From positions 1 to 40,949 of the forward strand of contig CAIKHN010000032.1 of assembly GCA_903827265.1 (NCBI GenBank): a stretch of DNA of 40,949 nt, read 5' to 3'. A program made the translations under genes and the position numbers. The DNA comes from Candidatus Uhrbacteria bacterium (GTDB lineage Bacteria; Patescibacteriota; Patescibacteriia; UBA9934). Of the stretch, positions 1-40,949 are shown piece after piece (position 1 is the stretch's first letter; each line of letters begins with the position of its first letter). The notes below the pieces were generated by a model. It did no database searches. It was not told the origin of the DNA and saw nothing but the letters and a program-made list of their open reading frames with translations.

Positions 1-267
1 AAGGTCTCCTCGGAGTCCGTCCTCGCCGATCTCGCGAAGAAGGGTCGTCGTGCCGCCACGGCCGCCGAAACGTTGCTCTACGGAATCATGAACCCCGAAG
101 AACAACGGAAGTACTGGATCGTCGGCCTCGGCCAGGTCTGGGTGGGTTCCGACGGGGACGGGTACGTGGTCGTGCTGCGCGAGGGCGCTCGCAGTCGCGG
201 CGCGGACCTGTACCCCGTCGCGGACGACTGGTTTGCGAGCTGCCGGTTCCTCTCCTTCCCGCTGTAG
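1..267 (+). CDS. GC-rich orphan protein, C-terminal part (paralogue of 28821-29366)
   Basis: The frame is open from the first base to the TAG at 265-267, so the 5' end lies outside the window; 88 residues are visible. I do not recognise the family. The peptide aligns with the C-terminal half of the protein at 28821-29366: both have a VLxxLxxxxRRxATxAExLxY stretch followed by a strand-rich region, and both end in FLSFPL or FLTFPL. Codons are strongly C/G-ending (GCC, CTC, GTC, GAC), unlike ctpA next door (GCG/GCA, GTT, CTT). A GC-rich terminator follows at 299-330. Function unknown; the paralogy is read directly from the two translations. Confidence 0.75.
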   Translation, partial: KVSSESVLADLAKKGRRAATAAETLLYGIMNPEEQRKYWIVGLGQVWVGSDGDGYVVVLREGARSRGADLYPVADDWFASCRFLSFPL

Positions 268-298
268 TTCACCGTGCTCGAGCTTCGAGCGCACACGG

Positions 299-330
299 CC
301 GGGCCTGTCTCACGAAGACGGCCCGGTTTT
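299..330 (+). terminator. intrinsic terminator after the first orphan gene
   Basis: Stem CCGGGCC/GGCCCGG, extended by GTCT/AGAC around a CACGA loop, then TTTT. It resembles the hairpin after the orphan at 21827-22765, which also combines a GGCCCG arm with an AGAC/GTCT inner stem. Confidence 0.85.
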
Positions 331-377
331 GCGTTTGGGATCGATTCAGTTTTTGCTCTGTGCTACCATTCCTCTAT

Positions 378-1610
378 ATGCGTTTTTCTCGTTCGCCACT
401 TTCGGCGCCGTTGCAGGCGTCCGGTGCGGTTTTGGTCGCAGTGATCTGCGTGGTGTTCGGATACACGCTTGGTTCGCATCAATCAGCACAGGCAGGTGTT
501 CCTGATGGTGAAGGCCATGTTACGAATCAGGGTTTTATCCCGCCGGACGTGAGTAGCGATGCAGACTTCGCGACATTTTGGGATGTCTGGCGCATGGTGA
601 AAGCAAAATATGTCGATCAACCTGTTTCGGAAAAGAATTTGTATTACGGTTCTGTTGCAGGAATGGTTGCGAGTTTGAACGATCCATACTCCACGTACTT
701 CACACCGGAAGATGCAAAGGCATTCGACGAACAGCTTGCGGGAAGTTTTTTCGGCATTGGTGCGCAGCTCGACATGAAGGATAATCAGATTGTGGTTGTT
801 GCGCCGTTGCCTGGAACGCCAGCGGATCGCGCAGGTTTGCGGACGAGTGATGTTATTGCTGCGATCGACGGTACAGCGACCGACGGCATGAGTATCGATG
901 AAGCGGTCGCGAAGATTCGTGGAGAAAAAGGAACTGCAGTTGTACTGAGTATTCTTCGCGATGGATCCGAGGATGTGCAAGAATTTTCCATTGTTCGCGA
1001 TGAAATTACGGTGGACAGCGTGACGTATACCATGCGTGACGACCACGTTGCAGTGATTGCGATTTCGATGTTTAATGAAGACACTTCTTCGCTTTTTGCG
1101 AAGGCTGCACAAAATGCAGTAAACGACGGCGCGACGAGCATTCTGCTTGATTTGCGCAACAACCCAGGCGGTTTGCTTGATTCGGCTATCGATCTTGCCG
1201 GATACTGGATTCCAAAAGGCGGCACAGCCGTGATTGAGGACGTTCGTGGACAGAAAACGGAATATCCAACGTCCGGTGCCGGGAGCTTGAAGGACATTCC
1301 AACTGCAGTGTTGGTGAACGGCGGATCGGCATCTGCTGCGGAAATTCTTGCAGGTGCGTTGCAAGATACGCACGAAGCACGGGTTATCGGAGAACAGACG
1401 TTCGGAAAAGGTTCGGTGCAGCAGTACGAGGATCTTCCAGACGGCGGCGCAGTAAAAATCACCGTCGCTCGATGGCTGACTCCACTCGGACGTTCAATTG
1501 ATAAACAAGGAATTGCTCCAGATGACGTTGTTCCTCTGACGCTTGACGACATTCATGCCAAACACGATACCCAATTCACCGCGGCGCTCAATTTCCTCCA
1601 GAAGGAATAA
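378..1610 (+). CDS. ctpA: C-terminal processing protease, S41 family with PDZ domain
   Basis: 410-residue serine protease that would cleave the C-termini of envelope proteins outside the membrane. One N-terminal membrane anchor (about residues 12-30), a PDZ domain (about 125-205), then the S41 core. The catalytic Ser319 (in NGGSASAAEI) and Lys344 (in TFGKGSVQ) are 25 residues apart, as in the family's Ser-Lys dyad. Start: a GTG at 360 is in frame, but a -10-like TACCAT at 364-369 lies inside that extension and ends 8 nt before ATG 378, so a leaderless start at 378 fits better. The Nudix gene overlaps its 3' end. Confidence 0.93.
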   Translation: MRFSRSPLSAPLQASGAVLVAVICVVFGYTLGSHQSAQAGVPDGEGHVTNQGFIPPDVSSDADFATFWDVWRMVKAKYVDQPVSEKNLYYGSVAGMVASLNDPYSTYFTPEDAKAFDEQLAGSFFGIGAQLDMKDNQIVVVAPLPGTPADRAGLRTSDVIAAIDGTATDGMSIDEAVAKIRGEKGTAVVLSILRDGSEDVQEFSIVRDEITVDSVTYTMRDDHVAVIAISMFNEDTSSLFAKAAQNAVNDGATSILLDLRNNPGGLLDSAIDLAGYWIPKGGTAVIEDVRGQKTEYPTSGAGSLKDIPTAVLVNGGSASAAEILAGALQDTHEARVIGEQTFGKGSVQQYEDLPDGGAVKITVARWLTPLGRSIDKQGIAPDDVVPLTLDDIHAKHDTQFTAALNFLQKE

Positions 1611-2172
1611 AGGAGAAGAAGAACGCCATCGAACAGAGGTCTCTGCTGGAGGTCTCGTGTTTAAGCGTGTCAACGGGCTGGTATACTTCGCAATGGTGAA
1701 GGACTCGTACGGCAAGTGGGCATTTCCAAAAGGTCACGTTCGCCAAGGAGAGTCGTATCGTGACGGCGCAACGCGAGAGATTCGCGAAGAGATGGGCCTG
1801 ACTGGCTTGCGCATGGTATGCCGACTCGACACCATCGATATCTGGTTCCGCGATCGCTTTGTCCACAAAGGAAAGCTCGTGCATAAGTACATTCATTATT
1901 TCTTGTTTGAGGCAGACGCAGACGCTACGGTGCGTCGTCCAACTCCGCAGGAACAAGGAGAAACGATCCGTGCGGTGGGATGGGTTCCAGCAAGAGACTT
2001 GCTTCGGCGCTCAAGTTACCGTGACATGATCCACATCATTAAGAAAGCGTTACGTCTATGCTCGTCTCCCTCCTCAACGATGTCCGCTCCCTCGGCCCCA
2101 AAGGCGCCATCGTCGACGTCCCCGAAGGCTACGCCCGAAGCTTCCTCTTTCCTGAACACCTTGCGGTTTTAG
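1555..2172 (+). CDS. Nudix hydrolase with an overlapping Ser/Pro/Ala tail
   Basis: 205 residues. A complete Nudix box (G-x5-E-x7-REIREEMG-L, residues 60-82) predicts hydrolysis of a nucleoside diphosphate linked to another group; the substrate cannot be read from sequence. The domain seems to end near residue 165. The last 38 residues, rich in Ser, Pro and Ala, are encoded over the first 115 nt of rplI in another frame. The only in-frame ATG is at 1555 (TTG at 1543), so the gene also overlaps the last 56 nt of ctpA. The AAGGAG at 1610-1615 has no usable start after it. Translation is probably coupled to ctpA. Confidence 0.88.
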   Translation: MPNTIPNSPRRSISSRRNKGEEERHRTEVSAGGLVFKRVNGLVYFAMVKDSYGKWAFPKGHVRQGESYRDGATREIREEMGLTGLRMVCRLDTIDIWFRDRFVHKGKLVHKYIHYFLFEADADATVRRPTPQEQGETIRAVGWVPARDLLRRSSYRDMIHIIKKALRLCSSPSSTMSAPSAPKAPSSTSPKATPEASSFLNTLRF

Positions 2173-2492
2173 CATCAAAAAGCGTTGTCGCTGCGGACAA
2201 GGCGCTCGACGATCGTCCAAAGGAATCAAAGGCTGAACGCGAGGAGCGTGAACTCGCCGGCGAAATTGATGGTCTCGAGATTGTTCGATTGGTTAAGCAA
2301 GAAAAAGGCCTGCCCGCATCGGCGGTTGGACGGGAAGACGTAAAACAAGGTTTGAAAGAGCTCGGTTTCAAAGTTCCGCTCGACTTTATCGGTTTAAAAA
2401 AGCCGCTGAAAGAATTCGGAACGTTCGATGTTCCTGTCACATTTCCTTCCGGATTCGAATCCCAACTTTCCGTCATTATCGAAGCAGCCTAA
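2058..2492 (+). CDS. rplI: 50S ribosomal protein L9
   Basis: 144 residues, usual length for L9. The N-terminal domain motif GxxxxVxxGYARxFLFP is present (GYARSFLFP near residue 24), then a long charged helix and the C-terminal rRNA-binding domain. It starts inside the Nudix gene, 115 nt before that gene's stop, without a visible SD. The first 36 codons are almost all C-ending (CTC, GTC, TCC, GGC, GCC) and then the codon use reverts to GCG/GTT/AAA after the Nudix stop, which suggests constraint from the overlapping frame. L9 is reported missing in some CPR lineages, so its presence helps placement. Confidence 0.95.
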   Translation: MLVSLLNDVRSLGPKGAIVDVPEGYARSFLFPEHLAVLASKSVVAADKALDDRPKESKAEREERELAGEIDGLEIVRLVKQEKGLPASAVGREDVKQGLKELGFKVPLDFIGLKKPLKEFGTFDVPVTFPSGFESQLSVIIEAA

Positions 2493-2564
2493 CAAGGCTG
2501 TTTTCGATGTGATACCATAACGAAGTCTTATCCCCACAAGACGTTTATTCTTTATTCTTGCAGT

Positions 2565-2852
2565 ATGTTGAGCAAAAAAGACGTCGTACTCTTGAGGGGG
2601 ATGTTTCAGGAGCAGGAAAGTCGGTTCGATCAGAAATTAGATGATCTGAAGGAAGGCCTTCGCGATGAGATGCGTTCGTGTATCTCTGCGTCGGAGGCGC
2701 GAATGACGAGCCGAATGGATGGTGCACTCGAGCGAGTGAAGACCGAAATCATCGATGCAATCGGAGAGATTCTCGATGAATCAGTTCTTCTCCAGATTTC
2801 GGATCTGCAGACCGACATGCGACGAGTGAAGAATCATCTCCAAATGGCCTAA
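2565..2852 (+). CDS. small coiled-coil protein of unknown function
   Basis: 95 residues, highly charged and almost entirely predicted helix/coiled coil (QEQESRFDQKLDDLKEGL, then SRMDGALERVKTEIIDAIGE). No signal peptide or enzyme motif. A -10-like TATTCT at 2553-2558 ends 6 nt before the ATG, giving a leaderless start. A GC-rich hairpin follows the stop. It may be a scaffold or DNA-associated protein, but nothing in the sequence decides this. Confidence 0.75.
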   Translation: MLSKKDVVLLRGMFQEQESRFDQKLDDLKEGLRDEMRSCISASEARMTSRMDGALERVKTEIIDAIGEILDESVLLQISDLQTDMRRVKNHLQMA

Positions 2853-2858
2853 TACAAT

Positions 2859-2886
2859 GCTCCGCCCCGGCGGAGCGTTTCGTTTC
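2859..2886 (+). terminator. hairpin between the coiled-coil gene and pyrG
   Basis: Stem GCTCCG/CGGAGC around a CCCCGG loop, followed by a T-rich run (GTTTCGTTTCT) that reaches the pyrG start. Probably terminates the upstream gene. A TACAAT at 2853-2858 lies just before it; if that is a promoter, the hairpin would be partly in the pyrG leader. Confidence 0.6.
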
Positions 2887-2887
2887 T

Positions 2888-4543
2888 ATGCATCATCGAT
2901 ATATTTTCATCGTTGGCGGAGTCATGAGCGGGGTAGGAAAAGGAACATCGAGCGCTGCACTCGGATTAACGCTGAAGGCGCGCGGGTTTTCGGTGACGGC
3001 GGTGAAGATCGATCCGTATGTGAACGTGGATGCGGGGACGATGAACCCGGTGGAACATGGCGAAGTGTTCGTCACGATTGACGGAGATGAAACAGATCAA
3101 GACATTGGAAACTATGAACGATTCCTCGACGAGAACATCACGTCGGTGAACTACATGACAACGGGTCGAGTCTATCAATCAGTCATCGAACGCGAACGAA
3201 GAGGGGATTATCACGGAAAATGTGTCGAGGTTGTTCCACGTGTGCCAGAGGAGGTAATCGATCGTCTCGAGAAGGCGGCAAAGAAAGCAAAGGCGGATTT
3301 TGTGCTCGTCGAAATTGGCGGCACGGTCGGTGAATATGAAAATATTCTTTTCCTTGAGGCGATTCGCATGATGAAGTTAAAGAACGCTGACGATGTTCGC
3401 ACGGTGCTCGTGAGCTATCTTCCGGTTCCGCCATCGATTGGCGAAATGAAAACGAAGCCGACGCAACACGCCGTCCGCGAGGTGAATCGTATTGGTATTA
3501 ATCCTGAATTTTTGATTTGTCGATCAGAGGTCGCGCTTGATGCTCCTCGACGCGAAAAGTTGAGTCGATTCTGCGGCGTTCATCCGTCGCACATTATTAC
3601 CGCGCCAAATGCGAAGAGTATTTACGAAGTTCCACGATTATTCGACGAGCAAGGTTTTGCGGATTCGATGGTGAAGTCGTTCCGAATGAAGCCGCGCATG
3701 GTGCCAGATCTTAGCGCTTGGGATTCGCTTGCAAACACTATCGAAACGGTCGATCGTCCGGTTCGCATCGGCGTTATTGGAAAATATTTCTCAACCGGAG
3801 ACTTCGTGCTCTCTGATGCGTATCTCTCCGTGCTTGAGGCAATTAAGCACGCGGCGTGGAGTATTGGAAGAAAACCGGTGATTGAATGGTTGAACAGCGA
3901 GGCATACGAACAAGATTCGTCGAAACTTGAGGAACTTTCCCGGTACGATGGCGTGTTGGTTCCTGGCGGATTCGGCTCGCGCGGCATTGAGGGAAAGATG
4001 GCTGCGATTCACTATGTTCGCGAACACAAAATTCCGTATTTTGGTATTTGCTACGGTATGCAGTGTGCGGTGATTGAATTTGCGCGATCGGTACTCGGGC
4101 TTGCCGATGCACATACTACGGAGATTGCACCAAAGACGAAGAATCCGGTGATTCATTTGATGAATGATCAGGCGAAGAAATTAAAGGGAACCGGAATTGG
4201 TGGAACGCTTCGTCTTGGATCGTATCGTTGTGATTTGAAGGCGGGATCGATTTCTCGCGAATCGTATGGCGCCGATCAAATCTCGGAGCGCCACCGTCAC
4301 CGATATGAGTTCAATAACGTGTATCGAGAACGTCTCATTGACGCCGGCCTCGTCATTGCCGGCACATCGCCAGACGATCGCCTTGTTGAGATTGTTGAGG
4401 TCGCTGATCATCCATTTTTCGTCGGTGTGCAATTCCATCCAGAGTTTCAGTCGCGACCGCTCCGACCTCACCCTTTGTTTGTAAAATTTGTCCAAGCTTC
4501 TTCTGACAAACACGATTCAACCCTTAGGGTTGATCAACCCTAA
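2888..4543 (+). CDS. pyrG: CTP synthase (glutamine-hydrolysing)
   Basis: 551 residues, normal length. The synthetase domain (about 1-270) begins with the ATP-binding VMSGVGKGT and carries the conserved KIDPYVNVDAGTMNP. The class I glutamine amidotransferase domain (about 290-540) has the nucleophile Cys388 in GICYGMQ and the His517/Glu519 pair in FHPEF. Makes CTP from UTP, ATP and glutamine in the cytoplasm. The last nine codons (DSTLRVDQP) are encoded by a perfect 38-bp palindrome, so the native C-terminus may have been replaced by a repeat; the catalytic domains are untouched. Confidence 0.97.
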   Translation: MHHRYIFIVGGVMSGVGKGTSSAALGLTLKARGFSVTAVKIDPYVNVDAGTMNPVEHGEVFVTIDGDETDQDIGNYERFLDENITSVNYMTTGRVYQSVIERERRGDYHGKCVEVVPRVPEEVIDRLEKAAKKAKADFVLVEIGGTVGEYENILFLEAIRMMKLKNADDVRTVLVSYLPVPPSIGEMKTKPTQHAVREVNRIGINPEFLICRSEVALDAPRREKLSRFCGVHPSHIITAPNAKSIYEVPRLFDEQGFADSMVKSFRMKPRMVPDLSAWDSLANTIETVDRPVRIGVIGKYFSTGDFVLSDAYLSVLEAIKHAAWSIGRKPVIEWLNSEAYEQDSSKLEELSRYDGVLVPGGFGSRGIEGKMAAIHYVREHKIPYFGICYGMQCAVIEFARSVLGLADAHTTEIAPKTKNPVIHLMNDQAKKLKGTGIGGTLRLGSYRCDLKAGSISRESYGADQISERHRHRYEFNNVYRERLIDAGLVIAGTSPDDRLVEIVEVADHPFFVGVQFHPEFQSRPLRPHPLFVKFVQASSDKHDSTLRVDQP

Positions 4544-4552
4544 GGGTTGAAT
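4515..4552. repeat. perfect 38-bp palindrome over the pyrG stop codon
   Basis: Every base from 4515 to 4552 pairs with its mirror about 4533/4534; the centre is TTGATCAA and each arm carries CCCTAAGGG or its complement. The pyrG stop is inside it. It precedes the ordinary pyrG/rpmA terminator and has no T run, so it is not a normal terminator. Function unknown. Confidence 0.9.
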
Positions 4553-4564
4553 GTGAAGAAATGC

Positions 4565-4597
4565 AAAACCCCAGCCGATTGGCTGGGGTTTTGTTTT
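4565..4597. terminator. bidirectional terminator between pyrG and rpmA
   Basis: Stem AAAACCCCAGCC/GGCTGGGGTTTT around GATT, with T runs on both strands. It sits between two converging genes and can serve both. Confidence 0.92.
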
Positions 4598-4601
4598 GCG
4601 A

Positions 4602-4880
4602 TTACGCGGTTTTGATAGAAACGAAGGTTCGGAGCTTGAGCTTTCCGGTGAAGTCCGGAACGCGCTTCTTCATGAAGGATACTGCGCCGTCTTTGAGGGC
4701 GTAGAGGGTGAAGTCTTTGCCGGCGCGGACGTTCTTTCCTGGGTGAACCTGTGTTCCGCGCTGACGAATAATGATTTCGCCAATTTGAACTTGGGTACCG
4801 TCGGAACGCTTGACTCCAAGGCGTTTTGCTTGGGAGTCGCGGCCGTTACGTGTAGATCCTTGGGCTAATTTATGTGCCAT
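4602..4880 (-). CDS. rpmA: 50S ribosomal protein L27
   Basis: 92 residues. The start [16 protein letters not shown] matches the conserved L27 N-terminus that reaches the peptidyl-transferase centre; there is no extra N-terminal cleavage peptide of the kind seen in Firmicutes. Followed by the conserved KRLGVKR and IIIRQRGT. It stands alone: rplU (L21), its usual partner, is not next to it in this window. A -10-like TAATCT (4936-4941, minus strand) would give a leader of about 50 nt containing a 17-nt palindrome. Confidence 0.96.
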
Positions 4881-4901
4881 ACTTGGGGTAAGTGCCGGAC
4901 T

Positions 4902-4918
4902 CCGATCACAGTGATCGG
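4902..4918. promoter_or_regulatory. palindrome in the rpmA leader
   Basis: CCGATCAC-A-GTGATCGG, a perfect 8+1+8 inverted repeat 22 nt upstream of the rpmA start. It could be an mRNA hairpin for autoregulation or an operator. There is no T run, so it is not a terminator. Confidence 0.5.
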
Positions 4919-5016
4919 TGCGGCTAACGGTGGGTAGATTAGCCTAATTCCTGTGGAGCGTCAAGCAGAAACTGGGGCTATCCGTGGATGAAAAATGGAG
5001 TATACTGTGAAAAGCT

Positions 5017-5253
5017 ATGCGAAACGCGATTTTGGCTGCTTTGGAGGATATTCGGCAGAGTTTACGCCTGCATAGGGGCGGAATCGAACTTGTCGATCTG
5101 GACGAGGATTCCGGGGTTGTTTCTTTGAGATTCACTGGTGCTTGTGCCGGCTGTGCCCTTTCTGACGTTACCATGAAAAAAGGGGTTGAAGTGGTGCTTT
5201 GCGAGCGTGTTCCTGGGATTCGAAAAATTCTTACCATCAACACGCATGTCTAA
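5017..5253 (+). CDS. NifU C-terminal-domain-like iron-sulfur protein
   Basis: 78 residues covering a single NifU-like domain. The CAGC motif (CxxC, about residues 43-46) is the expected Fe-S binding site, followed by KKGVEVVLCERVPGI typical of the domain. Probably a small Fe-S carrier or scaffold. A -10 box TATACT at 5001-5006 lies 10 nt before the ATG, with no SD. The next gene starts inside its stop (ATGTCTAA overlap). No Fe-S assembly partners are in the window. Confidence 0.85.
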   Translation: MRNAILAALEDIRQSLRLHRGGIELVDLDEDSGVVSLRFTGACAGCALSDVTMKKGVEVVLCERVPGIRKILTINTHV

Positions 5254-5638
5254 GATTATCGTCGAGCGGAAGGGTCGGATCGCCGTGCTGTTTCGTGTGG
5301 AGTATTTTCGGCTAGGGGTTGCGCTGACGATTGGGTGTATTTTAGGTTCGTTTGTGCTTATTCTCTGGCGGTTGTTTCCTGAGATTTACGGAAAGGACAT
5401 TATTCCTCTCCATTACAATATTCACTACGGTGTGGATTGGACGGGTGCGTGGTGGCAGATTTTTGTGTACCCCGTTGCCGCGGCAGTGATGAGCGTGGTG
5501 AATGTTGGAATCGCGATGGGTATTATTCATCGTGAGCCAATGCTCGCGAGGGTGGTGCTCGTGGGAACCGTGCTTCTCTCGGTATTTCTCTTTTGCTCCA
5601 CTGTTTTTGTGGTGCTTATGAATATTGTTTATGGTTGA
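5246..5638 (+). CDS. three-helix membrane protein of unknown function
   Basis: 130 residues with three hydrophobic segments (about 20-40, 68-90 and 100-125). Start 5246 is preferred over the in-frame 5186 because it overlaps the NifU-like stop by 8 bp in the same way that mraY overlaps this gene's stop. Unrecognised family. Position directly before mraY in a tight operon suggests an envelope role, but this is inference from context only. Confidence 0.75.
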   Translation: MSKIIVERKGRIAVLFRVEYFRLGVALTIGCILGSFVLILWRLFPEIYGKDIIPLHYNIHYGVDWTGAWWQIFVYPVAAAVMSVVNVGIAMGIIHREPMLARVVLVGTVLLSVFLFCSTVFVVLMNIVYG

Positions 5639-6695
5639 TGCTTTTGCAATCACAAAAATTCTCTTGCTTGGTACAGCGAGTTTCGTTGCTGCGATTTGGT
5701 GGACGCCGCTTTTAACGCACGTGTTGTATCGATTCCGATTAGGGAAGTCGATTCGTAGCGCCGTGAAGGCGCCGATGTTTGCAAAACTACATGCAAAAAA
5801 AGCTGGCGTACCAACGATGGGCGGCGTTCTTGTTTGGGGAACGGTTGGCGCAATGGCGGTATTTTTTTCTGCGTGTCACATCTTTTTTCCAAATAGTGCA
5901 CTTGCCGAGCTCAATTTCCTTTCGCGTTCGCAAACATGGTTGCCGGTTGCTGCGCTCGTTGCTGCCGGAATTATTGGTCTTGCCGACGACTTCATGAACG
6001 TGTTTCGCGTGGGGCCTGATGGTGGAGGTCTCCACGTACGGCATCGTTTGGCATTGTATGCGATCGTTGCAGCCGTTGGCGCTTGGTGGTTTACCGCAAA
6101 ACTTGGATTTGATTCGTTGCACGTTCCGTTCGTTGGCGATGTTGTTGTTGGTGTTGTGCCGTACGCCCTTTTCTTTATTGGCGTTATCGTTGCTACATCA
6201 TTCTCTGTGAATCAAACTGATGGTCTTGATGGTTTGGCTGGTGGAACGCTGGCAAGCGCATTCGGCGCGTACTCGCTTATTGCGGTTATGCAGGGACGGT
6301 ACGATCTTGCGGCATTTTGTGCGGTGGTGATGGGTGCGCTATTCGCGTTCCTTTGGTTCAATATTTACCCTGCGCGGTTTATTATGGGCGACACTGGTGC
6401 AATGTCGCTCGGCGTTACGCTCGGTGTTGTTGCCATGATTACCAATCAGCCACTATTACTTCCGTTAATTGGATTTATTTTTGTGCTGGAGATGGTGACG
6501 ACTATTTTGCAGATGGGTTCAAAAAAGCTTTTTGGGAAAAAGATTTTCCTCATTGCGCCAATTCATCATCACTTTGAGGCGCTCGGTTGGCCAGAGCCAA
6601 AGGTCGTGATGCGCTTTTGGGTAATTTCCTGGATTACCGCTGCTCTCGGTGTGCTTCTCGCGTTGCTTGATGTCGCGGTGAAGATTTCGTCATAG
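5631..6695 (+). CDS. mraY: phospho-N-acetylmuramoyl-pentapeptide transferase
   Basis: 354-residue polytopic membrane enzyme that transfers phospho-MurNAc-peptide to undecaprenyl phosphate, making lipid I. Conserved features visible: VPTMGG near residue 60, LADDFMN (the Asp-Asp pair) near 117, NQTDGLDGLAGG near 195, GDTGAMSLG near 255 and the PIHHHFE loop near 305. ATG 5631 is preferred to TTG 5625; it overlaps the preceding stop by 8 bp. ftsW follows after 2 nt. Confidence 0.96.
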   Translation: MVDAFAITKILLLGTASFVAAIWWTPLLTHVLYRFRLGKSIRSAVKAPMFAKLHAKKAGVPTMGGVLVWGTVGAMAVFFSACHIFFPNSALAELNFLSRSQTWLPVAALVAAGIIGLADDFMNVFRVGPDGGGLHVRHRLALYAIVAAVGAWWFTAKLGFDSLHVPFVGDVVVGVVPYALFFIGVIVATSFSVNQTDGLDGLAGGTLASAFGAYSLIAVMQGRYDLAAFCAVVMGALFAFLWFNIYPARFIMGDTGAMSLGVTLGVVAMITNQPLLLPLIGFIFVLEMVTTILQMGSKKLFGKKIFLIAPIHHHFEALGWPEPKVVMRFWVISWITAALGVLLALLDVAVKISS

Positions 6696-6697
6696 CT

Positions 6698-7816
6698 ATG
6701 TCCGTTTTTGCAGGCATCCGCAACGCAGACCGCACCTTTCTTGCGCTTCTTGGCGGATTGCTTTTGCTTGGACTCGTGTTGCTTGCATCAGCGTCTGGCC
6801 CAACGGGATTCGTAAAGTTCCATGACACGTATTACTTTTTAAAGCATCAAATGATTTTCGGTTTGGTGCCTGGAGCGATTGGGTTTTTTCTTGCCAGTCG
6901 TGTGCCGTACGGAACGTATCGTCGGTTTGCGGGAGTGATGTTGATTATTTCCATCGTCCTATTGCTCTCGGTGTTTATTCCTGGGCTTGGAACTGATCTT
7001 GGCACGTTTGCTCGACAGTGGATTGTGCTTGGGCCGTTAACGCTTCAGCCGTCGGAACTCGTGAAGTTAACATTTTTGTTTTACATTGCGGCATGGATGG
7101 AAAAGCGAACCGAACATGAAATTCGTGACGTGCACAGTGGACTTATTCCGTTTGCCATTGTGCTTTCGGTGGTGATGGGGTTGCTCTTGCTTGAACATGA
7201 CACTGGAACACTTGGCGTGATTGTTATCATGGCGCTTGGCGTGTATTTCGCCGCCGGAGCGCCGTTTCGATACTTTGCGTTGTTCGGCACGAGTGGCGGC
7301 GTGCTTCTTGCGCTGCTCCTCACATTCTCGTCGTATCGTCGTGAGCGATTTATTACGTTTTTGCACCCAGAATTAGATCCGCTGCATACGGGGTATCACA
7401 TCAATCAAGCGTTGCTTGCTATTGGGAGTGGGGGATTTTTTGGAAGAGGTTATGGGCATAGCTTGCAGAAGTTTCAGTATCTTCCGGAAGTTGCCGGCGA
7501 TTCGATTTTTGCGGTGATTGGTGAAGAGCTTGGTTTTTTGTTAACGACGGCATTCCTTGTGTTGTACGTTGGATTTTTACAGCGTGGTTTTAAGGTTGCT
7601 GCAGCATCTCGTGACGCATTCGGGAGATATCTTGCCGTTGGAGTGATGTCGTGGATTGGTGCACAAGCGTTTTTCAATATTGCTGCGATGGTTGGTGTGC
7701 TTCCAATTACGGGCGTGCCGCTTCCGTTGGTCAGTTACGGAGGAACGGCGCTTGCCGTAACGCTTACCGCACTTGGTGTTGTTGTGAATGTATCGTCGCA
7801 TTCCAAAAATGTATAA
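6698..7816 (+). CDS. ftsW: FtsW/RodA-family lipid II polymerase
   Basis: 372 residues with about ten membrane segments (SEDS family glycosyltransferase). The family motif PLVSYGGTA lies near residue 347, and the large loop with an IGEELGF-type segment precedes it. Assigned to FtsW rather than RodA by position between mraY and murG; the motif alone does not separate them. The stop codon overlaps the -10 box of murG. Confidence 0.92.
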   Translation: MSVFAGIRNADRTFLALLGGLLLLGLVLLASASGPTGFVKFHDTYYFLKHQMIFGLVPGAIGFFLASRVPYGTYRRFAGVMLIISIVLLLSVFIPGLGTDLGTFARQWIVLGPLTLQPSELVKLTFLFYIAAWMEKRTEHEIRDVHSGLIPFAIVLSVVMGLLLLEHDTGTLGVIVIMALGVYFAAGAPFRYFALFGTSGGVLLALLLTFSSYRRERFITFLHPELDPLHTGYHINQALLAIGSGGFFGRGYGHSLQKFQYLPEVAGDSIFAVIGEELGFLLTTAFLVLYVGFLQRGFKVAAASRDAFGRYLAVGVMSWIGAQAFFNIAAMVGVLPITGVPLPLVSYGGTALAVTLTALGVVVNVSSHSKNV

Positions 7817-7825
7817 TTCGTTGGT

Positions 7826-8905
7826 ATGAATCCTCCAGAGCACCACATTGTATTTACCGGCGGAGGGACGCTTGGTCCGGTTACCCCACTTCTTGCGGTT
7901 GCTGCAGAATGGCGGAAACGCGATCCGCATGTGAAATTCACGTGGATCGGAACACCTGACGGGCCAGAACGACTCGTGGTTGAATCTGCGAAAATTCCGT
8001 TTCTTCCACTTTCGGCACCGAAATTTGATCGCACTCGTCCGTGGACGTGGGTTATTGCGCCGGTTCAGCTTGTGGTAAGCACGATTCGTGCCGGACGAAT
8101 GCTCGTGAGCCTCGAGCCAACCATGGTGATGACTGCTGGGGCGTACGTAAGCGTTCCTGTTGCGTTTGCCGCGGCAATGATGCGCATTCCGTCGTGGGTA
8201 CATCAGTTCGATATTGTTGTTGGCCTAGCGAATAAGCTCATGGCGCCGTTTGCAACGCGCGTGAGTGTGACGTGGGAGGAGAACGCTTCAAGTTTTGGTT
8301 CGCGAAAAACGTTTGTTGTCGGTGCAATGATTCGTCCGTTCTTGCGATTTGGTGATGCGCAAATTGCACGAGAACTTTTCGGGCTCTCTGCGCAGAAGCC
8401 AACGGTCCTTGTGATTGGCGGAGGAACAGGCTCGGCTCGAATGAACGAACGCTTTGCGGTGATTGGACCGGAGCTTGTCCGGCACGCAAACGTGATTCAC
8501 ATTACCGGTCGAGGAAAGATGCTTACGTCGCTCGAGACTCTTGGTGACGGATACGTTGCGCGAGAATTCGTCGGAGAAGGGATGGCCGATATTTTGGCGC
8601 TTGCGGATGTTGTGGTGTGTCGAGCAGGGATGGGAACTCTTGCAGAAGTTGTCGCGCTTGGAAAACCAACGATTCTTTTACCCCTTGAAGGTCAGCAGGA
8701 AGCAAACGCAAAGGCGCTTGAGGATCGAGGTGCCGTCGAGGTTTTGAAGCACGTCACCCCACAAACATTGCTGCAGTCGATTTTGCGTTTGGTTGAAAGC
8801 TCAGAACGACGAGAGGCGCTCTCCGCGAAAGTTCGAACCGTATTTCCAACAAACGGCGATGAACGGATCGTGCACGAGGCGTTGCGGATTTTGAATCTGA
8901 ACTGA
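7826..8905 (+). CDS. murG: UDP-GlcNAc:undecaprenyl-PP-MurNAc-peptide GlcNAc transferase
   Basis: 359 residues, GT-B fold, makes lipid II from lipid I on the inner membrane face. Glycine-rich N-terminal loop (GGGTLGPVTP), HQFDIVVGLAN in place of the usual HEQN motif, second loop GGGTGSARMN, and the donor-site region CRAGMGTLAE with EGQQEANAKALE. The motif variants are relaxed relative to E. coli MurG. TATAAT at 7812-7817 ends 8 nt before the ATG, so it may also be transcribed alone as a leaderless mRNA. Confidence 0.95.
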   Translation: MNPPEHHIVFTGGGTLGPVTPLLAVAAEWRKRDPHVKFTWIGTPDGPERLVVESAKIPFLPLSAPKFDRTRPWTWVIAPVQLVVSTIRAGRMLVSLEPTMVMTAGAYVSVPVAFAAAMMRIPSWVHQFDIVVGLANKLMAPFATRVSVTWEENASSFGSRKTFVVGAMIRPFLRFGDAQIARELFGLSAQKPTVLVIGGGTGSARMNERFAVIGPELVRHANVIHITGRGKMLTSLETLGDGYVAREFVGEGMADILALADVVVCRAGMGTLAEVVALGKPTILLPLEGQQEANAKALEDRGAVEVLKHVTPQTLLQSILRLVESSERREALSAKVRTVFPTNGDERIVHEALRILNLN

Positions 8906-9081
8906 TTCTCGGTTTCACGAGTCCCTTCTGCGCATCGCTGACTTCGATCTCGCCACTGGTAGGGGATTGATCCCACGTAATTATTCAACCAGTCCTCTTC
9001 CGAGGAACGATTCGGAGTGAAGGAACAACGCGGCCTCGGCGACGCAGGAACCTTGGTTCCCCGTGTTCCGAGGTCTTCTGC
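8906..9081. other. intergenic region with nested inverted repeats
   Basis: No convincing gene. Two structured stretches are visible: 8955-8993 (ACTGGT/ACCAGT enclosing GGGA/TCCC) and 9034-9073 (CCTCGG/CCGAGG enclosing GGAACC/GGTTCC). Neither has a T run. They could be part of a small RNA or a long murG 3' UTR. Confidence 0.45.
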
Positions 9082-9110
9082 TTTTCAAAACCCCAAAGAT
9101 CTGATATCCT
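9082..9110 (+). promoter_or_regulatory. promoter of tRNA-Lys
   Basis: -35 TTTTCA (9082-9087), 17-bp spacer, -10 TATCCT (9105-9110). The tRNA begins 22 nt after the -10 box. Confidence 0.6.
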
Positions 9111-9132
9111 GCGGACGCAATTGTCAAAATTT

Positions 9133-9207
9133 GCGCTGGTAGCTCAGTGGTAGAGCAAGAGCCTTTTAAGCTCGTGGTCGCGGGTTCGATCCCCGCTCGG
9201 CGCACCA
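9133..9207 (+). tRNA. tRNA-Lys (anticodon TTT)
   Basis: 75 nt with encoded CCA. Acceptor GCGCTGG/TCGGCGC (two G-T pairs), D arm GCTC/GAGC, anticodon loop CTTTTAA, T arm GCGGG-TTCGATC-CCCGC. The terminal anticodon-stem pair A27-G43 is a mismatch. Confidence 0.95.
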
Positions 9208-9239
9208 AAAATACCCCGTCTTTATGGCGGGGTATTTTT
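9207..9239 (+). terminator. terminator of tRNA-Lys
   Basis: Stem AAAAATACCCCG/CGGGGTATTTTT directly after the CCA end. Confidence 0.9.
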
Positions 9240-9270
9240 GTGCGACGAGAGCAGACCAACAATTTGGCCT

Positions 9271-9392
9271 GCGTCGGGGATCGAACGCCGGAGTGCTGTT
9301 CCGACACCAGTTGGAACCACGAGGCGGTGGCCAGCCCGAGGGGAGTGTCGACGACCCGAGAGGCGAGGCCGATCCCCGCTCGGCGCACCAAA
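9271..9392 (+). other. tRNA-Lys-derived remnant (tRNA-like 3' end)
   Basis: The 25 nt at 9370-9394 repeat the tRNA-Lys 3' end and first As (9187-9211) exactly. The similarity weakens upstream: the T arm reads GCGAG-GCCGATC-CCCGC instead of GCGGG-TTCGATC-CCCGC. GCGTCGG at 9271 can pair with the repeated TCGGCGC, closing a 122-nt domain that ends in ACCA. An inverted 12-nt copy of the T-arm core lies at 9275-9286. There is no recognisable anticodon arm, so it is not an ordinary tRNA. Confidence 0.6.
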
Positions 9393-9421
9393 AAATCCCC
9401 ACAAAACGTTGGGGATTTTTT
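9390..9421 (+). terminator. terminator after the tRNA-like remnant
   Basis: Stem AAAAAATCCCCA/TGGGGATTTTTT around CAAAACGT, directly after the second ACCA. Confidence 0.88.
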
Positions 9422-9462
9422 GTAAGCCGAGAGAAAGCAATCAGTTTTGCTTTTGCGTAATC

Positions 9463-9508
9463 AAAAACCCCGTCGCACCAGCGAGACGTGCCGCTGGTGG
9501 CGGGGTCT
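9463..9508. terminator. terminator for the orphan gene 9535-10218
   Basis: Long imperfect stem (ACCCCG...CACCAGCG with CGCTGGTG...CGGGGT). On the minus strand it is followed by TTTTTGA, so it ends the minus-strand gene that stops at 9535. Confidence 0.8.
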
Positions 9509-9534
9509 TCGTGGCGTGACGGGGTGCGTCGCGT

Positions 9535-10218
9535 TCAGGCGGCGGAGCGGAGGATTTGTTCCAGGCCGTCGTAGAAGGCGTGGAGGCGAGGGAGGGTCGA
9601 GAGAAACCCCTTTTTCAGCTCATCGCTACCTTCCTCGCTCGTCGGCGCTGCGTCGACGATTGCGCACATTGCCGAAATGCGCGTGGACGGTCGATACGCA
9701 AGGAACGGTACTTTCTCGCGTGTGAGGTCGTAGTATCCGCTCGTGATGAACGCTGTGGTCTCGCAGGGAATAATTTGGGCGTCCATCGCGACTTCCAGGG
9801 CGAAAATTTCGCCGAGTGCGCCGAGTGCGTTGAACGTCCGATTCCTGATGATGCCCCCGACGATCTCGTCGGTCTCGCGGCGCCGAAGGCTCTCCAGGGC
9901 ACGGTTCGTATCCCAGGACGCCGGTTCCATGCCGTTGGTGAGCACGTGTGCCATTTGGGCGAACCGCTCCTTGCGAAGCTCTTCGTCTACAAACAATTTG
10001 TCGAGGATTGCTGCCTGCTCGGTGCGGCCTTCTCGCCCGAGCATGCGTAGCGTGGTTTCCGGTCGGTGCCAGTACGCTGCATGGAGCGCGGCCATTTCCC
10101 GAAGGTAGCGGCGGAGCGTTTCCGGCGGGAATCGGCGCGAGGCGAGAAGCGTGAAGACGTCGTGATACATCGTGGGGTGATCCACGAGGAGGGGGAGAAG
10201 GAGCATGAGAAGCACCAT
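9535..10218 (-). CDS. GC-rich orphan protein, mostly helical
   Basis: 227 residues, no recognised family. After a short hydrophobic start (LLMLLLPLLV) it looks soluble and largely helical, with Arg/Glu-rich stretches (ETTLRMLGREGRTEQAA; RRRETDEIVGG). Codons are C/G-ending, unlike the P-type ATPase it diverges from. A -10-like TAGCAT (10231-10236, minus) lies 12 nt upstream. Unlike the other orphans it lacks the CGGAG SD. A start at residue 5 or at a later Met (MYHDVF) is possible. Confidence 0.7.
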   Translation of the reverse strand: MVLLMLLLPLLVDHPTMYHDVFTLLASRRFPPETLRRYLREMAALHAAYWHRPETTLRMLGREGRTEQAAILDKLFVDEELRKERFAQMAHVLTNGMEPASWDTNRALESLRRRETDEIVGGIIRNRTFNALGALGEIFALEVAMDAQIIPCETTAFITSGYYDLTREKVPFLAYRPSTRISAMCAIVDAAPTSEEGSDELKKGFLSTLPRLHAFYDGLEQILRSAA

Positions 10219-10282
10219 TGTGGCGAAAAGATGCTAGCAAAAATTCGCCGCTTTGTACAGAAAAATACGCTATACTTCTTTC

Positions 10283-12823
10283 ATGTCTTCTCTTTTACCA
10301 TTTCATGCCATCGAGGCGCATGATGCGCTTCTTTCATTGCGATCTTCGATGTCTGGCCTCACAACAGACGAAGCGCGAAGGCGATTATTAGCCGCCGATA
10401 CGTGGAGCGTTGCACCGCCGAAGCCTCAAGGCGTTCTGCAATTGTTGTGGAAACAGTGTCGGAGTCCTTTCATTGTTCTGCTTGTTATTGCGATTGGTAT
10501 TTCATGGTGGACGGGTGAGGTTCTTGATGCGGCGGTAACGCTTGTTGTTGTTCTTGCGAATATTGGTTTAGGATTTTTTCAGGAGTTTCATGCAGACCGT
10601 GAGTTTTTTGCATTGCAACAATATTTGCCGAAGCGTGTGACGGCCCGACGTGACGGAGTGAGTGTAACGATCCCGGCCGAGGAACTTGTTCCAGGAGATC
10701 TTGCGCTATTTCATTCCGGTCAGAATATTGTGTGCGATGGGCGTATTTTGGAATCAACAACCTGCTCGGTCAGCGAAGCTGCGCTTTCTGGAGAGTCGGC
10801 CGCGGTTGAGAAACAGTCGTCTCTTTGTGTTGCGACGATTGGCATTTTTGCTCGAACGAACATGGTGTATGCCGGAACGTCGATGCTGTCTGGCCAAGCG
10901 ACAGTGTTAGTGACGGCGCTTGGCTCGCAAACAGAATTCGGAAAAATTGGGGCAATGACGATGGGCGTTGTTGAGCGTGAAACGCCGCTTGAGGGGGAAA
11001 TGGATCGAGTCTCTCGATTCTTGACCGTCATGATTCTCATTCTTGCAGCCGTCGTCTTTGTTGCCGCGGTTCTTCGGGGTGATTCCTTAATTTTCGCCAT
11101 CTCACTTGCGGCAGCTTTGGCGATTGCAGCAATCCCAGAAGGCTTGCCAATGACGTTAACGGTGCTGCTTTCTGCTGCGATGCGTCGGATGTTTCGTCGT
11201 GGAGTGCTGGTTCGGCATTTGAACGCAACTGAATCGCTTGGATGCGTGAATGTGTTGTGCGTTGATAAAACGGGAACGCTTACAACAGGGGAAATGTCGA
11301 TTGTCGAGGTGAAATCGCAAAAGCCCGATCTTTCTGCTGCGCTCGGGTGTTTTGCGGCAATGCATGCAGAGACGGGCAGTGGCGCGTTTGCTGGTGCCGC
11401 GACGGCCGATGCGGTCATGCGATACGTTCGTGATACTGCGGGTTTGAAAAAAATCGATTCCGTTGCAACGATTCCATTTGATCCAACATCTCGGATGAGT
11501 GCGTGCCTTTTTCAAGGTACAGACCGAATGATGTTCGTGATGGGTGCGCCAGATGTCGTTGTAGAACGTTGCGATATTCGTGATGCTGAGCGTACGCAAC
11601 TTTTGAAGACTATCAATGAAATGGCTGCACGAGGACTTCGGGTTATTGCGCTTGCATCGTCTTCGCTTGGAAGTCAGACATTCACGATTGATGCGTTTCG
11701 TGACGGAACGATTCTTGGTTTGCTCGGTATTGAAGATCCGTTGCGCAAAAGCGTTCCAGCGGCAATTGCTCATGCTGCTCGAGCCGGAATACGTACGGTC
11801 ATGATGACGGGCGATCACCCGGAAACTGCGCGAAATATTGCTATGCAGGCGTTTGGTTCGGGGGACGTTGCCGTTACGCTTGGTGCAGATTTCGCTGCGA
11901 TGTCGGCGCCGGATCGATTGCAAGCAGTGATGCATACGACGGTGTTTGCTCGTATGCTTCCTGAACACAAGCTCCTCGTTGTTGAAGCATTACACGCCAA
12001 CGCTATGCGTGTTGCCATGACGGGTGATGGTGTGAACGATGCGCCTGCACTGAAAGCTGCTGACGTTGGCATTGCCGTCGGCCATGCGACAGAAGTCGCG
12101 AAAGAGTCTTCTGATCTGGTGCTTCTTAATGGCGATTTTGCAAGCATTACTGCTGCAATCGCGGAGGGGCGAACGGTATTTACGAATGCGAGAAACGTGA
12201 CGATATTCCTTCTTGCTCTCGGTCTTGGTGAAACATTTGGTGTTCTTGCCGCCTTTCTTTTTTCAATGCCTCCATTCCTGACGCCACTCCTCATTTTATG
12301 GCTGAATGTGGTTACCGATGGAATTCCTGCAATTTTCTTTGCCTTCGAAGGATCGGATCCTCGTGCGATGCTCGAGAATCCCCGTTCGCCAAGCGATGGA
12401 CTAGTTTCTCCAGACGTTCGCGCGTTCCTCTATTTTTCATCGGGAATCCTCGCCACTGTTCTTTGTGGATTCCTCTTTTTCCTTCGAATGAGCGATACGG
12501 ATTCCGTTGCGATTCTCACCATGAGTTACGTGCTTGTTGGTACGCTTGGCATAAGCTTTGTGTTTGTTACGCGGTCACTTCGAACATCGGTTTTACGAAA
12601 TGTTTTTGCAAAAACACCGCTATGGATTGGAGCGATTCTTGGCATTTGTTTCCTCGTCATTCCGCTTCTGACGCCCGGGCTTCGATCTCTTTTCGGCTTG
12701 GCTGAGCTCTCGCCTTCAATGATTGGCATTGTGTGCGCCGCGGTGGTTCTTGTGCTTCTCCCGTTGGATATCGCAAAGAAACGGCTCGTACACCGCGCGA
12801 CAACGTCAGATTTGATATCATGA
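10283..12823 (+). CDS. P-type cation ATPase, Ca2+-type (P2)
   Basis: 846-residue ion pump. Phosphorylated Asp328 in DKTGTLTTGE, the hinge MTGDGVNDAP, and about ten membrane helices. Metal site: PEGLP in M4 and LNVVTDGIPA in M6 match the site II residues of SERCA pumps (Glu, Asn, Asp). In M5, GLGETFG keeps the Glu but not the Asn of site I, so one Ca2+ per ATP is likely (inference). ATG 10283 is chosen over TTG 10253 because TATACT at 10271-10276 ends 6 nt before it. murD starts 8 bp after the stop. Confidence 0.9.
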   Translation: MSSLLPFHAIEAHDALLSLRSSMSGLTTDEARRRLLAADTWSVAPPKPQGVLQLLWKQCRSPFIVLLVIAIGISWWTGEVLDAAVTLVVVLANIGLGFFQEFHADREFFALQQYLPKRVTARRDGVSVTIPAEELVPGDLALFHSGQNIVCDGRILESTTCSVSEAALSGESAAVEKQSSLCVATIGIFARTNMVYAGTSMLSGQATVLVTALGSQTEFGKIGAMTMGVVERETPLEGEMDRVSRFLTVMILILAAVVFVAAVLRGDSLIFAISLAAALAIAAIPEGLPMTLTVLLSAAMRRMFRRGVLVRHLNATESLGCVNVLCVDKTGTLTTGEMSIVEVKSQKPDLSAALGCFAAMHAETGSGAFAGAATADAVMRYVRDTAGLKKIDSVATIPFDPTSRMSACLFQGTDRMMFVMGAPDVVVERCDIRDAERTQLLKTINEMAARGLRVIALASSSLGSQTFTIDAFRDGTILGLLGIEDPLRKSVPAAIAHAARAGIRTVMMTGDHPETARNIAMQAFGSGDVAVTLGADFAAMSAPDRLQAVMHTTVFARMLPEHKLLVVEALHANAMRVAMTGDGVNDAPALKAADVGIAVGHATEVAKESSDLVLLNGDFASITAAIAEGRTVFTNARNVTIFLLALGLGETFGVLAAFLFSMPPFLTPLLILWLNVVTDGIPAIFFAFEGSDPRAMLENPRSPSDGLVSPDVRAFLYFSSGILATVLCGFLFFLRMSDTDSVAILTMSYVLVGTLGISFVFVTRSLRTSVLRNVFAKTPLWIGAILGICFLVIPLLTPGLRSLFGLAELSPSMIGIVCAAVVLVLLPLDIAKKRLVHRATTSDLIS

Positions 12824-12830
12824 CAGCACT

Positions 12831-14288
12831 ATGGATCTCTCCAGTATCCACAATTTTCAAGACGCAGTGGTGACAGTGATGGGTTTAGGCCGATACAAAC
12901 GGGGGAGCGGAATGGGCGCAACAAAATGGTTGGTACGTCATGGCGCGCAAACCGTTATTACCGACCTGAAAAATGCTGACGAGCTCAAGGAGTCGGTCAC
13001 GATCATCATGGATTGGTATCGTCGATATCGAGAATTGTATCCAGATCGTACGCTGTACCAACCGGTTTTCGTACTGGGCGAGCATCGACAGGACGATTTT
13101 GTAAATGTTGACTGTGTTGTACAGAATCCTGGCGTACCGAGCGAGTCGGAATATATTGTTGCCGCAAAAGAACAAAAGGTTTCTATTGAATCCGACGTGA
13201 GTTTATTTTTCCGTTTTTACCAGCAACCGATTATTGCCGTGACCGGAACCAAAGGGAAGACAACAACAACGCTTTTGCTCGGGGAAATGATGAAGCGAAA
13301 AGACGAAAAGACGGTTATTGCGGGGAACGTTAAGGTGTCGCCGCTTGAGCATCTCGACGAGTTAATCGAGGAACCAAATGCTATCCCAGTTGTTCTTGAG
13401 CTTTCATCATGGATGCTTGAGTCGTTGCCGCAAACATTTACCGATATCAAGCGCGGCCCAGCGATATCGATTCTGACAAACGTATATCCGGACCATTTGG
13501 ACCGGTATCCGTCATTCGATGCCTATGTTGCAAGCAAGCGAATTATTTTTGAGCACCAAATGCCCGATCAGTACACACTATTGAATGCTGACCATGAGTT
13601 AGTAAAAACCATGGCGCCACTCGTAAAGGGAAAACTCTTTTGGTTTTCGAAAGTCCCACGCGAAGAAAACGGATGTTACATGAAGGATGGGAATGTGGTG
13701 TTCCGGAATAACGGCGAAGAAATTATTGTTGTTCCGGCTGCCGATGTTGCACTGAAGGGCGATCACAACGTTGAAAATATTTTGTCGGCAACATGTGCCG
13801 CTATGCTGTCCGATGTTGCGGTCAGCGACATTGCTGATGTGTTGCGTCATTTTGAGGGCGTTGTTGATCGACAAGAAATGGTGAGAGAGATCGATGAAAT
13901 TACGTATATTAACGACACCGCGGCGACTGGCCCGGATGCGGTGATTGCGGCGTTGCGACGGTTTGGAACCGACAAGAAAGATATCGTCCTTATTGCCGGA
14001 GGTGTGAATAAAAAGCTTGCATATGAAGGGCTGGGGGAGGAAATTGTAAAGGTGTGTAAAGCGGTTTTTCTGTTTCCTGGCGATGCGTCGGATTTACTGA
14101 ATGCAGCCATCAAGGGCCGGATTCCCGTAACGATGGTAAAAAACATGAAAGAAGCCGTACAAGGCGCTCGTGCTCTTGCTGTTGGGGGCGATACGGTGCT
14201 GCTTTCTCCTGGCGCCGCAAGTTTTAATCTCTTCCGCAACGAATTCGAACGCGGTGAACAGTTCCGTGAGGAAGTTCGGAATTTGTAA
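12831..14288 (+). CDS. murD: UDP-N-acetylmuramoyl-L-alanine:D-glutamate ligase
   Basis: 485 residues. ATP-binding loop VTGTKGKTTTT (about residue 136), TNVYPDHLDRY in the central domain, and the C-terminal LLSPGAASFNLF segment that matches the LLSPACASxDxF of MurD. Adds D-Glu to UDP-MurNAc-Ala in the cytoplasm. The N-terminal Rossmann domain is longer than usual, with an inserted helix (ESVTIIMDWYRRYREL). TATCAT at 12816-12821 ends 9 nt before the ATG and overlaps the stop of the ATPase gene. Confidence 0.95.
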   Translation: MDLSSIHNFQDAVVTVMGLGRYKRGSGMGATKWLVRHGAQTVITDLKNADELKESVTIIMDWYRRYRELYPDRTLYQPVFVLGEHRQDDFVNVDCVVQNPGVPSESEYIVAAKEQKVSIESDVSLFFRFYQQPIIAVTGTKGKTTTTLLLGEMMKRKDEKTVIAGNVKVSPLEHLDELIEEPNAIPVVLELSSWMLESLPQTFTDIKRGPAISILTNVYPDHLDRYPSFDAYVASKRIIFEHQMPDQYTLLNADHELVKTMAPLVKGKLFWFSKVPREENGCYMKDGNVVFRNNGEEIIVVPAADVALKGDHNVENILSATCAAMLSDVAVSDIADVLRHFEGVVDRQEMVREIDEITYINDTAATGPDAVIAALRRFGTDKKDIVLIAGGVNKKLAYEGLGEEIVKVCKAVFLFPGDASDLLNAAIKGRIPVTMVKNMKEAVQGARALAVGGDTVLLSPGAASFNLFRNEFERGEQFREEVRNL

Positions 14289-14388
14289 TCGCTCCGTGGT
14301 GACTCGGGACGACTGTGCGCTCGTTGCGCTCCGTACGGGGGGCCTCCCTCGGTGCCACCCGTTGATTCGTTCGCTTCGCGAATTCTCT
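14289..14388. repeat. probable degenerate copy of the dispersed quasi-palindromic repeat
   Basis: This spacer between murD and murE contains, in order, TGGTGACTCGGG (14297-14308), CGACTGTGCG (14310-14319) and TCGTTGCG (14321-14328). The same three strings occur in the same order on the minus strand of the repeat at 18615-18731, where about 57 nt separate the first two. It is GC-rich and not coding in a credible way. Confidence 0.5.
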
Positions 14389-15717
14389 ATGCCTCTCCTT
14401 CGTAAAATCAAATCACTCGTGCCTTCATCAATGATTGCGCAGTATCATCATACGCTCGCGAGCCTTGCGGAAATCGTTTACCGCCATCCGTCAAATGAGA
14501 TGATCGTGGTCGGTGTGACGGGAACAAACGGCAAATCATCGACGGTGAACTTTTTGGCGCAAATTCTTACTGCGCTTGGTTATACGGTTGGGTACACATC
14601 AACCGCGGGATTCAACATTGCGGGGAATGACGTCGTAAATGCCATGAAGATGACGATGCCGGGGCGCTTTACATTGCAGCGATTGTTGAGGTCGATGGTG
14701 AACGCTGGGTGTACGGTTGCAATTGTGGAAACGTCGTCGCAAGGCTTAATTCAACATCGGCACATTGGGATTAATTATGACGTTGCGTTGTTTACGAACC
14801 TTACGCCTGAGCATATTGAGGCGCACGGTGGATTTGAGAACTACAAAAAAGCGAAAGGTATTTTGTTTAAGCACTTGACGGCTCGATCGAAGAAAACGAT
14901 CGGAGGGAAATCGATTTCAAAGGTGAATGTGGTGAATGCCGACGATGAACACGCAACGTATTATAGATCGTTTCGAGCGGATCGGCATATTGGCTTTGGC
15001 ATGAGTGGAACGCCGAGCAACGATCGGCTCGTCGCGTACGTCGAACATCATGATTTGCAGCATGGTGTGACGTTGTCGGTGAACGGAGTCGAGACGTCAC
15101 TTGCGCTTGCTGCGGATTTCGAGCACAAGAATGCACTTGCGGCTGTTGCTGGTGCTGTGGCGATTGGTGAGCCGCTTGCAGATGTGATGCGTGCAGCGGG
15201 ACTGCTTCATTCCGTTCCTGGTCGATTTGAAATGATTGATTGCGGCCAACCGTTTACCGTGATTGTCGATTACGCGTACGAGCCGTTTGCGCTGTTGGCG
15301 TTGTATCGTTCGCTTGCGCCACTAAAAACTGGGCGCGTGATTGGCATTCATGGTTCAGCAGGTGGAGGCCGCGATGTTGCGCGACGAACGGAGATTGGGC
15401 GCGTTGCTGCGCAAAACGATGACATTGTTATTGTGACGAATGAGGATCCTTACGACGAAGATCCACGCACAATTATTGAGGCTGTTGCTGCCGGAGCTCG
15501 TGCACATGGAAAAATTGATGAGCAAACACTATTCATGGTGAACGATCGACGCGAAGCAATTGCAAAAGCAATGTCCCTCGCGAAGGCAGGAGATGTCGTT
15601 TTGGTGACAGGAAAGGGATCCGAGCCAGTCATGGCAGTTGCAGGAGGAAAAATTCCATGGGACGACCGAACGGTTGTTCGCGAAACGCTGATTGCGAATG
15701 GATATACGGCAGTATGA
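14389..15717 (+). CDS. murE: MurE-like Mur ligase lacking the N-terminal domain
   Basis: 442 residues, about 50 shorter than E. coli MurE. The ATP loop GVTGTNGKSST is already at about residue 41, so the N-terminal UDP-sugar-binding domain is absent. Central features: ETSSQGL and FTNLTPEH; the C-terminal domain has VTGKGSEP. Expected role: add the third residue to UDP-MurNAc-Ala-Glu. Where MurE has DNPR (diaminopimelate-specific) this protein has EDPY, so the amino acid added cannot be predicted. A longer in-frame ORF back to 14170 overlaps murD and is rejected. The PH-domain gene overlaps the stop (ATGA). Confidence 0.88.
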   Translation: MPLLRKIKSLVPSSMIAQYHHTLASLAEIVYRHPSNEMIVVGVTGTNGKSSTVNFLAQILTALGYTVGYTSTAGFNIAGNDVVNAMKMTMPGRFTLQRLLRSMVNAGCTVAIVETSSQGLIQHRHIGINYDVALFTNLTPEHIEAHGGFENYKKAKGILFKHLTARSKKTIGGKSISKVNVVNADDEHATYYRSFRADRHIGFGMSGTPSNDRLVAYVEHHDLQHGVTLSVNGVETSLALAADFEHKNALAAVAGAVAIGEPLADVMRAAGLLHSVPGRFEMIDCGQPFTVIVDYAYEPFALLALYRSLAPLKTGRVIGIHGSAGGGRDVARRTEIGRVAAQNDDIVIVTNEDPYDEDPRTIIEAVAAGARAHGKIDEQTLFMVNDRREAIAKAMSLAKAGDVVLVTGKGSEPVMAVAGGKIPWDDRTVVRETLIANGYTAV

Positions 15718-16199
15718 CGCAGCGTAAATTTTTCACTCTTGAACCGACCGAAGAATTTCTTGGCGTGATTCGCCCAAGTTTGTGGACCTTAACTCCACGC
15801 GTGCTTGCGGCATTGGTTCTTGTGGTGTTTCCGTTTGCCTTTTGGCCGTCACTGCTCACGATCGGTATTCTCTTTGGTGGCGTTCTCGGTGCAATATCGT
15901 GTATTGCCGGTGTGCTTGTTCTCCGTGACGTTCGGCGACATTATTTAGAGAACGGAGTGTATCTCACATCGCACAGAGCAATTGATGTGCATGCTCGTCG
16001 TCGATCATTCCGAACAACGGAACTTCTGTGGAGTAATGTCGAGAAGGTTGCGGCGATGTATCACGGAGTGTCGTCAATCATTGGATACGGTCATGTATGT
16101 ATTCGTGGTGCAGATGTCGACGGATTTTCGTTGGTTGTTGGTCCGGTGTGGAAACCTGATGTATTGATTCCTGCACTTCCAGTACTTAAGGTACAATAA
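15714..16199 (+). CDS. membrane protein with bacterial PH domain
   Basis: 161 residues. Two adjacent membrane helices (about 25-66) followed by a C-terminal bacterial PH-like (DUF304-type) domain with YLTSHRAIDVH and LLWSNVEKV. The start overlaps the murE stop as ATGA, implying coupled translation. The role of the family is poorly defined; here the context is envelope and division. Confidence 0.75.
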   Translation: MTQRKFFTLEPTEEFLGVIRPSLWTLTPRVLAALVLVVFPFAFWPSLLTIGILFGGVLGAISCIAGVLVLRDVRRHYLENGVYLTSHRAIDVHARRRSFRTTELLWSNVEKVAAMYHGVSSIIGYGHVCIRGADVDGFSLVVGPVWKPDVLIPALPVLKVQ

Positions 16200-16207
16200 G
16201 AGCGAAT

Positions 16208-16615
16208 ATGGTGAACGATCGTATTATTCGTAGCCGTTCCCGATTTCGTTTTGCGACGATTCTTCCCGTGGTGCTTTTGGTATTGGTTGGTTTTGGATTT
16301 GGCGAAGAGTATTTGCGAAACAAAGAAATTGAAGCGCAGATTGCTGAAATGCAACAGGAGAATGCAAAACTCGACGCAGATCGTCTTGCGTCGTTGAAGC
16401 TCATCGATACACTTTCAAGTTCGTATTACGTTGAGGGTGAAGCACGGAAAAATGGCATGGGAAAAGATGGTGAACAGCTTATTATCGTTGAAGGGCAGGG
16501 GACTGCAACGCATGAGTCATCGTCGACGGTAAGCCAAGATGATGTCCCGAACCCGTTGCGATGGTACGATTACTTTTTTGATCACGAGGCGTTTGTGAGT
16601 TTTGGAATGCTATGA
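16208..16615 (+). CDS. DivIC/FtsB-like septum formation initiator
   Basis: 135 residues: short basic cytoplasmic start, one membrane helix (about 15-32), coiled coil (KEIEAQIAEMQQENAKLDAD) and the DivIC signature YYVEGEARKNGMGKDGE. Expected to join the FtsL/FtsB/FtsQ-type division complex on the outer face. TACAAT at 16192-16197 ends 10 nt before the ATG. The PPIase gene overlaps its stop (ATGA). An FtsL-like partner is at 38807. Confidence 0.85.
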   Translation: MVNDRIIRSRSRFRFATILPVVLLVLVGFGFGEEYLRNKEIEAQIAEMQQENAKLDADRLASLKLIDTLSSSYYVEGEARKNGMGKDGEQLIIVEGQGTATHESSSTVSQDDVPNPLRWYDYFFDHEAFVSFGML

Positions 16616-17505
16616 CCGTGATATGGCATCACGAACATCGCGTTCATGAGCGATACGTTGCGCCGGAACGTTCCCGGGTTGTTTCCGCTATTGTTCTTGC
16701 GGTTTTGGTGCTGAGTGTTGCTTTGGCGGGTGGATGGTTTTTTTGGAAAGGGTGGAGAAGCGGAGTATTTCCGGCGGTTGTAGAGCGGACACTGTACGTC
16801 CCGATTGGTTATGCCGACGGACATGTGTTGTGGTTTCCTGGTGTTGCTCGTCTTGCACGAGGCATTGCGGCTGCAGATGGTCGATCGGCGGTCTCTGAGG
16901 CCGACTACGCGCAGGCACTTGATGCGCTCGTTCGACGAAATGCACTTGAAGATCTTGCAAAAGCAGAACGAGTGACTGTTTCAAATACCACCGTCGCTGC
17001 TGCGGTGACGTGGACCGACGACATTCGGGCATTTGAGTCGCTCGCAGGGTGGAGCGATAGTGAATATGTGCAGTCCATCGAGCGGTCATTTGTTCTTTCG
17101 AATGCCGTTGAGGATGCAATTCTTACTGACGAATCTCTTCAGGCCAAAGCGCATGAGCGCATGGCTGATATTCAATCGAAGCTTGCGCTCGGCATTCTTT
17201 TTGAAGATGTCGCGAAAGAATATTCCGAAGATCCTGCGACAGCGCAGATTAAAGGAAGTTTTGGGTACGTGTTGCCGTCAGAAGTTGATGCGGCGTTTGC
17301 TCCAGTATTTGATTTGCCACGAAATACCGCTTCTGAGGTGTTGACCGGTACTGACGCGTATTGGATTCTTCGCGTTGAGGACGCTGTTCCTGACGAACAT
17401 GGAACGCGGTACTTGCTGAGAGGTATTGCAGTAAAAAAGGCGACGCTTGCATCGGTTCTCGACGATCGAACAGCAGAAATCACTTCGCATCTGTTGGTGA
17501 AATAG
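16612..17505 (+). CDS. membrane-anchored parvulin-type peptidyl-prolyl isomerase
   Basis: 297 residues: N-terminal anchor (about 25-47), a helical SurA/PrsA-like N domain, and a parvulin domain at about 175-270 (FEDVAKEYSEDPATA, then KGSFGYVLPSEV). Probably a chaperone/foldase for exported proteins on the outer side of the membrane. Start overlaps the preceding stop by 4 bp, so it is translated with the DivIC-like protein. Confidence 0.85.
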   Translation: MTVIWHHEHRVHERYVAPERSRVVSAIVLAVLVLSVALAGGWFFWKGWRSGVFPAVVERTLYVPIGYADGHVLWFPGVARLARGIAAADGRSAVSEADYAQALDALVRRNALEDLAKAERVTVSNTTVAAAVTWTDDIRAFESLAGWSDSEYVQSIERSFVLSNAVEDAILTDESLQAKAHERMADIQSKLALGILFEDVAKEYSEDPATAQIKGSFGYVLPSEVDAAFAPVFDLPRNTASEVLTGTDAYWILRVEDAVPDEHGTRYLLRGIAVKKATLASVLDDRTAEITSHLLVK

Positions 17506-17520
17506 CGGTGCATCCTTCGC

Positions 17521-17549
17521 TTTACGCCAAGGAAGGATCGTGATATAAA
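17521..17549 (+). promoter_or_regulatory. promoter of the tRNA-Gly/tRNA-Thr pair
   Basis: -35 TTTACG (17521-17526), exactly 17 bp, -10 TATAAA (17544-17549); tRNA-Gly begins 12 nt later. Confidence 0.75.
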
Positions 17550-17560
17550 ACTGCCCGCGT

Positions 17561-17635
17561 GCAGGAGTAGTTCAGTGGTAGAACGTCTGCTTCCCAAGCA
17601 GAAGGTCGCGGGTTCGATCCCCGTCTCCTGCTCCA
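17561..17635 (+). tRNA. tRNA-Gly (anticodon CCC)
   Basis: 75 nt with encoded CCA. Acceptor GCAGGAG/CTCCTGC, D stem GTTC/GAAC, anticodon stem TCTGC/GCAGA with loop TTCCCAA, T loop TTCGATC. Confidence 0.96.
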
Positions 17636-17643
17636 ACATTTTG

Positions 17644-17719
17644 GCCATTTTAGCTCAGCTGGTAGAGCAATGCTTTCGTAAAGCAGAGGTCCCGGGTTCG
17701 ATTCCCGGAAATGGCTCCA
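17644..17719 (+). tRNA. tRNA-Thr (anticodon CGT)
   Basis: 76 nt with encoded CCA. Acceptor GCCATTT/AAATGGC, D stem GCTC/GAGC, anticodon loop TTCGTAA, T stem CCGGG/CCCGG. Eight nt after tRNA-Gly; probably one transcript. Confidence 0.96.
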
Positions 17720-17751
17720 AAAAATCCCTCGATCCTATCGGGGGTTTTTTG
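17720..17751 (+). terminator. terminator of the tRNA-Gly/Thr transcript
   Basis: Stem CCCTCGAT/ATCGGGGG with one T-G pair, then TTTTTT. Confidence 0.85.
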
Positions 17752-17773
17752 TTTCAAGTACAATGAGTGCAGT

Positions 17774-18586
17774 ATGAAAAAAATATCAAAGAAATTCCCG
17801 TTTTCTCGTAAGCTGGCAATTCTTGTTCCTGTGCTGCTTGTTGCGGGAATTGCTGCAGTTCGCGCAGTTGAGCTTCATGAGGCACGCGTCGGGCATCCGC
17901 TTTCCATGGCGGCAAACCGGCATGTGAAGAATGTCACTTGTACCGGGAGATGTACGAATGTCGTGCTGGCAAGCGATCAAGAGCCCGACGTACAGTACTT
18001 CGAAGGTGCAACACAACCGACATGTTCTGAATCGATGTTGTGGGCAAACGCAAATGGCCGCGAGGATCAGATCGTCTTCGGCGGGTATGAATTTATTAAC
18101 GGCTTTCAAGATAATCTTCCAACACAAACATTCGGACCTGATGCGCTCAATGGTAAAGATATTGAATTTACGTTGCCGGGTAGCGGCGATGTATTCACTG
18201 CGCATGTTAAAGACACCGGTGAATGGAATCTGCTTGACTCTGTGACATGTAACGAATTGATGTGCGCAGGACCAGAGCGGATTTTTACGGATCGCGATTC
18301 TGGTCGAGTCAAATTGTACGATTCGTGTGATGCGTCATCGGATCGCGTTAAAATTTTTACCCTGTATCAGGCTCCGGAACTTCACGGTCCAGATGCTGAT
18401 GACACGTACCGTGTCGATGTGGGGCTTCGTGCATTGCCAAGTACGGGATCGACATCAGGAATGGTAGAAGGCGCAGGATTCGAGCAAGTGTATGCATCGT
18501 CCGAACTCACCGACGACACTATTCACGTTATTGCCGACGTTGGTGACACCACGTTCGAGTTCGATTTGGTGAAGGACGAGGAATAG
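17774..18586 (+). CDS. secreted or membrane-anchored protein of unknown function
   Basis: 270 residues. A lysine-rich start (MKKISKKFPFSRK) and hydrophobic segment (about 14-32) form a signal peptide or anchor; the rest is acidic, probably beta-rich, with several Cys (TCTGRCTN; ESVTC-type pairs near 155-165) that may form disulfides outside the cell. No family recognised. TACAAT at 17759-17764 ends 9 nt before the ATG, supporting 17774 over the in-frame 17711 that runs back into tRNA-Thr. Confidence 0.75.
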   Translation: MKKISKKFPFSRKLAILVPVLLVAGIAAVRAVELHEARVGHPLSMAANRHVKNVTCTGRCTNVVLASDQEPDVQYFEGATQPTCSESMLWANANGREDQIVFGGYEFINGFQDNLPTQTFGPDALNGKDIEFTLPGSGDVFTAHVKDTGEWNLLDSVTCNELMCAGPERIFTDRDSGRVKLYDSCDASSDRVKIFTLYQAPELHGPDADDTYRVDVGLRALPSTGSTSGMVEGAGFEQVYASSELTDDTIHVIADVGDTTFEFDLVKDEE

Positions 18587-18614
18587 AGCGGCGAACGAAT
18601 TAATAGGCGGTAAA

Positions 18615-18771
18615 GCGAGCGCCAGTGACGAGGGTGCATGTTTCGCAACGAACCGCACAGTCGAGCAGCGCGAGACGTCGTGGCGTGACGATCGTTGCGG
18701 CGAGTGAAGAAACATGTACCCGAGTCACCAGTTCGCGATAATCGCTGGATCCCCGCCTACGCGGGGATGAC
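18615..18771. repeat. dispersed quasi-palindromic repeat, copy A
   Basis: 18615-18731 matches 32110-32240 with three mismatches plus a 14-nt insertion in the other copy. The two halves are imperfect inverted copies of each other (GTGAC-GAGGGT-CATGTTTC...GCAACG against the complement of the right arm). Both copies are followed after 12-18 nt by a REP-like GGATCCCCGC...GGATGACT hairpin (18745-18771 here). No protein is convincingly encoded. Confidence 0.85.
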
Positions 18772-18828
18772 TAAAGGAGCTGTCGATGAGTTATCGAGTG
18801 AGAAAGGCACGCGTGGTATAATCTCATC

Positions 18829-19512
18829 ATGATCACGTTCAAAAACGTGACAAAAGAATATCCGCCAAAAACACATGCGCTCGCTGGTGTGAGTTTTCGT
18901 ATTGAGGCGGGGGAGTTTGTTTCCATTACTGGTCAGAGCGGGTCGGGAAAGTCGACGGTCGCAAAGATGATTTTTGCCGAAGAGATGCCGACGAGTGGTC
19001 ACATTCACATTGGCGATTGGGATATTTCAAACATTCGGCATTCAGATATTCCTGTTCTTCGACGGCAGATTGGCGTGGTGTTTCAGGATTTTAAATTGCT
19101 CCCAAAGAAAACGGCATTTGAGAACGTCGCATTCGCGCTTGAGGTTGCGGGGGAGTCGACAAAACGGATTCGTGAAGTTGTTCCGCATGTGTTGAAAATT
19201 GTGGGTCTTGGCGAGAAAGGTGGACGGTACCCTCGTCAGCTTTCTGGCGGTGAGCAACAGCGTGTTTCTATTGCTCGCGCGCTTGTTCATCGGCCAAAAA
19301 TTATTGTTGCCGACGAGCCAACGGGGAACCTCGACGCGATCACTGCTCGCGAGATTATTGAGCTTTTCACGCGTATTAATGACTTTGGCACAACGGTTGT
19401 TCTTGTCACGCATGATCGTGACATTGTGAACGGACTGCATCGTCGCGTTATTACACTTCGTGACGGTAAAGTTTCGTCAGACGCTGAAAAAGGGAAATAT
19501 CTTCTTTCGTAA
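18829..19512 (+). CDS. ftsE: cell division ATP-binding protein FtsE
   Basis: 227 residues, ABC ATPase. Walker A GQSGSGKST (about residue 35), Q-loop VVFQDFKLLP, signature LSGGEQQR, Walker B IIVADEP, and the switch His in VTHDRD. Works with FtsX to control septal peptidoglycan hydrolysis. TATAAT at 18817-18822 ends 6 nt before the ATG: the clearest leaderless promoter in the window. Confidence 0.96.
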   Translation: MITFKNVTKEYPPKTHALAGVSFRIEAGEFVSITGQSGSGKSTVAKMIFAEEMPTSGHIHIGDWDISNIRHSDIPVLRRQIGVVFQDFKLLPKKTAFENVAFALEVAGESTKRIREVVPHVLKIVGLGEKGGRYPRQLSGGEQQRVSIARALVHRPKIIVADEPTGNLDAITAREIIELFTRINDFGTTVVLVTHDRDIVNGLHRRVITLRDGKVSSDAEKGKYLLS

Positions 19513-19515
19513 TGT

Positions 19516-20427
19516 ATGCGCTCATTTTTTCGCATTATCCGGTTTGCCTTGCAGAGCATGATGCGGAATTTTTGGTTGTCGTTCGTGACGGTATCGGTGT
19601 TTGTTCTGACGTTGGTGACGGTGAATGCGGTTATTGTATTGAACGTGCTCGCGAATGCGTCGGTAAAGAGTGTGGAGGGAAGAGTACAGGTAACGGTGTA
19701 CTTCACGTCTGATGCATCGGAGAGCACGGTAAAGAACGTCCAGAGTTATTTGCTCGGGTTGTCGCAGGTGAAGGACGTTTCTTACGTGACGGCCGACGAA
19801 GCGCTTGCTCAATTTAAAGAAAATCACCAGAACGATCCGGTTATTCTTGCATCACTCGATGAAGTTGATGGGAATCCCCTTGGTCAGGCATTGAAAATTC
19901 GGGCGTATAACGCTGGCGATTTTCCTTTTGTGCTTCAGGCATTAGAAACGCCAGAGTACAAGCCGTTCATTAAAGACAAGAACTATAATAATTACGAATC
20001 TGCGTTACGGGTGCTCAGTGATTTTTCAGAGAAAGTCCGTCTTGGGTTCCTTATTCTTGCGCTGTTCTTTGGATTCATTGCGACCTTAATTGTCTTTAAC
20101 ACTATTCGTGTCGCAATTTACGTCCATCGTGATGAAATCGGTATCATGAAGCTTGTTGGTGCGAACGATTGGTTTGTTCGCGGTCCATTCTTGTTTGAAT
20201 CCATTTGTTACGCTTTTATTGCGACAGTGGTAATGGGCGTTCTTCTTTCGGCGTTTCTTACCTTTGCAAACCCGGCTATTGTTGCGTTCTTCCAGGGCGT
20301 CGATGTTGATCTTGTCTCGTATTACCTCACAAACGCGCTTCCAATGTTTGGTGCGCAGTTTGGCATTCTTGCACTCCTCGGCCTTGGCACAACGACGTTT
20401 GCGATGCGCCGATATTTGCGAGTGTAA
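19516..20427 (+). CDS. ftsX: cell division permease protein FtsX
   Basis: 303 residues with four membrane helices: one near 20-42, then three in the last 140 residues. The large extracellular loop after the first helix (about 45-165) has VQVTVYFTSDAS and VTADEALAQFKE typical of FtsX. The EIGIMKLVGAND coupling segment contacts FtsE. Three nt after ftsE; ends 10 bp from the convergent lipoprotein gene. Confidence 0.95.
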   Translation: MRSFFRIIRFALQSMMRNFWLSFVTVSVFVLTLVTVNAVIVLNVLANASVKSVEGRVQVTVYFTSDASESTVKNVQSYLLGLSQVKDVSYVTADEALAQFKENHQNDPVILASLDEVDGNPLGQALKIRAYNAGDFPFVLQALETPEYKPFIKDKNYNNYESALRVLSDFSEKVRLGFLILALFFGFIATLIVFNTIRVAIYVHRDEIGIMKLVGANDWFVRGPFLFESICYAFIATVVMGVLLSAFLTFANPAIVAFFQGVDVDLVSYYLTNALPMFGAQFGILALLGLGTTTFAMRRYLRV

Positions 20428-20437
20428 TGAACGGCGT

Positions 20438-21409
20438 TTATTTGATTTTCCACTCGGGCGGCATGGGGCGAATTTCTTGTATTGATTCGCGACGATTCTC
20501 TTGGATTTCTTTGGTGAGCTCGTCGATAACGTCGGTACGCTTTTCCAGCTCTGATTCGTAAAGTCCGGCTTCTGCAAGATTATCAGCAAGGATTTCTGTT
20601 GTTACTCCAAACTCAGCGTAAAAAGCAGACCACCCGGTAATCCATTGCGCTTTATCTAAAATCCACGCGTCTTTGTCTCCCATGTCGAGATCGGTTTTCA
20701 GCTGTTCGAGAGCTTCTCTTGCCTTGCCTTCGTCGAGAAGTTTCTGCGCCTCAGCGATTTTGTCACGGCGATTGAGGTCGAGGGACACGAGAAGGTTACT
20801 TGGTCCGACGTACAGTCCGCTTTGCATGTATGCGAGATCAGTGTGCTTCCGGACGATTTTCGCAATTTCAGGATTTGCGTAATTTCGATCCTCTAATGCA
20901 AGGAGCTCTGGTTCGATTTCAGAATCGTGATACATCAAAAAGTGCGTTGCTTCGTGAACGACGAGTTCGGTGTCCCAATATTCTTCTTCGTCGGAGTTGA
21001 GAACAATGTAATTGTCCGAACGATCGGTTGGTGTTCCGTCGGTAGGGGAGTGAAAGCCGATGGCATTGATGTCGCCGCCGTACATGGTTGATGTTGGTCC
21101 AACGTAAAAGGAATCATTGTCCCAGTAGTAGTCGAGCGTTTCCTGGACGGTATCAATATCGGCGATCATTGCTTCGGGATTATCAACTTCGCCGTGTGCA
21201 TCAACCCAGCCGCTGTCCATCGAGCGAATGATTTCTTTTACGATTGGTGTGGTTTCACCGGCGATTTCAACGAGGTATTCTATTCTTTCTGCCTGTTCAT
21301 CGGTTGGTTTGCTTGTACCTTCTGGTGGTTCGCCGCAGCCGGTTATTGCGAGAGCAGTTGGGAGAATGAGGCTTTTTGCACCGTGTTTCAGAGAGTCAAT
21401 CATGGTCAT
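20438..21409 (-). CDS. putative lipoprotein with HEATH zinc-peptidase motif
   Basis: 323 residues. A signal peptide ends in a lipobox-like ITGC (Cys25). VVHEATHFLMYH at 151-162 contains HExxH (His152, Glu153, His156), suggesting a zinc metallopeptidase; a third ligand cannot be assigned. The C-terminal part is helical and charged. No family recognised beyond the motif. TACAAT (21419-21424, minus) ends 9 nt before the start. It converges on ftsX with almost no gap and no obvious terminator between. Confidence 0.75.
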   Translation of the reverse strand: MTMIDSLKHGAKSLILPTALAITGCGEPPEGTSKPTDEQAERIEYLVEIAGETTPIVKEIIRSMDSGWVDAHGEVDNPEAMIADIDTVQETLDYYWDNDSFYVGPTSTMYGGDINAIGFHSPTDGTPTDRSDNYIVLNSDEEEYWDTELVVHEATHFLMYHDSEIEPELLALEDRNYANPEIAKIVRKHTDLAYMQSGLYVGPSNLLVSLDLNRRDKIAEAQKLLDEGKAREALEQLKTDLDMGDKDAWILDKAQWITGWSAFYAEFGVTTEILADNLAEAGLYESELEKRTDVIDELTKEIQENRRESIQEIRPMPPEWKIK

Positions 21410-21564
21410 AGTGCGTGTATTGTACCGTATGTTGATGGTTCGAGCCTTTTGCGTTACACTTCGCTCCGTTCAGTTTGATGAGGATTTTCTTATTTCAGAC
21501 CAGTTTCGGTGCGCCAGGAGCAAAGTTCGCGAGGCGTACTTCTTGGTACAAGGAAATCCTTCTT

Positions 21565-21638
21565 TCCGGGATCGTCTAACGGCAGGACAGCGGCCTTTGA
21601 AGCCGTGAACCGTGGTTCGAATCCACGTCCCGGAACCA
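21565..21638 (+). tRNA. tRNA-Gln (anticodon TTG)
   Basis: 74 nt with encoded CCA. Acceptor TCCGGGA/TCCCGGA, anticodon stem GCGGC/GCCGT with loop CTTTGAA, T arm CGTGG-TTCGAAT-CCACG. The promoter is not clear; TACAAG at 21547-21552 is a candidate -10. Confidence 0.95.
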
Positions 21639-21675
21639 ACAAAAAATCAGCCTCTCGGCTGGTTTTTTGTTGGTT
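21634..21675 (+). terminator. terminator of tRNA-Gln
   Basis: A 19-bp stem (AACCAACAAAAAATCAGCC with its partner) around TCTC. It begins in the CCA end of the tRNA. Confidence 0.92.
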
Positions 21676-21726
21676 CGATCGGCATACACGATGGAGCCGA
21701 ATTCTTGCTAAAACCCGCCACTTTTA

Positions 21727-21755
21727 TTGACAAAAAGCCCGATTTTTGCTACAAT
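21727..21755 (+). promoter_or_regulatory. consensus sigma70-type promoter of the orphan at 21827
   Basis: -35 TTGACA (21727-21732), 17 bp, extended -10 TGCTACAAT (box 21750-21755). The leader of about 65 nt ends in the SD CGGAG (21816-21820). Confidence 0.88.
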
Positions 21756-21826
21756 GGTTCGTGCTGTTGAAGGGTTTTTCCTTCACTTCACCCCCCGCTC
21801 TTTCCCCTGCCCCCCCGGAGTCCCTC

Positions 21827-22765
21827 ATGAACCTCGCCTCTTCCGCAGCCACTCGCGTCATCGGTACCCTCGAGTCCGATCGCTACCACTCGGTACCTCC
21901 GCAGCCGGCCAACGTGCCTGCTCGGAGGAAGAGTCGGCTCAGTGGCGCGATCGTCGTCGCGCAGGTCGAGGCGCCGCCGCCGGTGGTTCCCGCCAGGCGC
22001 CGTTCCGCCACTCCCGTCGCGCCAGTGCCGCCGACCCCCAAGGTCGTTCGGATCCCGCGCGATCCGGCCGTCGCGGCCGCCGTCGCTGCCGAGGCCGAGC
22101 GCAAGCTCGAGGCCAATCGCATCGCCGAAGCCGAAGCCGCAAAAGCGCGCAAGGCCATCGAGGCCAAGGCGGTCGCGCGTGCCGAGAGGGCCAAGGCCGA
22201 GGAAGCGCGTCGTCTGGCCGAGGTTGAGGCGGAGCGCCTCCGCATGGAAGCGGACGCCGCCGCACGCAAGCTCGCGGCCGACCTCACGAACCTCGCGAAG
22301 CAGCCCGTCGTCATCGCGCCGGCCCCGCCCGTGCCGAAGCCGGCGGGAAAGAAGGGGGCGTTCAACGTCCTCGATCACCTCCGGCAGAATGCTGGGAAGC
22401 CCGTCGAGCCCGTCGCCTCGTGTCCCTCGAAGGAGAGGCTCGCGGCACTCGAGCAGGAGATGAACCCGCAGAAGGAGCCGGCGCCGTATTTCTGGGCCCC
22501 GTTGGGAACCAAGGATGGCGCTACGACGACGGTGCCCGCGAGTGTCGTGGCGCAGCGGATGCAGGCCAAACCGCTGATCGAGCGGATCAAGGCCCTCGTG
22601 GCCGTTCCGCAGATCGTTCTCAACGTCTACCGCGGGAAAGTCACCCGGTGGCGGTGGGAAACGGTCGATGCGATGCTCGCAGTGTCGGCGTCTGACAAGG
22701 ACGCCAATGTGGGACTCACGGAGTTCGTGACCAGGTGCGAGGCAGCGAGGGCGAAGCGCACGTAG
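21827..22765 (+). CDS. GC-rich orphan, Ala/Glu/Arg-rich helical protein
   Basis: 312 residues, unrecognised. Order: basic/Pro-rich N-terminus; a long Ala-rich charged helix, probably coiled coil (about 78-165, repeats like ERAKAEEARRLAEVEAERL); Pro-rich linker; a more globular C-terminal region (about 190-312) with RWRWETVDAMLAV. No signal peptide. Codons are extremely C/G-ending. ATG 21827 is chosen because CGGAG lies 6 nt upstream and the -10 box is inside the longer ORF from 21746. Low-complexity composition makes any distant similarity unreliable. Confidence 0.8.
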   Translation: MNLASSAATRVIGTLESDRYHSVPPQPANVPARRKSRLSGAIVVAQVEAPPPVVPARRRSATPVAPVPPTPKVVRIPRDPAVAAAVAAEAERKLEANRIAEAEAAKARKAIEAKAVARAERAKAEEARRLAEVEAERLRMEADAAARKLAADLTNLAKQPVVIAPAPPVPKPAGKKGAFNVLDHLRQNAGKPVEPVASCPSKERLAALEQEMNPQKEPAPYFWAPLGTKDGATTTVPASVVAQRMQAKPLIERIKALVAVPQIVLNVYRGKVTRWRWETVDAMLAVSASDKDANVGLTEFVTRCEAARAKRT

Positions 22766-22789
22766 GCTTCACCAACGACAGACGCGACG

Positions 22790-22829
22790 ACGGGCCGGAA
22801 GACGAAAGTCTCCGGCCCGTTATTGTTTT
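22790..22829 (+). terminator. terminator of the orphan at 21827
   Basis: Stem ACGGGCCGG/CCGGCCCGT with inner AGAC/GTCT and GAAA tetraloop, then TTATTGTTTT. Confidence 0.9.
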
Positions 22830-22839
22830 GCTACACTTG

Positions 22840-22887
22840 GAGAAACCGGGTTTGTCACAAACTGAGTTTCTCGCTCACTGAGTTTCT
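22840..22887 (+). promoter_or_regulatory. structured leader before the DUF362-like gene
   Basis: GAGAAAC/GTTTCTC encloses GTTTG/CAAAC (22840-22872), and ACTGAGTTTCT is directly repeated (22861-22871 and 22877-22887) up to the start. A possible -10 TACACT is at 22832-22837. Either a leader hairpin or paired operators. Confidence 0.5.
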
Positions 22888-22890
22888 ATT

Positions 22891-23583
22891 ATGCCAAAAG
22901 TTGCTGTTGCAGAAGGGAATAATCCGTCGCGAGCGATTCGTGAGGCGCTCGACAATCTTGGCGATGCGTTTATTGATCTCGCAAAATCTGCGAAGTCGAT
23001 ATGCATTGTTTCAACCGGATCAGTCGAGGCCACGCAGGCGGTTATTGACGCAATTGTGCTTCACAGCCGTGTCCCGATTCATGTACTGAGTGCTGACGAT
23101 GAAGGCGATGTCGTGGAGGCAACGATCCCTCGGGGTGATGATGTTCGAATGCCTATTCGTCGACCGCGATCGGTTTTCGATGTGGATGTTGTTATTTCAC
23201 TGGTGCCGATGTTGGCAGGCCATCATCGCCGAACCGCGTTGTCGATTGAGCAATATTGTTTTGCAACGTGGTATGTACCAGAACGTCGAACTGCGCACGG
23301 ATTTGTGCGGAGCCACGAGCCGTGGTTGGAGGGGGAGCTGCGCGACGTGGTTCTCGCTGATCTTTACGCACAACGCCCGATCGATCTTGCAATCATCGAC
23401 GGTGCTGCAACTGCCGGCGTCACTTTTGCGAGCTTCGATCCTGTTGCGGTCGATGCCGTTGTAATGCATACCGCTGGACTCGATCCAGAATCCGTCGGCT
23501 ATCTCTTAGCGTTATCACGGCAAGGAATAGGGGTTTGTACACTCTCGAAGATTGATATTCCACTCGGAATGATTTCGAGCTAG
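22891..23583 (+). CDS. DUF362-like protein
   Basis: 230 residues. The C-terminal part (LAIIDGAATAG, then ASFDPVAVDAVVMHTAGLD and VGYLLALSRQGIG) matches the pattern of DUF362 proteins, but the ferredoxin-like Cys clusters of longer members are missing. Function of the family is not established. Its stop codon forms part of the -10 box of the next gene. Confidence 0.7.
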   Translation: MPKVAVAEGNNPSRAIREALDNLGDAFIDLAKSAKSICIVSTGSVEATQAVIDAIVLHSRVPIHVLSADDEGDVVEATIPRGDDVRMPIRRPRSVFDVDVVISLVPMLAGHHRRTALSIEQYCFATWYVPERRTAHGFVRSHEPWLEGELRDVVLADLYAQRPIDLAIIDGAATAGVTFASFDPVAVDAVVMHTAGLDPESVGYLLALSRQGIGVCTLSKIDIPLGMISS

Positions 23584-23594
23584 AATATTGGCAT

Positions 23595-24083
23595 ATGTCT
23601 ACCTGTATTTTTCCTGGGCGGTTTCAGCCGTTTCATGAGGGTCATTTGCTCGTGGTTCAGGGCATGATGAAAATCCACGGCAACGCTACTATTGCCATTT
23701 GCGAGGGAAAGTCGGAACACGGTGCCGATGTTCCGTTCACTGTTGCGCAGCGCCACGAAATGATTAGTGCAGCTTTGCTTGCCGCCGACATTACCGAAGC
23801 GACAATTGTTGACGTGGTGGATAAACCGACAGATGAACAGTGGATGGATGCGGTACTCGATGCCGCCGGCAGGCCAACAGAGCCGTTGGTATGGAGCGGG
23901 CGTGACGAAATTCGTGCGATGTTTGATGCGCGATCGGTTCCGACGAAAAAAATCGTTCCTGTTCCTGGAATCGACGGTGCAGCGATTCGCACTGCAATCG
24001 TGAGCGGAAAGGTCGATGATTGGCGAAAGAAAATTCCTTCTGGTGCACTGGATGTCGTTATGGAAATTGTGAACAAGCGATAA
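23595..24083 (+). CDS. NMN adenylyltransferase-like nucleotidyltransferase (NadM type)
   Basis: 162 residues. FPGRFQPFHEGH near the N-terminus contains the HxGH nucleotidyltransferase motif in the form typical of archaeal-type NadM; WSGRDEI and IDGAAIRTAI correspond to the later substrate-binding segments, the latter replacing the usual ISSTxIR. Probably makes NAD+ from NMN and ATP, though another cytidylyl/adenylyl transfer is possible. TAGAAT at 23581-23586 ends 8 nt before the ATG. The C-terminus ends just before a terminator. Confidence 0.82.
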   Translation: MSTCIFPGRFQPFHEGHLLVVQGMMKIHGNATIAICEGKSEHGADVPFTVAQRHEMISAALLAADITEATIVDVVDKPTDEQWMDAVLDAAGRPTEPLVWSGRDEIRAMFDARSVPTKKIVPVPGIDGAAIRTAIVSGKVDDWRKKIPSGALDVVMEIVNKR

Positions 24084-24133
24084 AAAAACCACGGCCCGGG
24101 ATTCCTTGCGGAAGCCCGGGCCGTTTCGTTTTT
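24084..24133. terminator. bidirectional terminator between the NadM-like gene and the EF-hand orphan
   Basis: Stem ACGGCCCGGG-TTCC with GGAA-CCCGGGCCGT, with a T-rich run on the plus side and TTTTTTT on the minus side. Confidence 0.92.
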
Positions 24134-24140
24134 GTGCGCA

Positions 24141-24647
24141 TCACCCGTGAATGGCGACGCACGCCACGACGTTGTCGAACACGGACTGGGCCGTTTTGTC
24201 GTCTGGCGCGCCTTCGGCGTGGTCGACCGTTCCGTCGCTATTCAGATCGCCAACGACGATAGACGACGTCCCTTGCGTGGCGAACACCGAGGCCATCAAT
24301 ACCGGGCTCGGTTGGCCAACGTCGATCTTGAGCACGGACATGCCGGCGCCGCTTCCGCACTGGTCCATTCGGAGCGTCCAGAGATCGCTCGGGATGGGCT
24401 TATCCGGTTTTCCGAGGATCATCGTGGAATGCGTTCCTTTTGCCATGGTCCTTTCGACCGCAGTTTTGAGCTGCGACTTGGTTGCGGCGTTCGCGTGGTT
24501 TGCGATCATCATGGTGAACGCAATGGCCGCGACGATCACGGCGAAGATCGCGATGATGGCGCCGATGGTCTTGAGAGCCTGGACTGCCGCCTTTGTCAGG
24601 GGATCGATGACGAAGATGTGCGTGAGGGTCTTGTCGCTGTTGTTCAT
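24141..24647 (-). CDS. GC-rich orphan with membrane anchor and EF-hand-type calcium loop
   Basis: 168 residues. A membrane helix at about 27-50, then an outside domain containing DLNSDGTVDHAE (134-145), a perfect 12-residue EF-hand/dockerin-type Ca2+ loop (ligands at 134, 136, 138, 140, 142, 145). Cys97 and Cys163 could form a disulfide. No family recognised. The start is set by CGGAG 5 nt upstream; a longer in-frame start at 24698 would include the promoter. C/G-ending codons, own promoter and terminator. Confidence 0.8.
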   Translation of the reverse strand: MNNSDKTLTHIFVIDPLTKAAVQALKTIGAIIAIFAVIVAAIAFTMMIANHANAATKSQLKTAVERTMAKGTHSTMILGKPDKPIPSDLWTLRMDQCGSGAGMSVLKIDVGQPSPVLMASVFATQGTSSIVVGDLNSDGTVDHAEGAPDDKTAQSVFDNVVACVAIHG

Positions 24648-24669
24648 GGGAGCTCCGGGTCCGTGGCTA

Positions 24670-24698
24670 AGATTAGCAGATTTCGCAGGAAAACTCAA
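24670..24698 (-). promoter_or_regulatory. promoter of the EF-hand orphan
   Basis: Minus strand: -35 TTGAGT (24693-24698), 17 bp, extended -10 TGCTAATCT (box 24670-24675). The -35 overlaps the end of the slipin terminator. Confidence 0.78.
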
Positions 24699-24723
24699 GA
24701 CCGAGCCTTGTGAGCTCGGTCTT
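24697..24723 (-). terminator. terminator of the slipin gene
   Basis: Stem AAGACCGAGC/GCTCGGTCTT around a 7-nt loop just after the slipin stop; the following T run is weak (TCTTGAGTTTT). Confidence 0.7.
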
Positions 24724-24727
24724 TAAA

Positions 24728-25471
24728 TTACATCCCTTTTTTAAAACCCTCGATCGCCTTGAGCACCTCGAGTGGCACAGCGAAGACGACGGTGTTTGAT
24801 TGATCTGACGAGATGTCGTTGATGGAGTTGAGTGTGCGGAGGTGAAGGGCACCTGGAGCATTTGAGAGCATTGTTGCGGCATGTGCAAGATTTTCTGCGG
24901 CTGCGACTTCGCCCTCGGAGTTAATAATCACCGCGCGACGTTCGCGTTCTGCCTCGGCTTGCTTCGCGATGGTTCGTACCATGTCTGGCGGCAAGTTGAT
25001 GTCTTTGAGCTCAACGGCAGTTACTTCGACGCCCCATCCGCCAGTTGCGGCTTCGACGAGTTGTTCGATGCGCGAGGAAATTTGCTGACGTTGTGAGAGC
25101 AACTCATCGAGCGTTACCTCGCCGACGACGTTGCGCATCGTCGTCTGTGCAAGTTGAAGGACGGCCCAATGCACGTGCTCAACTTCGATTACCGATTTTT
25201 GTGCGTCAACAATCTTGTAGTAAATGACGGCGGTGATTTTTGCCGAAACGTTGTCTTTTGTAATAGCGTCTTGTGGCGGAACCTCAACCGCTTTTAAGCG
25301 AAGGTCAACCTTTGTCATCGATTGAAAGATTGGGAAAATAATTCGCCACCCCGGGTTAATCATGTTTGAGTAGCGTCCCATCGTGAACTTTACACCGCGT
25401 TCATATTGGTTAATTTGGCGGAGTGAAATCAGGAGAATAATTCCTGCGAGCACCAGAAAGAAGAATAGCAT
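24728..25471 (-). CDS. slipin/stomatin-like SPFH-domain protein
   Basis: 247 residues: N-terminal membrane hairpin/anchor (about 1-17), SPFH domain (about 20-185; QINQYERGVKFTMGRY, NPGWRIIFPI, LDELLSQRQQI), and a helical C-terminus with AEAERERRAVIINSEGE. Forms oligomeric membrane microdomains. The NfeD partner often found next to slipins is absent here. A -10-like TAATCT (25481-25486, minus) ends 9 nt before the start, so it can be transcribed independently of gpsA. Confidence 0.9.
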   Translation of the reverse strand: MLFFFLVLAGIILLISLRQINQYERGVKFTMGRYSNMINPGWRIIFPIFQSMTKVDLRLKAVEVPPQDAITKDNVSAKITAVIYYKIVDAQKSVIEVEHVHWAVLQLAQTTMRNVVGEVTLDELLSQRQQISSRIEQLVEAATGGWGVEVTAVELKDINLPPDMVRTIAKQAEAERERRAVIINSEGEVAAAENLAHAATMLSNAPGALHLRTLNSINDISSDQSNTVVFAVPLEVLKAIEGFKKGM

Positions 25472-25497
25472 ATTTTGTGAAGATTATGCCATTAGTA

Positions 25498-26412
25498 TTA
25501 TGCCGATATTGCAGAAAACGCAAGAACTGCGCGTAATATTTCTTCTCGCGCCGGGTGTTGGTTTACAACAATATTATGGATTGCTTGGAGAAACGGGTGT
25601 TCTGCCATGACGATCCCCGGCACGTTTTGAACGCAAGGAATGGTGTTGAGAGCCTCGCTGCCGCGGACAGGCTTTTGGCCGTTCGCGAATCTCAGGCCAG
25701 TCGTGTAGTTTGTCGAGTTGCTACTTTGTGCGGTCGCAACCAAATCGCCGAGTCCTGCAGGTCCGAGCGCGGTTTTTGGGGAGCCGCCAGTTTTTGTGAC
25801 GATAGCTATCATTTCATGTGTGGCTTGTGCAACGAGGGCGCCATGAAGATTGCTGCCAAGAGAAAGACCGTCGCAAATTCCTAGGCCAAGAGCGTAGATA
25901 TTTTTCAGCGATGCAACGAGAACGGTTCCCGAGACGTCATCGGTGTGCTGCACGACGAGCGGTGTTTGCGAAAAGAGTGCGGCAACTGTGCTTCGTGCTT
26001 CGCTCGATGTGCTTGCTGCGACGCCGATCGCGGGAAGTCCTGCAACAATTTCCTCGGCAATCATTGGTCCGCCAAGAAAGACGAACGGATTGTCGCTTGG
26101 GAGGTTTTGTGGAAATAGCGTATCAACGCGGTGGCACGTTTCCTTTTCAAATCCTTTTGATGGGCTGACGACAATGGTTTTTGGCGTAAGAAGCGCATGA
26201 ATGCTTTGCAACGCCGCGCGAGCGGTCCATGTTGGAACGCAGACAAAGAGAATGGTACATGTGGGAATGATGGATTCGAGCGGTTGCTGTTCGGGCAAAA
26301 TGTCGCTGTTTTTATCCCAACACGTCACCGTGATGTCTGGTTGGGAGGAAAGCAAATGATGAATCGCTTTGCCGAGTTCGCCGTAGCCAAGGATTACAAC
26401 CTGTGTCGCCAT
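25498..26412 (-). CDS. gpsA: NAD(P)-dependent glycerol-3-phosphate dehydrogenase
   Basis: 304 residues. N-terminal Rossmann loop ILGYGELGKA (GxGxxG variant), SKGFE, GGPMIAEEI, the catalytic Lys region ASLKNIYALG, and GPAGLGDLVATA. Reduces dihydroxyacetone phosphate to glycerol 3-phosphate for phospholipids. TATACT (26421-26426, minus) ends 8 nt before the start. Divergent from htrA. Confidence 0.93.
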   Translation of the reverse strand: MATQVVILGYGELGKAIHHLLSSQPDITVTCWDKNSDILPEQQPLESIIPTCTILFVCVPTWTARAALQSIHALLTPKTIVVSPSKGFEKETCHRVDTLFPQNLPSDNPFVFLGGPMIAEEIVAGLPAIGVAASTSSEARSTVAALFSQTPLVVQHTDDVSGTVLVASLKNIYALGLGICDGLSLGSNLHGALVAQATHEMIAIVTKTGGSPKTALGPAGLGDLVATAQSSNSTNYTTGLRFANGQKPVRGSEALNTIPCVQNVPGIVMAEHPFLQAIHNIVVNQHPAREEILRAVLAFSAISA

Positions 26413-26528
26413 ATGGCTGTAGTATACCGGAATTATGAATCATCGATGAAGTAAGTATTGGAATCAACTCAAGCGTAGATTTATACTATGCATTGGTTCA
26501 AAGAAATTCTTATCGATTATCGATCTGT

Positions 26529-27770
26529 ATGGACAAACAGATGCTCAAACAACACTTTCCTTCACTTTTGGTCGGATTTATTGGCGCGGTGTTTTGCCAG
26601 ATTGTGCTTGTCGCGGTCGGGTTCGGCCTCCTGTTCCATTCACCACTCAAGGATTCGCTTCGCGATCGACTTCAGTCGATTATCGATCGTGTCGTCACCG
26701 AAAAGAATCTTACGGATTCTGCAGGGAACCATTCGGATGTTATTGACGTTGTTGATGCAGCGAATCCTGCGGTGGTTTCGATTGTGATTACCAAAGACGT
26801 TCCAAAAATGGAACAGATTCTTAACGAGGACGGTCAGTCAAATCCATTTGGCGCGTTTGGATTCTCGTTCCCGCAGTATCGGCAAAATGGAACTGAGGAA
26901 AAGGAAATTGGTGGCGGAAGCGGATTTATTGTGTCTGACGACGGATATATTGTGACGAACGCGCATGTGGTGAGTGACAAAGATGCGAAGTACACCGTGT
27001 TGTTAAATGACGAAAGCAAACACGACGCGACGGTGGTCGCCGCTGACAGCACGCTCGACGTTGCGGTACTAAAGATTGATGCATCGGATCTTTCATATTT
27101 GGAGTTTGGCGACTCTGACACCGTAAAAGTTGGACAATCCGTCGTTGCTATTGGAAACGCGCTTGGACAATTCCGTAACACGGTTTCGGTTGGGGTGATT
27201 TCTGGACTTTCGCGATCGATTACCGCAGGAAGCAACGGTGGATCTGAGCAGCTTTCAGATGTGTTGCAAACAGATGCTGCGATTAATCCGGGAAATTCCG
27301 GTGGCCCACTCCTTGATTTGTCTGGGCATGTTATTGGCGTGAATGTCGCGACAAGTAGTGGGGGAGAGAATATTTCATTCTCGTTGCCAAGTAATTTAGT
27401 GAAATCGACCGTTGACTCGATCCGTAAGAACGGACGGGTTGTTCAGGCGTACCTTGGCGTGCGGTATGTTGTACTTGATGCAGAGTACGCAAAGGCGAAT
27501 AACCTTTCCGTGAATGAAGGCGCGCTCGTGATTCGTGGAAGCGATGGGAAAACACTTGCGGTGGTGCCAGGTTCGCCGGCAGACAAAGCAGGAATCGAGG
27601 AAAATGACATTATTACCGAGGTCGATGGTGTGAAGCTCGATAGCGTGCATCCTCTTGCAACGGTATTACGACAAAAAGCCGTTGGCGACACAGTGACGTT
27701 AAAAATTATCCACGATGGTGCAGAAAAGACTGTTACCGCAACGCTTGAGGAGCGTCCGTCTGAGGACTAG
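26529..27770 (+). CDS. htrA: HtrA/DegP-like trypsin-type serine protease with PDZ domain
   Basis: 413 residues: membrane anchor (about 12-36), protease domain with triad His146 (TNAHVV), Asp177 (LDVAVL), Ser257 (GNSGGP), then one PDZ domain (about 310-405; LGVRYVVLD, VVPGSPADKAGI). Degrades misfolded exported proteins. Start uncertain: -10-like TATACT at 26482-26487 gives a leader reaching ATG 26529; a TTG at 26493 is in frame, while the ATG at 26488 is not. Confidence 0.92.
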   Translation: MDKQMLKQHFPSLLVGFIGAVFCQIVLVAVGFGLLFHSPLKDSLRDRLQSIIDRVVTEKNLTDSAGNHSDVIDVVDAANPAVVSIVITKDVPKMEQILNEDGQSNPFGAFGFSFPQYRQNGTEEKEIGGGSGFIVSDDGYIVTNAHVVSDKDAKYTVLLNDESKHDATVVAADSTLDVAVLKIDASDLSYLEFGDSDTVKVGQSVVAIGNALGQFRNTVSVGVISGLSRSITAGSNGGSEQLSDVLQTDAAINPGNSGGPLLDLSGHVIGVNVATSSGGENISFSLPSNLVKSTVDSIRKNGRVVQAYLGVRYVVLDAEYAKANNLSVNEGALVIRGSDGKTLAVVPGSPADKAGIEENDIITEVDGVKLDSVHPLATVLRQKAVGDTVTLKIIHDGAEKTVTATLEERPSED

Positions 27771-27803
27771 CGATTTTGAGAGAATGGCGTATGCTGAATG
27801 CAT

Positions 27804-28694
27804 ATGAAACATCCATTCTCGCTTGCATTAACAGCTCTTGTTGCGCTTCTTGGTGTGGTTCTGGTTGGAATGTTCGTGTTCCGTGCCATGAACGGTGCGG
27901 TGATCCCGCCAGACTGGAGAAATGACGATGATACGACTGACGGCGGAGGCGATACAGATTCTTCAGACGACGGTTCTGATGCATCGCCAACCGCGACGTC
28001 AACGTCGGGAAACATGATCGTGACGAGTCCGTCTGCAGATGAAGTCATTGGTTTGCCCCTTGTTATTAAGGGAAGCGCTCGAGTGTTTGAGAGCACGTTC
28101 AATTATCGATTACTCGATAGTAACGGAACCGTTCTTGCAGAAGGCAATGCGATGACTGGAGCGCCAGATGTTGGAGTGTTTGGAGATTTTACCGTCACCA
28201 CAAGCTACACTACTCCAACAGGAACTGCTGGAACGCTCGAAGTTTTTGATTACAGCGCAAAGGATGGTGCAGTGATCGATCTCGTTACGTTGCCAGTGAA
28301 ATTCCCAACAATGGAGTCGATGGTGGTGAAGACGTATTGGACGAATACGGAAACGAGTGGGCTATGTAGTTCGGTGACCGCAACAGAACGCCGTATCGCA
28401 AAATCAGTTGCAGTCGGATACGCGGCGTTGACTGAGCTTCTTGCCGGTCCAAATACTCCAGAATCATCGGCGCAGCTCTCCACAAGTATTCCGTCGTTTG
28501 TTTTTATAAAGAGCTTAACGATTAACGACGGCGTTGCGAAGGTAGAATTCTCAAAGTCCCTCGAAACTGGCGGCTCGTGCCGCGTGGGATCGATTCGTGC
28601 GCAGATCGAGTCAACACTGAAACAGTTCCCAACAGTGACTTCGGTGATTATCAGCACCGAAGGCCGCTCACCAGCTGAATCGCTGCAGCCGTAA
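27804..28694 (+). CDS. Gmad2/GerMN domain envelope protein
   Basis: 296 residues: membrane anchor (about 8-28), an Asp/Ser/Thr-rich linker (DDDTTDGGGDTDSSDDGSD, about 38-56), a Gmad2 immunoglobulin-like domain (about 70-165), then a GerMN domain (about 175-290; LTELLAGPNTPE, KVEFSKSLE). The domain names come from spore germination, but they are common in non-sporulating envelopes. TATGCT at 27790-27795 ends 8 nt before ATG 27804, preferred to ATG 27798. Follows htrA closely. Confidence 0.82.
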   Translation: MKHPFSLALTALVALLGVVLVGMFVFRAMNGAVIPPDWRNDDDTTDGGGDTDSSDDGSDASPTATSTSGNMIVTSPSADEVIGLPLVIKGSARVFESTFNYRLLDSNGTVLAEGNAMTGAPDVGVFGDFTVTTSYTTPTGTAGTLEVFDYSAKDGAVIDLVTLPVKFPTMESMVVKTYWTNTETSGLCSSVTATERRIAKSVAVGYAALTELLAGPNTPESSAQLSTSIPSFVFIKSLTINDGVAKVEFSKSLETGGSCRVGSIRAQIESTLKQFPTVTSVIISTEGRSPAESLQP

Positions 28695-28701
28695 AATGAC
28701 G

Positions 28702-28730
28702 AATATTCGCGAAAAATATTGTTTTTTGTT
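28702..28730 (+). terminator. likely terminator of the Gmad2/GerMN gene
   Basis: Weak stem AATATT/AATATT followed by GTTTTTTGTTT. Confidence 0.6.
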
Positions 28731-28820
28731 TGACGTTTTCCGTTTTTTGTGCTTGTATATGCCAGGCAGCGATGGCCACACGGCGTTGTTGTACAGGCTC
28801 TATCACCCTTCGGAGAGCAC

Positions 28821-29366
28821 ATGACGAGGAATCGTGTTAATGATGATGCCCGGATCCAGTCTTGCGGTCACTGTCTTCGCAACTGCACGACATATTGCAG
28901 GAACACCGAGGTGATCGACGAACAGGGGTCTGTCGTGATCGGTCAGCTGGTCGCCATGGGGGGCTACTACCTCCCGGGTGATGGCGTCAACGACGACCGC
29001 TTCCCGGGTCAGGTGATGCCGACGCACCTGCGCGGTGCTCGTGTCGACCTGTGCCCGCCATCCACAGCCACCAAACGGGTCCTGGAGATACTCAAAGAAA
29101 GGAAACGGCGGCCGGCGACGGTCGCGGAATTGCTCATGTACGTCGTTCGTGGGCCGGGGATCCAGCTCGGAATGCGTATCGTCGCTCTGGCGGAACCTTT
29201 CCCGTCGTCGCCAATTTCAGGAAACGAGACGGTAGAGGTCTTCCTGAACGGAGATCGTAGGAGGTGTGTGCAAACAACGCGTGCCTACACGACGTGGAAC
29301 GACAGCTCTGGCGTCTTTGAGCCAGCCGTTTATCACCAAGACGGCTTCCTCACGTTTCCGCTGTAA
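28821..29366 (+). CDS. GC-rich orphan protein with N-terminal Cys cluster (paralogue of 1-267)
   Basis: 181 residues, unrecognised. SCGHCLRNCTTYC (Cys15, 18, 22, 26) could bind zinc or an Fe-S cluster. The C-terminal half (from about residue 85: RVLEILKERKRRPATVAELL) aligns with the orphan at the window's left edge and ends in the same FLTFPL/FLSFPL. No signal peptide, so probably cytoplasmic. Start chosen by CGGAG (28811-28815), 5 nt before the ATG; a possible promoter with TTGACG (28730-28735) lies upstream. C/G-ending codons. Confidence 0.8.
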   Translation: MTRNRVNDDARIQSCGHCLRNCTTYCRNTEVIDEQGSVVIGQLVAMGGYYLPGDGVNDDRFPGQVMPTHLRGARVDLCPPSTATKRVLEILKERKRRPATVAELLMYVVRGPGIQLGMRIVALAEPFPSSPISGNETVEVFLNGDRRRCVQTTRAYTTWNDSSGVFEPAVYHQDGFLTFPL

Positions 29367-29397
29367 TCAGTCGATGTTTCTGCGAACTTCGTACGCG

Positions 29398-29430
29398 GCC
29401 CCGTTTATTCTTCATGAATGGCGGGGCTTT
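29398..29430 (+). terminator. terminator of the orphan at 28821
   Basis: Stem GCCCCG/CGGGGC with inner ATTC/GAAT, then TTT. Confidence 0.75.
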
Positions 29431-29476
29431 GGCGTTTAGTACCTTTAGTTCCGACGGAGGCCTCTCGCTTTATTAC

Positions 29477-29508
29477 AAAAAACTCCCCGATTGCTCGGGG
29501 AGTTTTTG
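29477..29508 (-). terminator. terminator of the HU gene
   Basis: Stem CTCCCCGA/TCGGGGAG flanked by A and T runs around TTGC, just after the HU stop; symmetrical, so it can act in both directions. Confidence 0.92.
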
Positions 29509-29517
29509 GTGCAATGC

Positions 29518-29805
29518 TTAGAGCAATGCTTCCTTTGCTGCCTTTGAAACGCCGAACTTGAGAACGGTGCGTGCTGGGATCTTGATTGTTGCGCCAGTTG
29601 CTGGGTTGCGGCCCATGCGTGCTGCACGGTTCTTCTTTACCATCTTTCCGAGTCCTGGGAATGCAACTTCGCCAGCGCGCTTGATTTCTCCGTAGATCAT
29701 TGCAACGAAGCTGTCGTACATTTCTCCAGCCTGCTTCTTGGAAACTCCCCATCGCTCTGAGAGTTCTGCCATGATCTGTGACTTGGTCAATCGCTTTGCT
29801 GCCAT
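29518..29805 (-). CDS. HU-family DNA-binding protein
   Basis: 95 residues. Starts MAAKRLTKSQIMAEL; conserved core FPGLGKMVKKNRAARMGRNP in the DNA-binding arm and KFGVSKAAKEAL at the C-terminus. Nucleoid-associated architectural protein. The ORF can be extended 7 codons upstream, but the start at 29805 fits the family. Codons are typical of a highly expressed gene (AAG, TTC, CTC). Confidence 0.95.
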   Translation of the reverse strand: MAAKRLTKSQIMAELSERWGVSKKQAGEMYDSFVAMIYGEIKRAGEVAFPGLGKMVKKNRAARMGRNPATGATIKIPARTVLKFGVSKAAKEALL

Positions 29806-29949
29806 ATATCTCGCGGGCCATCTCATCCGAATGAGCCAACCCGAATTAGAAATAATGAATTACGTCGGAAAGCTTAGCAATATTCGAAGATCCTCGAAAG
29901 CGGTTTATTCACAGGCTAATAATGGTTGCGCGAATGTTCAGTTTGGTCT

Positions 29950-31182
29950 ATGAAGGAGATACGAATTTGTTGTATGTCCTTTTTGCATCTTTGGCGGCGT
30001 GAAAAATGGAGGTTTACCGTGATTGTTGTTGCATTAAGCTGCACAGCAATCGGATCGATGTATTTCTGGTATCGCGCCGTACCACTGTCAGTTTCTGCGG
30101 TTGCGCCGCGAGTCGATAGCGCTGTTGATGCGGTACTTGCTGCGCGAAGAGCAACAACGCTTGAAAGCGCCGACGCGCCATTTGGAGACGATCGCACCGT
30201 CAATATTCTTGTTCTCGGACTTGATTCACGAAAGGAAGGTATTGAGCAGCACTGTGACTCCATTCACATGGTATCGGTGAATACGGCAGATTGGACGGTG
30301 CTTGTTACGAGTGTTCCGCGAGGAACGTATGCATACATTCCGCCGGGAACGTATGCTGAAAACGAATACTATTTGGCCAACGCGTGTGCATTTGCGGGGC
30401 TGGATTACGGAATTGAACAAATTGAACACATCGTTGGGGTGAAGTCAGACTACGTGGTGACAGCGGGATTTTCTCAAGTGCTCGGTATTTTGCGGACGCT
30501 TGAGTTCCCAACGACGGAAGGATTGCAATGGTTGCGCGCGCGACAAAGCTACAGCATCGGCGATCCACAACGAAGCGAGAATCAAGCAGTCTTCTTGAAG
30601 GACGTTGCTTTAAAGTTGCTGAATGGTGACGGCCTGCCGAATATTCTTTTTCATTTGTTGTACTCGTTTGTTGACACGGACATGAGTGAGAGCACCGCAA
30701 AAGCGCTGTACGACGGTTTGCTTGTTCATCATATTGCTGATCGTCCGGGTGATATTGCGCTTACCATGAAGCCACATTACGACGTGACGGAGTTACATTT
30801 CGATCCAGCAAATGCAAGCAAACAAATCGACGATCTTCTCGCGAGGCTCCAGGGCCGGTTGTCGCGATTCGATTTGTCCGGGAGAACAATTGAAGACGTC
30901 CAGCGTGATCTTGTGACGTATCTTGATGCGGTGCTTGCGGGAACCGAAGGGTCGGTTACCGATGTCGTCGATCAACAGTTGTGGCTGCAGGTTGAGGATG
31001 AAGGCGAGCGACAGTCGATGCAGTATCGATTTACTGAATCGTACGCAAAGACGTTAAATGCGACAGACCATGATGCCGCGGTGCAATACGTCGCAGATTA
31101 TATTTTGGAACAACAAACGTTCGGATCGCTGGTGTGGGAAACGAAAGGCCGGGCGTTGCTCGAGACTTTGTTGCAATATTAG
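29950..31182 (+). CDS. LytR-CpsA-Psr (LCP) family protein
   Basis: 410 residues: one membrane helix (about 20-42), then an outside LCP domain with NILVLGLDSRKEG, CDSIHMVSVN, SVPRGTY and the RARQSYSIGDPQRSENQ segment that carries the conserved Arg and Asp residues. LCP proteins attach polymers to peptidoglycan from polyprenyl-linked donors. Start uncertain: ATG 29950 or 29974; the AAGGAG after 29950 is too far from 29974. The stop overlaps the recR stop on the other strand by 4 bp. Confidence 0.85.
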   Translation: MKEIRICCMSFLHLWRREKWRFTVIVVALSCTAIGSMYFWYRAVPLSVSAVAPRVDSAVDAVLAARRATTLESADAPFGDDRTVNILVLGLDSRKEGIEQHCDSIHMVSVNTADWTVLVTSVPRGTYAYIPPGTYAENEYYLANACAFAGLDYGIEQIEHIVGVKSDYVVTAGFSQVLGILRTLEFPTTEGLQWLRARQSYSIGDPQRSENQAVFLKDVALKLLNGDGLPNILFHLLYSFVDTDMSESTAKALYDGLLVHHIADRPGDIALTMKPHYDVTELHFDPANASKQIDDLLARLQGRLSRFDLSGRTIEDVQRDLVTYLDAVLAGTEGSVTDVVDQQLWLQVEDEGERQSMQYRFTESYAKTLNATDHDAAVQYVADYILEQQTFGSLVWETKGRALLETLLQY

Positions 31183-31778
31183 GCTTTCGATCGTCCAGTC
31201 ATGGCGCTCGCGAGAGTTACTTCATCTGCGTACTCAATGTCGGCGCCCATTGGGAGGCCGCGAGCAAGTCGAGTTGTCGACTTTCCAAAGCTGGAAAGCT
31301 GACGTTGTAAATACATGATGGTGGTTTCGCCGTGAACGTCGGGGGAGAATGCGAGAATGAATTCGGCGATGGTTGGAGAGTTTTTCACGTGGTCGAGCAG
31401 TGGTTTGACGTTGAGCATTTCTGGCGTGCGGCCGTCGATAGGATTCAGCGTGCCGCCAAGGACGAAATAGCGGCCTTTGTATACGCTCGTTGCTTCGATA
31501 GTAGAAATATCTCGCGCCTCAGCAACGATACAGAGTTTTGTGACATCGCGATTTGGATCTGCACAAATTTCGCACAAGTCTTTTTCAGCAAACGTGAAGC
31601 AGGTTTGGCAGAGGGTGATATTGCCAAGGTCGACAATTGCGCGGCCAATGCTCGCGAGTTCAAGTTTGCTGAAATGGAGAAGCGCGAACGCGTAACGAAG
31701 TGCGGTTTTCGGCCCCACTCCCGGTAATCGGCCCAACGCGGCCGCAGCATTATGAATAGGAGTAGGGAATCGTCGCAT
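31179..31778 (-). CDS. recR: recombination protein RecR
   Basis: 199 residues, standard length. Helix-hairpin-helix LGRLPGVGPKTA, four-Cys zinc finger CQTCFTFAEKDLCEIC, Toprim domain LCIVAEARDISTIE and the C-terminal TRLARGLPMGADIEYAD. Works with RecFO in gap repair. Three nt after ybaB, the usual pairing. Confidence 0.96.
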   Translation of the reverse strand: MRRFPTPIHNAAAALGRLPGVGPKTALRYAFALLHFSKLELASIGRAIVDLGNITLCQTCFTFAEKDLCEICADPNRDVTKLCIVAEARDISTIEATSVYKGRYFVLGGTLNPIDGRTPEMLNVKPLLDHVKNSPTIAEFILAFSPDVHGETTIMYLQRQLSSFGKSTTRLARGLPMGADIEYADEVTLASAMTGRSKA

Positions 31779-31781
31779 GTG

Positions 31782-32075
31782 CTAGAGTCCGAGATTCTTA
31801 AACGCATCTAACCCGCCCATCTCTTTCATTTTTTTCATGAGCTCAACCTGAAGCTTGCTATTCACATCATTGAGCGCTTCTTTTACGCCAGTTTCGATTT
31901 CTGAATGATTCAGCGATTCATCGACTTTTACACCGAGCGTTTCGTGGCTGCCGTTGACGGTGATCATCACTTTTCCGCGAGCACCCATTCCAACAATAAC
32001 GACTTCATCGAGCATCGCTTTCATCATCTTGCTCTGGTCGCGCATGTCCTTAATCTGTTTGATTTTGTTGAACAT
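31782..32075 (-). CDS. YbaB/EbfC-family nucleoid-associated protein
   Basis: 97 residues. Charged helical start (MFNKIKQIKDMRDQSKMM), then GMGARGKVMITVNGSHE, matching the YbaB core. The Met at 32075 is the natural start; the longer frame runs through repeat copy B. Usually dnaX-ybaB-recR; dnaX is missing here and the repeat lies just upstream instead. Confidence 0.92.
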   Translation of the reverse strand: MFNKIKQIKDMRDQSKMMKAMLDEVVIVGMGARGKVMITVNGSHETLGVKVDESLNHSEIETGVKEALNDVNSKLQVELMKKMKEMGGLDAFKNLGL

Positions 32076-32109
32076 AGGAATATGAGAATTAAGAAATGAA
32101 ATATGTATC

Positions 32110-32286
32110 GCGAGCGCCAGTGACGAGGGTGCATGTTTCGCAACGAGCCGCACAGTCGTCCAGCCACAGTCGAGCAGCGCGAGACGTCGTGGCGTGACGA
32201 TCGTTGCGGCAAGTGAAGAAGCATGTACCCGAGTCACCAGCGAGCGATTGAGAATTGACTGGATCCCCGCATGCGCGAGGATGACT
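32110..32286. repeat. dispersed quasi-palindromic repeat, copy B
   Basis: 32110-32240 is the near-identical partner of 18615-18731, with an added 14-nt block after CACAGTCG that itself repeats CACAGTCG. The REP-like GGATCCCCGC...GGATGACT tail is at 32260-32286. Lies between the minus-strand genes dnaB and ybaB. Confidence 0.85.
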
Positions 32287-32321
32287 GAATGGGATTTGGT
32301 ACGCTCCGAATAGTACCAACC

Positions 32322-33788
32322 TTAATGCTTCGGTGGAAGTCCGTAGCCTTTGGGTGGAATACCCGGGGGCAAGCCGACGTTGTTTGGTTTTGGTTCGTTG
32401 GACTGGCCGTCGTTTTGCGGCGTAGCTTGCATCATTGGTGCACGATTTTCCAGGTTCTTAAACGACGCATGCGTTGCGTCCCAGAAGAGCGGCACCATGC
32501 CGGTTGGGCCGTTACGATGTTTTGCGATATGCACTTCGGCTTTGGTTTTTTCTTCAGGCGTGAGTTCTTCCGGCTGATAGTTTCTGTCGGCGGCCTTGCG
32601 GTATAAGAACATCACGACGTCGGCGTCCTGCTCAATGCTTCCTGAGTCACGAAGGTGAGCGAGTTTTGGAATGGCAGGTTTTGTCATTTCCACTGCACGA
32701 GAAAGCTGTGCGAGCGCAAGCACTGGAACGTTCAATTCACGAGCGATCTGTTTTAATCCACGAGAGATTTCTGCGACTTCTTGCACGCGGTTATCTGTTT
32801 TCTTTCGTGCTTCCATGAGCTGTAAGTAGTCGATAACAATCATGGAAAGGCCATGTTCGCTCTGGAGTCGTCGTGCTTTCGTACGAATACTCATGATGGT
32901 TGCAACCGGCGAGTCGTCAATAAAGATTGGCGCTTCTGACAGTTTGCCGAGCGCTTCGCCAATGCGAGGGAAGTCGTCGGCGCTTTCGCTTAACCGACCA
33001 GTACGAAGTTTCCACAAATCCACGTTCGCCTCGGCGGAAATCATACGATCAACCAACTGTTCTTTACTCATTTCAAGACTAAAGAATCCAACAGGTTTTC
33101 CGGTGCGAAGCGCTACGTTACGAATAATGTCCATGGCGAATGACGTCTTTCCAACGGAAGGTCGGGCGGCAAGAATGATGAGGTCGGAGTTTTGCAGTCC
33201 TGCAAGCAAGTTATCGATGCCGAAAAATCCTGTTGCAACGCCGCGGAGCTTGCCTTTTTCTTTGTGTAACTCGTCGATACGATCGAACGCTTCGGTAAGT
33301 AACGTGTGAAGTGGCGTGAACGATTGTTTGATGAAGTTTTGCGAAACGTTAAAAAGTCGGCGTTCAGCCTCGTCCAGCAACACGTCGACGTCTTGTGATT
33401 CGTCAAAACCAAGTTCAGTAATTTCGCTTGCGGCAGAAAGAAGGCGCCGTAACGCAGCTTTTTTTGCAATGATTTCGGCGTGATGCGCAACATGCGCTGC
33501 AGTCGTGGTGACGTTGGTGAGTTCAACAAGCGCGGTGCGTCCGCCGATTTGTTTGAGAACACCTTTTTCTTCGAGGCGGTTGCCGAGTGTTAAGACGTCG
33601 ATCGGCTCGTGCCTATCCACGAGCTCGAGCATGACTTCATACAGAATGCGATGTGAATCCTTATAAAAATCTTCAGATCGTAATGCGTCGCCGATTTTTA
33701 ACAGCACGTCCTGATCAAGCAAAAGCGCGCCAAGGAGCGAACGCTCGGCTTCAAGATTGTGAGGAGGAATTCGCCCGACGTCGGTCAT
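32322..33788 (-). CDS. dnaB: replicative DNA helicase DnaB
   Basis: 488 residues. N-terminal domain begins PPHNLEAERSLLGALL; the RecA-like domain has Walker A ARPSVGKTS (208-216), FFSLEMSKEQL and the Walker B VIDYLQLM. The C-terminal tail (about 455-488) is Pro/Gly/Asn-rich and low complexity. Start at ATG 33788: TATGCT (33795-33800, minus) ends 6 nt before it. An interrupted palindrome overlaps this promoter. Confidence 0.96.
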   Translation of the reverse strand: MTDVGRIPPHNLEAERSLLGALLLDQDVLLKIGDALRSEDFYKDSHRILYEVMLELVDRHEPIDVLTLGNRLEEKGVLKQIGGRTALVELTNVTTTAAHVAHHAEIIAKKAALRRLLSAASEITELGFDESQDVDVLLDEAERRLFNVSQNFIKQSFTPLHTLLTEAFDRIDELHKEKGKLRGVATGFFGIDNLLAGLQNSDLIILAARPSVGKTSFAMDIIRNVALRTGKPVGFFSLEMSKEQLVDRMISAEANVDLWKLRTGRLSESADDFPRIGEALGKLSEAPIFIDDSPVATIMSIRTKARRLQSEHGLSMIVIDYLQLMEARKKTDNRVQEVAEISRGLKQIARELNVPVLALAQLSRAVEMTKPAIPKLAHLRDSGSIEQDADVVMFLYRKAADRNYQPEELTPEEKTKAEVHIAKHRNGPTGMVPLFWDATHASFKNLENRAPMMQATPQNDGQSNEPKPNNVGLPPGIPPKGYGLPPKH

Positions 33789-33799
33789 ATGCAAAGCAT

Positions 33800-33822
33800 A
33801 GTAACCGACATTGTCGGCTACT
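33800..33822. promoter_or_regulatory. inverted repeat in the dnaB promoter (candidate operator)
   Basis: AGTA-A-CCGACA-T-TGTCGG-C-TACT, symmetric over 23 bp apart from the central base and one A/C pair. It begins in the dnaB -10 box and covers the -10/-35 spacer, where a repressor would block RNA polymerase. It also lies upstream of the divergent permease promoter. Confidence 0.6.
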
Positions 33823-33880
33823 CAAAAGCGTAAACGTGCGTAAGATGTTGAGAAGCTGTGCATGATACAATTATTGCGCT

Positions 33881-35011
33881 ATGAAATCTGATTCATCTCG
33901 CATTTGGAGCGCGACTCGACCGTTGATCGGCACCATGATTGGTGTGGGAATATTGGGTTTGCCGTATGCTATTGCACAAGTCGGCATTATCGTTGGACTA
34001 ATCGAGCTTCTCCTGGCTGCTTTTGTGAGTTATGTCGTTTTGCGACTGTACGGCGACTTGGTGCTCGTTCGTGGTGGAAAGGCGCGTTTTATTCAGGTGA
34101 TCGGCAATGAACTTGGTCATTTTGGAACTGGCGTTGCCGCAACGGCGTATCTCGGTTCGCTTTTTGGCGCATTGCTTGCATTTATTTTGTTTGGCGGCCA
34201 GTTTTTGCGCGTTGTGTTGTTTGATCTGATTCCAATGACGATAACGACGGCGAGTGCGGTGTTTTTTCTCGTTGCTTCCTTCTGTACGATCGGCGGCTCG
34301 CTCTTTGTCGCTCGCGCGCAGAAAATTCTTATACCGCTTTTTATTGGCTTGATTGCGCTCCTTATGGTTGTTGCGGCGCCGCACATGACAGTGGCGCATC
34401 TTTTTGCATCGACGACGGAGAATTTTGGCGTTTCCCTTGGCGTGATGCTTTTTGCATTTCATGGAATGTCGGCATTGCCAGAGATGCGCGATGTTTTGGG
34501 GAGGCAATCGATTGCTCTTCCAAAATCAATCATACGAGCGTTGTGCGTTGTACTGTTGGTATACGCGGTATTCAGTATTGGAATCCTTGCTGTGACCGGT
34601 TCTGCAACGACAGAGAATGCGATTCTCGGCCTTTCGACCATCGGAAAAAGCCTCGTTCTTCTTGCAAGTGGAATCGCGCTTATCACGACATTTAATGCGT
34701 ATACCAACGTCGCGACGCAACTGACGAACACATTTCTTTATGATTTACGCATGCGCTTCGTTCCGGCGTGGTTGTTGACTGCAATCATTCCTTTTGTGCT
34801 TTTTCTTGCAGGCGCACAACACATTTCGTCTGTGCTCTCGATCACTGGTGGAGTTCTCGGCTCTCTGACAGCAATCATGATGCTTGTCGCTTATGAGCGT
34901 GCTCGTGTGAGTGCAGAGCTTCCAAAAAATTCGCTCCAGATTTCACAGTGGGCGGTTGGTTTTACATTTTTGGTATTTGTTGGAGTAATGCTGATGACGG
35001 TGATTGGATAA
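33881..35011 (+). CDS. amino-acid permease (aromatic/neutral amino-acid type)
   Basis: 376 residues with about eleven membrane helices. TMIGVGILGLPYAIAQVG near the N-terminus is the substrate-site helix of the hydroxy/aromatic amino-acid permease and AAAP-like transporters. Presumably imports amino acids by ion symport; the substrate is not readable. TACAAT at 33866-33871 ends 9 nt before the ATG. Divergent from dnaB. Confidence 0.85.
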   Translation: MKSDSSRIWSATRPLIGTMIGVGILGLPYAIAQVGIIVGLIELLLAAFVSYVVLRLYGDLVLVRGGKARFIQVIGNELGHFGTGVAATAYLGSLFGALLAFILFGGQFLRVVLFDLIPMTITTASAVFFLVASFCTIGGSLFVARAQKILIPLFIGLIALLMVVAAPHMTVAHLFASTTENFGVSLGVMLFAFHGMSALPEMRDVLGRQSIALPKSIIRALCVVLLVYAVFSIGILAVTGSATTENAILGLSTIGKSLVLLASGIALITTFNAYTNVATQLTNTFLYDLRMRFVPAWLLTAIIPFVLFLAGAQHISSVLSITGGVLGSLTAIMMLVAYERARVSAELPKNSLQISQWAVGFTFLVFVGVMLMTVIG

Positions 35012-35070
35012 AACCTCTCCTGATGCCTGATCTGATTTCTTTGATGGGTTGGGGGGGTCGGAACTAAGGC

Positions 35071-35155
35071 ACTCCCCCTTACCAAGGGGGAGTAGGAGGG
35101 GGTGGAGCCGTGGGAATCGGAGGCTGATTCGGCCGGGTCGACCACCCTCATTTTT
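35071..35155 (+). repeat. C-rich palindromic repeat and terminator-like stem
   Basis: ACTCCCCCTT/AAGGGGGAGT (35071-35093) followed by AGGAGGGGGTGG; the latter can pair with CCACCCTC at 35141-35148, ahead of ATTTTTAG, giving a likely terminator for the permease gene. The GGGGGAGTNGGAGGGGG core recurs inside uvrC. Confidence 0.65.
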
Positions 35156-35467
35156 AGAGAGACATGTCGTTTTTTGGCCTTTTAAAACTTCGCATCACAT
35201 TGCGATCTCAACCGAAAATCGACGAATCATCACTTCAAACTCGAAAACACTTCATCGTCGACTGCACACAGCGCTATCGCCAACCTCGCAGATCGCCAAT
35301 ATCGACCACCGTTTTCTTAATGCAAATGAGTTGCGTTAACAAAGTACCCTGTTTGAAATCGAATACCCCTGCTCTCCGACATATCATTTTTCGCATCAGT
35401 CCTTCCGGCTCCCGTCACAACCTTCCAAGAATCCGGCAGACCAGTTTCAGTTTTTCGTGTATTCTGC
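35156..35467. other. unexplained non-coding stretch before uvrC
   Basis: About 310 nt with composition unlike its neighbours (C-rich plus strand with AT-rich patches). An ORF at 35164-35550 reads into uvrC in another frame and gives a basic, low-complexity peptide that I do not accept. No repeat or RNA recognised. Confidence 0.4.
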
Positions 35468-35479
35468 TAATATTTCCAA

Positions 35480-36832
35480 ATGATTCCTCCATTTATTCAC
35501 ATTTTGAACGGCGAACTTCCAGACACTCCTGGGGTCTATTTTTATTATGATTTGAACGATCGGCTGCTCTACATTGGAAAGGCGACGAGCTTGAAGAAAC
35601 GAGTGGGGTCGTATTTTACGAAGGCACACAACGGCCGGATTGCCGATTTGGTCGCGAATATTGCCCGCATTGATTACGTGCAAACACCGACGGTCATCGA
35701 GGCGCTTGTGCTCGAATCGAATCACATTCGAAAGAATCAACCGCCGTACAATATTTTGAGCCGCGATGATAAGAGTTTTTTGTATCTCTGTATCACCAAC
35801 GAAGATTTTCCAAAGCCAGTGCTCTTTCGTGGACTCGATCTTGAGCGCATGGGAATTCAGCCATTCACAAAAACATTATCGCCGGTCGCCAAGAAGAAAT
35901 TTCTCGCCGTGTTCGGTCCGTACATTAGCAGCCGATCGTTGCGAACTGCGCTCGATCTCGTCCGCCGATCGATCCCGTGGAGTACGTGTGAGTATCAAGA
36001 GGGAGGTCGCCCGTGCTTCGATGCGCAGATCGGCCGATGTCCTGGCGTGTGTATTGGAGCGATCTCGAAAAAGGACTATCGAAAAATTATCCGACAGCTC
36101 ATCCAATTCTTTGAAGGCAAGAAAACGTCGATCGTGAAGCAGATGATGAAGGAAATGAAGCGCGCTGCACTCGCAAAAGATTTCGAACTTGCCGCTGGTT
36201 TGCGAAACAAAATCAACGCCCTCGAGCACGTGAACGACGTTGCGCTTATTACGAGAGAGGATGACTGGAGCGTTCAGAGTGAAGTCTCTCCCCCAGCTAT
36301 GGGGGAGTCGGAGGGGGCCTTCATCAACGTCCTTGGTCGCGTCGAAGCCTACGACATCGCGAATATCTCTGGAACCTCAAATGTTGCGAGCATGGTCGTT
36401 TTCGAGAATGGCCAGCCGAACAAGGCGGCGTATCGCAAATTCAAGATTAAAAGTTTTGATGGCGCGAACGATGTTGCGGCGATGGAAGAGGTGTTGCGCC
36501 GTCGGTTGAATCGCATCACCACGTCGCCAACCACGTGGCCCGCACCAGACATTATGGTGATCGATGGCGGAGAAGGGCAGGTGAATCGGGTAAAAGAGGT
36601 GCTTGCCGATCTTGGATTCGCTATTCCGATCATCGGCATCGCGAAGGGATTCGATCGCAAGCAAGATCGGCTTGTGTACGACGAATCCAATCCCGAACTT
36701 CGCCGCATCGCAGAATCGAGTAAAGAAATCTTGCAACGTGCCCGCGACGAAGCACATCGGTTCGCTGGTGCGTATCATCGAGTGTTGCGATCGAGAAATT
36801 CAGGAATTCCGAAAAGAAACACAAAGAGATAA
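35480..36832 (+). CDS. uvrC: UvrC excinuclease subunit, short form
   Basis: 450 residues against about 600 in E. coli: GIY-YIG domain (GVY 18-20, YIG 31-33), Cys cluster (170-191), UVR domain (about 210-245), and the RNase H-like nuclease domain (VEAYDIANISGTS near 288-300, MVIDGGEGQ, DEAHRFAGAYHR). The C-terminal tandem HhH region is absent. Residues about 266-280 (QSEVSPPAMGESEGAF) are encoded by a palindromic repeat inserted in frame between the UVR and nuclease domains. TAATAT at 35468-35473 ends 6 nt before the ATG. Confidence 0.93.
   Translation: MIPPFIHILNGELPDTPGVYFYYDLNDRLLYIGKATSLKKRVGSYFTKAHNGRIADLVANIARIDYVQTPTVIEALVLESNHIRKNQPPYNILSRDDKSFLYLCITNEDFPKPVLFRGLDLERMGIQPFTKTLSPVAKKKFLAVFGPYISSRSLRTALDLVRRSIPWSTCEYQEGGRPCFDAQIGRCPGVCIGAISKKDYRKIIRQLIQFFEGKKTSIVKQMMKEMKRAALAKDFELAAGLRNKINALEHVNDVALITREDDWSVQSEVSPPAMGESEGAFINVLGRVEAYDIANISGTSNVASMVVFENGQPNKAAYRKFKIKSFDGANDVAAMEEVLRRRLNRITTSPTTWPAPDIMVIDGGEGQVNRVKEVLADLGFAIPIIGIAKGFDRKQDRLVYDESNPELRRIAESSKEILQRARDEAHRFAGAYHRVLRSRNSGIPKRNTKR
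36288..36317 (+). repeat. C-rich palindromic repeat inside uvrC
   Basis: CTCCCCC-AGCTAT-GGGGGAG followed by TCGGAGGGGG. Related to the intergenic repeat at 35071 (shared GGGGGAGTNGGAGGGGG). It keeps the uvrC frame open. Confidence 0.8.
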
Positions 36833-36837
36833 ATTCG

Positions 36838-36892
36838 AAAGCCCCCGGTGCTCCGACTGCGACGTATCGCAGGAGCACGCTGGGGGCTTTTC
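36838..36892. terminator. bidirectional terminator between uvrC and the orphan 36901-37290
   Basis: Nested stems AAAGCCCCC/GGGGGCTTT, TGCTCC/GGAGCA and TGCGA/TCGCA, with T runs on both strands. Confidence 0.9.
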
Positions 36893-36900
36893 GTTCGTGG

Positions 36901-37290
36901 TCAGTTGCCGTCGGGCTGGGAGCTGGCGTCTTCGTCCAAGCATTCATCGACCGCCTCGTCTGGCGTTTTGGCGTAGCCTTGCAGGTAGCGACGGTTGGTG
37001 CAGGCTCGAATGTCGATGCCCATCTCGTGCCACATGGCCATGTTGTCCTTGCGCCATGCGGCGAAGGTGGTTTTGCGCTCGAAGAGATCGTTTGGCTCGA
37101 TGACCGCGCTATCGGTTTGGCTGGCGGTATCGGGCGTCTTGATTTCGTTGAGCTTCGTAATCGGCTTGGCGGCCGTTACGAGCGGAACCACTTCGTGTGA
37201 TGGCTCGAAGAGCGTGACGATGCCGAGGAACACGATCCCGACAGTAGCGAGAAAAAACAATGCGTTGCGGAGTGAGGAGAACGGGATCAA
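36901..37290 (-). CDS. GC-rich orphan, single-pass membrane protein
   Basis: 129 residues, unrecognised. One membrane helix (about 8-27: NALFFLATVGIVFLGIVTLF), then a hydrophilic domain with Cys at about 98 and 117 and an acidic C-terminus. The start is TTG 37290, chosen because CGGAG (37296-37300, minus) lies 5 nt upstream in the same CCCGGAGTCCC context as at 21827; a TTG at 37308 is in frame but overlaps that SD. The mRNA leader has an 8-bp hairpin (37320-37339). Confidence 0.75.
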   Translation of the reverse strand: MIPFSSLRNALFFLATVGIVFLGIVTLFEPSHEVVPLVTAAKPITKLNEIKTPDTASQTDSAVIEPNDLFERKTTFAAWRKDNMAMWHEMGIDIRACTNRRYLQGYAKTPDEAVDECLDEDASSQPDGN

Positions 37291-37355
37291 GGGGACTCCG
37301 GGGAACAAGGTTGGAGCGTGATTCGTGAGGACACGAATCGGGAGGAACGGAATCT

Positions 37356-37384
37356 ACGATACCAGAAGTGGCGGTTATCCACAA
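37356..37384 (-). promoter_or_regulatory. promoter of the orphan 36901-37290, with overlapping DnaA box
   Basis: Minus strand: -35 TTGTGG (37379-37384), 17 bp, -10 TATCGT (37356-37361). TTATCCACA at 37375-37383 (plus strand) is the consensus DnaA box and covers the -35. Confidence 0.6.
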
Positions 37385-37416
37385 GTTTTAGCCAAATTTC
37401 GTGAACTGGAGTGCCG

Positions 37417-37456
37417 AAGTGGTGTAAAGTGGGGCCATGAGGAGATAAGTGGGGAA
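37417..37456 (+). promoter_or_regulatory. MraZ-box array upstream of mraZ
   Basis: Four 10-bp-phased units: AAGTGGTGTA, AAGTGGGGCC, ATGAGGAGAT, AAGTGGGGAA. Three have exact AAGTGG; the third is degenerate. Helically phased GTGG/TGGG direct repeats are the known binding site of MraZ. A -10-like CATAAA lies at 37472-37477. Confidence 0.8.
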
Positions 37457-37487
37457 TCTCCCACCCGAACTCATAAAAAACCGCGTC

Positions 37488-37919
37488 ATGTTCCTTGGCC
37501 AATACAACCATACTATCGACGACAAAGGACGGCTCGCCGTTCCAATGAAGTTTCGAGAAGCACTCGCGTATGGCGCGGTGGTGACGCGAGGCTTGGACTC
37601 TTCATTATTCCTGCTGCCCTTGGAGGAGTGGGGCAAATTAGCAACATCGCTTGCGAATTTACCCTTAGGGCAGGCTAACGCACGTGCATTCGCCAGGCTC
37701 ATGCTTGCTGGGGCAATGGACGTGGTGTTGGACAAGCAGGGGCGGTGTGTCGTTCCGGAGTATTTGCGACAGTATGCAGGTCTCCGGAAAGACGTGGTGA
37801 TTGTAGGAGTGAATACGCGCCTCGAAATTTGGGACGCGGAAAAGTGGCAGACGTATGTGACGTCGATGGAGAAGGACGCGGAAACTATTGCAGAGAACCT
37901 CAGTTCTATGGGACTTTAG
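37488..37919 (+). CDS. mraZ: transcriptional regulator MraZ
   Basis: 143 residues, two AbrB-like DNA-binding halves: the first has DDKGRLAVPMKFRE, the second DKQGRCVVPEYLRQ. MraZ forms a ring and binds the direct repeats at its own promoter to control the division gene cluster. The start at 37488 (MFLGQYNHTID) fits the family; the longer GTG start at 37449 would lie in the operator. rsmH follows after 6 nt. Confidence 0.93.
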   Translation: MFLGQYNHTIDDKGRLAVPMKFREALAYGAVVTRGLDSSLFLLPLEEWGKLATSLANLPLGQANARAFARLMLAGAMDVVLDKQGRCVVPEYLRQYAGLRKDVVIVGVNTRLEIWDAEKWQTYVTSMEKDAETIAENLSSMGL

Positions 37920-37925
37920 CGCCCT

Positions 37926-38798
37926 ATGACCTCCGATTCCGCAAAAGTTCACATTCCCGTTCTTGCTCGCGAAGTGCTCGATGGCCTGGCATTGAAGCCT
38001 GGAAGTCGAGTTCTCGATGGCACTATCGGCCTTGGTGGACACGCAAAACTCATGCTTGCGGTAACGTCGCCAGACGGAGAGTTGGTCGGGTTCGATCGCG
38101 ATGATCGTAATCTCGCGGTTGCGAGCGAGCGATGCGCGGAGTTCGGTGATCGTGTGACGTTCATTCATGATTCGTTCGGGTCGATTAGGACGCGTGATTT
38201 TGGGACGTTCGATGGTATGCTCTTCGACCTCGGATTTTCTTCGGTACACGTTGACGACGCATCGCGTGGGTTTTCCTTTATGAAGGACGGGCCGCTCGAC
38301 ATGCGCTACGACACGCGCCAAGAACTTTCGGCCGAAACCATTGTGAATACATGGTCATTCGATGATCTCGTCACTATTCTCCGCCGTTTTGGCGAAGAAC
38401 CGCGAAGCGCGATTATTGCAAAAGCCATTGTCGACGCTCGACGTCAGATGCGAATCGATACGACGTATCAGCTCGCAGAAATCGTCGCAAGTGTGGTGCA
38501 TCGGACTGGAAAAATTCACCCTGCAACGAAAACATTTCAAGCGTTGCGCATTGTGGTGAATGATGAACTTGGAGAAGTTGAACGGGGATTACTCGCAGCG
38601 ATCGCCGCACTCAAGAGCGGTGGACGATGCGCGGTAATTACTTTCCACTCGCTCGAAGATCGTCTGGTAAAAAATCTTTTTAAAACTCAGGTTGGCCTGA
38701 AGCCAATAACCAAGAAGCCGATTATTGCCACAGAAGCCGAGATGAAAGAAAATCCGCGGTCACGAAGTGCAAAGTTACGTATCGTCGAAAAAATTTAA
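37926..38798 (+). CDS. rsmH: 16S rRNA (cytosine-1402-N4) methyltransferase
   Basis: 290 residues. HIPVLAREVLDGL start, SAM loop LDGTIGLGGHA (about 29-39), FDLGFSSVHVDD, GPLDMRYD and the C-terminal FHSLEDRLVKNLFK. Methylates C1402 in the ribosomal decoding centre. Classic second gene of the mraZ cluster. Confidence 0.96.
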   Translation: MTSDSAKVHIPVLAREVLDGLALKPGSRVLDGTIGLGGHAKLMLAVTSPDGELVGFDRDDRNLAVASERCAEFGDRVTFIHDSFGSIRTRDFGTFDGMLFDLGFSSVHVDDASRGFSFMKDGPLDMRYDTRQELSAETIVNTWSFDDLVTILRRFGEEPRSAIIAKAIVDARRQMRIDTTYQLAEIVASVVHRTGKIHPATKTFQALRIVVNDELGEVERGLLAAIAALKSGGRCAVITFHSLEDRLVKNLFKTQVGLKPITKKPIIATEAEMKENPRSRSAKLRIVEKI

Positions 38799-38806
38799 CG
38801 AATTGT

Positions 38807-39130
38807 ATGGAGGTACAAGGAGGGAAAAATATTTTCATTCGAGCGTTCAAAAATCCTCGCGTGATGAGCGCGCTGAGTGTTGGATGCATGCTGACGTTTG
38901 GTGTGCTCTATGTTGGCCAAGTGAATAGCGCGGCAACAAAGGGCTACGCCGTTCGCGAGCTGCAAGAGCAGAATGTGGAGCTTCGACACGAGCGTGATCG
39001 CCTTGACATGCAGATTGCAAAATTGCGGTCGCTCGATAGTGTGACGGCGCGCGAATCGTTTCTTGGTTTAAAAAAACTTGCACCATCAACATTTGTAAAG
39101 ACTGGTACTGATGTAGTGGCCGTGCGGTAA
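38807..39130 (+). CDS. ftsL: FtsL-like cell division protein
   Basis: 107 residues: short cytoplasmic start, one membrane helix (about 20-40), then coiled coil (RELQEQNVELRHERDRLDMQIAKL). Position after mraZ-rsmH is where ftsL normally lies; the sequence itself is only generally FtsL-like. ftsI does not follow; gpmI does. Confidence 0.78.
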   Translation: MEVQGGKNIFIRAFKNPRVMSALSVGCMLTFGVLYVGQVNSAATKGYAVRELQEQNVELRHERDRLDMQIAKLRSLDSVTARESFLGLKKLAPSTFVKTGTDVVAVR

Positions 39131-39154
39131 GTTGCGTGGTATCATGCCGTTATT

Positions 39155-40756
39155 ATGACGGCCGAAAATTCGGGAAATGCGCGGCGTCCACGTCCGGTTG
39201 TTCTTTGTATTTTAGATGGTTTTGGTATTGCGCCGGACGACGACGGAAATGCCATTACTCGTGCAAATACTCCTACGTTTCACATGATGACGTCGCGATA
39301 CCCGTCGATGACGCTTCGGGCATCAAGCGAAGAAGTTGGTTTGAATTGGGGAGAGATGGGAAATAGTGAAGTTGGTCACTTAGCGATTGGTGCAGGTCGC
39401 GTGTATTACCAAACATTGCCACGGTTAACAAAATCTATCGCGAGCGGCGAATTCATGAAGAACTCCGCTCTTGTTGGCGCGCTCGATAAAGTAAAAACAA
39501 CAGGCGGGGTTTTGCATCTCATGGGAATTTTATCGTCAGGGAAGGTTCATGGATTCGACGAACATTGTTTTGCGTTGCTTCGCATGGCAAAGGAGTACGG
39601 CGTGAAACGTGTTGCAGTGCACGCGGTGCTCGACGGTCGCGATACGCTCTATAATTCGGGTCTTGATTTCGTCAAAAATGCGATCGCACAAATGAAGGAA
39701 ATTGGTATTGGTGAACTGGCAACGATGAGCGGAAGGTTTTATACGATGGATCGCGATAACCGTTGGGATAGAGTGGAGAAGGCATATAACGCCATGGCGC
39801 TTGGAAAGGCAGAGGTGATGGTTGAAGATCCTATTGAAGCAATCGAACTGTCGTATTCTCGGGAAGTATATGACGAAGAGTTCGTGCCGACGGTGCTGAC
39901 GAAGAAAGGTAAGCCTGTTGCAACGGTCGGTGCCGATGACGCGGTGATTTGTTGGAACTTCCGTCCGGATCGATCGCGGGAAATTACCAAGGCATTTGTC
40001 ATTCCTGCGTTTGAGAAGTTTCAGCGTGAGTACATTAAAGGACTCATGTTCGTTACCATGACCGAGTATGAGGAAGGGCTGCCGGTCCATGTGGCATTCG
40101 CGCCAGAAAAGATTTCCAATTCTTTGGCGGAGGTACTTTCGAACGCCGGATTGGTACAGCTGCACGTTGCTGAAACAGAAAAATATGCACACGTCACGTT
40201 CTTTTTAAACGGGACGCGAGAGGAGCCGTTCCCACATGAGGACCGCGTACTTATTCCGTCCCCACATGTTGCAAGCTACGCTGAGCAGCCCGCAATGTCG
40301 GCTGTTGCAATCGCCGACCGCATTGTCCAGGAAATTGCTCGTGGAAATTACGACGCCATTTTGTGTAACTTTGCGAATGCCGACATGGTTGGGCATACCG
40401 GAAACGTTCAGGCGACTATTGCTGCTATTGAAACGATCGACGCGTGTCTTTCGCGAATTATCGACGCGGTTCTTGCGGCCGATGGTGCACTTCTCGTGAC
40501 CGCTGACCACGGGAATGCTGAAGAGGTTTTGAATGTTCAAACACACGACATCGACAAAGAGCACAGCACGAATCCGGTTCCGTTGTGGTTGATTGGAAAA
40601 CAATTTGAGGGGAAGACGTCAATTGCCGGCGACGTTCCCAACGGTGATCTTTCGTTGATGCCACCATGCGGAATGCTCGCAGACGTTGCGCCAACAATGC
40701 TCGCAATTTTGGGAATCCCCCAGCCGCCAGAGATGACAGGTACGGCGTTGATTTAA
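39155..40756 (+). CDS. gpmI: 2,3-bisphosphoglycerate-independent phosphoglycerate mutase
   Basis: 533 residues, standard length. LCILDGFGI with metal-binding Asp21; nucleophile Ser71 in GEMGNSEVGH; DGRDT; FRPDRSREI; the second metal cluster NADMVGHTG and TADHGNAE. Converts 3- to 2-phosphoglycerate in glycolysis. TATCAT at 39140-39145 ends 9 nt before the ATG, so it can be transcribed apart from ftsL. Confidence 0.96.
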   Translation: MTAENSGNARRPRPVVLCILDGFGIAPDDDGNAITRANTPTFHMMTSRYPSMTLRASSEEVGLNWGEMGNSEVGHLAIGAGRVYYQTLPRLTKSIASGEFMKNSALVGALDKVKTTGGVLHLMGILSSGKVHGFDEHCFALLRMAKEYGVKRVAVHAVLDGRDTLYNSGLDFVKNAIAQMKEIGIGELATMSGRFYTMDRDNRWDRVEKAYNAMALGKAEVMVEDPIEAIELSYSREVYDEEFVPTVLTKKGKPVATVGADDAVICWNFRPDRSREITKAFVIPAFEKFQREYIKGLMFVTMTEYEEGLPVHVAFAPEKISNSLAEVLSNAGLVQLHVAETEKYAHVTFFLNGTREEPFPHEDRVLIPSPHVASYAEQPAMSAVAIADRIVQEIARGNYDAILCNFANADMVGHTGNVQATIAAIETIDACLSRIIDAVLAADGALLVTADHGNAEEVLNVQTHDIDKEHSTNPVPLWLIGKQFEGKTSIAGDVPNGDLSLMPPCGMLADVAPTMLAILGIPQPPEMTGTALI

Positions 40757-40795
40757 ATACGCATCCATAGACAGGTTAGAGGGAGGTGAACGGCT

Positions 40796-40949
40796 ATGAA
40801 CCCAATTGAAACCCTCCAAAAACTCTCCCTTCTCTATCCCGATACCGGTGCGCTTCATGTTGGCACGCCGTATCACATGATTGTGATGGTGGCGCTGTCA
40901 GCGCGAACGAGGGACGAACAAATTTTGAAACTTGCGCCGGGATTTTTTA
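40796..40949 (+). CDS. nth: endonuclease III-like DNA glycosylase, N-terminal part
   Basis: 51 codons are visible before the window ends. The pattern LYPDTGALHVGTPYHMIV followed by ALSARTRDEQILKL matches the start of endonuclease III, where YP...PF.LLVAVxLSAQTTD is usual; the normally conserved Gln is Arg here. It has a strong SD (GGGAGGTGA, 40781-40789), in contrast to the leaderless genes around it. Confidence 0.72.
   Translation, partial: MNPIETLQKLSLLYPDTGALHVGTPYHMIVMVALSARTRDEQILKLAPGFF

Follow-up and report, generated by a model that had tools for sequence, protein, structure and literature searches.

The mraZ locus and its upstream region

The window analyzed here, i.e. a stretch of 40,949 bases from a Candidatus Uhrbacteria contig, carries mraZ followed by rsmH, a short FtsL-like ORF, and a phosphoglycerate mutase gene (Table 1). 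In Bacillus subtilis, mraZ/yllB is the first gene of the ftsL operon. In the window, the mraZ product scores 140.5 bits against TIGR00242 (cut-off 98.35) and 122.7 against Pfam PF02381 (cut-off 23; two stretches), and aligns to solved MraZ along residues 1–139. DxxxR motifs in two AbrB-like halves are a trait of the MraZ family, and both are present in all 56 MraZ proteins of the order, including the one encoded here. The ORF downstream of rsmH has no Pfam match, and its assignment as FtsL is weak.

Annotation of the mraZ start at ATG 37488 fits the family better than the alternative GTG at 37449. This GTG falls in frame within box 4 with GAGGAG four bases upstream, and starting there would add 13 codons to mraZ. 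On the other side, the intergenic region is bounded by a divergent minus-strand ORF (36901–37308, 135 aa) without a Pfam or NCBIfam match, and its start lies 66 bp from a DnaA box that might also serve this ORF.

A second group of wall genes lies on the contig and strand of mraZ: mraY with ftsW-like and murG-like genes at 5625–8905, and murD with murE at 12831–15717. Among the first three, mraY scores above its own cut-off and the other two below theirs. Further FtsW/RodA-, MraY-, and Mur-ligase-like genes are found on other contigs. As such, an earlier sequence-only reading that described the remaining division cluster as dispersed is right for the genes on other contigs, but not for the mraY, ftsW-like, murG-like, murD, and murE genes that share contig and strand with mraZ at 5.6–15.7 kb.

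Table 1. Features at the mraZ locus, in window coordinates.
Feature	Position	Strand	Description
DnaA box	37375..37383	+	TTATCCACA, perfect consensus match, 33 bp before box 1
-35 place	37402..37407	+	TGAACT, poor match
MraZ box 1	37417..37422	+	AAGTGG; arrays conserved in genus, order, and phylum
Predicted -10	37425..37430	+	TAAAGT, from the order comparison; overlaps box 2
MraZ box 2	37427..37432	+	AAGTGG
MraZ box 3, degenerate	37437..37442	+	ATGAGG, without GTGG
MraZ box 4	37447..37452	+	AAGTGG, followed by GG
Small hairpin from box 4	37449..37464	+	GTGGGG-AATC-TCCCAC; no T run
mraZ	37488..37919	+	Start ATG 37488; TIGR00242, PF02381
rsmH (mraW)	37926..38798	+	PF01795, E 5.4e-96
ftsL-like short ORF	38807..39130	+	NF053549 FtsL 22.2 bits, cut-off 55

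A phased array of MraZ boxes

The four units upstream of mraZ follow one another on the plus strand in steps of exactly 10 bp, and both the positions and the phase claimed for them by the sequence-only reading are borne out by the letters. Boxes 1, 2, and 4 are direct repeats with a GTG core, the 10-bp period is exact in the window and reappears in relatives as peaks at 10, 20, and 30 bp, and the array sits at the mraZ promoter, with 35 bp between box 4 and the ATG. For comparison, the operator of Escherichia coli MraZ is a TGGG repeat. When the 179-bp intergenic region was shuffled 20,000 times with dinucleotides preserved, an AAGTGG triple spaced by 10 and 20 or 30 bp never appeared. One more AAGTGG, at 37366, does not keep the phase (it precedes box 1 by 51 bp) and is not conserved across the genus.

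Searched with zero mismatches, the four-box pattern has a single match in the Candidatus Uhrbacteria genome (954,851 bases), which is the mraZ array. Five further matches in this genome carry 3 mismatches each, and a backward control pattern yields 12 matches. A genome scan for further arrays had been proposed as a check on the original claim, and below 3 mismatches it returns nothing further, neither at the second wall cluster nor at the other wall genes. Two boxes alone would not be significant, because the count observed in a two-box search of the window (up to 2 mismatches) is reached by 9 of 100 shuffles. With 11-bp steps permitted, the window has another candidate, at 32333 on the plus strand, which scores 14/17, compared with 16/17 for the mraZ array. 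This is a four-unit GTGG-like run with an 11-bp step; it lies inside a reading frame, the reverse ORF 32322–33794, and is probably due to chance.

The array accompanies MraZ across the phylum

Of 59 close genomes, counting the window's own, 56 have a detected MraZ, and 55 of the 56 upstream regions were usable (L063, with 22 bp upstream, was dropped). Duplicates (L036–L039, L045, and L082) and a partial gene at a contig end (L202) were also removed. An array scoring at least 14/17 precedes mraZ in all 55 loci of the order, compared with 3 of 1100 shuffles. GTGG pairs 10, 20, and 30 bp apart occur 71, 49, and 58 times in the 56 regions, and shuffles average 0.61, 0.59, and 0.45. One locus, L013, was scanned over 650 bp upstream; the 537 bp between its box 4 and the mraZ start codon make the longest leader in the order sample. 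In the window's own genus, L009 has a leader about 130 bp longer with what seem, by eye, to be long inverted repeats, and the extra length looks like an insertion.

The phase is not absolute, as in 10 of the 55 order loci the best-scoring array takes 11 bp from box 2 to box 3. The place of box 3 is taken by GAGG, AAGG, TAGG, or CAGG in 17 of 22 loci of family f1, which makes the degenerate unit a trait of the lineage and not decay of the window's copy. The outcome named in advance as speaking against the claim was an array that had lost its phase or its sequence in relatives with MraZ, and what we find instead is an array retained throughout the order sample.

Whole-genome searches return a similar picture. 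In the 59 genomes, the four-box pattern has 38 zero-mismatch matches, of which 37 lie just upstream of a detected mraZ; the remaining one is at the end of a contig of G056, a genome in which mraZ was not found and the contig breaks at the array. With one mismatch there are 7 matches, 3 of them at mraZ and 4 elsewhere (two in G003, of the same genus), and the backward control has 2. We considered whether MraZ was lost within the order, but the three candidate cases look like gaps: G002 ends within mraZ, G056 breaks as described, and G050 is also without rsmH.

Beyond the order, the phylum sample comprises 108 of 157 MraZ-bearing genomes (28 loci plus 80, with the weakest matches mostly omitted) as well as L040 and L041. 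Here, 91 of 110 loci score at least 14 and 104 at least 13; shuffles reach these scores in 2 and 23 of 2200 cases. An exact three-box pattern was also searched in 20 other genomes of the phylum that have MraZ. It has 15 matches in 13 of them, all about 230 bp or less upstream of mraZ, and no match in the other 7. Among 33 genomes without a MraZ match, 20 were tested, 17 of which have rsmH over the cut-off; in the 16 usable rsmH regions, the weak L201 (186 bp upstream) and L205 (gene in two pieces) included, no array is found upstream of rsmH, and the highest score is 11. The exact three-box pattern occurs once in each of 2 of these 20 genomes (G166 and G137), and the match in G166 precedes an ORF that, by eye, resembles a transposase. 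The array thus accompanies MraZ and is absent where MraZ is not detected. In the small set of papers covered, judged by title and abstract opening, none deals with MraZ operators in Patescibacteria or the Candidate Phyla Radiation.

A DnaA box beside the array

The sequence-only reading recognized the MraZ array in this promoter but missed the DnaA box upstream of it. The 9-mer at 37375–37383 matches TTATNCACA, in which position 5 is free, and its letters are themselves given as the DnaA-box consensus (PMC8203912; this and the other articles are cited from excerpts). In the window, TTATCCACA or its reverse complement TGTGGATAA occurs once over both strands, and about 48 kb of other loci from the same genome, some of them overlapping, contain no TTATCCACA. 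In the window and three other loci of the genus, the 9-mer is invariant and at the same offset, whereas the intervening DNA up to the array varies.

In the 123 bp that precede the arrays, no 9-mer is shared by as many order loci as TTATCCACA: 28 of 55 have it letter for letter, and 42 with at most one mismatch (0.0% and 1.5% in shuffles). Its density in these 123 bp is 4.58 per kb, about 110 times the 0.042 per kb of the remaining sequence of these loci (120 kb), so the site is commoner than background. Its distance from the array is not fixed: it lies at -42 in 12 loci, and at -74 to -108 for 21 of 35 sites.

The same consensus reaches further into the phylum. Of 55 order loci, 41 have TTATNCACA on one strand or the other within the array or close to it, and 14 do not; of 104 loci from the rest of the phylum, the counts are 53 and 51 (6 of the 110, scoring below 13, were left out). 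In 28 of the 53 positive loci outside the order, it lies inside the array. For comparison, 28 phylum loci give a background of 0.09 per kb for it, and rsmH regions without MraZ contain it in 2 of 16 cases (2 sites in 6,936 bp).

One may ask whether DnaA is involved at all. MraZ may be the sole regulator acting through the array, with TTATCCACA being either an inverted, stray MraZ half-site or the site of another regulator. Indeed, TGTGGATAA contains GTGG, the MraZ core, and the exact 9-mer is absent from 27 of 55 order loci. Also, 6 of the 16 one-mismatch sites differ at position 7 and fit DnaA poorly, and five sites read TTATCCCCA, a poor fit to the DnaA consensus. However, 7 of the 16 differ at position 5 alone (TTATGCACA in 5 and TTATTCACA in 2), a change that destroys GTGG yet keeps the DnaA consensus, and TTATCCACA lies outside the array, which argues against a stray half-site. 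Further evidence comes from inside the arrays elsewhere in the phylum, where a T before GTGG is coupled with ATAA after it (28 cases with both; odds ratio 7.4, Fisher p 3e-9, over related loci and uncorrected for kinship). This coupling yields TGTGGATAA, i.e. a DnaA box atop a MraZ box, and it completes the DnaA box, not the MraZ box. We therefore consider a promoter without DnaA rather unlikely, and find it likely that DnaA binds at 37375–37383.

Promoter architecture and the sign of MraZ control

A scan for consensus sigma-70 promoters finds none at the window promoter, and the -10 in Table 1 is predicted from the comparison of order loci. In 44 of 55 of these, TA...T is found at the -10 offset over box 2, with TTG 17 bp upstream in 37 of them, and TTGAC occupies the -35 place in 37 of the 50 loci that have the -10 in register. 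The predicted transcription start in the window, placed from the -10 alone, is A37437, inside box 3.

With box 2 over the -10 and box 3 over the predicted start, negative autoregulation is the best reading of the array. A MraZ ring would bind the four boxes, all on one face of the DNA, and, once bound, would cover the -10 and the start region and so exclude RNA polymerase. MraZ would thereby hold the mraZ-rsmH-ftsL group at a set level. Binding of MraZ to the array is, in our judgment, very likely, and repression is probably the sign of the control. Autoregulation of this gene group had been claimed from the sequence, and it is supported, by inference, by the identity of the downstream gene as mraZ and by the way the array tracks MraZ.

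Alternatively, MraZ could bind these boxes and activate, as suggested for some mycoplasmas. In Mycoplasma gallisepticum, MraZ-linked filamentation is accompanied by higher FtsZ (PMC8475190), and the sign of MraZ control may differ in mycoplasmas (PMC8475190). Yet boxes 2 and 3 are positioned where a bound protein would block the polymerase, and in E. coli, MraZ is said to repress its own gene (PMC8475190). Activation by MraZ is thus an improbable reading of the window promoter.

DnaA as a proposed second control

We propose that DnaA would act on the mraZ promoter as a second control, most likely as an activator near -58. The window promoter has no good -35 and has a proximal DnaA box, and this combination recurs. 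Among the 50 order loci with the -10 in register, 13 promoters are without TTGAC, and 11 of these have a DnaA-like 9-mer (one mismatch allowed) between 46 and 22 bp ahead of box 1; with TTGAC, the count is 8 of 37 (Fisher p 0.0001; the test was designed once the data had been seen). When each genus contributes one row per state, a genus count being the sole handling of phylogeny, the proximal box is present in 6 of 7 cases without TTGAC and in 5 of 22 with TTGAC (p 0.0055). These sequence patterns suggest that DnaA stands in for the missing -35. The activator role itself is possible rather than probable, and the claim is tempered by B. subtilis, in which RsmH and PbpB, both encoded in the ftsL operon, are unchanged on replication arrest (PMC11019786).

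Overall, our main reading, to which we assign a probability of roughly 0.75, is that 37417–37454 is a MraZ operator at the promoter of its own gene, with the DnaA box as a second control. A broader proposal, held tentatively and at slightly under even odds, is that the mraZ promoter in Patescibacteria is a general junction of replication and division that is read by both DnaA and MraZ. The DnaA site would be an upstream activator site replacing a lost -35 in the window's genus and its like, and a box inside the array, with competition, elsewhere.

Hairpins and leader RNA

Alternatively, the array could act in RNA, with its last box forming one arm of a leader hairpin that serves as an attenuator or a 5' stabilizer. 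This reading draws on sister family f2, where a covarying hairpin takes its 5' arm from box 4 and has a T run behind it (L034:1942–1988, minus strand, and 23 further loci; alignment A1). A1 comprises 24 of 26 usable f2 loci, with L059 and L062 omitted for having another stem form. In this alignment, 98.7% of cells pair, compared with 32–52% in slid versions, and 44 cells are changed on both sides, compared with 11.6 in shuffles. A terminator-like form of the hairpin is found in 31 of 55 order loci, and the f2 sequences indicate that in this family a terminator-like element shares DNA with the operator.

The window does not resemble f2 in this respect. Its hairpin is no better than shuffled sequence (z -0.7 and -1.1), and no stable hairpin followed by a T run, as in an UpsM-like attenuator, lies between promoter and mraZ. 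Since the window hairpin is weak and without a T run, we do not propose attenuation here. Even in f2, the pairs with double changes number 4, which is not above shuffles (3.5; 263 of 500 reach 4). Further, the array is general in the rest of the phylum, but of the 110 loci sampled there only 2 have the strict hairpin, or 5 if the energy criterion is dropped. Two other stems are unsupported: an outer stem from box 3 to the region before mraZ reaches p ≤ 0.05 in 5 of 44 loci and p ≤ 0.01 in none, and a family-f1 hairpin whose loop would contain box 4 has a permutation p of 0.10 over 16 representatives. An array that acts in RNA is thus distinctly unlikely in the window. A leader peptide from the ATG in box 3 was also rejected, as relatives have GTG or ATA in its place. 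Outside the order, the last MraZ box forms a hairpin arm with a T run in L166 and L041, and without one in L157.

Least probable by far is a G-quadruplex in the G-rich run, of the kind reported at the Staphylococcus aureus mraZ promoter (PMC11796246), given that 37391–37470 holds no four-tract pattern with loops up to 7, even for two-G tracts, and that phase and GTGG are conserved rather than tract length.

A second, unrelated structured leader element is present in 12 of the 18 f1 loci outside the window's genus, 11 of which were aligned, with double changes in 11 of 18 pairs. It lies between the array and mraZ and consists of CGGGAAACUUCCCC, a covarying stem, and CAACYGCC (L010:1930–2011, minus strand, and 10 further loci; alignment A2, model R1). 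Beyond its 11 source loci, R1 matches L013 upstream of mraZ (E 0.0036) and has five weak matches elsewhere (E 0.001–0.0094); strong matches are found upstream of mraZ only, and there are none in the window's genus. Rfam has no match in 15 leader loci, and its matches in the window are tRNAs only.

Comparison with known systems

The sequence-only reading held that phased MraZ operators of this kind are known from other bacteria, and the cited systems bear this out. In the Burkholderia cenocepacia dcw operon, four 7-nt MraZ repeats with 3-nt spacers, i.e. a 10-bp period, lie over the start site of the mraZ operon and are bound by MraZ in EMSA (PMC7761207). The window array is alike in the number of repeats, their period, and the overlap with the predicted start site. 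By contrast, the B. cenocepacia array lies downstream of the -10, whereas box 2 of the window overlaps the predicted -10, and the excerpt makes no mention of a DnaA box (PMC7761207). In Mollicutes, MraZ sites are direct repeats of AAAGTG[T/G], which in Mycoplasma genitalium occur at mraZ only, a single occurrence like that in the window's genome (PMC8475190, citing Fisunov 2016). These organisms differ in being wall-less and in having a four-gene cluster, and a DnaA box is likewise not mentioned in the excerpt (PMC8475190).

Precedents for DnaA come from two species. At E. coli mioC, a MraZ site overlaps a DnaA box (PMC4446571), which resembles the composite sites found elsewhere in the phylum, and E. 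coli MraZ represses itself as proposed here (PMC8475190, PMC4446571). The E. coli overlap, however, is at mioC and not at mraZ, and no second operator was found in the window's genome. In B. subtilis, DnaA is bound at the ftsL promoter region (PMC8203912), and the ftsL operon includes rsmH and pbpB (PMC11019786), a gene setting like that of the DnaA box near the mraZ-rsmH-ftsL group of the window. The excerpts of both articles describe no order-wide, fixed layout of MraZ and DnaA sites (PMC8203912, PMC11019786). Finally, UpsM of Rhodobacter sphaeroides has an intrinsic terminator in the mraZ leader (PMC5089854). In this it is like the f2 relatives but not like the window, which has no such terminator; in f2, the 5' arm of the stem is a MraZ box.

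Implications for Patescibacteria

On its own, the MraZ array is a further case of a known operator form, one now seen to extend deep into the phylum. Joint control by MraZ and DnaA across Patescibacteria would be new, with B. subtilis as a precedent. The two elements also provide a sequence rule, i.e. a phased GTGG array plus TTATNCACA, that is applicable to any such genome. We know of no account of how these very small, mostly uncultured bacteria time their division. A regulator with one operator beside a conserved DnaA site would be a concrete, testable link from replication to division genes and, if true, DnaA and MraZ acting at one promoter would tie the copying of DNA to division.
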